Shown piece by piece: positions 1 to 64,000 of a stretch of DNA of 64,000 bases; the first letter of the stretch is position 1; each line of letters begins with the position of its first letter. Source of the stretch: Pseudofrankia inefficax. GTDB lineage: Bacteria > Actinomycetota > Actinomycetes > Frankiales > Frankiaceae. The DNA lies in contig NC_014666.1 in assembly GCF_000166135.1 (NCBI RefSeq), positions 6,572,001 through 6,636,000 of the forward strand, read 5' to 3'. Position numbers and translations under genes: made by a program. Under the pieces are notes generated by a model. The model had not been told where the DNA came from and made no database searches. It worked only from the letters and a program-made list of their open reading frames with translations.

Positions 1-1647
1 GTTGGCGTACTCGCCGTCGGCGGCCCGGCCGTAGGCCTTGTCGATCTTCTCGGCGGCCTTGCCCAGCACGGGCTGCAGGTGCCCCCAGAACTGGTGGTAG
101 CCGGTCGCGAAGACGATGAGCTCGACGTCGTCGAGGGTCGTGCCGTCGGTGTAGATGACCTTCTTGCCCTGGATCTCGGCCACCTCGACGCCCTGCTTGA
201 GGTGGACCCGGCCGTCGGCGATCAGCTCTGAGGCGCCGATGTTGATCTGGTAGGCGTCCCGGCCGGACATGTGCGCGCCGATGATGCCGGTGCCGTCGGG
301 GCCCCACTCCAGCTTGAAGCCCTGCGCCTCCAGCTGGTCGAGCAGCGGGCGGTCGGCCGCGGCCGCCTCCTTGACCAGTCGCTTGTTCAGCTCGTCCACC
401 CGCTGGTTGGGCAGCGAATAGGTCATCTGGTCGGCGAAGTCCGGGGTGTACGGCATGTACTCGGTGAACAGCGTCGACCAGAACCGGTGGTACGACTCGT
501 AGGTGACGACGTAGGTCGCGCTGCGCTGCAGCAGCGTGACGTCGGCACCGTGCTCGAAGAGGTCATGGGCGAGCTCGTGCCCGCTGACGCCGGCCCCGAT
601 GACCAGGGTCTTCTTGCCGGCGAAGTCGGCGCCGTTCTGGAACTCGTCGGAGTGCGACCAGATGCCCTCGTAGGAGTCGAGCCCCTTGATCGGCGGGATC
701 TTCGGCGCGCCGAACATGCCGCCGGCCACCACGAAGTGGCGCGGGTGCAGCTCCTGGATCGCGCCGTCCTCGCGCCGGATCTGGATCGTCCAGCGCTGCG
801 TCTCGTCGTCGTAGTGACCGCTGAGGAACGTCGTCGAGTGCCAGATGTTGATGTCCATCAGCTTCGCGTACGACTCGAGCCAGTCCGCGAACTTGTCCTT
901 CGGCGTGTGCGCCGGCCAGTTCGGCGGCAACGGCATGTACGGCAGATGGTCGCCGAACACCGTGCTGTGCAGCGCGAGCGACGCGTAGCGCTTGCGCCAC
1001 TGGTCGCCGACCCGGGCCTCCTTGTCGATGACCAGCGTCGAGACGTCCAGTGCGCCGAGGCGCGCGGCGATCGACAGGCCGTTGTGGCCGGCGCCGAGAA
1101 CCAGCACCGTCGGGTCGGCGTCGGCGAAGGAGGCTTCCTTCTCCCGGTCGTCGGTCCAGCGGGTCCGGCCCGGCACGACGCCGTAGACCTTCCCCTCCCT
1201 GCGGCGGTGGCGGATCAGCTCCGGGTGGTCCTGCAGGCCGATGACCTGGGTCTGCAGGATCTGGGCCCGGTAACCCTCGCCGTCCGCGACGAGCATCACG
1301 TAGCCGCGGTCGTGGCGGTCCTTGGTGGTGAAGTCGAAGAAGGCGTTGATCGCACCGTCGGTCACCACGGGCGCCTGCTCCTGGCTCACCGCGAAGTCGG
1401 CGGCCTGCCACGTCTTCGCGAGCTCCAGGAGACGCGGGACCGTCTCGTCACGCCCCACCGTGTGGTGGAAGTCCCAGAGGAAGGCCATGAAGTCACGCCA
1501 CGACGCCTCCTCGGTGAAGAGCTCAGCGAGCGCGGTCTCCGAGCCGCTCCGCACGGCCGCCGCCAGGCCAGTGACCCAACTGGCGAAAATCGGCTCCGCT
1601 TCCCGAGCGGTGAGCTCCCGCGACGCGTGGTCAACCGTCTGTGTCAT
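1..1647 (-). CDS. FAD/NAD(P)H-dependent monooxygenase with N-terminal SnoaL-like domain (3' end beyond window)
   Basis: The frame is open from ATG 1647 to the left edge, giving 549 codons without a stop, so the C-terminus lies outside the window. The first 160 or so residues resemble a SnoaL/NTF2-like domain. A Rossmann fold follows with VLGAGHNGLSIAA, then a second nucleotide-binding motif VIGAGVSGHELA, and later FATGYHQ, which matches the FATGY motif of class B flavin monooxygenases. YEGIWSHSDEF matches the loose FxGxxxHxxx(Y/F) fingerprint of that class. Fused proteins of this kind insert one oxygen atom into, or hydroxylate, a carbon substrate using NADPH and FAD; the substrate cannot be read from sequence. 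It lies 41 bp downstream of the KstD-like gene on the same strand and is probably cotranscribed. Confidence 0.85.
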   Translation of the reverse strand, partial: MTQTVDHASRELTAREAEPIFASWVTGLAAAVRSGSETALAELFTEEASWRDFMAFLWDFHHTVGRDETVPRLLELAKTWQAADFAVSQEQAPVVTDGAINAFFDFTTKDRHDRGYVMLVADGEGYRAQILQTQVIGLQDHPELIRHRRREGKVYGVVPGRTRWTDDREKEASFADADPTVLVLGAGHNGLSIAARLGALDVSTLVIDKEARVGDQWRKRYASLALHSTVFGDHLPYMPLPPNWPAHTPKDKFADWLESYAKLMDINIWHSTTFLSGHYDDETQRWTIQIRREDGAIQELHPRHFVVAGGMFGAPKIPPIKGLDSYEGIWSHSDEFQNGADFAGKKTLVIGAGVSGHELAHDLFEHGADVTLLQRSATYVVTYESYHRFWSTLFTEYMPYTPDFADQMTYSLPNQRVDELNKRLVKEAAAADRPLLDQLEAQGFKLEWGPDGTGIIGAHMSGRDAYQINIGASELIADGRVHLKQGVEVAEIQGKKVIYTDGTTLDDVELIVFATGYHQFWGHLQPVLGKAAEKIDKAYGRAADGEYAN

Positions 1648-1688
1648 CCATCGTCTCCCTGTCACACGTAGGGCAAGAGCGGCCTGGG

Positions 1689-3344
1689 TCACCTGTCGCC
1701 GACAGAGTCGGTAGCGACACCTGAAACAACAGCGCGGTCGCGCACGGCGGCGCGCCCGGCGCTCATCCCCCACACTCCGGCGACCGCGAGGGTCGCCCCG
1801 GCACCGCCGTAGACCATGCCGGTGGGGCTGGCCATGACGTTGCCGGCGGCGTAAAGCCCGGGGATCACGTCCCCGTCGACGTCCAGGACGCGTCCCGTCC
1901 GATCGGTCCGTGGGCCGCCCTTCGTCCCGAGCAGCGACGACTCGACGCGTACCCCGTAGAAGGGCGCCGTCTCGACCGGGCCGAGCGTCGAGGCGGGCGA
2001 GTCCGGGTCGAGCATCCGGCCACCGGGGAACCGGTCGAAGGCGCTCTCCCCACGGCCGAAGTCGGGGTCGGACCCGGCCCTGGCGTGCTCGTTGAAGGCA
2101 GCGACGGTGGCCTCGACCTGCTCGCCGGGAAGGCCGAGGGCCACCGCCAGTTCACCGAGGGTGTCCGCGCGGGTCACCCAGTCCGGCGCCGGGGTGCCCG
2201 GGCCACCGCCCAGCACCCCGAACCGGTCGACCACCGCCTGGTCGAAGATCAGAAAGCTGGGCAGGTTCGGGTACTCGAAACGGGACGCGTCCAGCTGGTG
2301 GAAGGCGCCGCCGAAGGCGTTGTAGTTCGCGGCCTCGTTCGCGAAGCGGCGCCCGTACCCGTTGACCATGACCGACCCGGGCAGCGCGCGGTCACGCGAG
2401 GCCAGCAGGCCGTTCTCCCCGCCGTCGCGGCGCACGCCCGGGAAGCTCACCGCCGGCGCCCACCACGCCTCGCGCATGTTGCCCAGCTGGGCGCCGACGC
2501 GCATCGCCATCCGCAGGCCGTCGCCGGTGTTGCTCGGCGCGCCGAGCGGCCTGGTCAGCGGGCCGCGCAGGAAGTCGCGCACGAGGGCCGCGTCGTACTC
2601 GAAGCCACCGGTGGCCAGCACGACCGCGCCGGCCGGCATCGCGGTGACCCCGGCGGAAGTCTCGATCTCGACCCCGGTGACGGTGCCGTCCTCGGTCAGC
2701 AGCCGCAGGCCCCGGGCGTTGGTGGAGATCTCGACGCCGGCGCGCAGGCAGGCCTTGAGCAGCCCGGCGACGAGGCCACGGCCGAGTCCTTCGGAGCCGG
2801 CCCGCGTGCGGTCGGCGAGCACGTCCGCCGGGAGCACGCCGGTCCCGCCGCCGAGTGGCGTCTCCCGGATGAGCAGCCGGTTCGGGAGACCGGCGATCCG
2901 GTCCGCCCACTCGCCGAGCTCGGCCAGGCCGACGAGGCCGACCTCGATCGAGCGCCCGCCGCGCGGCAGGCCGCCGGGCCGTTCGGGGTGGTAGTCCGGG
3001 TAGCCCTCGACGAGCTGGAAGCGCAGGTCGGTGTGCGCGTGGATGAAGTCGACGTACTCGGGGCCGCCGTCGACCAGCGCCTCGGCGAGCTCCGGAAGGA
3101 TCATCCCGTAGGAGAGGCTCGCCAGGTACTCCAGGCCACGGGCGCGCGAGTCCTCGACACCCGCGTCCCGCGCGGGCTGGTTGTTGGGGATCCAGACGGT
3201 GCCGCCGGACAGCGCGGTCGTGCCGCCCAGCAGGTCGGCCTTCTCGAAGAGAGCGACCCGAGCGCCTTCGACCGCCGCCGACAGCGCGGCGGTCAGTCCG
3301 GCGGCGCCCGAGCCGAGGACTAAGACGTCGTAGCTGTTGTGCAT
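1689..3344 (-). CDS. FAD-binding dehydrogenase, 3-ketosteroid delta1-dehydrogenase (KstD)/fumarate reductase family
   Basis: 551 aa. The N-terminus has the dinucleotide motif VLVLGSGAAGLTAAL, then SGGTVWIPNN, the pattern of KstD-like flavoproteins, and a C-terminal FAD segment around GLYAAGNVMASPTGMVYGGAG. The family oxidises carbon-carbon bonds next to a ketone (for example ring A of 3-ketosteroids) or runs the reverse reduction. A steroid substrate is possible but unproven, since no other steroid-ring gene is clearly present. ATG 3344 is preceded by GAGGG. The leader contains GTGCA-type palindromes that recur near two other catabolic promoters. Codon 8 is the rare leucine codon TTA. The FMO gene follows 41 bp downstream. 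Confidence 0.85.
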   Translation of the reverse strand: MHNSYDVLVLGSGAAGLTAALSAAVEGARVALFEKADLLGGTTALSGGTVWIPNNQPARDAGVEDSRARGLEYLASLSYGMILPELAEALVDGGPEYVDFIHAHTDLRFQLVEGYPDYHPERPGGLPRGGRSIEVGLVGLAELGEWADRIAGLPNRLLIRETPLGGGTGVLPADVLADRTRAGSEGLGRGLVAGLLKACLRAGVEISTNARGLRLLTEDGTVTGVEIETSAGVTAMPAGAVVLATGGFEYDAALVRDFLRGPLTRPLGAPSNTGDGLRMAMRVGAQLGNMREAWWAPAVSFPGVRRDGGENGLLASRDRALPGSVMVNGYGRRFANEAANYNAFGGAFHQLDASRFEYPNLPSFLIFDQAVVDRFGVLGGGPGTPAPDWVTRADTLGELAVALGLPGEQVEATVAAFNEHARAGSDPDFGRGESAFDRFPGGRMLDPDSPASTLGPVETAPFYGVRVESSLLGTKGGPRTDRTGRVLDVDGDVIPGLYAAGNVMASPTGMVYGGAGATLAVAGVWGMSAGRAAVRDRAVVSGVATDSVGDR

Positions 3345-3392
3345 AGCGAGCCCTCACTGCCACGAGACTGCGCAGCTATCAGCGTGCATGGG

Positions 3393-3424
3393 TGTGCAGA
3401 GTGCATAGTGTGCAGATAATGCAC
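3393..3424. promoter_or_regulatory. Candidate operator with GTGCA palindromes upstream of the KstD-like gene
   Basis: Between the IclR gene and the KstD-like gene there are two adjacent symmetric sites. TGTGCAGAGTGCA covers 3393-3405, and GTGCA-GATAA-TGCAC covers 3410-3424. The 13-mer at 3393 recurs exactly at 35624-35636, beside the MFS promoter. The reverse complement of 3411-3424 matches 9834-9847, upstream of the MhpA-like gene, at 13 of 14 bases. The adjacent IclR protein is the natural candidate binder; this is an inference. Confidence 0.5.
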
Positions 3425-3580
3425 TCGACTGTTCTGATAGTGCAGCAAACGGAGATTACCTTCGGTGGTCAGATCGAGGCAAGACCTCGCCGTCGCACTC
3501 CTGGCGGGCACCCGGCCAGGTCCGACGAGGGCATGGTCGGAGCACGTCACCCGCGCCGCGGCACTGCCGCGGCGGGCCCG

Positions 3581-4303
3581 CTAGGACTGGCGGCGCAGCA
3601 CCCGCGCGACCTGGTCCGCGGCGCGGCGCATCTCGGGCCCGGCGGCGGCCGCGACGTCCTCGCGGTAGGTGATGAGGTTCAGGCAGGCGCGCGTCGCGGT
3701 GCCGGTCAGCGGGATCCACGCCGCGACCGCGAACTGGCCGGACTCGATCTCCGCGTGGCTGCGGGCGAAGCCCCGTTCCCGCGCCGTCGCGACCGGCTCC
3801 GGCTCGCCGGGCAGCGGCGGACCGGCGGCGAGGATCGCGTAACCGGCGGCGCCCCGGGTCAGCGGCGTGCGCATGCCGAGCCGGAACGCCAGGTGGTGCG
3901 ACGCCGTCGTCGGCTCCGCCATCGCGATCGCCACCGCGTCCGGGCCCTGGCCGACGAACAGCATGATCGTCGACTGCAGCCGGTCCGCGAGCGAGCGCAT
4001 GACCGGGCCCGTCACGTCACGCAGCGTTGGCAGGAACGCCTCGGCCAGGGTCGCGAGCCGGGCGCCAGGGATGTACGTCCCCTCGCTGCTGCGCGCGGCC
4101 AGGTCGAAGTCGACCAGCGTCTGCAGCATCCGGTACGCGATCGAGCGGTGGACGTCCAGCAGGTCGCTGACCTGCTGGACGGTCATCCCCCGCTTCGAGT
4201 CGGCGATCGCGAGCATGACGCGCAGCCCCCGGGCGAACGTCTGGTTCCCGTCGCGCACCTTGCTCGGTTCGCCCGCGCTCAACTCCGGCACACCGCTCAG
4301 CAT
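3581..4303 (-). CDS. IclR-family transcriptional regulator
   Basis: 240 aa. A winged helix-turn-helix near residues 20-80 contains MTVQQVSDLLDVHRSIAYRM, followed by an IclR-type ligand-binding domain. IclR proteins commonly control aromatic catabolic operons and respond to pathway acids. It lies 46 bp downstream of the aldolase gene, on the same strand as the meta-cleavage genes, and could be cotranscribed with them. It probably acts on the divergent region at 9773-9947, on the promoter at 3345-3580, or on both. The start at ATG 4303 has GGGAG upstream. Confidence 0.85.
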   Translation of the reverse strand: MLSGVPELSAGEPSKVRDGNQTFARGLRVMLAIADSKRGMTVQQVSDLLDVHRSIAYRMLQTLVDFDLAARSSEGTYIPGARLATLAEAFLPTLRDVTGPVMRSLADRLQSTIMLFVGQGPDAVAIAMAEPTTASHHLAFRLGMRTPLTRGAAGYAILAAGPPLPGEPEPVATARERGFARSHAEIESGQFAVAAWIPLTGTATRACLNLITYREDVAAAAGPEMRRAADQVARVLRRQS

Positions 4304-4349
4304 AGAGACGACTCCCGGACCGCCGCGGCGGCGATGATCACCACGCGGC

Positions 4350-5414
4350 TCAGGACGCCTGGGCCTGCAGCGTCAGCGCGATGTCGGTGAGCATGTCCTC
4401 CTGGCCGCCGACGAGCTTGCGCCGGCCGGCCTCCAGCAGGATCTGCCGCGCGTCCACCCCGTAGGTCGCCGCCGCGATCTCGGCATGGCGCAGGAAGCTG
4501 CCGTAGACCCCGGCGTAGCCGATCGTCAGCGTCTCCCGGTCGACCCGCACCGGCCGGTCCTGCAGCGGGCGCACGATGTCCTCGGCCGCGTCCTGCAGCG
4601 CGAACAGGTCACAGCCGGTCTCCCAGCCGAGGATGTTCGCGACCGCGATGAGCGCCTCGATCGGGGCGTTGCCCGCCCCGGCGCCGAGGCCGGTCAGCGA
4701 GGCGTCGACCCGGAAGGCGCCCTCCTCGACAGCGGCCACCGAGTTGGCGACCGCCAGCGAGAGGTTCTCGTGCGCGTGGATGCCGACCTGCGTCTCCGGC
4801 TTCAGCACCTCACGGTAGGTACGGACCCGCTGGCGGACCTCGTCGACGGTGAGCCGACCGCTGGAGTCGGTGATGTAGACGCAGTGCGCGCCGTAGGACT
4901 CCATCAGCAGCGCCTGCTCGGACAGCTCCTTGGCGCTGATCATGTGCGCCATCATCAGGAAGCCGGAGACGTCCATGCCGAGGTTGCGGGCCTCGGCGAT
5001 GTGCTGCGCGGCGACGTCGGCCTCGGTGCAGTGCGTCGCGATCCGGACCGAGCGGATGCCCATCTCGTAGGCACGGCGCAGGTCGTGGATCGTGCCGACG
5101 CCGGGCAGCAGCAGCGTGGTGAGCACCGCGCTCTTCGCGTGGGCGGCGGCCGCCTCGATCCACTCCCAGTCGGTGTTGCTGCCGGGGCCGTAGTTGAGGC
5201 TCGATCCACCGAGGCCGTCACCGTGGGCGATCTCGATCGCGCCGACGCCGGCCGCCTCCAGGTTCTCGACGATGCGCCCGACCAGCTCCGGCGTGATGCG
5301 ATGGCGAATCGCGTGCATGCCATCGCGCAGCGTCACGTCCTGGATGTAGGGCCTCGGAGCGGTGCCGGAGGCCTCCGAACCTGCCGGGGCTCCGGTCGTC
5401 GGGGCTTCGGTCAT
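4350..5414 (-). CDS. mhpE: 4-hydroxy-2-oxovalerate aldolase (DmpG/MhpE/HsaF family)
   Basis: 354 aa, about the family length plus a roughly 20-residue Ala/Thr/Pro-rich N-terminal extension. RDGMHA at residues 30-35 carries the catalytic Arg, the metal-binding Asp and the catalytic His. H213 and H215 in GIHAHEN are the remaining metal ligands. The enzyme cleaves 4-hydroxy-2-oxoacids to pyruvate and an aldehyde, and in this family it forms a channeling complex with the acylating aldehyde dehydrogenase. That partner is encoded immediately upstream, with stop and start sharing one base at 5414. DmpG or HsaF are equally valid names; the mhp symbol follows the MhpA-type hydroxylase in the same operon. 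Confidence 0.93.
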
Positions 5415-6370
5415 CAGGCCACCGCCTTCGCGCGCTGTGCGATCCGCTCCGCCACCCGCATAGCGGCCGACGTCATGATGTCGAGGTTCCCCGCGTAGGC
5501 GGGCAGGTAGTGGGCCGCGCCCTCGACCTCCAGGAAGACGGAGACCTTGGTGTCGACCGGGCCGGCGCCCGCGGGCAGCAGGGTCGCCACCTCGGCCGGG
5601 TCGACCGGCGTGAACTGGACCTTCTGCACCAGCCGGTAGCCCGGGACGTAGGTCGCCACGTCGGCCACCATCGCCTCGATCGACGCCCGGACCTCGTCAC
5701 GAAGGGCGCCCTCCCCCGCGGCGCCGCCGATCAGGCACAGCACGGTGTCCCGCATGATCAGCGGCGGCTCGGCCGGGTTCAGGATGATGATCGCCTTGCC
5801 CCGGCTCGCGTTGCCGACCTTCTCGATGGCCAGCGCGGTGGTCTCGGTGAACTCGTCGATGTTGGCCCGGGTGCCCGGGCCGGCCGACTTCGACGCGACG
5901 GACGCGACGATCTCGGCGTAGGGCACCTCGGTCACCCGGGACACCGCGGCGACGATCGGGATCGTGGCCTGGCCCCCGCAGGTGACCATGTTGATGTTCG
6001 GCGCGTCGAGGTGCTCCTCGAAGTTCACCGCGGGGATCACGTACGGGCCGATCGACGCGGGGGTCAGGTCGACCAGCCGCAGGTTGTAGGGCTCCAGCAG
6101 CTTGGCGTTCGCGAGGTGCGCGCCGGCGCTGGTGGCGTCCAGGACGATCTCCACCTCGCCGAACTCGGGCATCTTGATCAGCCCGGCCACGCCCTCGGCC
6201 GTCGTGGCCACGCCGAGGCGCTGGGCGCGGGCGAGGCCGTCGGAGCTCGGGTCGATGCCCACCATCGCGACCACCCGGAGGTTGGTGTCGCCACGCAGGA
6301 TCTTGATCATGAGGTCGGTGCCGATGTTGCCGGAGCCGACGATCGCGACCCCGGTTTTCTTCTCCGTCAT
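5414..6370 (-). CDS. mhpF: Acetaldehyde dehydrogenase (acylating), DmpF/MhpF/HsaG family
   Basis: 318 aa. The Rossmann motif GSGNIG is at residues 12-17, and the catalytic cysteine is C131 in MVTCGGQA. It converts the aldehyde released by the aldolase (acetaldehyde or propionaldehyde) to the acyl-CoA using NAD and CoA. It overlaps the aldolase by one base and follows the hydratase gene after 5 bp, which fits tight translational coupling and a physical complex with the aldolase. All core residues look intact. Confidence 0.95.
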
Positions 6371-6375
6371 CCCTG

Positions 6376-7197
6376 CTAGTCCTTTCCGGAGAACCGTGCC
6401 GTGACCGTGCCGAGCGGCGCGATGTCGGCTTCGAAGACGTCGCCTGGCGCCACCGCGACCATGGGCCCGAGCGCGCCGGAGAGCACCAGGTCGCCGGCCC
6501 GCAGCGGCGTCCCGACCTCGATCAGGGTCGCGGCCAGCCAGGCCAGCGCGTTGAGCGGATCACCCAGGCAGTCGGCGCCGGTGCCGGTCGAGACGACCTC
6601 GCTGCCACCGTCGGCTCCGGCCCGGCGCATCGACATCGTCACGTCGATCGGCTCCACCTCGGCCAGCGGAGTGCCGGTCGCGCCGACGACGAAGACGCCG
6701 GACGAGGCGTTGTCGGCGACGGTGTCGGTGATGCCGATCTTCCAGTCGGCGATCCGGCTGTCCACGATCTCCAGCGCCGGGAACGCCAGCGCCACCGCGG
6801 CGCGCACGACCGCCGGGTCGGAGGCGTCGTCGATGTCGCTGGCGAGCAGGAACGCGACCTCGGCCTCGGCCTTGGGCTGCAGCAGCCGGCCGACCGGGAT
6901 CAGCTCCCCGTCGGCGTAGCTCATGTCGTCGAACAGCACGCCGAAGTCGGGCCGGTCGACGCCGATCTGGCGCTGCACCGCGGCCGAGGTGAGGCCGATC
7001 TTGCGACCCACGATGCGGGCCCCGGCGGCGATCCGGCGCTCGGTCAGCTGGCGCTGCACCTGGTAGGCGGTGTCGATGTCACCGTCGACGAGCAGGTCGA
7101 CGAGCGGCGCGCAGGCGATGCCGCTGGCGGCCGCGAGCTCCAGTCGTTCGACGGCCGCGTCGATGGCCGCGTCGACGGGTTCGGTACCGGCGGTCAT
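6376..7197 (-). CDS. mhpD: 2-keto-4-pentenoate hydratase (MhpD/HsaE family)
   Basis: 273 aa from ATG 7197. The family signatures [18 protein letters not shown] and [12 protein letters not shown], and the FAH-like C-terminal segment [13 protein letters not shown], are present. It adds water to the 2-hydroxypenta-2,4-dienoate released by the preceding hydrolase and gives 4-hydroxy-2-oxovalerate for the aldolase. The start overlaps the hydrolase stop (ATGA at 7194-7197), and it is followed after 5 bp by the acylating dehydrogenase. A much longer open frame runs upstream in the same phase to 8172, but it is antisense-quality sequence inside the hydrolase gene and was not used. Confidence 0.9.
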
Positions 7198-8042
7198 GCG
7201 CCCCTCCCGAGGAACTCCAGCGCGATACCGTCGAACTCCTCCTGTTGCTCCCACTGGGGCCAGTGGCCGGCCTCCTTGATCAGCCGGAACTCCCCGGCCG
7301 GGATGCGCTCGGCCATGTCCAGACCGGCCTTCGCCGGGCCGGACGGGTCGTCGCTGGTCCAGATCACCAGCGTCGGCGCGGTAATCGCGGCCAGCTCCTC
7401 GTCGGTCACCAGGTTGCGGCGGCGGACCTCCGGGTCCTGCAGGCAGAGGATGTGACGCATCGACGCGGCGAACCCAGGCCGGCTGTACACACCGCGCCGG
7501 ATCGCGACGAGCTCGTCGGTTACGGAGCTCGAGTCGGCCATCAGCCATTCCAGGCGGGTGCGGATGCGCTCCTCGCTCGGGTCGTCGGCGGCCGCCTGGC
7601 TCAGCGAGCGGATGCGCTCCATCACCTCGGGCGTCGCCATCGTCCCGCCCGGGGTGTTCAGGACGAGCCGGTCGACGCGCTCCGGGTACCGGGCGGCGAA
7701 CTTCACCGCGACCCAGCCGCCGAGCGACTCCCCGGACAGGTGCGCCTTCTCGATGCCGAGGGTGTCCATCAGCCCGACGAGGTGCTCGCTGTAGTCGTCG
7801 ATCTCCAGGTCGCGGGTGGTGGTCGTCGTCCACCCGTGCCCCGGGTAGTCGTAGGCGATCAGCCGGTAGTGGGCGCCGAGCGCGCGCAGGTTGCGGGTGA
7901 ACGCCTCCAGGTGGCCGCCGGTGCCGTGCATGAGGATGAACGGCGTTCCGGCGCCGTGCTCCAGCACCCGGGTCGACCACGGCCCCACGTCGACATGGCG
8001 CACCGTGTAGTCCAGCCCGGCGAGGTCGGTCCAGAGCGTCAT
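7194..8042 (-). CDS. mhpC: Alpha/beta hydrolase, meta-cleavage-product hydrolase type (MhpC/BphD/HsaD-like)
   Basis: 282 aa from ATG 8042. The oxyanion segment is HGTGGH (39-44). The nucleophile is S106 in SGESLGG, the acid is Asp231 or Asp232, and the general base is H260 in EAGHWPQW. In meta-cleavage pathways such enzymes hydrolyse the C-C bond of the ring-fission product to a dienoate and an acid. The nucleophile elbow is GESLGG rather than the GNSMGG usual in characterised members, so substrate range may differ. The start overlaps the hydroxylase stop (ATGA), and the stop overlaps the hydratase start. The identity rests on fold plus operon context. Confidence 0.85.
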   Translation of the reverse strand: MTLWTDLAGLDYTVRHVDVGPWSTRVLEHGAGTPFILMHGTGGHLEAFTRNLRALGAHYRLIAYDYPGHGWTTTTTRDLEIDDYSEHLVGLMDTLGIEKAHLSGESLGGWVAVKFAARYPERVDRLVLNTPGGTMATPEVMERIRSLSQAAADDPSEERIRTRLEWLMADSSSVTDELVAIRRGVYSRPGFAASMRHILCLQDPEVRRRNLVTDEELAAITAPTLVIWTSDDPSGPAKAGLDMAERIPAGEFRLIKEAGHWPQWEQQEEFDGIALEFLGRGA

Positions 8043-9772
8043 GCGTTCCCTCCCACAGCGTTCCCAGCCACAGCGTTCCCTCCAACGGTGGCGGGCCGCG
8101 GGTCGGGAGCCCCGACCGCGGCGTCGAAGGCCCGGACCATCTCGGACGCGGCGTGGGCCGGGCTCGCGCCACCCACGATGCGGTCCGGGCGGACCAGCAG
8201 CACGGACTCGGGGTGCGCGTCGAACCAGCGCTTGAGTGAGCCGTCCAGGTCGCCGACCACCAGCACCGAGTCGTCGGGGGCGGTGCCGTCCAAAGTCGTG
8301 CCGTCGGCCGCCGGGGCGTTCCAGTGCAGCTGCGTCGCGGGGCGCGCCTCCACCACGCGGACCCCGCTGCGGGCCAGCCGCCGCCGCGCGTCGTCGTCCA
8401 GGATCTGGCGCGGGTCGTTGTTCCAGGCGATGAGCGCGAACCACGGGCCGAGCGCGTCGTCGAGCTTGGTCGAGGGTACGGCGCGGGTGCTCACGGTCGG
8501 CTGGATGAACAGGCGCCCGACCGGGCTCGGCTCGCTCACCGACCCGACCCTGGTCAGCGCGCCCTCGCGCATCGTCGGCATCGGCTTGAACTTCATCGTC
8601 ACGATGTAGGTCTTCGCCTTCGGGATCGCCGAGAGCGACCGGAAGAAGAGGTCACGCGCGAGCGCGCCGAACCGGTTGGTGACGGAGACCGCCTTCCCCA
8701 CCCGGGTCGAAAGGTCGATCATCGCCTTCGCGTGGTCGTGCCGCTCGGACTCGTACGTGTCGAGGACATGGTCCGCGGCCAGGCCCCGGTGCACCATCGC
8801 GATCTTCCAGGACAGGTTCAGCGCGTCCCGGATGCCGCTGTTGTAGCCCTGCCCCTGCCACACGGGCATCAGGTGCGCCGCGTCGCCGATGAGGAAGACC
8901 CGGCCCGAGCGGAAGTGCTCGGCCAGCCGGGAGTGGTGGGTGTAGACGCGCCGGCGGATGATGTCGACCTTCGCGCTGGCCGGGACGATCGGCTCCAGCA
9001 GCCTGGCGAGGAACTCGTCGGTCATCGCGTCGGCCTCGGTCTCGCCGGCCTTGAGCATGAACTCGAAGCGCCGGATGCCGTGCGGGATGCTGATCGAGAC
9101 GTACGGGCGCCGCGGGTCGCAGCAGACGTAGGCGCCGGGCCGGCCGAGCGGGTCGTTGCGCACGTCGATGACGAACCAGTTCGCGGCCGACGACGTGCCC
9201 TCGAAGCCCAGGCCGAGCGCCTTGCGGGTCGCGCTGCTCCCGCCGTCCGCGCCTACGGCGAAGGCCGCCCGCAGCGTCTGCTCGCCGTCCGGGGTCTCGA
9301 TCGTCAGGCTCACCCCGTCCGCGTCCTGCGCGACGTCGGTGACCCGGGAGGAGAACTGGATCTCGACGTCGTCGAAGCGGGCCAGCCCGTCGAGCAGCAC
9401 CCGGTCGGCCAGCGGCTGGACGAAGCCGTTGCGCCGCGGCCAGCCGAAGTCCGCCTGCGGGGGCGCGAGCCGGGCCAGGTCGCGCTGCTTGGCGTCGACG
9501 AAGACCAGCAACTGGTGCGGGATGGTGTGCGGCAGCACGCGCTCGACCAGGCCGGCGGTCTGGAACGTCCGCAGCGTCTCGTCGTCCATGCCGACGCCGC
9601 GCGGGAAGTCGATCAGCGCGGGCCCGGCCTCGATGACCCGGACACGCAGCCCGTGCAGGCCGAGCAGGTTGGCGATCATCAACCCGGTCGGGCCCGCGCC
9701 GACGACGGCGACGTCGATCGCCTCATCGGGTGGCAAGGAGCGGGGCTCTGTCGTGCCGACCTGCGTGGACAC
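8039..9772 (-). CDS. mhpA: FAD-dependent aromatic-ring hydroxylase, MhpA type
   Basis: 577 aa. GAGPTG at residues 25-30 binds FAD. AVGADGGSSATRKALG is the DG motif, and GDAAHLMPVWQGQGYNSGIRD is the FAD-ribityl motif typical of MhpA-like hydroxylases. A thioredoxin-like C-terminal domain follows. The family hydroxylates a phenolic ring ortho to the hydroxyl, making a catechol for extradiol cleavage. It is first in a minus-strand operon with the hydrolase, hydratase, dehydrogenase and aldolase, but no ring-cleavage dioxygenase is present. The extreme C-terminus (8041-8090) is a Gly-Asn-Ala-Val low-complexity tail built from a 15-nt repeat. The divergent region at 9773-9947 probably holds its promoter. 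Confidence 0.85.
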   Translation of the reverse strand: MSTQVGTTEPRSLPPDEAIDVAVVGAGPTGLMIANLLGLHGLRVRVIEAGPALIDFPRGVGMDDETLRTFQTAGLVERVLPHTIPHQLLVFVDAKQRDLARLAPPQADFGWPRRNGFVQPLADRVLLDGLARFDDVEIQFSSRVTDVAQDADGVSLTIETPDGEQTLRAAFAVGADGGSSATRKALGLGFEGTSSAANWFVIDVRNDPLGRPGAYVCCDPRRPYVSISIPHGIRRFEFMLKAGETEADAMTDEFLARLLEPIVPASAKVDIIRRRVYTHHSRLAEHFRSGRVFLIGDAAHLMPVWQGQGYNSGIRDALNLSWKIAMVHRGLAADHVLDTYESERHDHAKAMIDLSTRVGKAVSVTNRFGALARDLFFRSLSAIPKAKTYIVTMKFKPMPTMREGALTRVGSVSEPSPVGRLFIQPTVSTRAVPSTKLDDALGPWFALIAWNNDPRQILDDDARRRLARSGVRVVEARPATQLHWNAPAADGTTLDGTAPDDSVLVVGDLDGSLKRWFDAHPESVLLVRPDRIVGGASPAHAASEMVRAFDAAVGAPDPRPATVGGNAVAGNAVGGNA

Positions 9773-9833
9773 CGCGGCTCCTCGGGTGGCGGGTGCTCTG
9801 TCTGCCGGACAGACAAGGCGTCTCCCAGCCAGA

Positions 9834-9864
9834 GTGCACTATCTGCAACAGGCTATTCAATAGC
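9834..9864. promoter_or_regulatory. Candidate operators in the divergent promoter between the MhpA-like gene and the acyl-CoA ligase
   Basis: GTGCACTATCTGCA at 9834-9847 differs by one base from the reverse complement of the site at 3411-3424. Just downstream, GCTATT-C-AATAGC at 9852-9864 is a perfect 13-bp palindrome, followed by an AT-rich stretch that could be a -10 region. Both lie where a regulator could control the hydroxylase operon and the ligase together. The IclR protein encoded at 3581-4303 is the likely candidate. Confidence 0.5.
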
Positions 9865-9947
9865 TGCGAAAAAACTAGTAATGTCCGCGCAACCCGTCAA
9901 CCCGGTCTGGGACGTGCGAACCCGGCCCCGCTCACCGAGGGACGATC

Positions 9948-11615
9948 ATGCCGACCGATGCCTCGCAGCCGTGGCTGGCCCGCTACCCCGCGGGGATCGA
10001 TCCCACGCCGAAGATCGCCCACGCGTCGGTCGTCGAGGCGTGGCAGGCCCGGGTCACCGCCAACCCCGCCCGTCCGGCGGTGCGGTACTTCGACGGCTCG
10101 CTCAGCGCGGCCGAACTCGACGCGCACGCGGACGCCATGGCCGCCGAGTTACAGGCGCGGGGCGTCGAGCGGGGCGACCGGGTCGGCATCTACTTACAGA
10201 ACGTGCCGTACTACCCGATCAGCCTGCTGGCGATCTGGAAGGCCGGCGCCACGGCCGTCCCGCTCAACCCGATGTACCAGGGGCCGGAGTTACGGCGTCT
10301 GATCGAGGACTCGGGCACCCGCGGGGTGATCGTCGCCCGGGGCACCGACCTGGAGACCCGCGCGTCGCTCGCCGGCACCGCCGTCGGCTGGCTGCTGTCC
10401 GCCTCGTCGCGCGACTTCCAGACCCGCGACGACCCACGCGTCTTCACCGGGCCCGGTGAACCGGAGCCGTCACCCGACGGCGATCTCGGCGCCATCCTGG
10501 TCGCCCGCGCGGGCCAGCGCCCGCGGCCCGTCGACGTCGACCTCGACGACACCGCGTTCATCACCTACACCTCCGGGACCACCGGCCCGCCCAAGGGCGC
10601 GCTGAACACCCACCGCAACTTCCTGCACTCGGTGCAGAACTACGCCGGCTGGCTGGAGCTCGAACCCGGCGACGTCTCCTTCGCCATCGCGCCGCTGTTC
10701 CACATCACCGGGCTCTCGCTCAACGCCGGCATCGCGCTGCTGAACGACGCGACGCTCAGCATGAGCGGCCGTTTCGATCCCGCCGTCGTCCTCGACGCGT
10801 TCCGCGAGCACGAAGTGACGACGACGATCGGCTCGATCACCGCCTTCAACGCGTTCTTCCGGGTCCCGGCGGCCGGCCCCGAGTACTTCACGACGATCAG
10901 GCGGCTCTACTCCGGCGGCGCGCCCATCCCGCCGTCGACGATCGACGCCTTCCGCGCCCGCTTCGGCCCCTACCTGCACAACATCTGGGGGATGACCGAG
11001 ACGACGGGCGGCGGGATCGCCGTGCCGCCAGGCGCCGCCGCTCCCGTGCACCAGCCGAGCGGCACCCTCTCGATCGGCGTCCCGATGCAGAACGTCGACG
11101 TCGAGATCATCGACGCCGAGGGCACCCCGCTGCCGCCCGGCACCGAGGGCGAGCTGGTCTTCACCGCGCCGCAGGTGATCCCCGGGTACTGGCGCAATCC
11201 CGAGGCGACGGCGCACGCGCTGCCCGGCGGCCGGCTGCACACCGGCGACGTCGCCGTGATGGACGCGGACGGCTGGATCTACCTCGTCGACCGGATCAAG
11301 GACCAGATCAACACCTCGGGCTTCAAGGTCTGGCCGCGCGAGGTGGAGGACGTCCTCTACGAGCACCCGGCGGTCTTCGAGGCGGCGGTGGTCGGGGTGC
11401 CGGACGAGTACCGGGGGGAGGCGGTCGCCGCCTACGTCTCGCTACGCGACGGCGCGGCGGCCAGCGAGCAGGAGCTCGTCGACTTCGCCAGGGAACGCCT
11501 CGCCGCGTACAAGCGCCCGCGCAGTGTCGTCATCATTCCGGCGTTGCCGAAGACCGCGACCGGGAAGATCCAGCGAGCCGCGCTGCGGGAACGGCCAGCG
11601 GCTGGATCGCGCTAG
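9948..11615 (+). CDS. Acyl-CoA synthetase (AMP-forming), class I adenylate-forming ligase
   Basis: 555 aa from ATG 9948, with GAGGGACG upstream. The P-loop-like motif YTSGTTGPPKGAL is near residue 207. NIWGMTETTGGG is the A5-type motif. The hinge region reads DRIKDQINTSGFKVWPREVE, and the C-terminal catalytic lysine is in PKTATGKIQR. It activates a carboxylic acid to its CoA thioester with ATP. Its divergence from the hydroxylase operon suggests an aromatic or alicyclic acid intermediate, but specificity cannot be read. Three TTA leucine codons occur at codons 68, 83 and 115, which is striking in a genome of this GC content. Confidence 0.9.
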   Translation: MPTDASQPWLARYPAGIDPTPKIAHASVVEAWQARVTANPARPAVRYFDGSLSAAELDAHADAMAAELQARGVERGDRVGIYLQNVPYYPISLLAIWKAGATAVPLNPMYQGPELRRLIEDSGTRGVIVARGTDLETRASLAGTAVGWLLSASSRDFQTRDDPRVFTGPGEPEPSPDGDLGAILVARAGQRPRPVDVDLDDTAFITYTSGTTGPPKGALNTHRNFLHSVQNYAGWLELEPGDVSFAIAPLFHITGLSLNAGIALLNDATLSMSGRFDPAVVLDAFREHEVTTTIGSITAFNAFFRVPAAGPEYFTTIRRLYSGGAPIPPSTIDAFRARFGPYLHNIWGMTETTGGGIAVPPGAAAPVHQPSGTLSIGVPMQNVDVEIIDAEGTPLPPGTEGELVFTAPQVIPGYWRNPEATAHALPGGRLHTGDVAVMDADGWIYLVDRIKDQINTSGFKVWPREVEDVLYEHPAVFEAAVVGVPDEYRGEAVAAYVSLRDGAAASEQELVDFARERLAAYKRPRSVVIIPALPKTATGKIQRAALRERPAAGSR

Positions 11616-11738
11616 TGGCCGGCCGCAGGCCGGGTCACGCCGACGGCCCGGCCGGGCTCGGACCGTGACGCGGTGACGCGCATCACCGATTGGAGCCAAT
11701 ACCGCTCCCCTAATTGGAGAATCTTCGTGCGTCTCCAG

Positions 11739-11753
11739 GAGAATGGTGTTCAC
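11739..11753. promoter_or_regulatory. Candidate operator GAGAAT-GGT-GTTCAC upstream of the solute-binding protein
   Basis: It has one mismatch to the symmetric pattern GAGAAY-NNN-RTTCTC, which is perfect at 47858-47872 and 55177-55191. It lies 132 bp upstream of the GTG start at 11885 and 124 bp after the ligase stop. A GGAGA...TCTCC pair overlaps the same stretch (11716-11736). Confidence 0.4.
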
Positions 11754-11884
11754 AACCGGTGTAACGTTCGCCTCCATGCCCCCGGAGCCGACGGCCGCTC
11801 GCCCGGGGGCGCCGGCGGGGTGACCGTCCGGCCGCCACACCAACCAGGTTCCTTCGCCAACCAGCAACAGAATGAGGGGAAGCA

Positions 11885-13132
11885 GTGATCCGTAAGCCCA
11901 GGACTGTCCTCGCCGCCGCGGCGGCCGTCGCGACGGTGCTCTTAGCGGCAGGCTGTGGCTCGTCGGGCTCGGGCGGTTCCACCGCCGGCGCGACCGGTGC
12001 GGCCACGAACAAGACCATCACTGTCGGCGTCATCGCCGACATGACCGGCGCCGCGGCCTCCGGCAACAAGTCTGTTGTCGAAGGCGTCAAGGCCGGGACG
12101 TACTACGCGTCCCGCAACGGGTACACGATCAAGTACATCGTCGGTGACACCGCCACGAACCCGGCGACCGCGCTTGCGGTCGCGCAGAAGTTCGTCACGC
12201 AGGACCACGTCTTCGCGGTCCTCGCCAACTCGTCTCTTTTGTTCGCGGCCGCGCCCTACCTGACCGCGCACAACGTGCCGGTTATCGGCGCCGCCGAGGA
12301 CGGCCCCGAGTGGATCACGTCGAAGAACATGTACTCGATCTTCGGCGCGCTCCAGACCACCAAGGTCGCGACGACCATGGGCAAGTTCTTCAAGATGGAG
12401 GGCGTCACCAGCCTCGGCGTCGCCGCCTACTCGCTCCCGATCGCCTCGGAGTCCGGCGCGGCCGCCGCGGCCTCGGCGGAGGCCGCCGGGATCAAGGTCG
12501 GCTACCTGAACGCGAAGGTCACCCTCGGCTCCGACGTCGCGCCGATCGTGCTCGCGATGAAGAACGCCAAGGTCGACGGAATCGTCATGCAGATGGACCC
12601 GGACACCGCGTTCGGAATCATCAAGGGCCTGCGTGACCAGGGCGTGAACCTGAAGGCCGCGCTGCTGCCCACCGGCTACGGCGGCGACCTGCTCCAGGCC
12701 GGTCCGGGCGCGCTCGCCGCGGCCCAGAACGTCTACTTCCTCTCCGGCTACGAGTTGATGGAGATGGGGACGCCGGCGACCAAGTCGTTCGCGGCCGACC
12801 TGAAGAGCGCGGGCGTCAACGGCACCCCCGCCTACGGCATGTACAACGGGTACGTCTCGGTCGGCCTGCTCGTCCAGGGGCTCAAGGCCGCCGGCGCGAA
12901 CCCGACGTCGGCCTCGCTGCTGACGGCCCTGTCCGGTATCCACGACTTCACTGCCCTTGGTCTCTACGGCAGCCACAAGCTGGACATCAACGACCGCGAG
13001 AACATCGTGGCCGGTGCGGACAACTGCCAGTGGATCGCGAAGCTGGAGGGCAGCACCTTCAAGCCGGTGCCGAACGCCATCCCGGTCTGCGGCGACATCG
13101 TCCCGGGCAAGACGGTCTCCGCGGCTACCTGA
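11885..13132 (+). CDS. Extracellular solute-binding lipoprotein, Peripla_BP_6 (LivJ/LivK-like)
   Basis: 415 aa from GTG 11885, with GAGGGGA upstream. The signal peptide ends in the lipobox LAAGC with lipidated C24, so the protein is anchored outside the membrane. The rest is a type 1 periplasmic-binding fold that starts ITVGVIADMTGAAASG, as in branched-chain amino-acid or aromatic-acid receptors. Two cysteines near the C-terminus (DNCQW and PVCGD) could form a disulfide. No permease or ATPase gene is adjacent; the next gene is convergent. Leu20 in the signal peptide is encoded by TTA. The ligand is unknown. Confidence 0.88.
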   Translation: MIRKPRTVLAAAAAVATVLLAAGCGSSGSGGSTAGATGAATNKTITVGVIADMTGAAASGNKSVVEGVKAGTYYASRNGYTIKYIVGDTATNPATALAVAQKFVTQDHVFAVLANSSLLFAAAPYLTAHNVPVIGAAEDGPEWITSKNMYSIFGALQTTKVATTMGKFFKMEGVTSLGVAAYSLPIASESGAAAAASAEAAGIKVGYLNAKVTLGSDVAPIVLAMKNAKVDGIVMQMDPDTAFGIIKGLRDQGVNLKAALLPTGYGGDLLQAGPGALAAAQNVYFLSGYELMEMGTPATKSFAADLKSAGVNGTPAYGMYNGYVSVGLLVQGLKAAGANPTSASLLTALSGIHDFTALGLYGSHKLDINDRENIVAGADNCQWIAKLEGSTFKPVPNAIPVCGDIVPGKTVSAAT

Positions 13133-13160
13133 TCCGCCGCTCCTGACCCGAACGACAACT

Positions 13161-13206
13161 GGCCGGGGTCGGCGCGCTTCCCGCGGGAGGCGCGCCGGCT
13201 CCGGCC
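13161..13206. terminator. Bidirectional hairpin terminator between convergent genes
   Basis: Arms 13161-13177 and 13190-13206 pair over 17 bp with two mismatches around a 12-nt loop. It sits between the stop of the solute-binding protein (13132) and that of the SDR on the other strand (13222). It has no T tract. Confidence 0.6.
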
Positions 13207-13221
13207 GTCGACGTTGCGATC

Positions 13222-13974
13222 TCAGCGGGCGACGTAGCCGCCGTCTACGGGCATCGCCACGCCGGTCATGTAGGAGGACTCGTCGCTGGCGAGGAACAGT
13301 GCGGCCGCGGCGAGCTCGCTGGGCCGCCCGAAGCGGGCCATCGGGTTCGGCACCTTGATGTCCTGCGGCGGCGCGGGCGCCTGCGCTTCGGCCATTCCCG
13401 TCCAGGTCATGCCGGGGCAGATCGCGTTCACCCGGATGCCGGACTTCGCGTAGTCGAGCGCGGCCGACTTCGTCAGCAGCACGACGCCACCCTTGGCCGC
13501 CGAGTAGCCGGCCTTGCCCTTCCAGCCGACCATGCCGGCGTTCGAGGCCGTATTGATGATCGACCCACCGCCGTTCTCCAGCATCCTGGGCACGGCGTAC
13601 TTGATGCCGAAGAACACGCCCTTGATGTTCACCGCGAGCAGCTGGTCCAGGATCTCCTCGTCGAGCTCGTGGATGAGCCCGGACGGACCGGAGATCCCGG
13701 CGTTGTTGAAAAGCACGTCGAGCTTGCCGAAGGTGCGGACCGCGGTGTCGACCAGGTTCGCGACCTGCTCGCCTACGGCCACGTCCACCTGAACCGCGAC
13801 GGCGTCGGCGCCTATCTCGGCGGCCGTGGCCTTCTCCGAGCCGTTCCGGTCCGCGCAGACGACCCTGGCGCCTTCCCGCGCGAAGAGCAGCGCGGACGCC
13901 TTGCCGATTCCCGAACCGGCGCCGGTCACGATCGCCACCTTGCCGTCGAGCCGTCCCACCGCATCCTCCGTCAC
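13222..13974 (-). CDS. Short-chain dehydrogenase/reductase (SDR)
   Basis: 250 aa, classical SDR length. The cofactor motif is VTGAGSGIGKA, the structural motif is FNNAGISG, and the catalytic pattern is Ser in NTASNAG plus GYSAAKGG (YxxxK). A C-terminal substrate loop contains a Pro-rich insert near PAPPQDIKVPNP. It oxidises or reduces an alcohol/ketone with NAD(P)(H). It lies 108 bp downstream of a second SDR and is the last gene of a minus-strand run that includes the TauD and Rieske genes. The substrate is unknown. Confidence 0.88.
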   Translation of the reverse strand: MTEDAVGRLDGKVAIVTGAGSGIGKASALLFAREGARVVCADRNGSEKATAAEIGADAVAVQVDVAVGEQVANLVDTAVRTFGKLDVLFNNAGISGPSGLIHELDEEILDQLLAVNIKGVFFGIKYAVPRMLENGGGSIINTASNAGMVGWKGKAGYSAAKGGVVLLTKSAALDYAKSGIRVNAICPGMTWTGMAEAQAPAPPQDIKVPNPMARFGRPSELAAAALFLASDESSYMTGVAMPVDGGYVAR

Positions 13975-14082
13975 CCGCGTTACCGCGTTCGAAGACTTTT
14001 TCCGACGGCCGCCCCGCGGATCCCCTTCCCGCCGGCGCCGGTACGGCGGCGGGCCTGAGGAATCCGCGGGACGACGCCCTGC

Positions 14083-14838
14083 TCAGGTGTTGCGGCCGCC
14101 GTTGACGCCGATGACCTGGCCGGTGATGTAACCGGCCTCGTCACGGCACAGGAACGAGGTGGCCGCCGCGATGTCCTCGGGCTTTCCGGCCCGGCGCACC
14201 GGCGTCTTCTTCTCGTGGTCCTCCACGCTTCCGCCGAACATGCCGCGACGCTCGGACTCACGCATCATCGGCGTGTCGACGAAGCCCGGCGGAATCGTGT
14301 TCACGGTGACGCCGTGCTCGCCGAACTCCAGCGCGAGCGACTTCGTCATACCGATCAGGCCGGCCTTGGAGGACACGTAGTGCGCCATGTACTGCTGGCC
14401 GCCCTGGGCCGAGGAGGACGAGATGTTCACGATCCGGCCCCAGTGCGCGGCGATCATGTCGGGAAGAACCGCCTGGGACAGGTAGAACGGGCCGGACAGG
14501 TTCACCGCGATAATCTTGTCCCAGGAGGCGTCACTGATCTTCAGGAACTCCCTGAACCCGGTGATGCCCGCGCTGTTGACCAGGGCCAGGACCGGTCCGA
14601 GCTGCGTGCGGACACTCTCGACCGCGGCGTTCACGGCGGCCCGGTCGGACACGTCGACCCCGCCGACGGCGATCGCCTCGTGGCCGGCCTCGATGATCTC
14701 CTCGGCCACCTGCTTGGTCGTGTCGGAGTTGAGATCCAGGACAGCCACCGCGAAGCCATCCGCGGCGAGCCGGTGGGCGCACGCACGCCCGATTCCCGAG
14801 CCACCGCCGGTGACGAGCGCCGTTCGTCGTTCGGTCAC
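14083..14838 (-). CDS. Short-chain dehydrogenase/reductase (SDR), FabG-like
   Basis: 251 aa when started at GTG 14838, which has a perfect AGGAGG (14848-14853) nine bases upstream. The frame is also open back to an ATG at 14871, but that site lacks such a sequence. Motifs are VTGGGSGIGRA, VNSAGITG (the Asn-Asn pair is Asn-Ser here) and YVSSKAGLIG (YxxxK). The C-terminus ITGQVIGVNGGRN is typical of 3-oxoacyl-ACP or 3-hydroxyacyl-CoA type SDRs. It probably handles a hydroxyl intermediate made by the neighbouring oxygenases. The substrate is unknown. Confidence 0.87.
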   Translation of the reverse strand: MTERRTALVTGGGSGIGRACAHRLAADGFAVAVLDLNSDTTKQVAEEIIEAGHEAIAVGGVDVSDRAAVNAAVESVRTQLGPVLALVNSAGITGFREFLKISDASWDKIIAVNLSGPFYLSQAVLPDMIAAHWGRIVNISSSSAQGGQQYMAHYVSSKAGLIGMTKSLALEFGEHGVTVNTIPPGFVDTPMMRESERRGMFGGSVEDHEKKTPVRRAGKPEDIAAATSFLCRDEAGYITGQVIGVNGGRNT

Positions 14839-14888
14839 TGTTCCGAACCTCCTGGGTCCTAGATGCGCCAATGATCAGCAGCAGCGTG

Positions 14889-14947
14889 GGTGCCCGTGAG
14901 ACGGCCGGCTGACGGAGTCGGCTGGGTCACGGGCACCTGCCCGGGTG
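14889..14947 (-). terminator. Stem-loop terminator downstream of the TauD-type dioxygenase gene
   Basis: GGTGCCCGTGA (14889-14899) and TCACGGGCACC (14937-14947) form a perfect 11-bp stem around a 37-nt loop that can itself fold. It lies between the stop of the dioxygenase (14980) and the start of the SDR (14838) on the minus strand. There is no clear U tract. Confidence 0.5.
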
Positions 14948-14979
14948 CACGCCACGGGGCGTACCTCGTCGGACTGCTG

Positions 14980-15816
14980 TCAGGCGATGGCTTCGTCGCC
15001 GACGATCGAGGTGCGATGCATCAGCCGGCTGGAGCCTTCGCCGTAGGGCATCGCCCGATGCAGCATGCCCGTGTTGTCCCAGATGACCAGGTCGCCACGC
15101 TGCCACTTATGGCGTACCACAAACTCGGGCGCGGTCGCTCGTTCCAGCAGCCGATCCAGCAGCGGCCGGGCCTCCCCGGGGGCCACCCCGACGACCTCGC
15201 CGGCGGTGGCGCCGAGCAGCAGCGACCGCCGGCCGCTGCGCCGATGCCAGACGAGAGGATGTTCGCGGGACGGGATACGGTCCCAGACCGCCTTCTCCTC
15301 AGGACTCGGGTTCGGGTAGACGTTGCGCTGCGAGTTCTCGAAGCTGTGCACCACCCGCAGGCCCGCCAGCTCGGCCTTCTCCTCGTCAGTGAGCGAGTCG
15401 TAGGCCGCGTAGGTGTTGGCGAACTCGGTGTCGCCGTCGTCGTCGCCGGAGACCTCTCGCGCGGTGAGCAGCGTGTACTTGTCCGGCAGGGTGTCCGTCG
15501 AGCCGTCGAAGTGCCACCAGAACGTCGCCTCGCGGTACGCCGCCATGTTGCTCTTCGACGCGTCGCGAGTGATCGCCTGGACTTCCGGGTGGCCCTTGAC
15601 CTTGCCGTACTTCGGCGGCACCACCTCGCCGAGCAGGCGGCTGAACGCCACCAGCTCGGCGTCGTCGACGTTCGCCTCCCGGAAGATCACGACGCCGCCC
15701 GCGTCCAGGGCGGCCAGGGTGTCGTCGGCGACCGCCCGGTCGACCAGCGCGGAGCCGGACAGACCGGAGATCTCCACGCCGGTCGTCGGCGTGATCTTTG
15801 TCTTGGTAATACTCAC
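14980..15816 (-). CDS. TauD/TfdA-family 2-oxoglutarate and Fe(II)-dependent dioxygenase
   Basis: 278 aa. The iron site HxD is in WWHFDGS and the distal histidine is near the C-terminus in GMLHRAMPYG. Arg in the C-terminal segment HRTSIVG would bind 2-oxoglutarate. The family hydroxylates a substrate while decarboxylating 2-oxoglutarate; substrates include taurine, aryloxyacetates and other acids. It is 11 bp downstream of the 114-aa protein gene in the Rieske operon, so both oxygenases are probably made together. Whether they act on the same molecule is unknown. Confidence 0.9.
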   Translation of the reverse strand: MSITKTKITPTTGVEISGLSGSALVDRAVADDTLAALDAGGVVIFREANVDDAELVAFSRLLGEVVPPKYGKVKGHPEVQAITRDASKSNMAAYREATFWWHFDGSTDTLPDKYTLLTAREVSGDDDGDTEFANTYAAYDSLTDEEKAELAGLRVVHSFENSQRNVYPNPSPEEKAVWDRIPSREHPLVWHRRSGRRSLLLGATAGEVVGVAPGEARPLLDRLLERATAPEFVVRHKWQRGDLVIWDNTGMLHRAMPYGEGSSRLMHRTSIVGDEAIA

Positions 15817-15827
15817 CTGCGCCTCGC

Positions 15828-16172
15828 TTAGATGGCCGGCTCGACGACGTTGTTGAAGAACGCCGCGCCCGAGTCCGGGATGCGGGGCTGCTTGAAGATG
15901 TTCACCGGGTAGGAGACGAGGATGAACGAGTAGAGCAGGTTCAGCAGCCGGGTGGCGTCCTCGGGCAGGTCGTTGATGTCGAGGGTGTCGAGGTACTCGA
16001 TCGCCTCTTCCGCCAGCGGCGCGACCGCGTCGTAGAACGCGGACAGCTCGTCGATGTTCTTCGACAGACGCATGGCGTACCGCTCGGTCCGGGTGGCCAG
16101 CGACCAGTCGGCGACCCAGGAGTCGAGAACGCTGAACTTCTCAGGCAGCAGGGCGCCCGTGGTGGTGGTCAT
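15828..16172 (-). CDS. Uncharacterised 114-aa protein coupled to a Rieske oxygenase
   Basis: Starts at ATG 16172 with AAGGGAG upstream and ends 11 bp before the TauD gene. It lies 14 bp downstream of the Rieske alpha-subunit gene. The sequence is rich in Leu, Ala, Glu and Asp and is predicted largely helical, with segments such as ERYAMRLSKNIDEL and AEEAIEYLDTLDINDLP, then LLNLLYSFILVSYPV and a conserved-looking tail QPRIPDSGAAFFNN. There is no signal peptide, no cysteine and no known catalytic motif. It is not a ring-hydroxylating beta subunit, which is usually about 170 aa with an NTF2 fold. A chaperone, regulator or structural partner of the oxygenase is possible, but no function is assigned. 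Confidence 0.8.
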   Translation of the reverse strand: MTTTTGALLPEKFSVLDSWVADWSLATRTERYAMRLSKNIDELSAFYDAVAPLAEEAIEYLDTLDINDLPEDATRLLNLLYSFILVSYPVNIFKQPRIPDSGAAFFNNVVEPAI

Positions 16173-16186
16173 GATGTCGGGCTCCC

Positions 16187-17482
16187 TTACTTGTCGTTGC
16201 CGGCCTGGTGGGCGGCGACGGCCTGGCGGACGACGTGGTGGAACTGGCGGATCATCAGCTCCATGTCGGACAGGTGGAACTGCTGCAGCGCCCGGTTGGC
16301 CAGCGCCGAGTAGGACGCCTCGACCGTGTTCGTGTCCTGCATGGCGAACTCGATGGTCGAGTCGACCACGACCTCCTGGGCGAGGCGCTCGGAGGCGGTC
16401 TTCGGCTCGGGGAAGTAGATGTCGACCTCGTAGTTGTGGCCGCCCACCGAGTCCGGGATGTACTGGTAGGTGATGACGTAGCCGCGGCCCCACAGCTGGA
16501 TCGACAGGTTCGGGAACAGCCAGTACTGGTCGTTGCTCCAGTACCGGACCTCGCCCGGGTTGCGCTCCGGCGTGAGGTACCCGAGGTCCTCGCGCAGGTC
16601 GTCCGGGCCGAACAGGCCGGCGCGGAACAGCTTGTAGATCCAGTCCTCGTTGCGCTCGGGCGGGCCGACGGAGCCCTGCTTCTTCTTCAGCGGCGGCGGG
16701 CCGGGCACCGAGGTCAGCATGTGCGGCGCGAACAGGTCGTAGTGGTAGCTGTCCATCGGGGGGACGAGCTTCTCGGCCTGGTTCACGTCGACGTCGAGGA
16801 AACGGCCGTGCACGTAGGCCGGGTGGTACCACTCCAGCAGCGCGTCGATGCCGATCTTCCAGTTGCCCTTGACGTAGGTCCGGAACGACCAGTGGTTCGT
16901 GAACTTCTCGTACGGCCAGCACTCCAGCTCACGGACGAGCTTCTCGCCGAGGAACTCGCGCAGCGGCGGGGCGTCCGGGGAGAAGTTCACGAAGATGAAG
17001 CCGGCGAAGACCTCGCACTGCAGCTGCGGCATGCCCAGCTCGTCGTCGGGCAGCGAGTCGAAGAACTGGTCCCGCTTGGTGACGTAGCTGCACTTGCCGT
17101 CGAGCCCGTAGCGCCAGCCGTGGTACTTGCACTGGAACTGGCGGGCCGAGCCCTTGGACTCCTCGGCCGGGTGCTCCTGCCAGACCACCTTGTTGCCGCG
17201 GTGGGCGCAGATGTTGTGCAGCGCGTAGACCTTGCCGTCGGTGTGGCGGCTGATCACGATCGAGCCGAGGCCCTTGAGCTCGCGGGTGAAGAACGTGCCG
17301 TTGCGCGGCAGCTGCTCGATCCGGCCGACCTTCAGCCAGGTCCGCTTGAAGATGGCCTCACGCTCGGCCTCGAAGAACTCCTCGGAGATCGAGTCCTCGT
17401 AGCTGACCGGTCCGGTGCCAAGCTCCGGGTAATCCAGCGTGTACTTCTCGCGGCCGGTAGCCAGCTTGTCGATGCTGGACAT
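16187..17482 (-). CDS. Rieske non-heme iron aromatic-ring-hydroxylating oxygenase, alpha subunit
   Basis: 431 aa. The Rieske [2Fe-2S] ligands are C92-x-H94 (CAH) and C118-x2-H121 (CKYH). The mononuclear iron site begins with H220 and H225 in EWYHPAYVH; Asp213 is the likely bridging acid. The length fits an alpha subunit. It dihydroxylates or monooxygenates an aromatic or alicyclic substrate with electrons from a reductase. No reductase, ferredoxin or classical beta subunit is adjacent, so electrons must come from elsewhere. It is followed after 14 bp by the 114-aa protein and then the TauD dioxygenase. The start at ATG 17482 has GGAGGGGG close upstream. Confidence 0.93.
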   Translation of the reverse strand: MSSIDKLATGREKYTLDYPELGTGPVSYEDSISEEFFEAEREAIFKRTWLKVGRIEQLPRNGTFFTRELKGLGSIVISRHTDGKVYALHNICAHRGNKVVWQEHPAEESKGSARQFQCKYHGWRYGLDGKCSYVTKRDQFFDSLPDDELGMPQLQCEVFAGFIFVNFSPDAPPLREFLGEKLVRELECWPYEKFTNHWSFRTYVKGNWKIGIDALLEWYHPAYVHGRFLDVDVNQAEKLVPPMDSYHYDLFAPHMLTSVPGPPPLKKKQGSVGPPERNEDWIYKLFRAGLFGPDDLREDLGYLTPERNPGEVRYWSNDQYWLFPNLSIQLWGRGYVITYQYIPDSVGGHNYEVDIYFPEPKTASERLAQEVVVDSTIEFAMQDTNTVEASYSALANRALQQFHLSDMELMIRQFHHVVRQAVAAHQAGNDK

Positions 17483-17606
17483 TCTCCACCCCCTCCTCGG
17501 GATGATCTCGGCCCGGAGCTGTTCCGTCCGGCGCCGATGTGCGGTGATGGGTCAGGTGTGGCCGGGTCGGTGTGGCCAGGTCTGGTGGCGCACCCGGACC
17601 GCGTGG

Positions 17607-18797
17607 CTAGACCACGCCGTCCGCGCGCAGCTGGGTGATCTCCTCGACCGAGCGGCCGAGGATCTCGTCGAGGACGCCGTCGGTGTGCGCACCGAGCTCG
17701 GGGCCCAGCCAGCGGATCTCGCCGGGCGTCTCGGACAGCGTCGGCACCACCCCGGGCACGGCGAGCGGGCCGATCCGGGACTCCTGGGTGGTGATCGTCC
17801 CGCGGTGGGCGTACTGCGGGTCGGCGAAGATGTCGGCGATCGAGTTGACCTTGCCGGCCGGCACGTCCTGCGCGCGGCAGCGGGTCACGACCTCGTCGCA
17901 GGTCAGCGAGCCGACCCACTCCGCCACGATCTTGTTGACCTCGTCGCGGGCCGCGAGCCGGTTCTGCTTCGGCCCGAACCGGTCCGGCGCGGACAGCTCG
18001 GGGCGACCCATCGCGAGCGCGAGCCGGCGGAACATGTCGTCGTGGGAGCAGGCGATCGCGACGTACTGGTCGTCGGCGGTCCGGTAGTGGCTGTGCGGGA
18101 CGACGTTGACCGTGTCCGCGCCCATCCGCTCCCGGACGTAGCCGTACCTCTGGTAGGCCGGGGCGAGCTCGTCGAGCGCCCGGAAGATCGTCTCGAACAG
18201 CGCGATGTCGACGACCTGGCCGCGGCCGGTGGCGTCCCGGGCCCGCAGCGCCATCAGCACCCCGATGACGCCGTACATCCCGGTCATGTAGTCGGCCAGC
18301 GAGGTGGAGCCGGGGGTGACCGGTACCCGGTCCGGCTCGCCGGCGAGGTAGGCCAGCCCCGAGAACGCGTGCGCGATCCGGGCGAAGCCCGGCAGGTCAC
18401 GCAGCGGCCCGCTCTGGCCGTAGGCGGAGACCCGCAGCATGATCGCCCGCGGGTTGATCTCCTGGACCGCCTCCGGGCCGAGGCCCCACTTCTCCATGAC
18501 CCCGGGACGGAAGTTCTCGATGACGATGTCGGCCCAGGCGATCAGCTCGCGGACCAGCTCCAGGCCACGCGGGTCGGCGAAGTTGATCGTGACCGACCGC
18601 TTGTTCCGCGCCTCGGACAGCCAGACCAGCGTGTCGCCACACTCAGTGTCGGTGCCGAAGCGACGCAGGTGGTCACCGCCACCGGGACGCTCGACCTTGA
18701 CTACCTCAGCCCCGAACTCCCCCAGCACCGTGGCGCAGAAGGGCCCGGCGATGAACGTGCCGAGATCGAGAACCTTGACGCCGTCGAGCGCGTGCAT
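17607..18797 (-). CDS. CaiB/BaiF (class III) CoA-transferase family protein
   Basis: 396 aa from ATG 18797, with GGAGGAG seven bases upstream. The frame extends to 18917 but without a better start. It begins LDGVKVLDLGTFIAGPFCAT, and KVERPGGGDHLRRFG and NFRPGVMEKWGLG are family hallmarks. The family transfers CoA between acids, or acts as a racemase. At the position of the catalytic aspartate in formyl-CoA transferase (usually GYD or GFD before a QA-SG motif) this protein reads GFARIAHAFSG, with Ala139 in place of Asp. It may therefore have a different or lost transferase activity. It lies upstream of the Rieske operon on the same strand (124-bp gap) and is divergent from the F420-type oxidoreductase. 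Confidence 0.88.
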   Translation of the reverse strand: MHALDGVKVLDLGTFIAGPFCATVLGEFGAEVVKVERPGGGDHLRRFGTDTECGDTLVWLSEARNKRSVTINFADPRGLELVRELIAWADIVIENFRPGVMEKWGLGPEAVQEINPRAIMLRVSAYGQSGPLRDLPGFARIAHAFSGLAYLAGEPDRVPVTPGSTSLADYMTGMYGVIGVLMALRARDATGRGQVVDIALFETIFRALDELAPAYQRYGYVRERMGADTVNVVPHSHYRTADDQYVAIACSHDDMFRRLALAMGRPELSAPDRFGPKQNRLAARDEVNKIVAEWVGSLTCDEVVTRCRAQDVPAGKVNSIADIFADPQYAHRGTITTQESRIGPLAVPGVVPTLSETPGEIRWLGPELGAHTDGVLDEILGRSVEEITQLRADGVV

Positions 18798-18937
18798 GCC
18801 GTAACTCCTCCATTCGCGTCCCCAGAACCGCCACTCTGACCTGCGAGAACCATCATTCCACAAATCTGAGAACGGCGCTACCCTGGATCGGACGTCGTCT
18901 TTCGCGTGAGCGAGCATGTTATGTTCGGAGGGTGATA

Positions 18938-19900
18938 ATGGTCCGCCCGTTCCGCTTTGCCGTCCAGGGGACCAAGGCCAAGTCCGGCGCCGAGTGGCGC
19001 GACCTGGCCCAGGAGGCCGAGGACCTCGGGTACTCGACCCTGTTCGTGGCCGACCACTATCTGGGCGGAGGGCCGGCGAACCGGGCTGCGAGCATGCCGC
19101 CGCAGCACCTCGCCCCGATCAGCTCGATGGCGATGGCCGCGGCCGTCACCACGACGCTGCGGGTGGGCTGCCGGGTCTTCTGCGCCGACTACCACGTTCC
19201 CGCCGCACTGGTGAAGGAGGCGGCGACGATCGACCTGCTCTCCGACGGCCGGATGGAGTTCGGCATCGGCGCGGGCTGGAACGAGATCGAGTTCGACGCG
19301 ATGGGGCTGACCTACCTGCCCGCGCCGCGCCGCATCGACAAGCTCGTCGAGGTCGTAGCGCTGGCCAAGGCGCACTGGTCCGGCGAGCCGATCGAGCTGG
19401 ACGGCCAGCACGTCAAGGTCTCCGGCTACCGCGGCCTCCCGTTGCCGGTCCAGCAGCCGCGGCCCCCGATCATGGTCGGTGGCGGCAAGAAGCGCATCCT
19501 GTCGTTCGCCGCCCGCGAGGCCGACATCGTGAGCATCTCGAACACGCCGTTCGTCGCGATCAACGAGGACGGGCTGACCCCCTCCGAGGAGCTCGCCCGC
19601 CGGGTCGGGTACGTACGAGCGGCCGCGGGCGACCGCCTGGAGCAGCTCGACATCGAGGGCTCGCCATGGTTCGCCGAGATCACCACGGACACCGTCGAGG
19701 CCACGGAGCGGATCGCGGGCTGGGCGCAGACCACCCCCGAGGTCATCGCGGCGCATCCGAACGTGCTACTCGGCACCCTCGACGAGATCATCGAGCGGCT
19801 TGTCGAGCGCCGGGAGGCCTTCGGCGTGAACTATGTCAGCGTCCAGCAGGGCCAGCTGCGGACGTTCGCGCCCATCGTCGCCGCGCTGGCCGGGAAGTAA
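18938..19900 (+). CDS. LLM-class F420-dependent oxidoreductase
   Basis: 320 aa from ATG 18938, which has GGAGG six bases upstream; a GTG at 18932 in the same frame overlaps that ribosome site and is less likely. It has a TIM-barrel luciferase-like fold with segments FVADHYLGGG, DLLSDGRMEFGIGAGWNEIEF and PPIMVGGGKKRILSFAARE, typical of actinobacterial F420 enzymes. It would transfer hydride between F420 and a substrate. It diverges from the CoA-transferase gene and begins a plus-strand series with the CitE-like lyase, aldehyde dehydrogenase and P450. The substrate is unknown. Confidence 0.88.
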   Translation: MVRPFRFAVQGTKAKSGAEWRDLAQEAEDLGYSTLFVADHYLGGGPANRAASMPPQHLAPISSMAMAAAVTTTLRVGCRVFCADYHVPAALVKEAATIDLLSDGRMEFGIGAGWNEIEFDAMGLTYLPAPRRIDKLVEVVALAKAHWSGEPIELDGQHVKVSGYRGLPLPVQQPRPPIMVGGGKKRILSFAAREADIVSISNTPFVAINEDGLTPSEELARRVGYVRAAAGDRLEQLDIEGSPWFAEITTDTVEATERIAGWAQTTPEVIAAHPNVLLGTLDEIIERLVERREAFGVNYVSVQQGQLRTFAPIVAALAGK

Positions 19901-20043
19901 CCGCGCCGGCCATCCGGCCCGACCGCTCCCCAGTCCGACCGCTACCCCAGCCCGGCGGCCGTCCGGGCCAGGGGATGAGAACCTCGCCCGATCGAACGCG
20001 GCCAGGCAGAGCGCCGGCCTCGCACAGAACAGCAGGAGGATCC

Positions 20044-20964
20044 GTGCGCGAACCGCGTGCCCGCCGCTCGGAGCTGGCCACCCCGGCCAGCAGCGAGAAG
20101 ATGTGCATGAAGGCCGGCAAGTCCGGAGCCGACCTGGTCTTCCTCGACCTCGAGGACGCCTGCGCGCCCCCTGTGAAGGAGTCCGCCCGCGCCATCGCCG
20201 TCGCCGCGCTCACCGGGCAGGACTGGGGGCACACCGTCCGGGCCGTCCGGGTGAACGGGCTGGACACCCCCTGGTGCCACGGCGACATCATCGAGATCGT
20301 CACCGGCGCCCGGGAGTCGCTGGACGTGCTGATCGTGCCCAAGGCGCGCTCGGCCCGGGACGTCTGGTGGGTCGACGTGCTGCTCACCCAGCTGGAGACG
20401 AAGCTCGGCCTGCGCAAGCGGATCGGCCTCGAGGTGCTCATCGAGGAGGCCGAGGGCCTCTCGAACGCCCCCGAGATCGCCAAGGCGAGCCCGCGGCTGG
20501 AGGCGATCATCTTCGGCGCCGGGGACCTGTCCGCCTCGCTGCACGCCCGGGTGGACGGCAACTTCGACCCGGTCGGGGAATACCCCGGCGACTTCTGGCA
20601 CTTCGCCAGGGTGCAGGTGCTCGCCGCCGCCCGCGGTGCCGGCATCGACGCGATCGACGCTCCCTACCCCGCCTACCTGAACCCGGACGGCTACCGCCAG
20701 GCGGCGACGCACGCGAGCCTGCTCGGCTTCGACGGCAAGTGGGCGATCCACCCGTCGCAGGTGCCGATCGCGAACGAGGTGTTCGCCCCGACCGAGGCGC
20801 AGATCGCCGAGGCCCGCGACTCGATCGAGGTGTACCGGGCCTCCGAGCGCGACGGCGTCGGGGCGATCGGCCGCGGCGGCCAGCTCGTCGACGCCGCCCA
20901 CATGCGCCTGGCCACGAACACGCTGCACCGCGCGGTGCTCGCCGGCCTCATCGACGAGGTCTGA
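20044..20964 (+). CDS. HpcH/HpaI aldolase/citrate lyase family protein (CitE-like CoA-ester lyase)
   Basis: 306 aa from GTG 20044, with AGGAGGA immediately upstream. The frame runs further upstream through the preceding gene in the wrong phase, so this start was chosen. FLDLEDACAPPVKESAR is the CitE signature; GLEVLIEEAEGL carries the metal-binding Glu and FGAGDLSASL a further acidic site; KWAIHPSQ is the C-terminal motif. Members cleave or form beta-hydroxyacyl-CoA bonds, or hydrolyse malyl- and citramalyl-CoA. It lies between an F420 enzyme and an aldehyde dehydrogenase and could release an aldehyde or acyl unit for them. Confidence 0.88.
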   Translation: MREPRARRSELATPASSEKMCMKAGKSGADLVFLDLEDACAPPVKESARAIAVAALTGQDWGHTVRAVRVNGLDTPWCHGDIIEIVTGARESLDVLIVPKARSARDVWWVDVLLTQLETKLGLRKRIGLEVLIEEAEGLSNAPEIAKASPRLEAIIFGAGDLSASLHARVDGNFDPVGEYPGDFWHFARVQVLAAARGAGIDAIDAPYPAYLNPDGYRQAATHASLLGFDGKWAIHPSQVPIANEVFAPTEAQIAEARDSIEVYRASERDGVGAIGRGGQLVDAAHMRLATNTLHRAVLAGLIDEV

Positions 20965-21010
20965 CACCACTTCCGCCCGGCCCCGGCCGGGTAAGCCCCC
21001 GGAGGGTCAC

Positions 21011-22462
21011 ATGCAGGTACAGGATCGACTGTTCATCGGTGGCGAGTGGGTCGCGCCGAGCGGCACCGACACCTTCGACGTCGTCTCGCCAGCCACCGAG
21101 GAGGTCATCGCCCGGGTCGCCGAGCCGACGACCGTGGACGTGGACAAGGCGGTGGCCGCGGCCCGCGCCGCGTTCGACGAGGGTCCCTGGCCCCGGCTGC
21201 CGGTCGCCGAGCGGGTGGCCGCGGTCCGCCGCCTCGCGGCGCTCTACAAGCCGGGCCGCGGCGAGCTCGCGAAGATCATCAGCTCCGAGATGGGCGCCCC
21301 GATCAGCTTCGCCAAGCTCGGCCACGTCGCCATCCCGATGTTCATGATGAACGCCTTCGCGGGCATCGCCGAGAACCTCGAGTGGGAGGAGCGCCGGCCC
21401 GGCTTCTACGGCCAGGACATCCTGGTGCGCAAGGAGCCCGTCGGCGTCGTCGGCGCGATCGTCCCGTGGAACATGCCGATGCACCTGACGATCGGCAAGC
21501 TGATCCCCGCGCTGCTCGCCGGCTGCTCGGTGGTGCTGAAGCCGTCGCCGGAGACGCCGCTGGACGCCTACTGGCTGGCGGACCTGCTCACCAGGGCCGA
21601 GCTGCCGGCCGGCCTGGTCAGCATCCTGCCGGCCGGCCGCGAGGTGGGCGAGTACCTGGTCTCCCACCCCGGCGTCGACAAGATCTCGTTCACCGGGTCC
21701 ACGGCCGCCGGCCGCAAGGTCGCGGCGGCCTGCGGCGCGAACCTCAAGCGGGTGGGCCTGGAGCTCGGCGGCAAGTCCGCCGCCGTGGTGCTCGACGACG
21801 CCGACCCGGCGGCGATGGCCAAGGGCGTCCAGGTCGCCGGCCTGATGAACAGCGGCCAGGCCTGCGTCGCGCAGACCCGGGTCCTGGTTCCGCGGTCGCG
21901 CTACGCCGAGTACGTGGACGCGCTGGCCGCGATGGTCGCGGGCCTGCCGACCGGCGACCCGTCCGACCCGAGCACCGAGGTCGGCCCGCTGGTCGCCCAG
22001 CGCCAGCAGGACCGGGTCCGGGGCTACATCGAGATCGGCCAGAAGGAGGGTGCTCGGCTCGTCACCGGCGGCACCGACCTGCCGGCCGGGGTCGACCGCG
22101 GCTGGTACGTCCGCCCGACGCTGTTCGCCGACGTCGAGCCCTCCATGCGGATCGCGCAGGAGGAGATCTTCGGCCCGGTCCTCTCGGTGCTCCCGTACAC
22201 CGACGAGGCCGAGGCCATCAGGATCGCCGACGCGACCGAGTACGGCCTGTCCGGCTCGGTGTGGACGGCGGACGTCGAGCGCGGCCTGGGTGTCGCCCGG
22301 CGGGTGCGCAGCGGCACCTTCGGCGTGAACGAGGCCTACAGCATGGACCCGGCGGCGCCGTTCGGCGGCGTGAAGGCGTCCGGCATCGGCCGCGAGCTGG
22401 GTAAGGAAGGTATCGAGGGCTTCCTCGACTCCAAGTCGATCTCGGTCGCCGCCGGTCGCTAG
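21011..22462 (+). CDS. NAD(P)-dependent aldehyde dehydrogenase
   Basis: 483 aa from ATG 21011, with GGAGGG upstream. The catalytic cysteine is C285 in SGQACVAQTR and the general base is E251 in LELGGKS, the normal 34-residue spacing. The oxyanion Asn lies in VPWNMPMH. It oxidises an aldehyde to the acid. It is 46 bp after the CitE-like gene, so it may oxidise an aldehyde from that lyase or from the downstream P450. Nothing suggests an acyl-CoA-forming enzyme. Confidence 0.93.
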   Translation: MQVQDRLFIGGEWVAPSGTDTFDVVSPATEEVIARVAEPTTVDVDKAVAAARAAFDEGPWPRLPVAERVAAVRRLAALYKPGRGELAKIISSEMGAPISFAKLGHVAIPMFMMNAFAGIAENLEWEERRPGFYGQDILVRKEPVGVVGAIVPWNMPMHLTIGKLIPALLAGCSVVLKPSPETPLDAYWLADLLTRAELPAGLVSILPAGREVGEYLVSHPGVDKISFTGSTAAGRKVAAACGANLKRVGLELGGKSAAVVLDDADPAAMAKGVQVAGLMNSGQACVAQTRVLVPRSRYAEYVDALAAMVAGLPTGDPSDPSTEVGPLVAQRQQDRVRGYIEIGQKEGARLVTGGTDLPAGVDRGWYVRPTLFADVEPSMRIAQEEIFGPVLSVLPYTDEAEAIRIADATEYGLSGSVWTADVERGLGVARRVRSGTFGVNEAYSMDPAAPFGGVKASGIGRELGKEGIEGFLDSKSISVAAGR

Positions 22463-22570
22463 GCCAGCGGCTGGGCCGGGCGCCGCCAGGTTGCCCGGCC
22501 CAGCCAGAGCGCGACTGGAGCGGGCGCCGCGTCCGGTGCGGTACGTTGTGGATGTCAGCTTTCCGTTTCG

Positions 22571-22605
22571 GAGAACGCTGCTCTCGCTTAGAATAACGTC
22601 GTTAT
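22571..22605. promoter_or_regulatory. Two adjacent palindromes upstream of the P450 gene
   Basis: GAGAAC-GCT-GCTCTC at 22571-22585 has one mismatch to the GAGAAY-NNN-RTTCTC pattern found at 47858 and 55177. ATAACG-T-CGTTAT at 22593-22605 is a perfect 13-bp palindrome. The pair lies about 70-105 bp upstream of the GTG start at 22676, a plausible promoter-operator region. Confidence 0.45.
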
Positions 22606-22675
22606 CCTCGTCACAGCCGCGACGAGAACCCCCGTCCCACGCCCGGCCGGCGTCGCGGCGTCGAAGGGAGCACCT

Positions 22676-24055
22676 GTGTCTGCTGAGGCCAAGAACGGGC
22701 CGGCGGCTGCTGAGGCCGAGAACGGGCCTGAGGCGTCTGAGGCCAAGACCGGGCCTGTGGCGAACGACCTCGAGTCGTTGGACTTCTTCCTCGGCAGGGA
22801 CCTCGTCGACGATCCGTACCCGTACTTCGACGAGCTGCGGTCCAAGTGCCCGGTGTACCGGGAGCCGCACCACAACGTGCTGATGGTCACCGGCTACGAC
22901 GAGGGCGTCCAGGTCCTGCAGGACGTCGAGAACTTCTCCTCGGTGACCTCGGTGACCGGCCCGTTCCCCGGCTTCCCGGTCCCCGTCGAGGGCCGCGACG
23001 ACGTCGCCGAGCTGATCGCGCAGCACCGCGACTCGCTGCCCTTCAGCGACCAGCTGCCGACGATGGACCCGCCGACGCACACGGACCACCGTGCACTGCT
23101 GATGAAGATGATCACCCCGAAGCGCCTCAAGGAGAACGAGGAGTGGATGGGCGGGATCACCGACCAGCTCCTCGACACCCTGCTGGAGCGGGGCAAGGGT
23201 GAGTTCGTCGGCGAGTTCGCCGGGCCGCTCGCGCTGCTGGTCATCGCCGACCTGCTCGGCGTGCCGCCGGAGGACCACCCCGAGTTCATCAAGCAGCTCA
23301 ACCGCTCCAACGTCGGCGGTGGCATCGGCTCCAGCAGCGGCGAGTCCCTGGCGCACAACCCGCTGGAGTTCCTCTACGGGAAGTTCGCCGGCTACATCGA
23401 GGACCGCCGCAAGGAGCCGCGCGGCGACGTGCTCACCGGCCTCGCCCAGGCGACCTTCCCCGACGGCACGACCCCCGAGGTCATCGACGTCTGCCGGGTC
23501 GCCGCCAACCTGTTCTCGGCCGGCCAGGAGACCACGGTCCGGCTGGTGAGCACCGCGGCGAAGCTGATCGCCGAGGACCCGGAGCTGCAGGCGACGCTGC
23601 GCGCCAACCCCGAGAAGGTGCCGAACTTCCTCGAGGAGGTGCTGCGGACGGAGAGCCCGATCAAGGGCGACTTCCGGATGTCCAAGTGCCCCGTCTCGGT
23701 CGGCGGGGTCGACGTCCCGGCCGGTGCCACTCTCATGATCGTCAACGGCGCCGCCAACCGCGACCCGCGCCACTTCGACGACCCGGCGACGTTCGACATC
23801 AGCCGGGCGAACGCGCGGCACCACATCGCGTTCGGCCGCGGCATCCACACCTGCCCAGGCGCCCCGCTGGCCCGGGCCGAGGCGAGGGTCGCCATCCAGC
23901 GGCTGCTGGAGCGCACCAGCGACATCCGGCTGGACCCGGGCCTGCACGGTTCCGCCGAGAACCCCAAGTACCGCTACATGCCGACGTTCATCCTGCGCGG
24001 GCTGCTCTTCCTGGGCCTGGAGGTCACGCCGGCGCAGGTCGCGGTCGAGGCGTGA
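22676..24055 (+). CDS. Cytochrome P450
   Basis: 459 aa from GTG 22676, with AAGGGAG upstream. The I-helix motif AGQETTVRL is near residue 283, ExxR is in EEVLRTES, and heme ligand C393 is in FGRGIHTCPG. It is a soluble class I bacterial P450. The first 30 residues are not typical: three 9-residue repeats (AEAKNGPAA, AEAENGPEA, SEAKTGPVA) precede the normal N-terminus near NDLESLDFF. It hydroxylates an unknown substrate with electrons from the ferredoxin encoded directly downstream, whose start overlaps this stop (TGATG). Confidence 0.95.
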   Translation: MSAEAKNGPAAAEAENGPEASEAKTGPVANDLESLDFFLGRDLVDDPYPYFDELRSKCPVYREPHHNVLMVTGYDEGVQVLQDVENFSSVTSVTGPFPGFPVPVEGRDDVAELIAQHRDSLPFSDQLPTMDPPTHTDHRALLMKMITPKRLKENEEWMGGITDQLLDTLLERGKGEFVGEFAGPLALLVIADLLGVPPEDHPEFIKQLNRSNVGGGIGSSSGESLAHNPLEFLYGKFAGYIEDRRKEPRGDVLTGLAQATFPDGTTPEVIDVCRVAANLFSAGQETTVRLVSTAAKLIAEDPELQATLRANPEKVPNFLEEVLRTESPIKGDFRMSKCPVSVGGVDVPAGATLMIVNGAANRDPRHFDDPATFDISRANARHHIAFGRGIHTCPGAPLARAEARVAIQRLLERTSDIRLDPGLHGSAENPKYRYMPTFILRGLLFLGLEVTPAQVAVEA

Positions 24056-24243
24056 TGAAGGTCTTCATCGACGACGACAACTGTCGCGGGCACGGCGTCT
24101 GCGCGGCCGAGTGCCCGCAGGTCTTCGTCGTCAACGACGACGGCTACGGCGAGGTGATCGTCGACGAGGTGCCGGCCGAGTTGGAGGACGCGGTCCGCGT
24201 CGTCGCCACGCACTGCCCGGAGCGTGCCATCACAGTGGAGTGA
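24055..24243 (+). CDS. Ferredoxin, [3Fe-4S]-type, partner of the P450
   Basis: 62 aa from ATG 24055, sharing one base with the P450 stop. The cluster motif CRGHGVCAAECP has His-Gly where a classical [4Fe-4S] ferredoxin has its second cysteine, and the last ligand is in THCPERA. This three-cysteine pattern is typical of [3Fe-4S] ferredoxins that feed actinobacterial P450s. The acidic surface (DDDN, DEVPAELED) fits docking to a P450. No ferredoxin reductase is nearby. Confidence 0.92.
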   Translation: MKVFIDDDNCRGHGVCAAECPQVFVVNDDGYGEVIVDEVPAELEDAVRVVATHCPERAITVE

Positions 24244-24256
24244 CCTGGCGCGACGG

Positions 24257-24288
24257 CGGGCGGTGGCGGGTTCTCCCGCCACCGCCCG
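24257..24288 (+). terminator. Strong rho-independent-like terminator after the ferredoxin gene
   Basis: CGGGCGGTGGCGGG (24257-24270) and its exact complement (24275-24288) form a perfect 14-bp stem with a TTCT loop, followed by TT. It starts 14 bp after the ferredoxin stop. Confidence 0.75.
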
Positions 24289-24332
24289 TTTGGCGTCCTG
24301 GGCCGGTCTCAGAGGCCGGTTCGGAAGCCGGT

Positions 24333-24623
24333 TCAGAAGCCGGTGATGATGGCCGCGTTGCAGTCGGCCGCGGCCTGGCGCAGCGGGATCGCCTTGGCGT
24401 AGGCCTCCGACGTGTACCAGGCCTTCGCCTCCTCGACCGAGTCGAACTCGAGGATGACCGTCTGGTTGCCGTGCCACTCCCCCTCGAGGACCTCGGTGGC
24501 CGGTCCGACGGCCAGCGGCCGAGCGGTGTGGCCCGCGAACGACGCCATGGCCAGCTTGCTGTACTCGGCCATCCCGTCCGGGTCGTTGATCGCCTCGGTG
24601 AAAACGACATACGCCTTCGGCAT
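24333..24623 (-). CDS. DUF1330 family small protein
   Basis: 96 aa from ATG 24623, with GAGGAG about 11 bases upstream. It begins MPKAYVVFTEAINDPDGM and contains EGEWHGNQTVILEFDSVEEA followed by AWYTSEAYAKAIPLR, the dimeric alpha/beta-barrel pattern of DUF1330 proteins. The biochemical role of the family is unknown. It stands alone, convergent with the ferredoxin gene; direct repeats of AAGCCGGTTC lie just after its stop (24305-24345). Confidence 0.85.
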   Translation of the reverse strand: MPKAYVVFTEAINDPDGMAEYSKLAMASFAGHTARPLAVGPATEVLEGEWHGNQTVILEFDSVEEAKAWYTSEAYAKAIPLRQAAADCNAAIITGF

Positions 24624-24743
24624 GCGCTCGGCTCTCCTCAGGTCAGTTCGCAGGTCCAGACGTCGTCGACGTCGCTCCGGCCATCCTCGTCCGTCCCCAC
24701 CATCCGGCGCGACGTCTGCAGCCCACACGGGACAAAACGGAGA

Positions 24744-24818
24744 TGATCGCCGTTTCGGCCCTCGGGTGGTTGTGATCGGGGCTGGTTTACGACCACGGGA
24801 GGGCCGAGACGGCGATCA
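24744..24818. repeat. 75-bp dispersed inverted-repeat element, copy 1
   Basis: It begins TGATCGCCGTTTCGGCCCTC and ends with the complement of the same 20-mer (one mismatch), so it can form a long hairpin; inner TGGT and ACCA also pair. Three further copies of exactly 75 bp are at 51113, 58406 and 61192. It is intergenic, upstream of the DUF1330 gene and downstream of an F420-type oxidoreductase. No target-site duplication is evident. Confidence 0.85.
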
Positions 24819-24886
24819 AGGAGGCGGATCCGCCGAGCTCATGGCCGGCGGGGCGGGAGGGGCCTCGGCTGCGGGAGGGGCCTCGG

Positions 24887-25792
24887 TCAGGAGAGGTACG
24901 TGGCGCCGAAGGACTCGATGAAGTCCAGCGTCGTCTCTCGCGACTCGGAGTGGCAGGAGATGATGCACCAGGTCGCGCCGACCTTCTCCAACTCGGCGAA
25001 CTGCTCGCGGTGCCGGTCCGGGTCGACGGTCGGGGACGAGCCGATCGCCGGGTCGCTGTAGGAGCAGGTGAAGTCCAGCGGCTCGGTGCGCCCGGCCGCG
25101 GCCGCCGCGTCCTTCACGCCCTGGATCAGGCCGGCGAGCTCGTCGCGGGAGTTGATCGCCGTCGTCTGGGCGGTGACCGCGACCGACGGCGGGGCCATCA
25201 TCGGCAGCCAGCCCTGGCCCTTCTGCGCCGCGCGGCGCCGGGCGGCCGGCGTGTTGCCACCGATCCAGATCGGGATCGGGTCCTGCACCGGCTTCGGCCG
25301 GGCGATCACGTTGCGGGCGTTGAAGTGGCGGCCCTCGTAGCTGAACGGCTCGCCCTTCCAGTGCAGCGGCAGCACGTCGAGCGCCTCCTCGAACAGGGCG
25401 CCCCGCTCGGCCGCGTCGACGCCGAGCGCGAAGAACTCCGACTTCTGGTAACCGGCGCCCAGGCCCAGGATGAGCCGCCCGCCCGACAGCTTGTCGACCG
25501 TCGCCGCCGCCTTGGCCAGCAGGAACGGGTTGCGGTACGTGACCACGGACAGGTTCGTCATCAGCCGCAGCCGGGTCGTCGCCGCCGCGGCGAAGCCGAG
25601 CGCGACGAACGGGTCGAGGCTCTGGTGGCCGCCGGTCTCCAGCCAGCCGGCCCCCGGGATCGGGTGCTCGGTCAGTGAGAGCGCGTCGAAGCCCGCCTTC
25701 TCGGCCGCCGCGGCGACCTCGTCCAGCGGCCCGGCGTCGAGCATGTCCCGGTCGGTGCCGTTGGTCTCCGGGTAGTGGAGGATGAAACGCAT
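24887..25792 (-). CDS. LLM-class F420-dependent oxidoreductase
   Basis: 301 aa from ATG 25792. The sequence has ALSLTEHPIPGAGW, KLSGGRLILGLGAGYQKSEF and PIPIWIGGNTPAARRRAAQK, the barrel signatures of F420-dependent luciferase-like enzymes. It would use F420 for hydride transfer on an unknown substrate. It follows a P450 gene on the same strand after about 200 bp. Between them, repeats of GCTGCCGGC occur at about 25950-25998. Confidence 0.88.
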   Translation of the reverse strand: MRFILHYPETNGTDRDMLDAGPLDEVAAAAEKAGFDALSLTEHPIPGAGWLETGGHQSLDPFVALGFAAAATTRLRLMTNLSVVTYRNPFLLAKAAATVDKLSGGRLILGLGAGYQKSEFFALGVDAAERGALFEEALDVLPLHWKGEPFSYEGRHFNARNVIARPKPVQDPIPIWIGGNTPAARRRAAQKGQGWLPMMAPPSVAVTAQTTAINSRDELAGLIQGVKDAAAAAGRTEPLDFTCSYSDPAIGSSPTVDPDRHREQFAELEKVGATWCIISCHSESRETTLDFIESFGATYLS

Positions 25793-25993
25793 CGAGGTCC
25801 CCTAGCGCGCGTCGGTCGGGTCGAGCGGCGCCCCGCCGTCGCCGGCGACGGAACACCACGGGTCGGTCAGGTGCTCTGGCAAGCTGCCGAAGGCCGCTTT
25901 CGCGATCCTGCCCGCAGGCGGGTGCCCCGCGCACGAGATGCCGGACGGCCAGCTGCCGGCAGCGCCAGGCTGCCGGCCAGGACAGACTGCCGG

Positions 25994-27208
25994 CTAGGAC
26001 AGGCGGATCGGGAGCTTCATCCAGCCTCGGGTCGTCGACGTGTGGTCGAGGACCGCGTTGTCGTAGTCGACCTCCCAGTCGGTCCACCGCTTGAGCATCT
26101 CGTCGAGCACGACCCGGCCCTCGGTCCTGGCGAGGCCGGCGCCCATGCAGAAGTGGATGCCGTGCCCGAACGACAGGTGCCGCTCCGGGGCGCGGTGGAG
26201 GTCGAAGGAGTCGGCGTCCGGCCAGTGCCGCTCGTCGCGGTTGGCCGAGGCGTTGAGCAGCAGCAGGGCGCTGCCCGCGGGCACGGTCTGGCCGTACAGC
26301 TCGACGTCGCGGGAGAGCACCCGCGCCTGCACCGGCGACGGCGCCTCGAAGCGCAGCGTCTCCTCGACCGCCCTGGCGACCAGGCCGTCCCGGTCGGCCG
26401 CGACCTGGCGGCGCTGGTCGGGGTGGTCGCCGAGCAGCTGGCCGGTCCAGCCGATGAGCCGGCGGGTGGTCTCGTTGCCTGCGCCCGCGAGCAGCGCGGT
26501 GTAGATGAGCACCTCGGTGCGGCTCAGGCGGCGGCGAGTGCCGGTCTCGTCGGTGAACTCGACCGTGAGCAGCGCCGTCATCAGGTCGTCGGACGGGTTG
26601 TTCGTCCGCCAGTCGATGTACTCGGCGAACGCCTGCATCGAGATCTCGGGGTCGCTCGCCTTCGGCGCCTGGCCGGCCTCCAGATGGTGGCGCTCGTGGC
26701 CGGCGTCGCGGATCGCGGCCTGGTCGCTCTCGGGGATGCCGAGCATCATGCCGATGACACGCATCGGGATGAAGGCGCCCAGGTCGACGACGAAGTCGAA
26801 GCCGTCGGTGCCGACGAACTGGTCGAGCGTGTCCGCCACCAGCTGGCGCACCTGGGGCTCCAGCGCCGCCATCCGCCGGGGCGTGAACACCCGGGAGATC
26901 AGCGCGCGGTGCAGGTCGTGGATCGGCGGGTCCTCGCCGAGGACCATGCCCGGCGGCACCCCTCGGCCCGCCTTGATGATCTCCAGGACCGAGCCCTGGC
27001 CGGAGATGTAAGTGTCATGGTCGGCGATCGCCTCGTCGACGTCGTCCCACCGGCTCAGCGCGTAGAAGCCGTGCGCGTCGTTGTAATAGAGCGGTGCCTC
27101 GTCGCGCATCCGCTTCCAGACCGGGTAGGGATCCGAGTCGATTACTACGTCATAGGGGTCGTAGTAGATCTCCCGGTCCGCCGTGGCACTGGCTAAGCCG
27201 AGCTCCAC
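25994..27208 (-). CDS. Cytochrome P450
   Basis: 404 aa when started at GTG 27208, which has AGGAGG six bases upstream. The open frame extends to 27280 with an Arg-rich segment that is unlikely to be translated. Motifs are AGAGNETTRRLIG (I-helix), EETLR (ExxR) and FGHGIHFCMG with heme ligand C354. It resembles actinobacterial P450s that act on terpenoids, steroid side chains or fatty acids. No ferredoxin is adjacent; the one at 24055 may serve both P450s. The gene diverges from the fused CoA-transferase. Confidence 0.93.
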   Translation of the reverse strand: MELGLASATADREIYYDPYDVVIDSDPYPVWKRMRDEAPLYYNDAHGFYALSRWDDVDEAIADHDTYISGQGSVLEIIKAGRGVPPGMVLGEDPPIHDLHRALISRVFTPRRMAALEPQVRQLVADTLDQFVGTDGFDFVVDLGAFIPMRVIGMMLGIPESDQAAIRDAGHERHHLEAGQAPKASDPEISMQAFAEYIDWRTNNPSDDLMTALLTVEFTDETGTRRRLSRTEVLIYTALLAGAGNETTRRLIGWTGQLLGDHPDQRRQVAADRDGLVARAVEETLRFEAPSPVQARVLSRDVELYGQTVPAGSALLLLNASANRDERHWPDADSFDLHRAPERHLSFGHGIHFCMGAGLARTEGRVVLDEMLKRWTDWEVDYDNAVLDHTSTTRGWMKLPIRLS

Positions 27209-27366
27209 CCGCCGCCTCCTTCCGCGTCGCCGGCGACTCGGAGGCTCGCCCTCCGGTTCGTGGCAGCAGCATGTCATCAACCTGAACCCACGGGCAACCC
27301 GTGCCCGCCAGGGCGGCGGCTAGCCATCTGAGCCCTTGCGTCCCCCACGCGCAGCCACAACTATCA

Positions 27367-27378
27367 ATCGACGTCGAT
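27367..27378. promoter_or_regulatory. Palindrome ATCGACGTCGAT in a divergent promoter region
   Basis: A perfect 12-bp palindrome between the P450 (starts 27208, minus) and the CoA-transferase (starts 27443, plus). It shares the GACGTCGA core with the repeated sites at 31258 and 31425. It is followed by the AT-rich TGTTAAAA. Confidence 0.4.
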
Positions 27379-27442
27379 GTTAAAACGCTGGCCGGCGCGA
27401 TGCCCGCAGCTCGGGGCGGCCGGCGCACGGGAGGAGCGCCAG

Positions 27443-29872
27443 ATGACGACCGAGCCGCAGGCTCCGACGATCCCCGCTCCGCACGGTCCCCTGGCGGGGG
27501 TGCGGGTCGTCGAGGCCGCCTTCGGCACCAGCGTCGTGGGCGCCGGGCTCGCCACGAGCCTGCCGGGCGCGCTGTTACGCGACTTCGGCGCCGAGGTGAC
27601 CCGGGTGCGCTCGACGACCCGGTCGACGCTGGACACCGGCATCGAGTTCGACCACGTGTGGGACCGCGGGAAGCGCGTCGTCGAGGTCGACGACGCCGAC
27701 CCGGCCGCCGCGGCCGCCGTCACCGAACTGGCCCGGGGCGCCGACGTCCTGTTCCTCGCCGGACCGCACGAGGCGATCGAACGCCAGGGACTCGACTATC
27801 CCGCGCTCGCGCTGCTCAACCCGCGGCTCGTCGTGGTCCGGCTGCGTCCCGGCCACACCGCCCGGGGCGCGGTCGGTGACCTGGAGCTGCTGCTCGACGC
27901 CCGGCTCGGGCTGCTCACCCAGATCCGCCACCATCAGCCCGGCAGGCCGGCCTTCCCCGATCTGACCGTCGCCAGCGCCGGGGCGGGGCTGGCCGCGACG
28001 GTCGGCGCGCTCGCCGGCCTGTACGAGCGGGTCGGCACCGGCCGGGGCGGCTGGGCCGAGACCTCGCTGGCCGACGGCCTGCGCGCACTGCTTCCCATGA
28101 TCATCGGCCGGGTCGAGCACCCGTCCCCCACCACGACGCTGCTGTGGCGCGACCAGGGGCCGAAGGAGAGCCTGGCCTACCGGTGCGCCGACGGCGAGTA
28201 CCTCCAGCTGTGGTTCGGGGCGAAGGGCGCCTACGAGGCCTTCCTCGCGCATCTGGGCGAGCCGCCGAGCGAGCGCGGCTACAACGCCGACCTGATGAGC
28301 GGCGCGATGGTCGAGCGCGGGGCCCGCTGGGCGGCCGCGTTCGCGCGCCGGCCCCGGGCCGAGTGGCTGGCGGAGTTCGCCGGCCACAACTTCCGCTGTG
28401 AGCCGGTGCTGCGCCCCGGCGAGGCGCTCGCGGACCCGCACGTCCGCCAGACCGGCCTGTCCGTCACCCACGACGACCCCGACCACGGCGCGGTCACGGT
28501 CCTCGGCCCGATCGCCCGGGTGACGGCGTCCGACCCGGCTCGCGCGGGCGGGACGCGCCCCCCGGCCGGCGACGGGCGGCTGCTGTCCGGGGTGCGCGTG
28601 CTGGACCTGTCGGCCTACCTGGCCGGGCCGGTCGCGACGGCGGTGCTGGCCGAGCTGGGCGCCGACGTCGTCAAGGTCGAGCCGGTAACCGGGGACGTCC
28701 ACCGGACCATGGAGCCGATGTTCGCCGCCGGCCAGCGCGGCAAGCGTGCTGTCGCGCTGGACCTGAAGGCGCCCGGCGCCGACCGGGTCCTCGCGGCGCT
28801 GTTCGCCGGTAGCGACGTCGTTCACCACAACTCCCGGGTCGGCCTGGCCGAGCGGCTCGGCTACGACGAGGCGACCGTGCGCGCCGCCAACCCGGACGCG
28901 GTCTACTGCCACGCGAGCGGCTTCGGCGCGACCGGCCCGCGGGCGAAGCTCCCGGCGAACGATCACCTGATGCAGGCCCTGTCCGGCGTCGAGGGCGCCC
29001 AGGGCGGCGCCGGCCAGCCGCCGACGTTCCTGGTCTGGGGCGCGATCGACTCCGCGAGCGGCTGGGTCGCCGCCTGCGGCATCCTCGCCGGCCTCTACGC
29101 GCGGCGCCGGGGTGGCGGCGGGCAGTCGGTCGCGACGTCGCTGCTGGGCGCCGGGCTGATGCTCAAGTCCGGCGCGTTCCTCGCCGGCGATCCCTCCGCG
29201 GCTGCCCCGCACGTCATTTCCGGCCCGGTGCTCGACGCCGAGCAGACCGGGTACGGCGCCGCCTACCGGCTCTACCAGGCCGCCGACGGTGGCTGGCTCG
29301 CGCTGGCCGTCCCGGACGCGGCCGCGTGGCGCCGGCTGCGGGACGCCGTCCAGGCCGGCCTCGCCGTCGCTCCCGCGCCGGGCTCGGCCCGCCCGGCGAC
29401 CGCGGGCCGGCCGGTCCCGTCGCTGGCCGGCCTGCCGGCCGAGCCGCCGCCGCTGCGGACCGCGCCGGGTGACAGGCAGCCCGCCGAGGAGATCCTCGAA
29501 GCCGCGTTCGCGGCGGGTGGGACGGCCGCGGGCTGGGTCGCCCGGCTGCGCGCGGCCGGCGTGCCGGCCGAGCTGGTCGCCGAGGTCGACCGGTCCGGGT
29601 TCATCGCGAACGTGCTGGACGACCCGGTCGACCGGGAGATCGGTCGCACGGTCGCCTTCGCCTGGGGTGCGCGCGGCCGTACCGAGCAGCCCGGCTTCGC
29701 GCTGCGGCTCGGCCCGGCACCGCGGCCGGCCGTGCGGGTCGCGATCCCCGGGCTGGGCGAGCACACCGCCGAGGTGCTGGCCGCGGCCGGCTTCGACGCG
29801 GACGCCCAGGCCACGCTGGCCGACGCGGGCGCGATCCCGCCGAGCCCGCTGCCCGCGGCCGCCCGCGGCTGA
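27443..29872 (+). CDS. Fused two-domain CaiB/BaiF CoA-transferase
   Basis: 809 aa from ATG 27443, with GGGAGGAG upstream. It is twice the usual length: the first class III CoA-transferase domain begins at GVRVVEAAFGTS and the second near residue 380 at GVRVLDLSAYLAGPVATAV. Both halves have an Asp at the expected catalytic region (GDLELLLDARLGL and NDHLMQALSG). Single-domain members work as interlocked dimers, and some characterised enzymes use two different subunits, so the fusion may be a permanent heterodimer. It would transfer CoA between acids. It ends before a perfect 11-bp terminator stem. Codon 45 is TTA. Confidence 0.88.
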   Translation: MTTEPQAPTIPAPHGPLAGVRVVEAAFGTSVVGAGLATSLPGALLRDFGAEVTRVRSTTRSTLDTGIEFDHVWDRGKRVVEVDDADPAAAAAVTELARGADVLFLAGPHEAIERQGLDYPALALLNPRLVVVRLRPGHTARGAVGDLELLLDARLGLLTQIRHHQPGRPAFPDLTVASAGAGLAATVGALAGLYERVGTGRGGWAETSLADGLRALLPMIIGRVEHPSPTTTLLWRDQGPKESLAYRCADGEYLQLWFGAKGAYEAFLAHLGEPPSERGYNADLMSGAMVERGARWAAAFARRPRAEWLAEFAGHNFRCEPVLRPGEALADPHVRQTGLSVTHDDPDHGAVTVLGPIARVTASDPARAGGTRPPAGDGRLLSGVRVLDLSAYLAGPVATAVLAELGADVVKVEPVTGDVHRTMEPMFAAGQRGKRAVALDLKAPGADRVLAALFAGSDVVHHNSRVGLAERLGYDEATVRAANPDAVYCHASGFGATGPRAKLPANDHLMQALSGVEGAQGGAGQPPTFLVWGAIDSASGWVAACGILAGLYARRRGGGGQSVATSLLGAGLMLKSGAFLAGDPSAAAPHVISGPVLDAEQTGYGAAYRLYQAADGGWLALAVPDAAAWRRLRDAVQAGLAVAPAPGSARPATAGRPVPSLAGLPAEPPPLRTAPGDRQPAEEILEAAFAAGGTAAGWVARLRAAGVPAELVAEVDRSGFIANVLDDPVDREIGRTVAFAWGARGRTEQPGFALRLGPAPRPAVRVAIPGLGEHTAEVLAAAGFDADAQATLADAGAIPPSPLPAAARG

Positions 29873-29885
29873 AGCATCGACCCCC

Positions 29886-29920
29886 GTGGGGTGACGGGCC
29901 AGGCTGACTCGTCACCCCAC
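29886..29920. terminator. Bidirectional terminator between convergent genes
   Basis: GTGGGGTGACG (29886-29896) and CGTCACCCCAC (29910-29920) form a perfect 11-bp stem with a 13-nt loop. It lies between the fused CoA-transferase and the SnoaL-like gene on the other strand. Confidence 0.7.
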
Positions 29921-29945
29921 CGAGGCCCCGCCGCGCGGGGCGGCG

Positions 29946-30386
29946 TCAGCTCGTCGGGCGGGCCGATGGGGGGTTGACGAACCAGACCAGCTTCTCGGTG
30001 AGGTTCGCGCTCTTCCAGCCGTCCGGCGTGCGCACGAAGTCGTGGAAGTAGTAGCCACCGCAGGAGCTCTGCTCGGCCATCCCGGGCACCTGCATCGGGT
30101 TGAAGAACTGCGCGATCACCTTCGCCTTGTCGCCGTCGAGGGTGATCTCCACGTTCGTGATGTAGTGGATCTTCATCGGCATCTGGCCGAGACCTGCCTC
30201 GAGGTGCGCGGCCATCTCGTCGCGCCGGAGGACCGGCAGGGTGGCCGACGTCGAGGTGTAGTCGATCAGGGCGTCGGGGGTGAACACCGACTTCCACAGT
30301 TCGTAGTCGTTCGTGTCGACGCCACGCGCGTAGCGGGCAAGCTGCTCCTGGATCTCGAGCTTGTCCGAGACCGCCTGCAGATCCAT
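29946..30386 (-). CDS. SnoaL-like / NTF2-fold protein
   Basis: 146 aa. The pattern is LEIQEQLARYARGVDTNDYELWKSVFTPDA with later HYITNVEITLDGDKAKV and FHDFVRTPDGWKSANL, typical of SnoaL_4-type proteins related to scytalone dehydratase or steroid isomerases. Some members are small isomerases or dehydratases; others have no known activity. It is 74 bp downstream of an SDR on the same strand, suggesting that the two act on one intermediate. Confidence 0.82.
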   Translation of the reverse strand: MDLQAVSDKLEIQEQLARYARGVDTNDYELWKSVFTPDALIDYTSTSATLPVLRRDEMAAHLEAGLGQMPMKIHYITNVEITLDGDKAKVIAQFFNPMQVPGMAEQSSCGGYYFHDFVRTPDGWKSANLTEKLVWFVNPPSARPTS

Positions 30387-30460
30387 CGGTTCTCCTCGCT
30401 GACCGTGCGTGCTGTGCTGCCTGTGCGGGGCTGCCTGTGCGGGCCGGGCCGGCGCCCGGG

Positions 30461-31207
30461 CTAGCTGACGGTGAGGCCGTTGTCGACGACGTAGACCGCG
30501 CCGGTGATCGACCGGGCCTCGCCCGAGGCCAGGAAGGCGAACAGCGCCGCGATCTCCTCTGGCATCGTGAGACCCCGGTAGCCGGCCATCCGGCGGGCCA
30601 GGTCCGGGTCCAGGTCCTCGGGGAAGGTCACGTCGCGGGCGATGTTCGTCAGGGTCCCGGCCGGCGCGATCGCGTTGACCCGCATCGGGGTCTTGATGAA
30701 CTCGACCGCCATCGACCGGGTCAGCTGGATGAGCCCGCCCTTGCTCGCGGCGTAGGCGGCCGAGTACGGAGTGCCCTGGATGCCGGCGTTGGAGGCGATG
30801 TTGACGATGTTGCCGCCGCTCTCCAGCAGGTGCGGGATCGCCGCCTGGGAAAGGAAGAACGGGCCGTCGAGGTTGACCGCCATCGTCTGGCGATACAGCT
30901 CCAGCGACGTCTGGGCCGTGTGCGCCGGGCGGTAGATCCCCGCGACGTTGCCGAGCACGTCCAGCCGGCCGAACTCGGCGACGGTGACCGCGACCGCCTC
31001 CGCGCAGGCCGCGGGATCGCCGACGTCGACCTGGCGCAGCGAGACCGGCCCGTCCGCGAGCGTCTTCGTCTCCACGAGCGCGCCCTCGTTGATGTCGATG
31101 GCCAGCACCGAGGCACCCTCGGAAGCCAGGCGAATCGTGGTTGCCCGGCCCATTCCGGAGCCCGCGCCCGTGATCAGCGCTACCTTGCCTTCAAACCGTC
31201 CCGCCAT
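30461..31207 (-). CDS. Short-chain dehydrogenase/reductase (SDR)
   Basis: 248 aa. Motifs are ITGAGSGMGRATTIRL, LGNVAGIYRP and YAASKGGLIQLTRSMA (YxxxK), ending ITGAVYVVDNGLTVS. It is a classical NAD(P)-dependent SDR of unknown substrate, paired with the SnoaL-like protein. The 354-bp region upstream (31208-31561), shared with the divergent acyl-CoA dehydrogenase pair, holds two copies of a repeated operator-like sequence. Confidence 0.88.
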   Translation of the reverse strand: MAGRFEGKVALITGAGSGMGRATTIRLASEGASVLAIDINEGALVETKTLADGPVSLRQVDVGDPAACAEAVAVTVAEFGRLDVLGNVAGIYRPAHTAQTSLELYRQTMAVNLDGPFFLSQAAIPHLLESGGNIVNIASNAGIQGTPYSAAYAASKGGLIQLTRSMAVEFIKTPMRVNAIAPAGTLTNIARDVTFPEDLDPDLARRMAGYRGLTMPEEIAALFAFLASGEARSITGAVYVVDNGLTVS

Positions 31208-31561
31208 GCCCGTGTTCTATACCCGGGAGCCATCGGGCGCACCCGTTGGCGAATCTTGACGTCGAAGTCGATTCGTGGCGCAGACCACTCCGTCCACGGC
31301 GTTCCGTCGGCCCGGCCGTGAGGCGGCCAGACTCAAAGCCACGCAGGTCAGCGTCTCCGGTACCGGCGGCGCGTCGGCGGCCCCGTACCGGCGGCGGGGC
31401 GGCGTCCTACCTGTCGATTGACAAACTTCGACGTCGAAGTCGATAAATGAAGGACCGCCCTGAACGGGCGGTCATCACCAGCTAACCACACGGTCCCTGA
31501 CGACGGCGACCGTCACGCGCGCTCGCCCAAGCTGCTCGACTCTTTCGATCGAGGTAACCGA
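31208..31561. promoter_or_regulatory. 354-bp divergent intergenic region with two copies of a GACGTCGAAGTCGAT site
   Basis: There is no supported gene here. The 15-mer GACGTCGAAGTCGAT occurs exactly at 31258-31272 and 31430-31444. The second copy overlaps a perfect 16-bp palindrome, ACTTCGACGTCGAAGT, at 31425-31440. The first lies about 50 bp upstream of the SDR start and the second about 120 bp upstream of the acyl-CoA dehydrogenase start. This placement fits one regulator acting on both divergent units; the regulator is not identified. Confidence 0.6.
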
Positions 31562-32734
31562 ATGCTGCTAGAGCTCACTCCCGACCAGGAGGTCTTCCGG
31601 GAGGCGACCGCGCGGTTCCTCGCCGACCGCGTGCCCCCCGAGGAGATCCGCCGGCTGCGGGACGACCCCGCCGGCTTCACGCCGGACTACTGGCGCGCCG
31701 GCGCCGAGCTGGGCTGGACGTCGCCGCTGGTGGCCGAGGAGCACGGTGGCGGCTCGATCAGCGGGGCCGGGCGCACCGACCTGACGATCCTGGCCCACGA
31801 GTTCGGCGCCTGCGCCGCCCCCGGCCCGCTGGCGGCGGCGAACGTCGTCATGTCGGCGCTGTCCGGCGCGCTGGCGCTGGAGGGGTCCGGCGGCGAGGCC
31901 CACCTCGCGGTCCTGGAGTCGTTGCTGTCCGGCGGCTCGTTCGCCACCTGCGCGCTCGGCGAGCCCGGGCTGACGCTCGGCGTGCCGGACCAGGTCCGGG
32001 TCCAGGTACGGGCCGACGGCGGCGACGTCGTCCTCGACGGGCTGGCGCGCCCGGTCGAGTCGGCCGCGCAGGCAAGTCACATCCTCGTCACCGCGAAGGT
32101 CGCCGGGTCCGAGACCGGGTTCGCGCAGGTGCTGGTCCCGACCGCGACGCCGGGCGTCACCGTCGCGCCGCTGCGGACCGTGGACCTGACCAGGCGGTTC
32201 TCCGTCGTCACGTTCGACGGGGTCCGGCTGCCCGCCGAGGCCGTCGTCGGCAGCCTCGGTGACGCCGCGGAGCAGATCGAGCGGCAGTTCCAGGTCGCCG
32301 CGATCCTCGCCTGCGCCGAGAGCGTCGGCGCGATGCAGACGTCGTTCGACACGACCGTCCGGTGGGCGTTCGAGCGCTACTCGTTCGGCCGGCCGCTGGC
32401 CTCCTACCAGGAGCTCAAGCACCGGTTCGCCGACATGAAGATGTGGCTGGAGGCCAGCCACGCGATCTGCGACAAGGCCGCCGCCGCCGTGGACGCCGGC
32501 GCCCCCGAGGCGGCCGAGCTGGTCACCGCGGCGAAGGCGTACATCGGCGAGTGCAGCACCGACCTGCTGCAGGACTGCGTCCAGATCCACGGCGGCATCG
32601 GCGTGACCTTCGAGCACGACCTGCACTTCTACCTGCGCCGGGTCACCGTCAACCGGACCCTGTTCGGCACCCCGGCGACGCACCGGGCCCGCCTGGCCGG
32701 AATCTTCGAGCACCTCAAGGAGCAGGCCGCATGA
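31562..32734 (+). CDS. Acyl-CoA dehydrogenase, subunit of a probable heteromeric pair
   Basis: 390 aa from ATG 31562, with GAGGTAAC upstream. The N-terminal half is alpha-helical and short for an acyl-CoA dehydrogenase. The C-terminal FAD-binding part has the motif VQIHGGIGVTFEHDLHFYLRR. Its stop overlaps the start of the next acyl-CoA dehydrogenase (ATGA), the layout of heteromeric FadE pairs that oxidise steroid side chains in actinobacteria. It should desaturate an acyl-CoA at C2-C3. The substrate is unknown. Confidence 0.88.
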   Translation: MLLELTPDQEVFREATARFLADRVPPEEIRRLRDDPAGFTPDYWRAGAELGWTSPLVAEEHGGGSISGAGRTDLTILAHEFGACAAPGPLAAANVVMSALSGALALEGSGGEAHLAVLESLLSGGSFATCALGEPGLTLGVPDQVRVQVRADGGDVVLDGLARPVESAAQASHILVTAKVAGSETGFAQVLVPTATPGVTVAPLRTVDLTRRFSVVTFDGVRLPAEAVVGSLGDAAEQIERQFQVAAILACAESVGAMQTSFDTTVRWAFERYSFGRPLASYQELKHRFADMKMWLEASHAICDKAAAAVDAGAPEAAELVTAAKAYIGECSTDLLQDCVQIHGGIGVTFEHDLHFYLRRVTVNRTLFGTPATHRARLAGIFEHLKEQAA

Positions 32735-33990
32735 CCGAGAGCACCGAAAGCCTTGAGGAGTTCCGGGCTCGGGCTCGGGCCTGGATCCGCGCCAACCTGC
32801 GGCCGCTGGAGGCCAACGAAGAGGTCGGCATCCTGCGCCCGACGCGGACCGACGAGCAGGAGCTGGCCGCGGTCGCCCGCGACCGCGAGATCCAGCGGAT
32901 GCTCTTCGACGCCGGGCTCGCGGGCCTCTGCTTCCCGCGCGAGTACGGCGGCCAGGGCCTCAGCTACGAGCACCAGCGCGCGTTCAGCGCGGAGATCGCC
33001 GGCTACGAGTACCCGGCCCGCCTGCAGGTGCCGACGTTCGCGCCGTGCGCCGCGGTGCTGCTGGAGTTCGGCACCGAGGAGCAGAAGCTGGCGCACATCC
33101 CGGCGATCCTCAAGGGCGAGGAGATCTGGATGCAGTTCCTGTCCGAGCCCTCCAGCGGCTCGGACGTCGCGGCCGCCCTCACCACGGCGACCCGGGACGG
33201 CGACGACTGGATCCTCAACGGCTCCAAGATCTGGACGACCGGCGCCTGGTGGTCGGACTGGGCGCTGTGCCTGGCCCGCACCAACTGGGACGTGCCCAAG
33301 CACCGCGGCCTGACCGTCTTCATCTTCCCGCTGAACTCGCCGGGCGTGGACGTGCAGCGCATCGAGATGCTCAACGGGGGCATGGAGTTCTGCCAGGAGT
33401 TCATGACCGACGTCCGGGTCCCGGACACCGCCCGGATCGGCCAGGTCGACGACGGCTGGACGGTCGGGACCCGCTGGATGTTCCACGAGCGCACCTACGC
33501 CAGCTCGCCCTACACGATCAGCACGGGCGGCAACTCGATCCACGGCGTCAGCTCGTCCTGGGTGCTCGACATCGCCCGTGCCACCGGCGGCCTGGCGGAC
33601 TCGCGGGTGCGCGACCTGGTCGGCGAGGGCCGGACCCTCGACCTCGTGCGCGACGCGCTCCAGAACCGGCTCGCCACCGGCATGCGCAGCGGCAAGATGT
33701 CCGACCAGTCGGCGGCCATCGCCCGGCTCTGCGCGGGCGTCACGTCCACCCGGCTGACCTCCCTCGCGTTCGACATCGTCGGCGAGCTGGGAGCCGCCTG
33801 GTCGGCCGAGGACGGCGCCGGCGGCGAGGTCGGCGCGGACTTCCTGATGCGCCAGACGGCCACCCTCGGCGGCGGTACGACCGAGATGGCTCGCAACGTC
33901 ATCTCCGAGCGGGTGCTCGGAATGCCGCGCGAGCCATCGCTCGACCGTGGCCGTGCCTTCCGCGACGTCCCCCGGGGCGGCCGGAGCTAG
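32731..33990 (+). CDS. Acyl-CoA dehydrogenase, second subunit of the pair
   Basis: 419 aa from ATG 32731. Motifs include FPREYGGQGLSYEHQ, FLSEPSSGSDVAA (FAD/substrate region), ILNGSKIWTTGAWWSD and LGGGTTEMARNVISERVLGMPR at the C-terminus, complementary to the motif set of the upstream subunit. The genes overlap by four bases, so a heteromer is likely. Its stop overlaps, tail to tail, the stop of the MFS gene on the other strand (33987-33990). Confidence 0.9.
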   Translation: MTESTESLEEFRARARAWIRANLRPLEANEEVGILRPTRTDEQELAAVARDREIQRMLFDAGLAGLCFPREYGGQGLSYEHQRAFSAEIAGYEYPARLQVPTFAPCAAVLLEFGTEEQKLAHIPAILKGEEIWMQFLSEPSSGSDVAAALTTATRDGDDWILNGSKIWTTGAWWSDWALCLARTNWDVPKHRGLTVFIFPLNSPGVDVQRIEMLNGGMEFCQEFMTDVRVPDTARIGQVDDGWTVGTRWMFHERTYASSPYTISTGGNSIHGVSSSWVLDIARATGGLADSRVRDLVGEGRTLDLVRDALQNRLATGMRSGKMSDQSAAIARLCAGVTSTRLTSLAFDIVGELGAAWSAEDGAGGEVGADFLMRQTATLGGGTTEMARNVISERVLGMPREPSLDRGRAFRDVPRGGRS

Positions 33991-35606
33991 TCGCCGGCCA
34001 CCGCGAGCGCCGCGGACAGCCGCTCCGCCTCGAGCTCGGCCTCCGCCGCCGAGCTCGGGGCAACCGGGCTCGGGGCGCTCATGGCGACCGAGCCCGGGAT
34101 CGCCGGGCCCGGGATCGCCGGGCTCGGGGCGCTCGTGGCGACCGGGCCCGGGGTCGCCGGGCTCGGGGTCGCCAGCGCCGCGGCCGCCCGGTGGCGCGGG
34201 AGCGCGCAGGCGATCAGGCAGGACAGCACCGCCGTCCCGGCGCCGATCATGAAGCTGACCTGCAGCCCGGAGTGCGAGGGCACGCGGACCGGTCCGAGCG
34301 AGCTGGTCATGCTCGACATCACCGCGCCGAGGACCGCACTCGCCGTGGACGTGCCGATCGCGCGCATCAACGTGTTCAGGCCGATGGCCGAGGCGCCTTC
34401 CTCAGCCGGCACGGCACGCATGATCAGCGTCGGCATGGCGGCGTACGAGAGCCCGACCCCGGCGCTGATGACGATGCAGAACCCGAGGACCCCGGCCGGG
34501 CTGCCGGACAGGACCAGCGTCAGCAGGTAGCCGCCCGCGACCACGGCCGCGCCGCCGATCAGGGCGGTCTTCGGCCCCCGCGCGGAGATCAGCCGCCCGG
34601 CCACCGGCGAGATGGCCATCATCGCCAGGCCCGCCGGGCCCATCCACAGTCCGGTGGCCAGCAGCGACTGGCCGAGCCCGTAGCCGGTCTCCTTCGGCAG
34701 CTGCAGCAGCTGGGGGATGACCAGCGACTGGGCGTACATCGAGAAGCCCAGCGCGATCGACGCGACGTTGGTGACGATCACCTGGTGGCGGCCCATCGTG
34801 CGCAGGTCGATGAGCGGCCCGTCGACGCGCAGCTCGAACAGGCCCCACAGCAGCAGGACCAGCACCCCGCCGCCGAGCAGGCCGAGCGTCAGCGCGCTCC
34901 CCCAGCCCCAGTCGGCGCCCTTCGAGATCGCGAGCATCAGACCGACCAGGCCCAGGGACAGCAGGATCGCGCCCGGCACGTCGAATCCGCCGGTGGCTCG
35001 CACCGGCGACTCGGGGATGACCCGGGCGATCAGCACTGCCAGCACCAGGCCGACCGCGGCCGAGATCCAGAACAGCACGTGCCAGTCGGCCTTCTCCGCG
35101 ATGATCGCGGCGAGCGGCAGGCCGAGCGCGCCGCCGACGCCCAGCGAGGAGCTCATCACCGCCATCGCCGAGACCAGCCGCTCGGCCGGCAGGAGGTCGC
35201 GCATGAGGCTCACGCCGAGCGGGATCACGGCGATGCCGATGCCCTGCAGCGCCCGGCCGGCGACCAGCGGGACGATCGACGTGGCCAGGGCGCCGACGAC
35301 CGAGCCGACCAGCTGGGTCGAGACGGCGACCAGCATCATCCGCCGCTTGCCGAACAGGTCACCGAGCCGGCCGAAGACCGGGTTGGCGACGGCGCCGGCC
35401 ACCAGCGTCGCGGTGATCGCCCAGAACGCGTTGGACGACGACGTGTGCACGAGCGCCGGCAGCTTCGGGATCAGCGGAATGATGAGCGTCTGCATCAGCG
35501 ACATCGACGTGCCGACGGTCGCGAGGACCGCGACGACGGCGTCCGCCCGCACCGGCGGAGCAGCCAGGGCCGGGGCTGCGGCGGCGGTGGTCCGGCTGGC
35601 GCTCAT
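33987..35606 (-). CDS. MFS transporter, DHA2-like drug/solute exporter
   Basis: 539 aa from ATG 35606, which has AGGAGGG five bases upstream; open frame further upstream lacks a good ribosome site. There are multiple hydrophobic helices and the MFS motif GRLGDLFGKRRMM after helix 2; 14 helices are expected for DHA2. The C-terminal 60 or so residues are a Pro/Ala/Ser-rich tail encoded by a 54-bp tandem duplication (34066-34173). It may export a toxic intermediate or analogue. It diverges from the TetR gene at 35732 and shares its promoter region. Confidence 0.88.
   Translation of the reverse strand: MSASRTTAAAAPALAAPPVRADAVVAVLATVGTSMSLMQTLIIPLIPKLPALVHTSSSNAFWAITATLVAGAVANPVFGRLGDLFGKRRMMLVAVSTQLVGSVVGALATSIVPLVAGRALQGIGIAVIPLGVSLMRDLLPAERLVSAMAVMSSSLGVGGALGLPLAAIIAEKADWHVLFWISAAVGLVLAVLIARVIPESPVRATGGFDVPGAILLSLGLVGLMLAISKGADWGWGSALTLGLLGGGVLVLLLWGLFELRVDGPLIDLRTMGRHQVIVTNVASIALGFSMYAQSLVIPQLLQLPKETGYGLGQSLLATGLWMGPAGLAMMAISPVAGRLISARGPKTALIGGAAVVAGGYLLTLVLSGSPAGVLGFCIVISAGVGLSYAAMPTLIMRAVPAEEGASAIGLNTLMRAIGTSTASAVLGAVMSSMTSSLGPVRVPSHSGLQVSFMIGAGTAVLSCLIACALPRHRAAAALATPSPATPGPVATSAPSPAIPGPAIPGSVAMSAPSPVAPSSAAEAELEAERLSAALAVAGD
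34066..34173. repeat. 54-bp imperfect tandem duplication inside the MFS 3' end
   Basis: Copies at 34066-34119 and 34120-34173 each begin GGGCTCGGGGCGCTC and differ at a few positions. They encode two 18-residue Pro/Ala/Ser-rich repeats in the cytoplasmic tail and keep the reading frame. Confidence 0.7.
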
Positions 35607-35623
35607 GGCGGCCCTCCTAGGCA

Positions 35624-35657
35624 TGTGCAGAGTGCACACAATATGTATCACGCATAT
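35624..35657. promoter_or_regulatory. GTGCA-type and ATATG/CATAT palindromes at the MFS promoter
   Basis: GTGCA-GAG-TGCAC at 35625-35637 contains the same 13-mer found at 3393-3405. ATATG-N7-CATAT at 35641-35657 is a second symmetric site. Both lie in the first 50 bp upstream of the MFS start, in the region shared with the divergent TetR gene. Confidence 0.45.
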
Positions 35658-35715
35658 CGCTCGGTTCCCAGTGGCGAATCGTTCGGGGGGCCGGTGACTT
35701 TGCCCACCCGACATG

Positions 35716-35732
35716 TCAGAATCGGATTCTGA
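35716..35732. promoter_or_regulatory. Perfect 17-bp palindrome TCAGAATC-G-GATTCTGA, candidate TetR operator
   Basis: It overlaps the first base of the TetR start codon at 35732, so binding would block transcription or translation of that gene. A close relative, TCAGAATCGTATTCTT, lies at 40471-40486 before the acyl-CoA dehydrogenase/kinase operon. The adjacent TetR protein is the likely binder. Confidence 0.65.
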
Positions 35733-36463
35733 TGACACAGAACGCTGATCGACTCCTGCCCGGCGGGCCCGGGCACGTCCCCGCCCAGGATCACGAGGTC
35801 CCGACGGCCCGCGACGCCTCGGCCTCGCCGGGCGGCAAGGACGTCGCCGCCCGGACCGCCGCGCGCACCCTGGCGGCGCGCACCGCCGGCTACACCAACG
35901 AGGTCCGCCGGCTGCTGGACGCCGGCCTCGTCGTGGTCATCCGCAACGGCACCTCGTCGCGGCCGCGGGTCGCCGACATCGTGGCCGAGGCAGGCCTGTC
36001 GAACGACGCGTTCTACCGCCACTTCCCGTCGAAGGACGCCCTGGTCGCCGCCCTGATCGAGGACGGCGCGGAGCGGCTCGCCAGCTACGTCGACCATCAG
36101 ATGAGCAAGGAGCCGACGCCGGCGGGCAGGGTGCGCCGCTGGGTCGAGGCGGTGCTCGCGCAGGCCATGGGCGACGTCGCCGAGTCGACCCTCGCGGTGC
36201 TGTGGAACGGCAGCGGAAGCGGGGACGTCGCCTCGGGCCGCCACCCGGCCGCGGGACCGCTGGCGGTACTGCTGCACGAGCCGTTCGCCGCGCTCGGCAG
36301 CGAGGACCCGGCGCTGGAGGGCAGCCTCGCCGCGCACGCCACGCTCGGCACGTTGTCCGACCATCTGTGGCGCCGGGCCGAGCCCACCGAGGCCGACGTC
36401 GAACGGATCACCCGCTTCCTGCTGCGCGCGGTCAGCGGCGCCCCCGCGCCGGACGCCCCCTGA
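35732..36463 (+). CDS. TetR-family transcriptional regulator
   Basis: 243 aa from ATG 35732. The helix-turn-helix is near residues 70-110, with RVADIVAEAGLSNDAFYRHF, after an unusually long N-terminal region of about 60 residues rich in Ala, Pro and Gly. The C-terminal domain is all-helical for ligand binding. There is no ribosome site upstream; the start lies at the edge of a 17-bp palindrome, so the mRNA may be leaderless or a later start may be used. It probably represses itself, the divergent MFS gene and the operon at 40516. Confidence 0.87.
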   Translation: MTQNADRLLPGGPGHVPAQDHEVPTARDASASPGGKDVAARTAARTLAARTAGYTNEVRRLLDAGLVVVIRNGTSSRPRVADIVAEAGLSNDAFYRHFPSKDALVAALIEDGAERLASYVDHQMSKEPTPAGRVRRWVEAVLAQAMGDVAESTLAVLWNGSGSGDVASGRHPAAGPLAVLLHEPFAALGSEDPALEGSLAAHATLGTLSDHLWRRAEPTEADVERITRFLLRAVSGAPAPDAP

Positions 36464-36565
36464 CCCTCCCCCGCCGCACCGCGCCTCCAGCCGGCACCCC
36501 CACCAGCACCGCCCTCCCCACCAGCACCGATCGCCAGCACACGAGTCCCCAGTCAGGGAGCGCCC

Positions 36566-37519
36566 ATGAAAGCTGTCCGAGCGACGGACGGCGCCGTCGC
36601 CGTCGTCGAGCTCGACGCGCCGCCAGGCATCGGTGGCGAGTTAGTCGAGATGAAGTCCGCGAGCATCTGCAGCTCTGACCTCATGTACCTCAGGTACGGG
36701 CTGAACAGGGTCGTGGGCCACGAGCTGGCCGGCATCCGCGCGGACGGCACGGCCGTCGTCGTCGAGGCGGTCCTCAGCTGCGGCGAGTGCGACCACTGCC
36801 GCAGCGGCCGCTACAACCTCTGTCCCACGCACTTCACCCAGGCGCTCGGCGCGACCACCGACGGTGGCATGGCCGAGCAGTTCCAGATCCAGTCGAACCG
36901 GCTCATCCCGCTGCCGAGCGGGCTGGACGTCAGGGATGGCTCGCTGGCCGAGCCGACCGCCGTCGGCTGGCACGCGCTGCGCCTCGCGCACACCGGTCCG
37001 GACACGTCCGTCGCGGTCGTCGGCGCCGGGGCACTCGGCCTGCTGGCGGTGGCCAGCGCGTACCGACAGGGCGCGACCGAGGTCGCGCTGGAGGCCAGGC
37101 ACCCGCACCAGGTCGCCGCCGGCGAGCGGCTCGGCGCCAAGATCGGGGCGACCGGACGCTACGACGTGGTGCTCGACGCGGCCGGCACGATGGAGAGCCT
37201 CGCCCGCGCGGTCGAGCTCGTCGGCCCGCGCGGCAGGGTCGTCTCGGTCGCGACGCATCGCGGTCCGGTGCCGATCGACTGGAGCACCTTGTTCCATCTC
37301 GAGGCGAGCATCCTGCCGTCGATCGGCTACTGCATGCACGATCGCGGCGACGGCGAAGCGGTGGCCGAGATCGCCGAGGCGGCCGCGATGCTGGCCGACA
37401 ACCCCGAGATCGCCCAGACCCTGATCACCCACCGGTTCCCGCTGGAGGACGCCGTCGAGGCGTTCCGAGTCGCGGGCGACCGGGCATCCGGTGCTATTCG
37501 AGTAGTGGTGGAGCTGTGA
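36566..37519 (+). CDS. Zinc-dependent alcohol dehydrogenase (MDR family)
   Basis: 317 aa from ATG 36566, with CAGGGAG upstream. GHELAG carries the catalytic-zinc region, and CGECDHCRSGRYNLC is the four-cysteine structural-zinc lobe. The coenzyme motif is VVGAGALGLLA. It is similar to threonine or sorbitol dehydrogenase-like enzymes and somewhat short for the family. It oxidises a secondary alcohol with NAD(P). Its stop overlaps the start of the VOC gene (GTGA), beginning a tightly coupled four-gene operon. Codon 26 is TTA. Confidence 0.9.
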   Translation: MKAVRATDGAVAVVELDAPPGIGGELVEMKSASICSSDLMYLRYGLNRVVGHELAGIRADGTAVVVEAVLSCGECDHCRSGRYNLCPTHFTQALGATTDGGMAEQFQIQSNRLIPLPSGLDVRDGSLAEPTAVGWHALRLAHTGPDTSVAVVGAGALGLLAVASAYRQGATEVALEARHPHQVAAGERLGAKIGATGRYDVVLDAAGTMESLARAVELVGPRGRVVSVATHRGPVPIDWSTLFHLEASILPSIGYCMHDRGDGEAVAEIAEAAAMLADNPEIAQTLITHRFPLEDAVEAFRVAGDRASGAIRVVVEL

Positions 37520-37989
37520 CGACCCTTCGGCCCGAGAACCTGTACCACGTCGGGATCATCGTCGAGGACTTCGAGTCCGAGCTGAAGCGGCTCACGGAGC
37601 TGTTCGGCTACGAGTGGTGCGACGAGCTGGTCGCGGACACCAACGTCCGGATCCACACCGCCGACGGCCCGGTCGAGAAGACGATCACCAACCGGTTCAC
37701 CTACTCGGTCAACGAGCCGCGCCTGGAGATCATCCGGCCGATCCCGGGGACCGTCTGGACGCCGTCCAACTCGGGCGCGCACCACCTGGGCTACTGGTCG
37801 GACGACGTGGTCGCCGACTCCGCCGCCCTGGTCGCGCTGGGGATGCCGCTGGAGGTCGAGGGCGTCGGCCCGGACGGGCTGCCGTACTGGACCTACCACC
37901 GCGGCACCCAGGGACCGCGCGTCGAGCTGGTCAGCAGCGCGATCAAGCCAGGCCTCGAGGGGTACTGGGCGGCGGGAGCGGCCCGGTGA
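37516..37989 (+). CDS. VOC-superfamily (glyoxalase/bleomycin-resistance fold) protein
   Basis: 157 aa from GTG 37516. The sequence NLYHVGIIVEDFESELKRLTELFGYEW has the typical first beta-alpha-beta module with His, and SGAHHLGYWSDDVVADSAAL is the second module. It may be an isomerase, lyase or epimerase such as a methylmalonyl-CoA-epimerase-like enzyme. It is too short for an extradiol ring-cleavage dioxygenase, which has about 290 residues and four modules. It overlaps both neighbours by four bases. Confidence 0.85.
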   Translation: MTTLRPENLYHVGIIVEDFESELKRLTELFGYEWCDELVADTNVRIHTADGPVEKTITNRFTYSVNEPRLEIIRPIPGTVWTPSNSGAHHLGYWSDDVVADSAALVALGMPLEVEGVGPDGLPYWTYHRGTQGPRVELVSSAIKPGLEGYWAAGAAR

Positions 37990-39340
37990 CCGTCGCCGGC
38001 TCGCTCGATCTCGCCGAGTTAACGGACGGCAAGGGCGTCTACCTGGCCTCGCCGGTGCCGGCCGACCTCGCCGGCGTGGGCTATGTCGAGCAGGAGTTCA
38101 CCGCGACCGGGACGGCGACGGCCTACCGGCCCGCCGGGCCGCTGAGCTCCGACGGCCGCTGGTCGTTCGAGCCGGCCGGCACGGCGCCCTACCGCACCCG
38201 GATCGTGGTGCGCCGCCCGGCGGCGCCCGCGGACCTCAGCGGTGTCGCCATCGTCGAGTGGCTCAACGTCAGCTCCGGGCACGACTCGGATACCGGCTGG
38301 GCGGCCGCCACGAGGAGATCACCCGGCGGGGCCACCTCTGGGTTGGCGTGTCGGCGCAGCTGATCGGCGTCGCCGGTGGCCCGGTGACCGCGTCGACCAT
38401 CGAAGGCTCCGAGGCTCCGGGCCTCGTCGGCACCGACCCGGAGCGGTACGGCGGTCTCGTCCACCCCGGCGACGGCTTCGCGTTCGACATCTTCACCCAG
38501 GCCGCCCGTGTGGTCCGGACAGGCGGCGAGCTGTTCGGCGGGGTGACGCCGTCCGTCCTGCTCGCCTGGGGCCAGTCGCAGTCGGCCTACGCGTTGGTCA
38601 CCTATCTCAACGGGGTCGAGCCCAGCACCCACGGGCTCTTCGACGGCTATCTGCTGCACAGCCGGGGTCTCGGCGCGCTGAACCTCGCCGCCCCCGGCCG
38701 GCCCGCCGGCCTGCAGGAACTGGCCGCCACCAGCCCGGTCGTGATCCGCGCGGACACGGCGACGCCCGTCCTGATGGTGCAGGCCGAGGGCGATCTCAAC
38801 CAGGTGCTGCACTCGCTCGGCTCCCGCCAGGACGACACCGAGAAGGTCCGGACCTGGGAGGTGGCCGGCGCCGCGCACGCCGACCGGCACACGGTCGGGG
38901 CGTTCGCCGATCTGCTCGGCTGCGGAGTGGCCATCAACGACGCCCCGACGCACGTCGTCATCAAGGCCGCGCTACGCGCGCTGGAGGGCTGGGTGCGCGA
39001 GGGCATCGAGCCCGCGACGTCGTCACGGATCGAGACCGCCGGCGGCGACATCGTCCGGGACGACGACGGCATCGCCCGGGGCGGCATCCGGGTGCCGCCG
39101 GTGGAGGTCCCCGTCGACGTCCTGTCGGGAATCCCGGGGCCGAACCCGTCGCTGATCTGTCAGCTGCTCGGTTCGACCGTGCCGCTGCCCGCCGAGCGGG
39201 TCGCGGCGCTGTACCCGTCGCGCGACGAGTACCTCGCCCGGTTCACCGCGTCGGCGGACCGGCTGATCTCGTGGGGGTTCGCCCTCGCCGAGGATCGCGA
39301 CGCGCTGCTCGGGTACGCCCAGCCTGATCGGGTCGGTTGA
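37986..39340 (+). pseudogene. Alpha/beta hydrolase domain protein (Abhydrolase_10-like), interrupted by a single-base frameshift
   Basis: The frame from GTG 37986 encodes a family-like N-terminus ending VEWLNVSSGHDSDTGWAAA, then runs off-family and stops at 38363. A second frame continues at once as HEEITRRGHLWVGVSAQLIG through to TGA 39340. A -1 shift near 38308-38314, or one missing C in the run GCCGCCAC, would join them into a continuous protein of about 450 aa. LAWGQSQSAY holds the likely nucleophile Ser. Either the gene is recently broken or a base was lost in sequencing. It overlaps the VOC gene by four bases. Codon 12 is TTA. Confidence 0.75.
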
Positions 39341-39375
39341 GCGACGGGCGGCCCGACACGACGAGGGGTGACCGG

Positions 39376-40404
39376 ATGACCAACGACACGCTGACCGGAC
39401 CGGCGGCACCGGACGGGCCGGCCACCGCCACGCCGCCACGGCGGCCCGGCCTGGTCCGCCGCACGACGACCCACGACTCGCTGCGGCTGTCCGGCCTGCG
39501 CGGGCCGGTCACCCTCGACGCGCGCGGCCGGGACCTGCGGGTCGAGCCCGACGGTTCGACGTCGATCCTCGCGGCGCAGCGCGTGATGGTCGAGGTCACC
39601 TTCCCGGAGCGCGCGATCGCCCGGATCGACACCGATCCGGGCGAGCCCCGGCTCGGAGCCCTGCTCGGCGCCCGGGCCGCGTCGGGCTTCCGGCAGAAGG
39701 TCATCGAGGCGTTGCCCGGCGAGGGGGAAAGCCGCTCGGTCCGCTTCCAGCTGCTCGACGACCTCCCGACGGCGCTGCTCATCAGTGGCTACGCGCTGCA
39801 GAAGCAGGTGGCCCCCGCGCCGTTCGACCGGGAGCGCAAGGCCGCCGGGCTGACGCTGCAGTACCCGGACCTGTGCGCGGGCTGGATCACCGGCGGCACG
39901 ATCGTCCGGGGGCTGGAGGAGACCGGGCAGGTACCGAGGCCGGTCGGCCCGGCGGTCGGCCCGATCGCGGGCACGGACCCGGACGGCTGGCACGAGGTCG
40001 GCCCGCTGCCGGCGCACGGCATGCGCCGACGCCGGCGTCTCGACGTCTGGTGGGAGCCGGGCGAGCCGGACGCGCGGGTGGAGTGCTTCTTCCGCGACAG
40101 CCACATGGACGCGGGCGGCGTCGAGACCGCGCTGCACGAGTACACCGTGCACGCGACCGTCGACCCGCGGTCGGGGACGTTCACCAGCTGCACCGCCGAC
40201 TTCGGCGCCCTGCCGTGGCAGGAGTGCCCGGTGGCGCTGGCCAGCGCCGGCCGGCTGGTCGGGCGGCGCCCGGACGGCCTGCGCCGCCACGTCCGCGACA
40301 CCTTCACCGGCATCTCGACCTGCACCCACCTCAACGACACGCTGCGCTCGCTGGAAGACGTCGGCGCGCTGATCGACAAGCTGCCCGCGCATCACGCCGG
40401 GTAG
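39376..40404 (+). CDS. DUF2889 family protein
   Basis: 342 aa from ATG 39376, with GAGGGGTG upstream. The C-terminus contains GISTCTHLNDTLRSLEDV, typical of DUF2889. The middle includes two-strand patterns such as VECFFRDSHMDAGGVETALHEYTVHA. The function is unknown. Its position last in the alcohol dehydrogenase/VOC/hydrolase operon suggests an accessory role in the same pathway, not one that can be named. Confidence 0.75.
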   Translation: MTNDTLTGPAAPDGPATATPPRRPGLVRRTTTHDSLRLSGLRGPVTLDARGRDLRVEPDGSTSILAAQRVMVEVTFPERAIARIDTDPGEPRLGALLGARAASGFRQKVIEALPGEGESRSVRFQLLDDLPTALLISGYALQKQVAPAPFDRERKAAGLTLQYPDLCAGWITGGTIVRGLEETGQVPRPVGPAVGPIAGTDPDGWHEVGPLPAHGMRRRRRLDVWWEPGEPDARVECFFRDSHMDAGGVETALHEYTVHATVDPRSGTFTSCTADFGALPWQECPVALASAGRLVGRRPDGLRRHVRDTFTGISTCTHLNDTLRSLEDVGALIDKLPAHHAG

Positions 40405-40470
40405 GCACCCGGGCCGAGGCGCCGGCCCACCAAGTCGGGTTCTGAAGATCCAGACTTGTGTTTGGCAACA

Positions 40471-40486
40471 TCAGAATCGTATTCTT
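40471..40486. promoter_or_regulatory. Candidate TetR operator upstream of the acyl-CoA dehydrogenase/kinase operon
   Basis: TCAGAATCGTATTCTT matches the perfect palindrome at 35716-35732 at 14 of its first 16 positions and keeps the dyad AGAAT-N3-ATTCT. It lies 30 bp upstream of the ATG at 40516. Confidence 0.6.
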
Positions 40487-40515
40487 CGAGGGACGACGAG
40501 GAAGGACACACAGCG

Positions 40516-41817
40516 ATGGCGTGGGACTTCGAGACCGATCCCGAGTACCAGAAGAAGCTCGACTGGGCCGATGAGTTCGTCCGCAACGAGGTCGAGCCGC
40601 TCGACCTCGCCTTCCCGGACCTGCAGTTCGTCCCGCTGACGGAGACCCGCCGCCGGCTCATCGACCCGCTCAAGCAGCAGGTGCGCGACCAGGGCCTGTG
40701 GGCGACCCACCTCGGCGCGGACCTCGGCGGCCAGGGCTTCGGCCAGCAGAAGCTGGCGCTGCTCAACGAGATCCTGGGCCGGTCCTCGTGGGCGCCGATC
40801 ATCTTCGGCTGCCAGGCCCCGGACACCGGGAACGCCGAGATCATCGCGCACTACGGCACGCCGGAGCAGAAGGAGCGCTACCTGCAGCCGCTGCTCGACG
40901 GCGAGATGTTCTCCAGCTACTCGATGACCGAGCCGCAGGGCGGCGCGGACCCGACGCAGTTCACCTGCAGCGCCCACAAGGAGGGCGGCGAGTGGATCAT
41001 CAACGGGTGGAAGTACTTCTCGTCGAACGCCAGGACGGCGAGCTTCTTCATCGTCATGGTGGTCACGAACCCCGACGTGAGCGCGTACCGGGGCATGTCG
41101 ATGTTCCTGGTGCCGTCGGACACCCCGGGCATCAACATCGTCCGTAACGTCGGCCTGGCCGGCGAGCCCCTCGGCGACGGAATGCACGCGCTGATCCACT
41201 ACGAGGACGTGCGGGTGCCGGAGTCGGCGCTGCTCGGCGGCGAGGGCCAGGCGTTCGCCATCGCCCAGACCCGCCTCGGCGGCGGGCGCATCCACCACGC
41301 GATGCGCACCATCGGCCAGGCCCAGCGGCTGCTGGACATGACCTGCGAGCGGGCGCTCTCGCGCACCACCGCGGGCAGCAAGCTCGCCGAGAAGCAGTTC
41401 GTGCAGGGCTTCATCGCCGACTCGTACGCCCAGCTGCTGCAGTTCCGGCTGCTGGTCATGTACATCGCCTGGGAGATCGACAAGTACCAGGACTACAAGC
41501 GGGTCCGCAAGGACATCGCCGTCGCGAAGATCGTCATGCCGACGATCCTGCACGACATCGCGTGGCGGGCGATGCAGATCCACGGCGCCCTCGGCACCAC
41601 CAACGAGATGCCGTTCTTCAAGTCGATCAACGGCGCCGCGGTGATGGGCCTGGCCGACGGCCCGACCGAGGTCCACAAGGTGACCGTCGCCAAGCAGGTC
41701 CTGCGCGACTACAAGCCGACCGACGGCATGTGGCCCACCGAGTGGATCCCCGCGAAGCTCGAGGCCGCCCAGGCCAAGTACGCCGAGTTCCTCGAGCACG
41801 AGGTCGGCAACCAGTAG
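40516..41817 (+). CDS. Acyl-CoA dehydrogenase, ACAD10/11-like
   Basis: 433 aa from ATG 40516, with GAGGAAGGA upstream. Motifs are MTEPQGGADPTQF, IINGWKYFSSNARTA and, at the C-terminus, MQIHGALGTTNEMPFFKS and GLADGPTEVHKVTVAKQVLR, which match the ACAD10/11 branch better than ordinary FadE. The next gene encodes an APH-type kinase, the domain fused to this enzyme in animal ACAD10/11. In the characterised LvaA/LvaC pathway such partners phosphorylate a 4-hydroxyacyl-CoA and eliminate the phosphate. The role here is inferred from that pairing. Confidence 0.9.
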   Translation: MAWDFETDPEYQKKLDWADEFVRNEVEPLDLAFPDLQFVPLTETRRRLIDPLKQQVRDQGLWATHLGADLGGQGFGQQKLALLNEILGRSSWAPIIFGCQAPDTGNAEIIAHYGTPEQKERYLQPLLDGEMFSSYSMTEPQGGADPTQFTCSAHKEGGEWIINGWKYFSSNARTASFFIVMVVTNPDVSAYRGMSMFLVPSDTPGINIVRNVGLAGEPLGDGMHALIHYEDVRVPESALLGGEGQAFAIAQTRLGGGRIHHAMRTIGQAQRLLDMTCERALSRTTAGSKLAEKQFVQGFIADSYAQLLQFRLLVMYIAWEIDKYQDYKRVRKDIAVAKIVMPTILHDIAWRAMQIHGALGTTNEMPFFKSINGAAVMGLADGPTEVHKVTVAKQVLRDYKPTDGMWPTEWIPAKLEAAQAKYAEFLEHEVGNQ

Positions 41818-41870
41818 GGCCGCCAGGTCCCCGAAACCAGATCCAGCACTCTTGAAATGGGGAAACACCT

Positions 41871-42926
41871 GTGAGCGACGCGGACCCGACACCGCTCGAC
41901 TTCGACAAGCTCGCCGCTTGGATGGACACCCAGGGGCTGCCGGGCGCTGGCGCCCCGCTCTCGTCCAAGTTCCTGTCCGGCGGGACCCAGAACGAGATCT
42001 ACCTGCTGACCCGCGGCGACTTCCAGTGCGTCATCCGGATCCCGCCGGCCAAGGCGCCGGCCGACCGGGACGCCGGCATCCTGCGCGAGTGGCGGATCAT
42101 CGAGGCGCTCGACGGCACCGACGTCCCGCACACCGCGGCGGTCGCGGTGTGCACGGACCACTCGGTGCTCGGCCGGACCTTCTACCTCATGGGCTTCGTC
42201 GACGGCTGGTCGCCGATGAACATGAAGGACCGCAAGTGGCCCGAGCCGTTCGACAGCGACCTGGACCTGCGCCAGGGCCTGGGCTACCAGCTCGCCGAGG
42301 GCATCGCGCTGCTGTCCAAGGTCGACTGGCAGGCCAAGGGCCTGCAGGACCTGGGCCGGCCCGACGGCTTCCACGAGCGCCAGGTCGACCGCTGGACCAG
42401 CTTCTTCGAGAAGATCAAGACCCGTGAGCTCGAGGGCATGGACGTGGCCACCGACTGGCTGCGCAACCACCGGCCGCTCGACTACATCCCCGGCCTGATG
42501 CACGGCGACTACCAGTTCGCCAACGTCATGTTCAAGAACGAGGTCCCGGCCAAGCTGGCCGCGCTCGTCGACTGGGAGATGGGCACGGTCGGCGATCCCA
42601 AGCTCGACCTGGCCTGGATGGTCATGAACTGGCCCGAGAACCCGCTGGACCGGGACGCGGTCAAGGCGGGCTACGTCGACCACTTCGGGATGCCGACCCG
42701 GGACAAGATCGTCGAGCACTACGCGAAGGTCTCCGGCCGCCAGGTCGACGACCTCGACTACTACCTCGTGCTGGCCCGTTGGAAGATCGCGATCGTCCTG
42801 GAGCGCGGCTTCGCGCGGGCGGGCAACGACCCGAAGCTGCTCGCGTTCGGGCCGGTCATCGAGCAGGCGATGCGCAACGCGGCCGAGTTCGCCTCGACCA
42901 CGGACTACAAGCACACGGGGAAGTGA
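41871..42926 (+). CDS. APH-family phosphotransferase (ACAD10/11 N-terminal domain-like, LvaA-like)
   Basis: 351 aa from GTG 41871. FLSGGTQNEIYLL is the nucleotide loop. The catalytic loop is H211-G-D213-Y-Q-F-A-N218, and the metal-binding acid is in D234-W-E236, the pattern of aminoglycoside-phosphotransferase-fold kinases that act on hydroxyacyl-CoA. It lies 53 bp after the acyl-CoA dehydrogenase. An antibiotic-resistance role is unlikely in this context. The likely reaction is ATP-dependent phosphorylation of a 3- or 4-hydroxyacyl-CoA. Confidence 0.88.
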   Translation: MSDADPTPLDFDKLAAWMDTQGLPGAGAPLSSKFLSGGTQNEIYLLTRGDFQCVIRIPPAKAPADRDAGILREWRIIEALDGTDVPHTAAVAVCTDHSVLGRTFYLMGFVDGWSPMNMKDRKWPEPFDSDLDLRQGLGYQLAEGIALLSKVDWQAKGLQDLGRPDGFHERQVDRWTSFFEKIKTRELEGMDVATDWLRNHRPLDYIPGLMHGDYQFANVMFKNEVPAKLAALVDWEMGTVGDPKLDLAWMVMNWPENPLDRDAVKAGYVDHFGMPTRDKIVEHYAKVSGRQVDDLDYYLVLARWKIAIVLERGFARAGNDPKLLAFGPVIEQAMRNAAEFASTTDYKHTGK

Positions 42927-42930
42927 ACCC

Positions 42931-43908
42931 ATGAAGGCTGCGGTCTGTGTGGAGTACGGCGGCCCGGAGGTCATCGAGGTCAAGGAGATCGACACTCCGC
43001 CGGTCGGGCCGGATCAGGTCCGGGTCGGCGTCCGGGCGGCTGCGGTCAACTTCCCGGACGTGCTCGTCATCGCGAACACCTACCAGGTGAAGGCACCCGT
43101 GCCGTTCGTGCCCGGCAGCGAGTTCGCCGGTGTCGTCGAGGAGGTGGGCGCGGACGTCACCGGCCTCGCCCCCGGCGACCGGGTCGCCGGGACGGTGTTC
43201 GTCGGCGCCTTCGCCGAGCAGGTCGTGTGCAGGCCCGAGTCGTTGCGTCCCATCCCCGACGGGGTGGACGACCGGTCGGCCGCGGCCTTCGTCGTCGCGC
43301 ACCGCACGTCGTACCACGTGCTGCGCTCGATGGCCCGGGTCCAGCCGGGCGAGCGGGTGGTGGTGCTCGGCGCGGGTGGCGGCGTCGGCCTCGCGGCCGT
43401 CCAGCTCGCCGTCGCCCTGGGCGCCGAGGTGACCGCGGTGGCGAACGCGGCCGACAAGCTCCAGATCGCCGCGGCGAACGGCGCGACGACGCTGCTCGAC
43501 AACACGGTCGAGGACCTCCGGAAGGCGCTGAAGGTGGCGCACCCGGACGGCGTCGACGTCGTCGTCGACATGGTCGGCGGGGACCTCTCGGAGGCGGCGC
43601 TGCGGGCGCTGCGCTTCGACGGGCGTTTCGTGACCGTCGGCTACGCGTCGGGAACCATCCCGCGTATCCCGCTGAACCTGGTGCTGCTCAAGGGTGCGCA
43701 CATCATGGGCTTCCAGATGCGCGATTTCGCCACCCACCGGCCGGACGAGCTCGCTCGCGACGACCGGGAGCTTACGGAGCTGCTCTCGTCGGGGAAGGTT
43801 CGCCCGTACATCGGCTCCGTCTTCGACCTGGACGACACGGCCGGCGCGCTGCGGCACGTCGCCGACGGAAAGGCGATCGGAAAGGTCGTGCTCGACGTCG
43901 CGCCCTGA
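42931..43908 (+). CDS. NADPH:quinone oxidoreductase-like MDR protein (zinc-free)
   Basis: 325 aa from ATG 42931, 4 bp after the kinase stop. PGSEFAGVVEEVG and the coenzyme motif VLGAGGGVGLAAVQLA are those of the QOR branch of medium-chain reductases. No structural-zinc cysteines are present. It would reduce an enone or quinone, or act as an enoyl-CoA reductase. Its place in the operon suggests it reduces an unsaturated CoA intermediate, but that is an inference. Confidence 0.9.
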   Translation: MKAAVCVEYGGPEVIEVKEIDTPPVGPDQVRVGVRAAAVNFPDVLVIANTYQVKAPVPFVPGSEFAGVVEEVGADVTGLAPGDRVAGTVFVGAFAEQVVCRPESLRPIPDGVDDRSAAAFVVAHRTSYHVLRSMARVQPGERVVVLGAGGGVGLAAVQLAVALGAEVTAVANAADKLQIAAANGATTLLDNTVEDLRKALKVAHPDGVDVVVDMVGGDLSEAALRALRFDGRFVTVGYASGTIPRIPLNLVLLKGAHIMGFQMRDFATHRPDELARDDRELTELLSSGKVRPYIGSVFDLDDTAGALRHVADGKAIGKVVLDVAP

Positions 43909-43919
43909 CCGGAGGAATT

Positions 43920-43961
43920 GTGACGCGCCGCGCAATGCGTGTCACCGCGACGGCGAGCTGA
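43920..43961 (+). CDS. Possible 13-residue leader peptide before a terminator hairpin
   Basis: GTG at 43920 has GGAGGAATT directly upstream, a strong ribosome site, and reads MTRRAMRVTATAS to TGA 43961. It lies between the MDR gene and a strong terminator hairpin at 44002, itself 72 bp before the solute-binding gene. The layout is like an attenuation leader but could be chance; no family is recognisable. Confidence 0.25.
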   Translation: MTRRAMRVTATAS

Positions 43962-44001
43962 GACCAGTCCTACTTCGAGGTTCACTCCTGGCGACAGGTC
44001 G

Positions 44002-44029
44002 GGGGCGCCCGGGTTTCATCGGGCGCCCC
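44002..44029 (+). terminator. Rho-independent terminator upstream of the first tandem solute-binding gene
   Basis: GGGGCGCCCG (44002-44011) and CGGGCGCCCC (44020-44029) form a perfect 10-bp stem with an 8-nt loop, followed by TTCTCTTTT. It ends the MDR operon or acts as an attenuator before the solute-binding gene at 44102. Confidence 0.85.
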
Positions 44030-44101
44030 TTCTCTTTTAGAACCCTCCCCACGCCAGCATCGAGTCGATTTCGACCACCGAAAAGCTGCAGGAGAATCAC
44101 C

Positions 44102-45391
44102 ATGGCGCCGTTCCGATGGCGGAGCTCATCCCGGACGAAAGCCGCATTACTCGCCGCGGCCACCGGGCTCACGATGCTGGTGGCCTGCGGAGGCCCAGGC
44201 ACGACGGCCGCCGCGGGCTCCTGCACCTCGTCCGTCGCCGGAATCACGCCGACCGGCGTCAAGGCGGGAATGGTCTGGAGCGATACCGGGCCGTCGGCCG
44301 AGACCATGCGGGCCTTCCGCGCCGGAGTCGACGCCAGGATCGATGCGGCGAACGAACAGGGCGGCATTCTCGGCCGCAAGGTGACCTACGCCTGGCGCGA
44401 CGACCAGGCCGACAAGTCCCTGAACCTGCACGGCACCCAGGACCTGGTCCAGAACGAGAAGGTCTTCGGCATCATCGCGATGCCGAGCGCGACCAGCGCG
44501 GAGACCTCGGACTGGCTCGCCAGCCAGGGCATCCCGGTTACCGGCCTGGCCAGCGACGCCAGCTGGCTGGGCAAGAACAACATGTTCTCCTGGTTCTATC
44601 TCGGCGACGGCTCGGTCACGACCTGGGGCGACTACGTCAGCCACGAGCACGGCACCCGGGCCGCCGTCATCGCCGTGTCGGCGAACGCGTCCAACGGCGA
44701 CTTCACCCAGCAGATCGTGGCCAGCCTGAAGGCCGCGCACATCACGGTCGTCAGGACCTTCGCCATCTCGGACACCACCACCAACTACGCGTCGCTCGCG
44801 CAGCAGATCAAGGCTGCCGGCATCGACTCCCTGGCCGGTGTCCTGCTACCGGACGCCGCCGCCCAGCTGATCCCCGCGCTCAAAGAGGTCGGCCTGAACC
44901 TGGGCCAGAGCCTCAAGGTCGCGCAGATGCCACTCGGCTATGACCCGACCGTCCTGGCGAAGTACGGCAGGACGCTCGCCGGGGTCTCCGTCGCCACGGC
45001 GATCAGGCCCTTCGAGGAGGGCGCCCCCGGGCAGCGGGCGTTCACGTCCGCGATGGAGCTCTACGCACCGGAGATCCAGCCCCCGACGCAGGACAGCGCC
45101 GTGGACGGCTGGATCTCGGCGGACCTGTTCATCCGGGGCCTGCGGGCCGCCGGCGCCTGCCCGACCCGACAGTCATTCATCTCCGGGCTGCGCGCGGTCA
45201 AGGACTACGACGGCGCAGGCATGTCCCCGCTCGCGAAGAACGATCTGTCGGCCAACTACAAGCAGACGACGAGCTGCTACTACTTCTTGAAGATCAGCCA
45301 GGACGGGGCGGCGTTCCAACCCCAGAACGGTGGGCAGCCGTTCTGCGGGAGCCCGATCAGCCCGGCAGAGGTCGCCGCCGCCAACCAGTGA
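44102..45391 (+). CDS. Solute-binding lipoprotein, Peripla_BP_6 type (tandem paralogue 1)
   Basis: 429 aa from ATG 44102, with CAGGAGAA upstream. The lipobox is LVAC with C29 as the modified residue. The mature protein begins after a short linker with CTSSVAGITPTGVKAGMVWSDTGPSA, a type 1 binding fold. Cysteines in the mature N-terminus, GACPTRQSF, SCYYFL and PFCGSPI are shared with the next gene and probably form disulfides. No permease or ATPase is nearby. Codon 16 in the signal peptide is TTA. The ligand is unknown. Confidence 0.88.
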   Translation: MAPFRWRSSSRTKAALLAAATGLTMLVACGGPGTTAAAGSCTSSVAGITPTGVKAGMVWSDTGPSAETMRAFRAGVDARIDAANEQGGILGRKVTYAWRDDQADKSLNLHGTQDLVQNEKVFGIIAMPSATSAETSDWLASQGIPVTGLASDASWLGKNNMFSWFYLGDGSVTTWGDYVSHEHGTRAAVIAVSANASNGDFTQQIVASLKAAHITVVRTFAISDTTTNYASLAQQIKAAGIDSLAGVLLPDAAAQLIPALKEVGLNLGQSLKVAQMPLGYDPTVLAKYGRTLAGVSVATAIRPFEEGAPGQRAFTSAMELYAPEIQPPTQDSAVDGWISADLFIRGLRAAGACPTRQSFISGLRAVKDYDGAGMSPLAKNDLSANYKQTTSCYYFLKISQDGAAFQPQNGGQPFCGSPISPAEVAAANQ

Positions 45392-45397
45392 TCGGAC

Positions 45398-45429
45398 GGA
45401 TGCGCCCGGCGAGAGGCCGGCGCGCATCC
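45398..45429 (+). terminator. Hairpin after the first tandem solute-binding gene
   Basis: GGATGCG (45398-45404) pairs with CGCATCC (45423-45429), and CCGGC with GCCGG inside, with a small bulge and a GAGAG loop. It begins 7 bp after the stop codon. There is no T tract, so termination efficiency is uncertain. Confidence 0.55.
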
Positions 45430-45510
45430 TGGCGTCTCCGTCCCCACGCGGCTCCGCACACACACCGCGTCCATCGCAATGACTACCGCCGAACACGGGG
45501 TCAAAGCGCG

Positions 45511-45546
45511 ACAAGGGGCGTCCGGCATTCACCGGGCGCCCCTTGT
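45511..45546 (+). terminator. Hairpin upstream of the second tandem solute-binding gene
   Basis: A 15-bp stem (45511-45525 with 45532-45546, one mismatch) around the loop CATTCA. Its right arm CGGGCGCCCCTT is the same as in the hairpin before the first solute-binding gene. It lies 193 bp upstream of the GTG at 45740. Confidence 0.6.
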
Positions 45547-45739
45547 CGGTTACGGCAAAGCCGGCGATTACTATCGACGTTATATGGACGCCGTTGAGAA
45601 ACCATCGCGCCGAGACCAGGTGACGCGCTAGGTTTCCGTCCATCCGACGCGGTGTCGCGATGCGCGCGACGTCCGCCCCCTCACGTCGCGGCGGCCCTGG
45701 GGCCCCGGACGTTCGCATCCGCACCAGAGGAGCGATGAA

Positions 45740-47020
45740 GTGTCGTCACCCGGACGCAGTCGGTTAGTTCGCGCTGGCGCGCTAGCTGTGATCGCGACAA
45801 GCCTCGCGGCTGGGCTGGCCGGTTGCGGCAGCTCCGGCTCCGCCACTTCCGCGGCTTCCTGCTCGACGCAGGTGCCGGGCATCACGAGCACCACGGTCAA
45901 TGCGGGGCTGCTGTGGAGTGACAGCGGCGACGGCGCCAGCTCCATGCCGGACTTCCGCTCCGGCGTCGACGCTCGCTTCGGGCTGGCGAACGAGTCCGGC
46001 GGCGTCTTCGGCCGCACCGTCAGCTACGCGTGGCGCGATGACCAGAGCAGTCAGGATCTCAATCTCCTCGGTGCCCAGGATCTCGTCGGCCGTGGGCACG
46101 TCTTCGGCATCATCGAGGCCCCTGGCGCGAGCAACGGTTCCATCACCTGGCTCAACCAGCAGAACATTCCGGTGACCGGGCTGGCCAGCGACCCGGGTTG
46201 GGTCGGCCGGAACAACATGTTCTCGTTCTATTACCTGAGCGATGGCTCGAGCACCGTGTGGGGGGACGTCATCAATGCGGCGGGAGCCTCCCGTGCCGCG
46301 GTGCTCGAGGTCTCCGGGAACAAGTCCAACTCCGATTTCAGTCGCCAGTACGAGGCGAGCCTGCTGGAATCCGGCGTCAAGATCGTGAGAGAGTTCCAGA
46401 TCGCGGAGGCGGTCACCAACTACCAGGCGGTCGCGAAACAGCTCAAACAGGACGATATCGACGCGCTGGTTGGCGTCCTGCTCCCGAGCACGGCGGCCAA
46501 GCTCATCCCGGCGGCCCGAAGCCTGGGCGTCAACCTCAAGATCACCATGATGCCGCTCGGCTACGACCCCGCCGTGCTGGCCAGCTCCGGCAAGGCGATC
46601 GCCGGCACGATCATCTTCACCGAGGTCCAGCCCTGGCTCGACACCCCGCGCCAGCAGACCTTCGAGGCGGCGATGGCGAAGTACGCCCCCGAGATCCAGT
46701 CGGTGCGGTCGGACAGCGCGGTCGACGGCTTCGTCGCCGCCGACATCTTCATCCGCGGCCTGCAGGCGGCCGGGAAGTGCCCGACGAGGGAATCCTTCAT
46801 CTCCGGGTTGCGCGCGGTCACGAACTACGACGGGTTCGGCCTCGTTCCGGCACCGGTCAACTTCGCGACGAACCTGAAGGCGCCGCAGTCCTGCTACAAC
46901 TTCATCCAGGTCCGCGCGGACGGCTCCGCCTTCGACCCGATGTTCGGAGGCCAGGCCAGGTGCGGCCGGCCGATCTCCTCCGCCCGCATGAACCAGCTGC
47001 TGGACCCGGGCTCGTCCTGA
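45740..47020 (+). CDS. Solute-binding lipoprotein, Peripla_BP_6 type (tandem paralogue 2)
   Basis: 426 aa from GTG 45740, with AGAGGAG eight bases upstream; an ATG at 45735 in another frame gives only a 10-codon peptide. The lipobox is LAGC with C29. It aligns with the preceding protein along its length (for example AGLLWSDSG vs AGMVWSDTG, SYAWRDDQ vs TYAWRDDQ, MPLGYDP in both), so the two are a tandem duplication with marked divergence. The four mature cysteines are kept. There is no transporter gene. Codon 9 is TTA. Confidence 0.88.
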   Translation: MSSPGRSRLVRAGALAVIATSLAAGLAGCGSSGSATSAASCSTQVPGITSTTVNAGLLWSDSGDGASSMPDFRSGVDARFGLANESGGVFGRTVSYAWRDDQSSQDLNLLGAQDLVGRGHVFGIIEAPGASNGSITWLNQQNIPVTGLASDPGWVGRNNMFSFYYLSDGSSTVWGDVINAAGASRAAVLEVSGNKSNSDFSRQYEASLLESGVKIVREFQIAEAVTNYQAVAKQLKQDDIDALVGVLLPSTAAKLIPAARSLGVNLKITMMPLGYDPAVLASSGKAIAGTIIFTEVQPWLDTPRQQTFEAAMAKYAPEIQSVRSDSAVDGFVAADIFIRGLQAAGKCPTRESFISGLRAVTNYDGFGLVPAPVNFATNLKAPQSCYNFIQVRADGSAFDPMFGGQARCGRPISSARMNQLLDPGSS

Positions 47021-47075
47021 CCCGGGCGGGCTCAGCCGGCCGACCTGGGCGGCTGGGCCACGCGAGGTTCGTCCG

Positions 47076-47765
47076 TCACCCGGCGAGGGGACGGACGAAC
47101 CCTCCGGCGCAGAAGTTCCACACCTCGTCGCCGGTGAGCGGGTGGGCGCCCTCGCTGTCCGCCACGACCGCCGTGGACTGGGCCAGGAACATGACCGACT
47201 GCATCACCATCGCGGCGGCCCGGCGCGGCCGCAGCTCGGTGCGCAGCTGACCGGTCGCGTCGACGCGGCCCATCAGCTCGGCGAACAGGGTGAGCATTGG
47301 CTCGTGCGCGGACCGCACCTCCGCCGGGTAGCTCACCAGAAGCTGCGTGGCGAAGTCCGTGAACAGCGGATGACTGCTCTCCGGGCCCGGGAGCGAGCTC
47401 GCGAACAGCATCCGGACGGCGAGCTCGAGCCCGGCGAGCGGGTCGACCTCGGAGGTGGCGGCGGCGCGGATCTCGTCGGCGGAGCGGCGCAGGGCGTTCT
47501 CGAACAGGGCAAGCAGCAGCTCGTGCTTGCCACCGAAGTGCTGATAGAAGCTGCGCAGCGACTGGTGCGAGCGGTCGACGACCTCCTGTACGGTGAAGTC
47601 GGTCGACCCCTTCGCAACGATGATCTCCTGGGCGGCCTCAAGGAACTGCTGGACCTTGCGCTCGGCACGCAGCCGCGCGGCCTTGGTGGAGCGCTCGACC
47701 GCACGCTGCTTCCAGGCCGGCTCTTCACTCAGCGTGCTCACGGCAAGCTCCTGATCCTGCGCCAT
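47076..47765 (-). CDS. TetR-family transcriptional regulator
   Basis: 229 aa from ATG 47765, with GGGGAG upstream; the frame extends to 47924 without a better start. The helix-turn-helix TVQEVVDRSHQSLRSFYQHF is near residues 50-75, followed by a helical ligand domain. It diverges from an acyl-CoA dehydrogenase pair, and a perfect dyad, GAGAAT-GGT-ATTCTC, lies between them at 47858-47872. It probably represses itself and that pair and may control other promoters carrying the same site. Confidence 0.88.
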   Translation of the reverse strand: MAQDQELAVSTLSEEPAWKQRAVERSTKAARLRAERKVQQFLEAAQEIIVAKGSTDFTVQEVVDRSHQSLRSFYQHFGGKHELLLALFENALRRSADEIRAAATSEVDPLAGLELAVRMLFASSLPGPESSHPLFTDFATQLLVSYPAEVRSAHEPMLTLFAELMGRVDATGQLRTELRPRRAAAMVMQSVMFLAQSTAVVADSEGAHPLTGDEVWNFCAGGFVRPLAG

Positions 47766-47857
47766 GGGAAGAACGTACTCCCCACTATGCGTGCAACCAC
47801 GTGTGCTCTTGGCTCCCTCCACCCGCGCAACTCGCGAGAGGATGCTTCCATCTTTGG

Positions 47858-47872
47858 AGAATGGTATTCTCG
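47858..47872. promoter_or_regulatory. Candidate operator GAGAAT-GGT-ATTCTC in the TetR/acyl-CoA dehydrogenase divergent region
   Basis: Perfect 6-bp arms with a 3-bp spacer, 93 bp upstream of the TetR start and 74 bp upstream of the acyl-CoA dehydrogenase start. Related sites lie at 11739, 22571 and 55177. Confidence 0.6.
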
Positions 47873-47945
47873 CACGAGTCCGAGCGAAATGTCGGTAGGA
47901 GGGCCCTCGTGGCTGAAAAGTCACTAACCGTCAGTGGGAGCCGAC

Positions 47946-49013
47946 ATGCTCTTTGAGTTCGACGAGGACCAACAGCTGCTGCGCGCCACTGTCCGCGACG
48001 TGTTGTCGAAGGAGTGCCCGCCGGCGCTGGTCCGTTCCGTCGCCGATCAGGGCGTCGACCCGATGCCACTGTGGCGGACCTACGCCGAGCTCGGCTGGAC
48101 CGAGCTGACCGGGACGAGCGAGGCGGTCGAGCTCGCGATCGTGCTGGAGGAGCTCGGCCGGGCGACCGACCCGACGCCCTACCTGGCCACCATGACCTGG
48201 TTCGCGCCGCTGGTGGCCGGGGTTACGGACGGGTCGGCCGCCGGCGACGGTGAGACCGGCACCGCCGTGTTCGACGGGGTCAGCGCGCATCTCGACCCAC
48301 ACGGCGACGGCGCCTGGATCCTCGACGGCACCGCGCACCACGTGCTCGACGGCGACCGGGCCGACTGGTTCGCGGTCGTCACCGACGCCGGGGTGTTCAC
48401 CGTGCCCGCCGCCGACGCGACGGTCCACCGCACCGAGGCCTTCGACCCGCTGCTGCACGTCGCCGACGTCAGCTTCTGGCAGGTCAGGGTCCCGGCGGCG
48501 CGGCGGGTCGAGGCCGACGTCGAGCTGGCCCGCGACATCGCGCTCACCGGTCTGGCCCTGACCATGGTCGGCGCCTGCCGGCGCGTGCTGGAACTGACGC
48601 TCGACCACGTCCGCACCCGCGAGCAGTTCGGCGTCCCGATCGGCTCGTTCCAGGCGGTCAAGCACAAGGCCGTCGACATGCACGTCGCGATCGAGCGGGC
48701 CACCGCCCTGGCGTACTTCGCCGCCCTCACCCTGGCCGAGGAGGACCCCCGCCGGGCGACCGCGGCGGCGATGGCGAAGGCCGCGGCCGGCGAGTGCACC
48801 TCGCTGGTATTCGAGAGCGGCTTCCAGCTGTTCGGCGGCATGGGCTTCACCTGGGAGAACGACCTGCAGTTCGCGTTGAAGCGGGCGCTGGCCGGCGAGC
48901 TGCTGCTCGGCGGGGCCGACGTGCACCGGGCCAGGATCGCCGCCGCCCTGCTCGACGGCCCGGCGACGGCCGGCGACCAGCCCGCGAAGGAGCGTCATGC
49001 AGCTGCGGTTTGA
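47946..49013 (+). CDS. Acyl-CoA dehydrogenase, short subunit of a heteromeric pair
   Basis: 355 aa when started at ATG 47946, with GGGAG five bases upstream; a GTG at 47934 in frame lacks a good site. The N-terminal part is diverged, but the C-terminal LFGGMGFTWENDLQFALKRALAG is the FAD-region motif of the partner subunit type. It overlaps the next acyl-CoA dehydrogenase by 17 bp. It probably forms a heteromer that dehydrogenates a bulky acyl-CoA. Confidence 0.87.
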   Translation: MLFEFDEDQQLLRATVRDVLSKECPPALVRSVADQGVDPMPLWRTYAELGWTELTGTSEAVELAIVLEELGRATDPTPYLATMTWFAPLVAGVTDGSAAGDGETGTAVFDGVSAHLDPHGDGAWILDGTAHHVLDGDRADWFAVVTDAGVFTVPAADATVHRTEAFDPLLHVADVSFWQVRVPAARRVEADVELARDIALTGLALTMVGACRRVLELTLDHVRTREQFGVPIGSFQAVKHKAVDMHVAIERATALAYFAALTLAEEDPRRATAAAMAKAAAGECTSLVFESGFQLFGGMGFTWENDLQFALKRALAGELLLGGADVHRARIAAALLDGPATAGDQPAKERHAAAV

Positions 49014-50172
49014 CGACGACGTCGAGGCGTTCCGCGCCGAGTTCACCGCGTTCCTCGACGCGAACCTGCCGGCCGTCGAGGAGGCCGCCGAGCGGCCGAC
49101 CTCGACCGCGCACATGCCGGCCTGGTCACGGCGCTGGCAGCGGCTGCTGTTCGACAACGGCTGGCTGCTGCCCGGGAACACGCCGGAGTTCGGCGGCCGC
49201 AACGCCAGCCTGCTCCAGCAGTTCGTCCATCTGGAGGAGCTGGGCAAGCGGCGCATCTACCACAGCTTCAACCCGCAGGGCCTGGGCATCATCGCCGCGT
49301 CACTGCTGACCTTCGGCACCGACGAGCAGAAGCAGCGCTGGGCCGTGCCGATCCTCAAGGCCGAGATCACCGCGGCGCTGGGGATGAGCGAGCCGGGCGC
49401 TGGCTCGGACCTCGCCGGCCTGCGCACCCGGGCGACGCTCGACGGCGACCACTTCGTCGTCAACGGGCAGAAGATCTGGACGTCCGGCGCGCATGACGCC
49501 GACATCCTGCTGACCTTCGTGCGCACCGACCCGGACGCGCCCAAGCACAAGGGCATCAGCGTTCTGGTGATCCCGACCGACCTGCCGGGCCTCACCTGCC
49601 GGCCGTTCGGCTCGATCCTGGGGACCGACGACCAGGACTTCAACGAGGTCTTCTTCGACGACGTCCGCGTACCGGCGGAGAACCTCATCGGCGAGCTCAA
49701 CAAGGGCTGGCACGTCGCGAACGGCTCGCTCGGGCACGAGCGCACGATGCTGTGGCTGAACTTCGCCGACCGGCTCGACGAGTTCGTCGAGGACTTCCGG
49801 CCGACGACCACGCTCGACCGGGACCGCTACGCGACCCTGGCGATGGACGCGACCGCGCTGCGGCTGCTCGGCTCGGCCGCGCTGGCCAAGGCTGCCCGCG
49901 GCCAGGAGGACGTCGCCTCGATCTCGGTGCTGAAGCTCCTCGGCTCCGAGGCGGTCCGGACCACCGCCCGCCACGCCCTGCTCGCCCAGGGCCCGGCCGG
50001 GCTCGACGGCGCCGTGAACTCGCGGCCCTTCGAGCACATGAACCTCGACTGGTTCTTCGCCAGCTGGTTCAAGCGGTACGCCCACAGCTTCTCCGGCACC
50101 ATCGCTGGCGGCACGTCGGAGATTCAGCGCACGATTGTCGCCGAGCGGGTGCTCGGCCTGCCCCGGAGCTAA
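48997..50172 (+). CDS. Acyl-CoA dehydrogenase, long subunit of the pair
   Basis: 391 aa from ATG 48997, with AAGGAG upstream. Motifs are LGMSEPGAGSDLAGL, VVNGQKIWTSGAHDAD and GTIAGGTSEIQRTIVAERVLGLPR. The N-terminal PEFGGRNASLLQQF and the C-terminal set are those of a FAD-binding FadE. It completes the pair with the upstream subunit and is followed after 18 bp by an enoyl-CoA hydratase, so this operon carries two successive beta-oxidation steps. Confidence 0.92.
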   Translation: MQLRFDDDVEAFRAEFTAFLDANLPAVEEAAERPTSTAHMPAWSRRWQRLLFDNGWLLPGNTPEFGGRNASLLQQFVHLEELGKRRIYHSFNPQGLGIIAASLLTFGTDEQKQRWAVPILKAEITAALGMSEPGAGSDLAGLRTRATLDGDHFVVNGQKIWTSGAHDADILLTFVRTDPDAPKHKGISVLVIPTDLPGLTCRPFGSILGTDDQDFNEVFFDDVRVPAENLIGELNKGWHVANGSLGHERTMLWLNFADRLDEFVEDFRPTTTLDRDRYATLAMDATALRLLGSAALAKAARGQEDVASISVLKLLGSEAVRTTARHALLAQGPAGLDGAVNSRPFEHMNLDWFFASWFKRYAHSFSGTIAGGTSEIQRTIVAERVLGLPRS

Positions 50173-50190
50173 CCGGTCAGCGAAACGGTC

Positions 50191-51003
50191 ATGGGAGTTA
50201 CCGACTTGTACATTCTCTACGATGTCGCGGACAGCATCGCGACGATCACGTTGAACCGTCCGGAAGCGGCGAACGCGCAGAACGGCGCGCTGCTGGAGGA
50301 GCTCAACGACGCCTGGGTGAAGGCGGCCGAGGACCCCGAGGTCAAGGTCATCATTCTGCGCGCCGAGGGCAAGCACTTCTCGGCCGGGCACGACCTGAAG
50401 CCGGACCCGTCGACACCGACCCCGGCGAAGATCACCCTTGAGGACATCTACAACATCGAGGCGCGGCGGTACCTGGAGTTCTCGCTGCGCTGGCGCAACA
50501 TCCCGAAGCCGTCGATCGCGGCGGTGCAGGGCCGCTGCATCGCGGGCGCGCTGCTGCTGTGCTGGCCGTGCGACCTGATCATCGCGGCCGACGACGCCAA
50601 GTTCTCCGACCCGGTGGTCGCGATGGGCATCGGCGGCGTCGAATACCACGGCCACACCTGGGAGCTCGGGGCGCGTAAGGCCAAGGAGATCCTCTTCACC
50701 GGCCGCGCGGTCACCGCCGAGGAGGCCGAGAAGGTCGGCATGGTGAACAAGGTCGTCCCGCGGGCCGACCTTGACGCCGAGACCCGGGCGCTGGCCGCGC
50801 AGATCGCGGTGATGCCGTCGTTCGGCCTGCGCCAGGCCAAGCGCGCGGTCAACCAGACCCTGGACGTGCAGGGGTTCTACGCGGCGATCCAGTCGGTCTT
50901 CGACATTCACGAGACCGGCCACGGCAATGCGCTCTCCGTGTCCGGATTCCCGGTCCTGGTGAACCTCAACCAGATGAAGGACACCATCAAGTCCGTCAAC
51001 TGA
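50191..51003 (+). CDS. Enoyl-CoA hydratase/isomerase (crotonase) family
   Basis: 270 aa from ATG 50191. A TTG at 50206 in the same frame has GGGAG at a proper distance and is a credible alternative start. The oxyanion segments are KHFSAGHDLK and the region around QGRCIAGALLLC. The usual catalytic Glu region reads MGIGGVEYHGHTWELG, an atypical form. It would hydrate or isomerise the product of the acyl-CoA dehydrogenase pair encoded just upstream. It is followed by a terminator hairpin at 51034. Confidence 0.88.
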   Translation: MGVTDLYILYDVADSIATITLNRPEAANAQNGALLEELNDAWVKAAEDPEVKVIILRAEGKHFSAGHDLKPDPSTPTPAKITLEDIYNIEARRYLEFSLRWRNIPKPSIAAVQGRCIAGALLLCWPCDLIIAADDAKFSDPVVAMGIGGVEYHGHTWELGARKAKEILFTGRAVTAEEAEKVGMVNKVVPRADLDAETRALAAQIAVMPSFGLRQAKRAVNQTLDVQGFYAAIQSVFDIHETGHGNALSVSGFPVLVNLNQMKDTIKSVN

Positions 51004-51033
51004 CGGCCCGCACCAGTCGATCAGCACCAGTCA

Positions 51034-51072
51034 CGAAGGCGGCCGAGCCCAGCCAGGGCCCGGCCGCTTTCG
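51034..51072 (+). terminator. Terminator hairpin after the enoyl-CoA hydratase
   Basis: A 17-bp stem with one mismatch (51034-51050 with 51056-51072) and the loop AGCCA, followed by a T- and C-rich tract. It starts 30 bp after the stop. Confidence 0.7.
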
Positions 51073-51112
51073 CGTTTCCTTCTCGTCGTCGCCACTGGTG
51101 CGGCGCGGCTGT

Positions 51113-51187
51113 TGATCGCCGTTTGGGCCCTCGGATGGTCGTGGCCAGGGCGTTTGTGCGACCACCCGAGGGCGAAAACGACGATCA
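51113..51187. repeat. 75-bp dispersed inverted-repeat element, copy 2
   Basis: It begins TGATCGCCGTTTGGGCCCTC and ends with GAGGGCGAAAACGACGATCA; the arms pair with few mismatches and include TGGTCG and CGACCA. It lies between the convergent enoyl-CoA hydratase and acyl-CoA dehydrogenase genes. Confidence 0.85.
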
Positions 51188-51240
51188 CGGCCCGAAGGTG
51201 GAGCCGTAGGCCAGGCCGCGGGCAGGTCTGGTGCCGGTTC

Positions 51241-52059
51241 CTACAGCTGGGCGATGCGGGGGGCCGTGCGGCGGGCGCGGATGAGGGCGCCGGCCTCGCG
51301 GGTGAGCTCGCGGCTGTTGCCGAGCAGGCCGTCGAGGGTGAGGGCGCGGCGGATGTGGTGGTGCAGGTCGTGCTCGGCGGTGAAGCCGATGCCGCCGAGC
51401 ACCTGCTGGCAGTGCCGGGCCGCGTCCAGCGCCGCCTGGCCGGCGGCCGCCTTCGCCAGCAGCGCGCCGAGGTCGTCGTCGGCCGCCGACAGCGTGGCCT
51501 CGGCGCCTTCGAGCGCGACGTACGTCTCGGCGAGCCGGTGCCGGACGGCCTGGAACCCAGCGACCGGGCGGCCGAACTGGTGGCGGTCCAGCGCGTGGGT
51601 GCGGGCCAGGTCGAGCATCGCGCGCCCGGTCCCGACCAGCCACCAGGCGAGCGCGCGGCGGCCGGCGGCCAGCGCCACCGGGTCCGCCGCGACCTTCCCG
51701 CCGTCGGCCGCGCCCGCGTCCACGACCCGCAACGGCACGGGACCGTCGAGGATCGTCCCCTCGCCGACGACGTCGGCCCGTTCCCAGACGACCGTGCGCC
51801 CACCCGCGTAGGGCAGCGCGACGACACCGCCGATCGGCGAGCCGATGGCGGCGAGCAGGACGTCGTTGACCAGCGGGGCGTGCGCCCCGGTCTGCCCCAG
51901 CAGGGCGAACACCAGCGGGATCGCGTCGGCGGACTCCTCGGCGAGCAGGTCCGCCCAGCCGAGCTCGGCCAGCGCCACGTCGAGCGCCGCGCCCGCCGGG
52001 GTGTCGGTCATCGTCCCGCGCAGTGCCTCGGCGAGAAGGTCCCGTTCCTGCGCGTCCAC
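51241..52059 (-). CDS. Acyl-CoA dehydrogenase, short subunit of a heteromeric pair
   Basis: 272 aa from GTG 52059, with AAGGAG five bases upstream. It is unusually short; the N-terminal helical part is reduced. The C-terminal motif VLGGIGFTAEHDLHHHIRRA is present, with RHQFGRPVAGFQAVRHRLAE before it. It begins 2 bp after the stop of the longer subunit, so the pair is translationally linked. It is a probable heteromer partner and may be catalytically dependent on the other subunit. Confidence 0.85.
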   Translation of the reverse strand: MDAQERDLLAEALRGTMTDTPAGAALDVALAELGWADLLAEESADAIPLVFALLGQTGAHAPLVNDVLLAAIGSPIGGVVALPYAGGRTVVWERADVVGEGTILDGPVPLRVVDAGAADGGKVAADPVALAAGRRALAWWLVGTGRAMLDLARTHALDRHQFGRPVAGFQAVRHRLAETYVALEGAEATLSAADDDLGALLAKAAAGQAALDAARHCQQVLGGIGFTAEHDLHHHIRRALTLDGLLGNSRELTREAGALIRARRTAPRIAQL

Positions 52060-52061
52060 GC

Positions 52062-53240
52062 CTACTCCTTGCCCAGGTTCAGCAGCCGGCGGGCGACGAT
52101 GTTGCGCTGGATCTCCGCCGTGCCGCCGTAGATGGTCGCCGCCCGCGAGTACAGGTATTCGGTCCGCCAGTGCGCGTCGGTCAGCTCGATCGCGCCGGGC
52201 AGCACCTCGCGGGCCGTGTCGAAGAGCTTCTGGTCCGCGGTCGCCAGCAGGATCTTGTCGACGGACGTCTCCGGGCCCAGGTGCACACCGGCGGCCAGCT
52301 GGCGCTGGGTGTTGCGCGACCGGCTGCGAATGGTGTGCAGCGCCAGGTAGGCGGCGCCGAGCGCGGCGTCGGTCGTCGCGGCGGGTTCGGTCTCCTGCGC
52401 CTCGACGTCGGCCAGCAGCAGGTCGAGCCGGGTGAACAGGTACGTGATCCGGTGCCAGAAGCAGGTGGACCGCTCGTACGGCAGCAGGTCCATCGCGAGG
52501 CTCCAGCCGTCGCCGACCTTGCCGAGCAGCCGCTCGGCCGGAATCACGACGTCGTCGAAGAACACCTCGGCGAACTCGTCGACGCCGTGCATCGTGCGCA
52601 GCGGCCGGACGGTGACGCCGGGGGTGTCCATGTCGAGGAAGAACGCGGTGATGCCGGCGTGGCCCGGGCCGGTCCTGGTGAGCAGGACGCAGCGCTGGGC
52701 GTACTGGGCGAGCGACGTCCAGACCTTCTGGCCGTTCACGACCCAGCTGCCGTCCTCGCGCTGCGTGGCGCGGGTCGTCAGCGAGGCGAGGTCGGAGCCG
52801 GAGCCGGGCTCGGAGAAGCCCTGGCACCAGTGCTCCCGGCCGGACAGCAGCCGCGGCAGCATCTCGGCCGCGAGCTCGGGCCGGGCGTACGAGATCATCG
52901 TCGGCGCGAGGACCTCGATCAGCGAGTAGTTGGTGGCGTCGGTCAGGTCACGGTTCGCCACCTCCTCGCCGAGCACGGCCCGCAGCACGTCCGGGCCGCC
53001 CAGACCGCCGGCCTCGACCGGCCAGCCGTACCGCATCCAGCCCGCGTCGTAGAGCGCGCGACGGACCTTGCCGAGCTGGGCGACCTCCGTGTCGAGCGAG
53101 TGGTCGTCCACCGGCTTGGCCAGCTCGGCCGCGTGCTCGTCGAGCCAGGCCCGCACCGCGGCGCGGAAGTCCTCGACGGTGACGGTCTCGCCGTCGACCG
53201 GCGGAACGAACCCGTCCGGCACCAGGCTGGTCAGACTCAC
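52062..53240 (-). CDS. Acyl-CoA dehydrogenase, long subunit of the pair
   Basis: 392 aa from GTG 53240; its start overlaps the SnoaL-like stop (GTGA). Motifs are GFSEPGSGSDLASLTTRA, VVNGQKVWTSLAQYAQ and IYGGTAEIQRNIVARRLLNLGKE. It is the substrate- and FAD-binding subunit of the FadE pair. A SnoaL-like gene precedes it, so the operon may process a substrate that needs isomerisation before dehydrogenation. Confidence 0.92.
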   Translation of the reverse strand: MSLTSLVPDGFVPPVDGETVTVEDFRAAVRAWLDEHAAELAKPVDDHSLDTEVAQLGKVRRALYDAGWMRYGWPVEAGGLGGPDVLRAVLGEEVANRDLTDATNYSLIEVLAPTMISYARPELAAEMLPRLLSGREHWCQGFSEPGSGSDLASLTTRATQREDGSWVVNGQKVWTSLAQYAQRCVLLTRTGPGHAGITAFFLDMDTPGVTVRPLRTMHGVDEFAEVFFDDVVIPAERLLGKVGDGWSLAMDLLPYERSTCFWHRITYLFTRLDLLLADVEAQETEPAATTDAALGAAYLALHTIRSRSRNTQRQLAAGVHLGPETSVDKILLATADQKLFDTAREVLPGAIELTDAHWRTEYLYSRAATIYGGTAEIQRNIVARRLLNLGKE

Positions 53241-53668
53241 AGGTTGATCCGCTCGATCACATGCGGGATCCCGTGGTCGTGGGCGCCGCTGCGGCGGATG
53301 AACGTCATCGACCGGGTGCGCAGCCGCCAGCCGTCCTCGGTGCGCAGGTAGGTGTCCCGGTAGTAGCCGATGCGCATGTCGTGCGCGGAGTGCTCGATGA
53401 AGCACAGCGGCTGGGTGCCGGTCGCGTTGACGCCGTCGTCGGCGAAGTCGATGGCCGGCGTGCCGGTGAGGAACAGGCCCTTGGGCGCGGCCGCGACGAG
53501 CGCCGGGAAGTCCTTGAGCGCGAACGTGTCCCCGAAGGCGCTGTATGTGCCATCGGGGGTGAAGACCTTGACCAGACCCTCGATGTCGCCCTGGGTGATG
53601 GTCACCGCGTAACGGGCGAGGGTCTGCTGGATCTCGACCAGATCCTCGATGCGGTTCGGCTTGGTCAC
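53237..53668 (-). CDS. SnoaL-like / NTF2-fold protein
   Basis: 143 aa. It reads IEDLVEIQQTLARYAVTITQGDIEGLVKVF and later YYRDTYLRTEDGWRLRTRSM, the SnoaL_4 pattern, similar to the protein at 29946. It may be a small isomerase or dehydratase; no catalytic residue can be assigned with confidence. It starts the operon with the two acyl-CoA dehydrogenase subunits, overlapping the first by four bases. Confidence 0.83.
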   Translation of the reverse strand: MTKPNRIEDLVEIQQTLARYAVTITQGDIEGLVKVFTPDGTYSAFGDTFALKDFPALVAAAPKGLFLTGTPAIDFADDGVNATGTQPLCFIEHSAHDMRIGYYRDTYLRTEDGWRLRTRSMTFIRRSGAHDHGIPHVIERINL

Positions 53669-53752
53669 GGTCTACTCCGAACTTGGGAGCGCGGAAGCTG
53701 GGGTCTCGGCACTGTCGACGTCATCGCGACCGTCGAGATCAGTAGCTGAATG

Positions 53753-54964
53753 TCAGTAGATGAACTGCTTACCACCCTTCATGACGAAGGGGACGCGGGT
53801 CACCACCCGGATGTCCTGGAGCGGGTTGTCGCTGACGGCGATGACGTCGGCCAGCAGGCCCTCGGCGAGCCGGCCGCGGTCGGTGACGTCGATCAGGTCG
53901 GCCCCGACGATAGTGGCGGCCTGGATCGCCTGCAGCGGAGTCATGCCGCGCTCGACCATGGTGACCAGCTCGTTGCCGTTCTTGCCGTGCGGGATCGCCG
54001 GCGCGTCCGAGCCGATGGCGATCTTCACGCCGGCCTCGATCGCGTTGCTGATGGAGGCCTTCGCCTTCGGCCAGTCACGGGCGGCCTTCGCCTGGATCCG
54101 AGGGTCGGAGGTGTTGAGCACCTGCATGCCGTCGATCAGCGCCTGTGTGGCCACCAGGTAGGTGCCCCGCTTGACCATCAGGTCGATGGTGTCGTCGTCG
54201 ATCATGAAAGCGTGCTCGATGCAGTCGACGCCACACTCGATCATCTGGGTCACGGCCTCGGAGCCGTGGGTGTGCGCGGCCACCCGCAGCCCGCGCCGGT
54301 GCGCCTCGTCCGTGATCGCGAGCACCTCCGCGTCGGAGTAGTGCTTCGCGCCGGCCGGGCCGGTGAGGGTCATGGTGCCGCCCGAGCCGCACATCTTGAT
54401 GACCTGGGCGCCGTGCTTGATCTGGTGGCGGACGGCCTTGATGACCTCGTCGACGCCGTTGGCCAGGCCCTCCTCGACCGTGAGCTGCAGGACGTGCGGC
54501 GCGAACTGGCCGAACATCGTCGGGTCGAGATGACCGCCGGTCGGCGTGACCGCGTGGCCGGCGGGGACGATCCGCGGGCCGTCGACCCAGCCGTTGTCGA
54601 TCGCCTTCATCAGGGCCACGTCGAGCAGGTAGCCACCGGTCTTGCAGAACAGGCCCAGGTTGCGGACGGTCGTGAAGCCGGCGCGCAGGGTGCGCCGGGC
54701 GTTCTGGGTGGCGCGCATCATCCGCAGCGGCGGGTCGTCGCGCATCTGGCTGGTGAACTGGTTCTCCCCCGGGCCACCCATCAGGAGGTTGAGCTCCATG
54801 TCCATCAGACCCGGCAGGAGGACCAGGTCGCCGAGGTCGATGACCTCACCCTCGGGCTGACCGCCCACGCCGACGATGTACTCGCCCTCGATCTTCAGGA
54901 TGCCGGGCCGGATGATCTCACCGGTGTCGACATCGAGCAGGCCAGCGGCCTTGAGCGTCAGCAT
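53753..54964 (-). CDS. Amidohydrolase-superfamily protein with altered metal site
   Basis: 403 aa. The overall fold matches imidazolonepropionase-like amidohydrolases: IKMCGSGGTMTLTGP holds the possible bridging lysine, VAAHTHGSEA and CIEHAF the downstream histidines, and AIGSDAPAIPHGKN the Asp. The usual HxH of strand 1 (PGLxDxHxH) reads PGLMDMELNL, with Glu57 and Asn59 in place of both histidines. It may bind one metal or a different one, or have changed chemistry. It could hydrolyse an amide, lactone or cyclic intermediate. It is alone on this strand, 84 bp from the SnoaL-like gene. Confidence 0.85.
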   Translation of the reverse strand: MLTLKAAGLLDVDTGEIIRPGILKIEGEYIVGVGGQPEGEVIDLGDLVLLPGLMDMELNLLMGGPGENQFTSQMRDDPPLRMMRATQNARRTLRAGFTTVRNLGLFCKTGGYLLDVALMKAIDNGWVDGPRIVPAGHAVTPTGGHLDPTMFGQFAPHVLQLTVEEGLANGVDEVIKAVRHQIKHGAQVIKMCGSGGTMTLTGPAGAKHYSDAEVLAITDEAHRRGLRVAAHTHGSEAVTQMIECGVDCIEHAFMIDDDTIDLMVKRGTYLVATQALIDGMQVLNTSDPRIQAKAARDWPKAKASISNAIEAGVKIAIGSDAPAIPHGKNGNELVTMVERGMTPLQAIQAATIVGADLIDVTDRGRLAEGLLADVIAVSDNPLQDIRVVTRVPFVMKGGKQFIY

Positions 54965-54978
54965 CCCGCGTCCTCCTT

Positions 54979-55080
54979 GACTTCAGGGCCAAATCCGGGC
55001 CCCTGACCTCAGGGCCAAGATCGGGCCCGTGACCTCAGGGCCAGAACCGGGCCCGTGACCTCAGGACCGAAACCGGGCCC
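54979..55080. repeat. Four tandem copies of a roughly 26-bp unit
   Basis: Units start TGACTTCAGG or TGACCTCAGG and end in CGGGCCC. There are no unique spacers between them, so this is not a CRISPR array. They lie just upstream of the amidohydrolase start on the minus strand and could be a promoter repeat or a replication-slippage product. Confidence 0.75.
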
Positions 55081-55176
55081 CGTCGGCGTTGCCGTGTCTG
55101 GAACGCGGCCTCGGACCGCATCGTGGTCTCGCGATCGTGGTCCCGCGCCCGCGCACCAGCCGTCCCCAGCCAGGCG

Positions 55177-55191
55177 GAGAACCACGTTCTC
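55177..55191. promoter_or_regulatory. Candidate operator GAGAAC-CAC-GTTCTC upstream of the aldehyde dehydrogenase
   Basis: A perfect dyad with 6-bp arms and a 3-bp spacer, the same layout as at 47858-47872. It lies 213 bp upstream of the aldehyde amidohydrolase-side start (54964) and 324 bp upstream of the aldehyde dehydrogenase start, within the divergent region. Confidence 0.5.
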
Positions 55192-55514
55192 AGAGTTGAG
55201 TCTCAGATTCTCACGCGGTCGGGAGTCGAGTCAAACGGCGCGACCCGGACCCGGGCCACCACCAGCACGGACGCGGCCGTCGGCCATCCGCGCCGGAGAT
55301 CGCATGTTTGATTCTCACAGGGCGAGAAGCTAGTTTCCAGCCAGGAAGGCCAACGGCCCACCCGGCCTCGCGATCGCGAAGCAAGATGAGGCGTGAGCGA
55401 CGCTGGGCCGACCCGGCGGAGATCGACATGGTGTTCGGGAGCGCGGACGCACAGGAGTGTGCCCGCGCCTGCGCCGAGCACCGACCGCCCGGTGTGGAAG
55501 GGAAGGTGGTTCCG

Positions 55515-56987
55515 GTGAGCGTCACCGATATCCAGAACGCGGCCAGGCGGCCGGCCGTGGCAGCCGAGACCCGGCGGCACGACCACTGGATCAATGGCCG
55601 GGCCGTGGCCCCGGCCGAGGGTGCCTACTTCGCCACCCACAACCCGGCGACCCGCGAGCCGGGCGACACGATCGCCGCGGGCACCGCCGCCGACGTCGAG
55701 CTTGCCGTCACCACGGCGGCGGCCGCCTGGCCGGGCTGGGCCGCGCGGCCCGCGCGCGAGCGGTCCGACGTGCTGCACGCCGTCGCCGACGCGATGGCCG
55801 CCGCGAGCGACGAGCTCGCGGAGCTCGAATGGGCCTCCACGGGCAAGGTTCCCGGCCAGGTCGCCTTCGAGATCGCCATGTCGGTCGACTACTTCCGCTA
55901 CTACGCCGGGGTGGTCCGCGCGTTGAACGGGCGCACCATCGACCTCGGCGCCGGGGCGCACGCGTACACCCGCCTGGAGCCGTACGGCGTCATCGGCGCG
56001 ATCACCCCGTGGAACCTGCCGCTCAACCAGGCGTCCCGCGCGCTCGCCCCGGCGCTGGCCGTGGGGAACGCGATCGTCGCCAAGCCGAGTGAGTTCACCG
56101 CCACGTCCACCGTGCTGCTGGCGAGGCTCGCGACCCAGGCCGGGCTGCCCGACGGCCTGCTCAACGTCGTCACCGGCACCGGGCCCGAGGTCGGCTCCCC
56201 CCTCGCGGCGCACCCGCTCGTGCGCAAGGTGGCGTTCACCGGCTCGGTGGCGACCGGCCGGCACCTGGCCCAGCTCGCCGGGGACCGGCTGATCCCGTTG
56301 ACCCTTGAGCTCGGTGGCAAGTCCCCGGTCGTCGTCTTCGCCGACGCGGACCTGGACCGGGCCGCGGCGGCAGCGGCGGCCGCGATCCAGACGAACTCCG
56401 GCCAGGTCTGCTCGGCCACGACCCGCCTGCTGGTCGAGGGCTCGGTGCACGACGAGGTGGTCGCCCGGATCGTCGAGCGGCTCGAACGGCTCCGGCCCGG
56501 CGTCGACTTCGGCCCGATCATCACCGAGGCGCAGTTCGGCAAGGTGCTCGCCGCGTTCGCCGACGCGTCTCGGGACGGCCTCACCCCGCTGACCGGTGGC
56601 GCCGCCTACGACGACGGTCCCGGCGCCGCCGGCCAGTACGTCCGCCCGACCGTCTACGCGGACGTGCCCCTCACCCACCCGCTCGCCCGCGAGGAGGTCT
56701 TCGGCCCGGTGCTGGTGACCCGGCGCTTCAGCGACGAGCAGGACGCCGTCGCCGCGGCCAACGACACCGACTTCGGGCTGGTCGCCAGCGTGTGGAGCGG
56801 CGACGTCGCGCGCGGGCTGCGGGTGGCCGAGCGGATCGACGCCGGCCAGGTCGCCGTCAACGGCGGGCCGCTGACCAACGAGACCCCGTTCGGCGGCTAC
56901 AAGAACAGCGGCTTCGGCCGGGAGAAGGGCCTCGAGGCCCTGCACGACTACGCCCAGACCAAGACCGTCAGCCTGTCCTTGGGCTGA
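55515..56987 (+). CDS. NAD(P)-dependent aldehyde dehydrogenase (betaine-aldehyde dehydrogenase-like)
   Basis: 490 aa when started at GTG 55515, with GAAGGGAAGG upstream; the frame is open back to 55308, so an earlier start is possible. C299 in SGQVCSATTR is the nucleophile and E265 in LELGGKSP is the base, 34 residues apart. ITPWNLPLNQ holds the oxyanion Asn. It oxidises an aldehyde to the acid. It is 109 bp before the carboxymuconolactone decarboxylase-like gene. Confidence 0.92.
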   Translation: MSVTDIQNAARRPAVAAETRRHDHWINGRAVAPAEGAYFATHNPATREPGDTIAAGTAADVELAVTTAAAAWPGWAARPARERSDVLHAVADAMAAASDELAELEWASTGKVPGQVAFEIAMSVDYFRYYAGVVRALNGRTIDLGAGAHAYTRLEPYGVIGAITPWNLPLNQASRALAPALAVGNAIVAKPSEFTATSTVLLARLATQAGLPDGLLNVVTGTGPEVGSPLAAHPLVRKVAFTGSVATGRHLAQLAGDRLIPLTLELGGKSPVVVFADADLDRAAAAAAAAIQTNSGQVCSATTRLLVEGSVHDEVVARIVERLERLRPGVDFGPIITEAQFGKVLAAFADASRDGLTPLTGGAAYDDGPGAAGQYVRPTVYADVPLTHPLAREEVFGPVLVTRRFSDEQDAVAAANDTDFGLVASVWSGDVARGLRVAERIDAGQVAVNGGPLTNETPFGGYKNSGFGREKGLEALHDYAQTKTVSLSLG

Positions 56988-57096
56988 CGGCCAGCGCCTA
57001 CCCCGGCAGGCGCCGGACTGCCGGGCCGCCCGGTGGCCGACGTCGGCTCTTTTCGCGCCGCCTCCTTCGGTGGCGCCGAGGATCGGAGGAACGACC

Positions 57097-57510
57097 GTGG
57101 ACGAGGCACTGAGCGCTGCCTACGAGTTGCGCCGGGCCATGCTGGGCGACGCCTACGTCGATGCCCAGAAGGCCGAGACCGACCCGGTCGCGCAGGACTT
57201 CCAGGACCACATCACCCGCCAGGCCTGGGGGGTGTGGACCCGCGGCGGAGCGCTCTCCAACCGGGATCGCAGCCTGCTGGTGCTCGCGATGACCGCGGCC
57301 CTCGGTCGGATGGAGGAGTTCAAGCTGCACGCGAGCGCCCAGGCTCGCACCGGGGTCAGCGACGCCGAACTCGACGAGTTGCTCTTCCAGGTCGCCGCCT
57401 ACTGCGGCGCCCCCGCGGCCATCTCGGCCAAGCGGGCACTGCGCGAGGTGCGAGCCACCCGCGCCACCGACGCCGCGCCCGCGAACACCACCGCGCCGAC
57501 GGAGGCCTGA
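57097..57510 (+). CDS. Carboxymuconolactone decarboxylase family protein
   Basis: 137 aa from GTG 57097, with GGAGGA six bases upstream. The helical CMD/AhpD fold shows NRDRSLLVLAMTAALGRMEEFKLH and LLFQVAAYCGAPAAI, the PcaC-like pattern without the CxxC of AhpD. It may decarboxylate or isomerise a lactone or act as an accessory lyase. It lies 1 bp before the hydroxyisobutyrate dehydrogenase-like gene, suggesting linked steps. Confidence 0.87.
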   Translation: MDEALSAAYELRRAMLGDAYVDAQKAETDPVAQDFQDHITRQAWGVWTRGGALSNRDRSLLVLAMTAALGRMEEFKLHASAQARTGVSDAELDELLFQVAAYCGAPAAISAKRALREVRATRATDAAPANTTAPTEA

Positions 57511-57511
57511 G

Positions 57512-58381
57512 ATGACGGTCGGAGCGCCGGTCGTCGGCTTCGTCGGGCTGGGCAACATGGGCGCGGCGCTGGCGAACAACCTCGTCGTGGCTGGCTTCGA
57601 CGTCGTCGCCTTCGACGTCGCCGGGCCGGACCGGGCACCCGAGGGCTCGACCTTCGCCGCCGACATCGCCGGGCTCGCCCGCGCGGCCGACGTCGTCGTG
57701 TTCAGCCTGCCCAACGGCATCGTCTCCGAGTCGGTCGCCACCGAGATCGCCGGCACCGCCGAGCGCCGGGTCGCGCACCTCATCGACACGTCCACCATCG
57801 GCGTCACCGCGGCCAAGAAGATCACCGGACTGCTCGCCGATGCCGGCATCGGCTACGTCGACGCTCCGGTCTCCGGCGGCGTCGCCGGCGCGAAGGCCCG
57901 CCGCCTCGCGGTCATGTACGCCGGCACGGACGACACGGTCGAGGCCGTCCTCCCGGTGCTGCGGGGGCTGTCCGACAAGCTCCGGCGCGTCGGTGGCCAG
58001 CCGGGCCTCGGCCAGGCGCTCAAGCTGGCGAACAACTTCCTCTCCGCCACCGCGCTCGCCGCCACCAGCGAGGCGGTGGCGTTCGGCGTCGCCGCCGGGC
58101 TGGACATGGCGACGATGATCGAGGTCCTGAACACGTCGTCCGGGCGCAGCGCGGCCACCGACGACAAGTTCCCCAACGACGTCCTCACCGGCCGCTACGG
58201 CTCCGGCTTCGCCAACACGCTGATGGCCAAGGACGTCCGCCTCTACCTGGCCGAGGTCCGCGACGCCGCCACTCCGCACACCGTCGGCGACGTCACCGTC
58301 GACATCTGGCAGCGCTTCGCCGACGCCGAGCCAAACGTCGACTTCACCCGCATCTACCCCTTCGTGGAGGGCTCCGCCTGA
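57512..58381 (+). CDS. NAD-binding beta-hydroxyacid dehydrogenase (3-hydroxyisobutyrate dehydrogenase family)
   Basis: 289 aa. The cofactor motif is GLGNMG, the substrate motif is DAPVSGGVAGAK, and the catalytic lysine is in ALKLANNF. It oxidises a 3-hydroxy acid or reduces a tartronate-semialdehyde-type compound. It is directly downstream of the CMD-like gene and is followed by a dispersed repeat. The valine-pathway substrate is possible but not shown. Confidence 0.92.
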   Translation: MTVGAPVVGFVGLGNMGAALANNLVVAGFDVVAFDVAGPDRAPEGSTFAADIAGLARAADVVVFSLPNGIVSESVATEIAGTAERRVAHLIDTSTIGVTAAKKITGLLADAGIGYVDAPVSGGVAGAKARRLAVMYAGTDDTVEAVLPVLRGLSDKLRRVGGQPGLGQALKLANNFLSATALAATSEAVAFGVAAGLDMATMIEVLNTSSGRSAATDDKFPNDVLTGRYGSGFANTLMAKDVRLYLAEVRDAATPHTVGDVTVDIWQRFADAEPNVDFTRIYPFVEGSA

Positions 58382-58405
58382 TCCCAGCGGCAGCGGCAGC
58401 GGCCA

Positions 58406-58480
58406 TGATCGCCGTTTCGGACCTCTGATGGTTGTCGGCGGGGCTCGTTTATGACCACCAGAGGGCGGAAACAGCGATCT
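58406..58480. repeat. 75-bp dispersed inverted-repeat element, copy 3
   Basis: It starts TGATCGCCGTTTCGGACCTC and ends GAGGGCGGAAACAGCGATCT, with TGGTTG and TGACCACC as inner arms. It lies between two plus-strand genes, 25 bp after the dehydrogenase stop. Confidence 0.85.
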
Positions 58481-58588
58481 GTGGCCGGGGATCGGCCGCC
58501 GGGGACGCGGTCGATCGCCCGGTAAGGTCCGTCGGGCGACGTCGGCCGGACGCGGCGAGCCGGCTCGACCACGTCGAGAGGACTGAGC

Positions 58589-59443
58589 ATGCGTTTCTCG
58601 GTCAACGTGCCGAACTTCGGGGATTTCGCCGATCCCCACGTCGTCGCCCAGGTCGCCGCCGCCGCGGAGAGCGCCGGCTGGGACGGCTTCTTCGTCTGGG
58701 ACCACGTCGTCTGGCACAAGGACAGCGGCCATCCGTTCGGCGACCCGTGGATGCTGCTCACCGCCGCCGCCCTCGCCACCAGCCGAATCCGGCTCGGCGC
58801 CCTGATCACGCCCATCGCGCGCCGCCGCCCTGAGCAACTCGCCCGGCAGGTCGCCACGCTGGACGCCGCCAGCCATGGCCGCGCCATCTTCGCCGCCGGC
58901 CTCGGGGCACCGCTGGAGGACGAGTTCGGCAGCTTCGGCGACACCACCGACCCGATCGTCCTGGCCGAGCGGCTGGACGAGGGCCTGGACCTGCTCGCCC
59001 GTTACTGGACCGGCACACCCGTCAACCACCGTGGCCGCCACTTCCAGGTCGACGACGTCACGCTGCTGCCCGGCACCGTCCAACGACCCCGGCCGCCGGT
59101 CTGGATCGCCGGCCGCTGGCCGAACCGGCGCCCACTGGAGCGCGCCGCACGCTGGGACGGAGTCGTCCCGCTCTTCGCCAGTGCCACCCACGGCGTCCCG
59201 CCGGCTCCCGACGACGTGCGCGGGGTGGTTACCCGCATCGCCGAGTCTCGACCCGAGGCCGCCGGCCCCTTTGAGGTCGTCGTCGGCGGCCAGACAACAC
59301 CGGTCACCGCCGCCGACGTCATCGGCCCGCTGGCCGACGCCGGCGCCACCTGGTGGGACGAGCGCCAGCACATCCAGAGCCCCGACCTCTACGCGCTGGC
59401 CCCCGTCCTGCGCCGCGTCGAACAGGGCCCGCCAGTCTTTTGA
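58589..59443 (+). CDS. LLM-class F420-dependent oxidoreductase
   Basis: 284 aa from ATG 58589, with GAGAGGAC upstream. The barrel pattern starts MRFSVNVPNFGDFADPHVV, then WDGFFVWDHV and GAPLEDEFGSFG, then PPVWIAGRWPNRRPLERAAR. It is a third F420-type enzyme in the window, of unknown substrate. It stands alone, flanked by repeat elements on both sides. Confidence 0.87.
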   Translation: MRFSVNVPNFGDFADPHVVAQVAAAAESAGWDGFFVWDHVVWHKDSGHPFGDPWMLLTAAALATSRIRLGALITPIARRRPEQLARQVATLDAASHGRAIFAAGLGAPLEDEFGSFGDTTDPIVLAERLDEGLDLLARYWTGTPVNHRGRHFQVDDVTLLPGTVQRPRPPVWIAGRWPNRRPLERAARWDGVVPLFASATHGVPPAPDDVRGVVTRIAESRPEAAGPFEVVVGGQTTPVTAADVIGPLADAGATWWDERQHIQSPDLYALAPVLRRVEQGPPVF

Positions 59444-59468
59444 TGCGGTTCGGTCAGTGAGGCCGAAA

Positions 59469-59538
59469 ACCATACCCAACTGGTGATCTTCAGCCGTTTC
59501 CGATCTCCGGAACCATCATGATCGCGAACCACGTATGG
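59469..59538. repeat. Roughly 70-bp inverted repeat, family 2, copy 1
   Basis: It starts CCATACCCAACTGGTGATC and ends ATGATCGCGAACCACGTATGG. The outer CCATAC/GTATGG arms pair exactly and the inner GATC-containing parts pair loosely. Confidence 0.5.
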
Positions 59539-59573
59539 ATAAACCAGGCATACCGGACCCGGTGCGCCAATTT

Positions 59574-59642
59574 GCATACCAAGTCCGCGATCATCACGCC
59601 GACGAGGCCTGACACCAGCCGATGATCGCCAGTTTGGTATGG
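59574..59642. repeat. Roughly 70-bp inverted repeat, family 2, copy 2
   Basis: It starts GCATACCAAGTCCGCGATCA and ends TGATCGCCAGTTTGGTATGG. Extended arms at 59568-59593 and 59623-59648 match at 21 of 26 positions. It follows copy 1 after about 35 bp. Confidence 0.55.
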
Positions 59643-59979
59643 AAATTGCCGCGCGAGCCGCCGCCAGGAGCGGGCCTCGGTTACCTCCTGGATCTTCGGC
59701 CGGCCATCTTGACCCACGGGAAAGCTCCCAGCCCTACACTTCTCCGCCCGGGTCAAGCAGGGAAAGGGCGAGGCGAAACCGGACCGTTGTCGCGCGACGA
59801 GCCGATCAGTCCTTACGCAGCGTTGACGCCGGCCTGGCTTGGACCGGTCGGCGCGGATCGCGATCAGGGGCTGGACCGTCCCTGGACCGTCACACCAGCG
59901 AAGACCACGAGGCCAGGCCAGATCACGCTAGGTGCCGTGATGCTGGTCCGAGCCAGATCCAGGATCCGCGCCGTCCGTG

Positions 59980-61119
59980 CTACAGGCCGAGGTCCTTGGC
60001 GATGATGGTTTTCATGATTTCGGAGGAGCCGCCGTAGATGCGGCCGACGCGGGCGTCGGCCCAGGCGCGGGCGACGGGGTATTCGGTCATGTAGCCGTAG
60101 CCGCCGAACAGCTGCAGGCAGGCGTCGACGACCCGGCCCTGCATCTCGGTGACGAACAGCTTGACCTTCGCCGCGTCGGTCGGGGTGAGCTCGCCGGCGT
60201 CGAGCGCGACCAGGGCCCGGTCGAGCATCGCCCAGCCGGCCTCGACCTGGGTGGCGCAGTCGGCCAGCACGAACTTGGTGTTCTGGAAATGGCTCAGCGT
60301 CTTGCCGAAGGCTTTGCGGCCGTTGACGTACTCGACCGTCTGGGTGACGACCGACGCCGCCGACGACTGCGCGTTGACGGAAATCGACATCCGCTCCTGG
60401 GGCAGGTGCGAGGTCAGGTAGGTGAAGCCCTGGCCCACCTCGCCGAGCAGGTTCGCCGCCGGCACCCGGACGTCGTCGAAGAAGATCTCGCACGCCTCCT
60501 GGATGTGCAGGCCGATCTTCTTCATCGGGGCGCCCCGGGAGACACCGGGAGCCGTCGCGTCGATGACCAGGAGCGAGAGGCCTGCGTGACGCTGGGTCGG
60601 GTCGGTCTTGACGGCGGTGAGGAAGATGTCCGCGTTCAGGCCGCCGGTGATGAAGGTCTTCGAGCCGTTCACGACGTACTCGTCGCCGTCGAGGCGGGCG
60701 CTCGCCGAGAGGCCGGCGAGGTCGGAGCCCGCGCCCGGCTCGGTCAGCGCGAGCGCGCAGACCAGCGACCCGTCGGCCAGGCCCGGCAGCCAGCGAGCCT
60801 TCTGCTCCTCGTTGGCGTGGTCGACGAAGTACGGCACGGAGATGTCGCAGTGGATGCGCAGTGGGCCGAGGCCGAGGCCGAGGCGTCCGGCCTCCTCCGC
60901 GACGACCGCGTTGAACAGGTACGAGGCACCGCCGCCGCCGTACTCCTCGGGAATTCCGAGGCCCATGATCCCGAGCTCGCCGCACTTGGTGTAGAAGTCG
61001 CGCGGCGGCATGCCGCGCTCCTCCCACTCGTCGTAGTGCGCGACGACCTCCTTCTCCAGGAAGGTCCGGACCGTCGCCCGGAACGCGTCGTGCTCCGGAC
61101 CGTAGACCGTGCGTCGCAT
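59980..61119 (-). CDS. Acyl-CoA dehydrogenase
   Basis: 379 aa from ATG 61119, with GAGGGG about 11 bases upstream; the frame extends to 61143. Motifs are LTEPGAGSDLAGLSASAR, VVNGSKTFITGGLNADIF, LSHFQNTKFVLADCATQ and LFGGYGYMTEYPVARAWADARV ending YGGSSEIMKTIIAKDLGL. Unlike the heteromeric pairs it carries all motifs in one chain, so it is a normal homotetrameric enzyme. The catalytic Glu is not assigned with certainty. Confidence 0.93.
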   Translation of the reverse strand: MRRTVYGPEHDAFRATVRTFLEKEVVAHYDEWEERGMPPRDFYTKCGELGIMGLGIPEEYGGGGASYLFNAVVAEEAGRLGLGLGPLRIHCDISVPYFVDHANEEQKARWLPGLADGSLVCALALTEPGAGSDLAGLSASARLDGDEYVVNGSKTFITGGLNADIFLTAVKTDPTQRHAGLSLLVIDATAPGVSRGAPMKKIGLHIQEACEIFFDDVRVPAANLLGEVGQGFTYLTSHLPQERMSISVNAQSSAASVVTQTVEYVNGRKAFGKTLSHFQNTKFVLADCATQVEAGWAMLDRALVALDAGELTPTDAAKVKLFVTEMQGRVVDACLQLFGGYGYMTEYPVARAWADARVGRIYGGSSEIMKTIIAKDLGL

Positions 61120-61191
61120 CCGGTCGTCACCCCTCAGAACCAATCAGGAAAACGAGAACTGTGCGGCCGGCCGCCTCGTCGGCGGCTGCCG

Positions 61192-61266
61192 TGATCGCCG
61201 TTTCGACCCTCTCGTGGTCGTAACTGCCACCGGATCGCGACCATCAGAGGGCGAAAACGGCGATCA
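61192..61266. repeat. 75-bp dispersed inverted-repeat element, copy 4
   Basis: It starts TGATCGCCGTTTCGACCCTC and ends GAGGGCGAAAACGGCGATCA, with TGGTCG and CGACCATC inside. It lies upstream of the acyl-CoA dehydrogenase start at 61119 and 48 bp from the stop of the next minus-strand gene. Confidence 0.85.
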
Positions 61267-61313
61267 TCCCGGCGGACCGGCAGCCCAGCGGACCGGCAGG
61301 CCGCCAGGCCGGG

Positions 61314-62093
61314 TCAGGACTTCTTCGCGGTGAGCTTCGCCATGATGGCGGCGAAATCGTCGGTGGTGAACGACACCTGCTCGGCGTAGTTCGCGTAGTC
61401 GAGCGAGGCGAGGACGTTCTTCTCCAGCTGCAGGTTGAGCAGCCGCTTGGTCGCCTCGACGGCCTGCTGGGGCAGCGCGGCGATGCTCTTCGCGCATTCC
61501 AGGGCCTCGGCCACCGGGTCGGCGACGATGTGGTTCGCCAGGCCCATCTCCAGCGCCTTCTCGGCCGAGATTCGCTTGCCGGTGATCGCGTATTCCTTCA
61601 CCCAGTGCATGCTGGTGTTCATCGGCCAGACGAGCGGGCCGCCGTCGGCGGCGACCAGGCCGACCTGCACGTGCGGGTCGAGCAGGTAGGCCTTCTCGGC
61701 TATGTAGACGATGTCCGAGAGCCCGACCAGGCTGCAGCCGAGACCGGCCGCCGGGCCGTTGACGGCGGCGACCACCGGGAGCCGGCAGCGCAGCATGCCG
61801 AGGATGATGTCCCGGCCGTGCATGATGGTCAGCTTCTGCAGCTCGGGGTCCTGGCGCAGCACGTTCAGGTAGGCGAAGTCGCCGCCCGCCGAGAAGGCCC
61901 GGCCCGCGCCGGTGATGACCGCGGCCCGGGCGCCGAGGTCCTCGTTGAGCTGCGTCCAGAGCCGGGCGAGCCCGACGTGCAGGTCGTGGTTGACCGCGTT
62001 CAGGTTGTCCGGCCGGTTCAGCGTGATGATCCGGATCGGGCCGTCGGCCCGGACCTGAACTTCGTCCGGGAGGTCGTAAAGGTTGTCGGACAT
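61314..62093 (-). CDS. Enoyl-CoA hydratase/isomerase (crotonase) family
   Basis: 259 aa when started at ATG 62093 (MSDNLYD), which has AGGGG six bases upstream; an ATG at 62099 directly abuts that site and is less likely. GRAFSAGGDFAYL is the oxyanion region. The position of the catalytic Glu reads VQVGLVAADGGPLVWP, so Asp stands there, as in some isomerases. It follows an acyl-CoA dehydrogenase stop by 9 bp and probably acts next in the pathway. Confidence 0.88.
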   Translation of the reverse strand: MSDNLYDLPDEVQVRADGPIRIITLNRPDNLNAVNHDLHVGLARLWTQLNEDLGARAAVITGAGRAFSAGGDFAYLNVLRQDPELQKLTIMHGRDIILGMLRCRLPVVAAVNGPAAGLGCSLVGLSDIVYIAEKAYLLDPHVQVGLVAADGGPLVWPMNTSMHWVKEYAITGKRISAEKALEMGLANHIVADPVAEALECAKSIAALPQQAVEATKRLLNLQLEKNVLASLDYANYAEQVSFTTDDFAAIMAKLTAKKS

Positions 62094-62102
62094 CCGCATC
62101 CC

Positions 62103-63203
62103 CTAGCTGGCCGGCAGGCCGAGGATGCGGCCCGCGACGATGTTCTTCTGGATCTGCGACGTGCCACCCATGACGCTCTGGGACCGGCTGTACAGATAGG
62201 TCGCGAGCATCTCGGCGTCGCGGGTGCCGGTGACCGCGAGGGCCGCGTGGCCGACGGACTGCTCGACCCACGTCATCAGCAGCTTGTCCAGCGAGCCGTC
62301 CGAGGTGTGGGTGACCCCGTCGAGCTGCTCGGACAGGCGGCGGCGGACGTGCAGGCGCAGCATCTCGGCCTGCACGGCCCCCCAGCGCAGGTCGTCGGGC
62401 ACCGTCTCGCCGGCAGCGGCCGCGGTCTTGGCCAGCGCGCGGACGGTCTTGCCGTAGCGGGCCGAGAAGCCCAGCGTGGACGGCTCCCGCTCGTGGCCGA
62501 CCACCGTCATCGCGAGCTTCCAGCCGTCGCCGGGCTTGCCGACCATGTTCGCGGCCGGCACCCGGGCACCGTCGAACAGCACCTGGCCGAACTCGGCCGA
62601 GACCCCGTTGATCATCTTCAGCGGGCGCTGCTCGATCCCGGGCTGGTGCATCGAGATGATGAAGCCGGAGATGCCCTTGTGCCGCGGAGCGTCCGGGTCG
62701 GTGCGGGCCAGCAGCAGGCACCAGTCGGCGACGTCCGAGTAGCTCGTCCAGATCTTGTGGCCATGGATGACGTACTCGTCGCCGTCCAGCTCGGCCCTGG
62801 TGGTCAGGGAGGCGAGGTCGGAGCCGGCGCCGGGCTCGGAGAAGCCCTGGCACCAGCGCTCGGAGCCGTTGATCATGCCGGGGAGGAAGCGTAGCTGCAC
62901 CTCGTCGCTGGCGTGCGCGCCGAGTCCGTGCGCCAGGTAGCCCAGGCTCGGCCGCGGCGGCGCGCCGGCGATCGCCAGCTCCTCGTCGAGGATGACGTCG
63001 TAGACCGGCGCCAGGTCCTGCCCGCCGAACCGCTTAGGCCAGCTCAGGCCGAAGAAGCCGCCCTCGTACAGGGCGGTGTGCCAGCGGCCCGCCTGGTGCC
63101 AGTAGTCGTCGCCGGTCGCCTTGAAGTCCGCGACGTTGCCGGCCAGCCATTCCCGCAGCCGCGCGCGGAACGCGGCTTCCTCCGCGGAGTCACGAAAGTC
63201 CAA
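62103..63203 (-). CDS. Acyl-CoA dehydrogenase, long subunit of a heteromeric pair
   Basis: 366 aa. Motifs are WPKRFGGQDLAPVYD, GFSEPGAGSDLASLTTRA, VIHGHKIWTSYSDVAD and VMGGTSQIQKNIVAGRILGLPAS. It is the FAD-binding subunit type. It overlaps the partner subunit, encoded upstream, by 14 bp, and the enoyl-CoA hydratase follows. Confidence 0.92.
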   Translation of the reverse strand: MDFRDSAEEAAFRARLREWLAGNVADFKATGDDYWHQAGRWHTALYEGGFFGLSWPKRFGGQDLAPVYDVILDEELAIAGAPPRPSLGYLAHGLGAHASDEVQLRFLPGMINGSERWCQGFSEPGAGSDLASLTTRAELDGDEYVIHGHKIWTSYSDVADWCLLLARTDPDAPRHKGISGFIISMHQPGIEQRPLKMINGVSAEFGQVLFDGARVPAANMVGKPGDGWKLAMTVVGHEREPSTLGFSARYGKTVRALAKTAAAAGETVPDDLRWGAVQAEMLRLHVRRRLSEQLDGVTHTSDGSLDKLLMTWVEQSVGHAALAVTGTRDAEMLATYLYSRSQSVMGGTSQIQKNIVAGRILGLPAS

Positions 63204-64000
63204 GGTCGATCTCCTCCAGCTTCGCGGGGAACAGCTCGGCGGACGTCAGCACCCGCCGCAGGTAGACGTGAGCGAGGCACTCCCAGGTGTTGCCGATGCC
63301 ACCGTGCACCTGGATCGAGGTCTCGCAGATGGTCCGGGCGGCCCGCTCGACGTAGACCTTGGCGATCAGCGCCGCCTGGACCGCCTCGGCGGCCGACAGC
63401 TCGTCGACGGCCCAGGCCGCGTGCCGCAGCACGCTGACCGAGCCCTCGACCAGCGCCAGCGCCTCGGCGAGCAGGTGCGCCACGGCCTGGTAGGAGCCGA
63501 TCGCGTGGCCGTACTGGGACCGCACCTTGCTGTACTCGACGGCGAGCGCCTGCGCGCCGCGGGCCGCCCCCAGCATGTCGGCGGCCGTGACGACCAGGGC
63601 GAGCGCGCGGGCCTTCGCCGCCGCCTCGCCGTCGACCGTGCCGACCGCCGCCAGCGCGGTGGCGGGGCCGCCGACCAGCCTGGTCAGGTCGACACCGAGC
63701 TCGGTCGCGCCGAGCGTGCCGGCCAGCACCGCCGTGCCGTCGAGGCCGAGCAGGCCGTGCATGCCCTTGGCGTCGGGCGCGAGCCCGTCGACGACGACGG
63801 TCGTCAGGCTGGACACGGCGGCGTCGAGTGCGGCGGCGTCGGCCACCTCGCCGTCCGTGGTCAGCCGGCTGTGCAGGTCGTCGGCCAGCACCGGGCCCGA
63901 GAACGGCACGTCGACGAGCCCGCGAGCGAACTCCTCGACGACCAGTGCGACCTCGACGCCGGAGGCGCCGTCGGACCGCAGCGTCCGCCAGCCGGTCGCG
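63190..64000 (-). CDS. Acyl-CoA dehydrogenase, partner subunit (5' end beyond window)
   Basis: The frame stays open through the right window edge and encodes at least 270 residues. Within the window it has SKVRSQYGHAIGSYQAVAHLLAE and the C-terminal motif IQVHGGIGNTWECLAHVYLRRV, the partner-subunit pattern. Upstream of the in-frame GTG at 63909 the sequence continues in family style (RTLRSDGASGVEVALVVEEF), so that codon is not the start. Its stop overlaps the next acyl-CoA dehydrogenase. Confidence 0.87.
   Translation of the reverse strand, partial: ATGWRTLRSDGASGVEVALVVEEFARGLVDVPFSGPVLADDLHSRLTTDGEVADAAALDAAVSSLTTVVVDGLAPDAKGMHGLLGLDGTAVLAGTLGATELGVDLTRLVGGPATALAAVGTVDGEAAAKARALALVVTAADMLGAARGAQALAVEYSKVRSQYGHAIGSYQAVAHLLAEALALVEGSVSVLRHAAWAVDELSAAEAVQAALIAKVYVERAARTICETSIQVHGGIGNTWECLAHVYLRRVLTSAELFPAKLEEIDLGLS

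Follow-up and report, generated by a model that had tools for sequence, protein, structure and literature searches.

A conserved acyl-CoA dehydrogenase, APH-fold kinase and MDR reductase gene trio in Pseudofrankia inefficax, a candidate module for ATP-dependent hydroxyacyl-CoA dehydration

Gene content of the locus

The window (the whole stretch of Pseudofrankia inefficax DNA analyzed, 64,000 nucleotides) carries three intact open reading frames at 40516..43908, all on the + strand and free of internal stops, which encode an acyl-CoA dehydrogenase (ACAD), an APH-fold kinase and an MDR reductase, as the initial annotation had described. The genes of the run are as follows.

35732..36463, + strand: TetR regulator, heading the gene run (profile match)
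36566..37519, + strand: Zn-type alcohol dehydrogenase (profile match)
37510..37989 (start approximate), + strand: VOC/glyoxalase-like protein (profile match)
38258..39340 (start uncertain), + strand: alpha/beta hydrolase, PF20091 (profile match)
39337..40404 (start uncertain; 39379-40404 searched), + strand: DUF2889 protein, directly upstream of the ACAD gene (profile match)
40516..41817, + strand: ACAD11-branch acyl-CoA dehydrogenase P0001, 433 aa (alignment, tree)
41871..42926, + strand: stand-alone APH-fold kinase P0002, 351 aa, GTG start (Pfam, alignment)
42931..43908, + strand: zinc-free, PIG3/QOR-like MDR oxidoreductase P0003, 325 aa, third member of the conserved trio

The ACAD start was placed at the ATG at 40516, preceded by a GAGGAAGGA-like ribosome site. 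As just 53 bp separate the ACAD gene from the APH gene and 4 bp the APH gene from the MDR gene, the three are likely read as a single transcript. Pfam domains were assigned as ACAD N, M and C in P0001, APH in P0002 (99 bits), and ADH_N and ADH_zinc_N in P0003. The neighbors of the ACAD/kinase pair in the window are the DUF2889 and MDR genes, with no adjoining CoA ligase, SDR or gene of LvaB size. P0003 scored 219 bits against the PIG3 model, below the cut-off of 297. Zinc-binding ADHs carry a characteristic cysteine set, which P0003 lacks because it has two cysteines only (positions 6 and 100), and its earlier description as zinc-free was borne out.

Branch placement and active-site residues

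Trees were built from chosen rows (67, 38 and 37), the 67- and 38-row trees being quick ones with long-branch warnings. P0001 grouped with the ACAD10/11 branch against conventional ACADs with support of 100/100 (37-row tree), and the same grouping with ACAD11 received 100 SH-aLRT in the quick 67-row ACAD tree, which carried a long-branch warning. The ACAD11-type rows (ACAD11, 4hr3, L018 and L019) formed their own clade (100/99) beside that of the P0001 type (88/81), in a tree that contained no LvaC row. Identity of P0001 to solved members of the ACAD11 clade was 37-38%, and two ACADs encoded in the same genome, L018 and L019, are nearer to ACAD11. By these alignments and trees P0001 is placed beside the ACAD11 clade, not within it, and is not filed as an ACAD11 orthologue. 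The initial annotation, which had assigned the dehydrogenase to the ACAD11 branch, is thus right as to the ACAD10/11 branch and the elimination residues, but the protein stands next to ACAD11 itself; a position outside the ACAD10/11 branch, the outcome named there as adverse, was not recovered in the tree.

Mouse ACAD11 R626, R631, H634, R637 and D753 aligned with P0001 R253, R258, H261, R264 and D381. Orthologues throughout are the best 80 of 533 stretches from one scan of the collection; the genome-by-genome search covered the phylum of the window's genome. Equivalents of R626, H634, R637 and D753, which act in phosphate elimination in ACAD11, were invariant in 80/80 orthologues (best 80 of 533) and 22/22 wider relatives, and the predicted phosphate-binding R253, H261 and R264 were unchanged across all 80 (best 80 of 533), the 22 and a further 8 relatives. 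Aspartate occupied the D381 position in 80/80 (best 80 of 533), 22/22 and 8/8 relatives vs. 0/15 conventional ACADs, where Glu stands in 8, Gly in 5, Pro in 1 and Ala in 1; these 15 rows are 14 of the genome's 22 extracted other ACADs plus 1ukw. The motif check comprised 30 extracted of the genome's 73 ACAD matches (8 of the branch and 22 others, some incomplete). The HCMR motif reads HAMR in P0001, ACAD11 Cys635 being replaced by Ala; in orthologues this position is Ala in 79/80 and Ser in 1/80 (best 80 of 533), and Ala is also found there in 4hr3 and L019, both of the ACAD11-type clade. On tree placement and residues together, a conventional ACAD was rejected.

The kinase is stand-alone with intact HGD (211-213) and DWE (234-236) motifs, as had been noted from the initial reading. 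ACAD11 R86, R176, D220, N225 and the DWE Asp aligned with P0002 R72, R170, D213, N218 and D234, and all five were kept in 75/75 readable orthologous kinases (orthologues being the best 80 of 533; one truncated row gave gaps). R86 and R176 are modelled as CoA-contact arginines in the ACAD11 kinase, and the R176 equivalent is missing from one clade of paired kinases. Sequence scores were 156 bits for 3dxp, 150 for 9o56, 85 for the ACAD11 kinase domain and 34 for 25-hydroxy steroid kinase (25-HSK), the structures of which (9fsg/9ft5) were near the top of the fold comparison among the matches listed; 8v3v and 9o56 were not among the 50 fold matches listed, which has no bearing on either fold. Scores lay far below the NCBIfam resistance cut-offs (APH(3') 21.6 vs. 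205; capreomycin 29.6 vs. 390; Mph(F) 18.6 vs. 650), on which a drug-resistance kinase was rejected; the surroundings are those of acyl-CoA metabolism. Kinases of this type, 3dxp and 9o56 among them, have carried the title aminoglycoside phosphotransferase, so such genes may be misread as resistance genes.

Conservation of the pair and of its neighbors

The kinase-dehydrogenase pairing reported at the outset was confirmed within the genome and across loci. In this genome an APH match lay within 2.5 kb of 6/8 ACAD11-branch ACADs vs. 0/65 other ACAD matches (Fisher 1.6e-7); the counts were 6/8 vs. 2/65 at 5 kb and 7/8 vs. 12/65 at 12 kb. The kinase immediately followed the ACAD in 76/80 orthologous loci and was absent from the locus in the other 4 (best 80 of 533). 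The full trio was kept in 62/72 loci with enough sequence (from the best 80 of 533), the count leaving out 8/80 with less than 3.2 kb downstream of the ACAD. In the wider family, 16/28 ACADs of the phylum sample had an APH match within 2 kb and 12/28 had none. The ACAD-kinase-MDR order is a real conserved unit, a nearby kinase is not universal across the wider family, and chance adjacency was rejected on the pairing counts.

Strict co-evolution of kinase and ACAD was unsupported in this genome: across its six pairs, distances gave r = -0.12, with 363/720 permutations as high, and since the distances are uncorrelated the partners did not simply co-evolve. For 18 pairs the correlation was r = 0.375 (2/5000 permutations as high), a value inflated by near-copies and shared ancestry.

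Flanking genes were less constant. The DUF2889 gene was found in 5/80 orthologous loci, Frankia-type (best 80 of 533), and is accordingly regarded as accessory, not core; the alpha/beta hydrolase gene was present in 4/80, while in 25/80 a VOC relative lay no more than 2.5 kb from the ACAD and in 18/80 a TetR relative no more than 3.5 kb from it (all from the best 80 of 533). Because neighbors vary from lineage to lineage, the substrate could not be read from them.

Proposed reaction and comparison with known systems

Gene order, conservation, residues and branch placement were observed directly, whereas activity, hydroxyl position, substrate and MDR step are given here as we infer them. Kinase and ACAD probably carry out ATP-dependent phosphorylation of a hydroxyacyl-CoA followed by FAD-assisted loss of phosphate to the enoyl-CoA, like LvaA/LvaC. 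The kinase would use ATP to phosphorylate the hydroxyl, most likely at C4, and the ACAD would hold the phosphoacyl-CoA via R253, H261 and R264. D381 would abstract the alpha proton while FAD would keep the hydride transiently; phosphate would be expelled and the hydride given back, yielding a 2-enoyl-CoA fit for beta-oxidation. Overall, ATP would drive the dehydration of a hydroxy acid that is otherwise blocked, in the manner of LvaA/LvaC or of the fused ACAD10/11. Preparing the substrate, by reduction of an enone or oxo precursor, or trimming the product would probably fall to the MDR reductase. In the literature, the ATP and FAD steps are established for mammalian and proteobacterial relatives only, and hydride return is a proposal made there.

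Several observations count against this reading. P0001 is just 37-38% identical to ACAD11, whereas LvaC is given as 56-62% identical to the mammalian domains in PMC11342911. Cys635 is replaced by Ala, an APH match is missing within 2 kb of 12/28 ACADs in the phylum sample, and 4/80 close orthologues (best 80 of 533) have no kinase in the locus. Further, distances are uncorrelated in the six pairs, the R176 equivalent is gone in one kinase clade, and no LvaB-sized gene, ligase or SDR adjoins the pair.

A reading with slightly less than an even chance keeps phosphorylation and elimination but replaces the simple 4-hydroxy fatty acid with a hydroxyacyl-CoA arising in sterol, terpenoid or ring-cleavage metabolism, with the hydroxyl possibly elsewhere and a different substrate for every paralogous pair. 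As a counterargument, the phosphate-holding residues of ACAD11 are unchanged in P0001, which argues for a similar geometry, and the lineage-variable neighbors are weak evidence of substrate. An ordinary FAD/ETF dehydrogenase next to an unrelated kinase for a sugar, alcohol or drug is very unlikely: PF01636 is plentiful (46 matches across the genome, many weak) and 12/28 ACADs of the type have no nearby APH match, but the Asp is found in 0/15 conventional ACADs, the Arg/His/Arg phosphate site is invariant, the pairing is branch-specific and kept in 76/80 loci (best 80 of 533), and the kinase reaches only 21.6 bits with the APH(3') model, whose cut-off is 205. Least probable is a kinase acting on a free, non-CoA alcohol with the ACAD as a later, separate step of the pathway, for although 25-HSK is near in fold among the matches listed and serves sterol side-chain dehydration (PMC8449060), P0002 is nearer in score to 3dxp, 9o56 and the ACAD11 kinase domain, the modelled CoA-contact arginines are kept, and the ACAD retains its phosphate site.

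A broader proposal is advanced tentatively. Actinobacteria may possess a distinct branch of phosphate-eliminating ACADs, as yet undescribed, which has joined with several different APH-fold kinases. It could serve generally for ATP-driven dehydration of a range of hydroxyacyl-CoAs released in the breakdown of sterols, terpenoids or rings, beyond 4-hydroxy fatty acids, with up to six such modules in one genome. A search limited to open-licence papers turned up none on this actinobacterial branch. Residues and synteny frame a specific, testable two-protein claim of enzymology: a branch beside ACAD11 that would perform ATP-dependent dehydration in Actinobacteria, relatives in Nocardia, Rhodococcus and Mycobacterium included. 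With at least two kinase clades for one ACAD type, it also offers a natural split-gene series bearing on the origin of the fused animal enzymes and on the determinants of hydroxyl position.

Among known systems, aminoglycoside phosphotransferases share the PF01636 fold, HGD and DWE with P0002, which scores far below the resistance cut-offs. The 25-HSK of Sterolibacterium denitrificans has an APH-like fold and works in phosphoester-based, ATP-dependent dehydration, but gave 34 bits only; its substrate is a free tertiary sterol alcohol, in ATP-dependent sterol side-chain dehydration (PMC8449060). The Ralstonia APH-fold protein 3dxp (putative name) was among the nearest solved kinase relatives in the matches listed and clustered with ACAD11-type rows in the quick 38-row tree; the Mycobacterium abscessus ACAD 4hr3 (putative name), among the nearest solved ACAD relatives, likewise grouped with ACAD11-type rows, and neither of the two joined the rows of the window.

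DUF6285, which we take to be the LvaB family, had zero matches in the genome (profile search) and the pair leaves no room for an LvaB gene between its members; an LvaB partner was rejected. In the Pseudomonas putida levulinate operon, LvaA/LvaC are likewise split kinase and phospho-ACAD genes near each other, and the same reaction would be expected of the window pair, the likeness being drawn from description and gene order, not direct alignment. Unlike the lva operon, the window pair has no intervening LvaB-sized gene and no adjoining LvaD SDR or LvaE CoA ligase, and an MDR gene follows the kinase. The operon work is described in PMC6692424, PMC11342911 and PMC12440821, the first of which reports lvaABCD homologues from Alpha-, Beta- and Gammaproteobacteria.

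Mammalian ACAD11/ACAD10 (8v3u, 8v3v, 2wbi) are fused kinase-ACAD chains, whereas here the two are separate ORFs with a 53-bp gap, P0001 being 37-38% identical, with HAMR for HCMR and an extra MDR partner gene. ACAD10/11 phosphorylate the hydroxyacyl-CoA, not the free acid or alcohol.

The module and its surroundings

The acyl-CoA dehydrogenase (ACAD), APH-fold kinase and MDR reductase genes were present as described in the initial annotation, all without internal stops. The window spans bases 6572001-6636000 of a single-contig genome of 8.8 Mb; the module's intergenic gaps were 53 bp, then 4 bp, and its ACAD was 99% identical to one of Frankia sp. AgB1.9. TetR, Zn-ADH, VOC, alpha/beta hydrolase and DUF2889 genes preceded the module in this order on the same strand.

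39337-40404, + strand (as the ACAD): DUF2889 protein, directly 5' of the ACAD
40516-41817, + strand: ACAD
41871-42926, + strand: APH-fold kinase
42931-43908, + strand: zinc-free MDR reductase
44129-45391, 3' of the module: periplasmic-binding-type protein, first of a tandem pair, Peripla_BP_6 domain match
45740-47020, 3' of the module: second of the pair, Peripla_BP_6 type by similarity
47934-51003: two ACAD genes, side by side, and an enoyl-CoA hydratase

Orthologous loci were taken as the best 80 of 533 stretches matching the window ACAD, and included Frankia types, Nocardia, Rhodococcus, Mycobacterium, Gordonia, Williamsia, Aldersonia, Acidimicrobiia and others. The DUF2889 gene was kept in 5 of these 80, all Frankia-type judging by title, and relatives of the first periplasmic-binding-type protein were found in 6; the tandem pair is a possible uptake system for the pathway substrate. 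The second ACAD at 47934-51003 was nearest to the steroid ACAD Tcur3483 and the solved structure 4x28. In 12 of the best 80 loci, relatives (65-71% identity) occurred at a distance of ~5-9 kb from the module.

Active site and proposed mechanism

In mouse ACAD11, the 4-phosphate is reported to be held by R626, H634 and R637 (modelled), with D753 as base, and non-conservative changes at those three residues to harm ACAD activity most (PMC12440821). An Asp to Asn mutant of the catalytic residue is described as inactive. R253, H261, R264 and D381 of the window ACAD occupied the four positions and were invariant in 80/80 orthologues (best 80 of 533), 22/22 wider relatives and 8/8 own-genome branch members, and occurred together in 0/15 conventional ACADs. 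The middle Cys of the HCMR motif was Ala in the window ACAD, as in 4hr3 (a solved structure) and the own-genome paralogue L019, both of the ACAD11-type clade.

In the reported scheme (PMC11342911, PMC12440821), the kinase and ATP give 4-phosphoacyl-CoA, the ACAD takes the C2 proton and passes hydride to FAD, and phosphate departs, the hydride being thought to return to yield 2-enoyl-CoA without an external acceptor. Judged by conserved residues, the window kinase would form 4-phosphoacyl-CoA with ATP, and the ACAD would remove the C2 proton, transfer hydride to FAD, and release phosphate with hydride return to 2-enoyl-CoA. The ACAD-kinase-MDR finding is real, and phosphorylation-elimination, as first proposed, is the best-supported mechanism for the window pair. 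The analysis adds an ACAD group that is distinct from the ACAD11 clade and lies next to it, a trio conserved in actinobacteria, conservation of the active site at the level of residues, and kinase exchange.

Kinase pairing across genomes

A kinase lay directly 3' of the ACAD in 76 of the best 80 of 533 loci. Where at least 3.2 kb was available 3' of the ACAD (n = 72), the ACAD, kinase and MDR trio was found in 62 (42 direct, 20 gapped), and 18 of the 20 gapped trios had an enoyl-CoA hydratase match in the gap. Kinase matches were absent near four close orthologues among the 80 (L092, L103, L116 and L119). At the last three, a convergent gene run was observed 3' of the ACAD. Its genes, all named by eye, were an amidohydrolase, a hydrolase, an FAD monooxygenase and, at two of the loci, a dioxygenase-like gene; judged by the first residues, the run resembles a gene set for meta-cleavage of aromatics.

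In a phylum sample of 119 genomes, 28 window-type ACADs (E 1e-100 or better) came from 14 genomes, 6 being in the window's own. An APH match lay within 2 kb of 16 (5/6 in the own genome, 11/22 elsewhere), and at 4.6 kb from one more. For the other 11, none of eleven query kinases matched in the fetched flanks (mostly 8-9 kb per side; less for L138, L139 and L141); these ACADs nevertheless retained the active site.

Within the own genome, 6/8 branch ACADs had an APH match no more than 2.5 kb away, vs. 0/65 of the remaining ACAD matches (Fisher 1.6e-7), a difference that faded with distance (6/8 vs. 2/65 at 5 kb, 7/8 vs. 12/65 at 12 kb). Beyond the window, this genome held seven further ACAD11-branch dehydrogenases, a set that looks large for one genome; an APH match lay within 2.5 kb of five of them.

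L013: G000:C1 6529288
L014: G000:C1 3396421
L015: G000:C1 4957175
L016: G000:C1 6915770
L017: G000:C1 3965520
L018: G000:C1 5091931
L019: G000:C1 4692673

Adjoining L013, and divergent from its ACAD-kinase pair, a gene (L122:7443-9152, - strand) encoded a ChsH2-type zinc ribbon/OB fold fused to a thiolase-like C-terminal domain.

Kinase exchange and comparison with known systems

Kinases partnering window-type ACADs fell into at least two clades, probably three: the window kinase with kinases L002 and L003 (support 99); kinases L009, L135, L136, L143 and L145 (support 100); and the L005 kinase, placed on a long branch beside the solved structure 9o56 (support 97). The second clade also contained the L008 kinase, which had no branch ACAD within 5 kb. 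Four partner-label changes were needed on the tree, two forced by well-supported branches, and kinase and ACAD distances were uncorrelated across six own-genome pairs (five window-type, one ACAD11 type). That this ACAD type is found time and again beside different kinases speaks for a kinase being functionally required, and against one inherited pair with one substrate. The equivalent of R176, thought to contact CoA in ACAD11, was missing from the five named kinases of the second clade, which may differ in substrate recognition.

Many mycobacterial and Rhodococcus loci had TetR, thiolase, CoA-transferase III, SDR, P450 or extra ACAD genes nearby, several of which were identified by eye from their sequence. 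Some deeper relatives carried an SDR within the run itself: L146 and L147 read kinase-SDR-ACAD, then an MDR 54-56% identical to that of the window, and L126 read ACAD-SDR-kinase. This arrangement is reminiscent of LvaD of the Pseudomonas putida lva operon, reported to convert levulinyl-CoA to 4-hydroxyvaleryl-CoA (PMC6692424). As no SDR adjoined the window's own ACAD-kinase pair, its MDR or Zn-ADH may, by analogy, take the place of the LvaD-type SDR.
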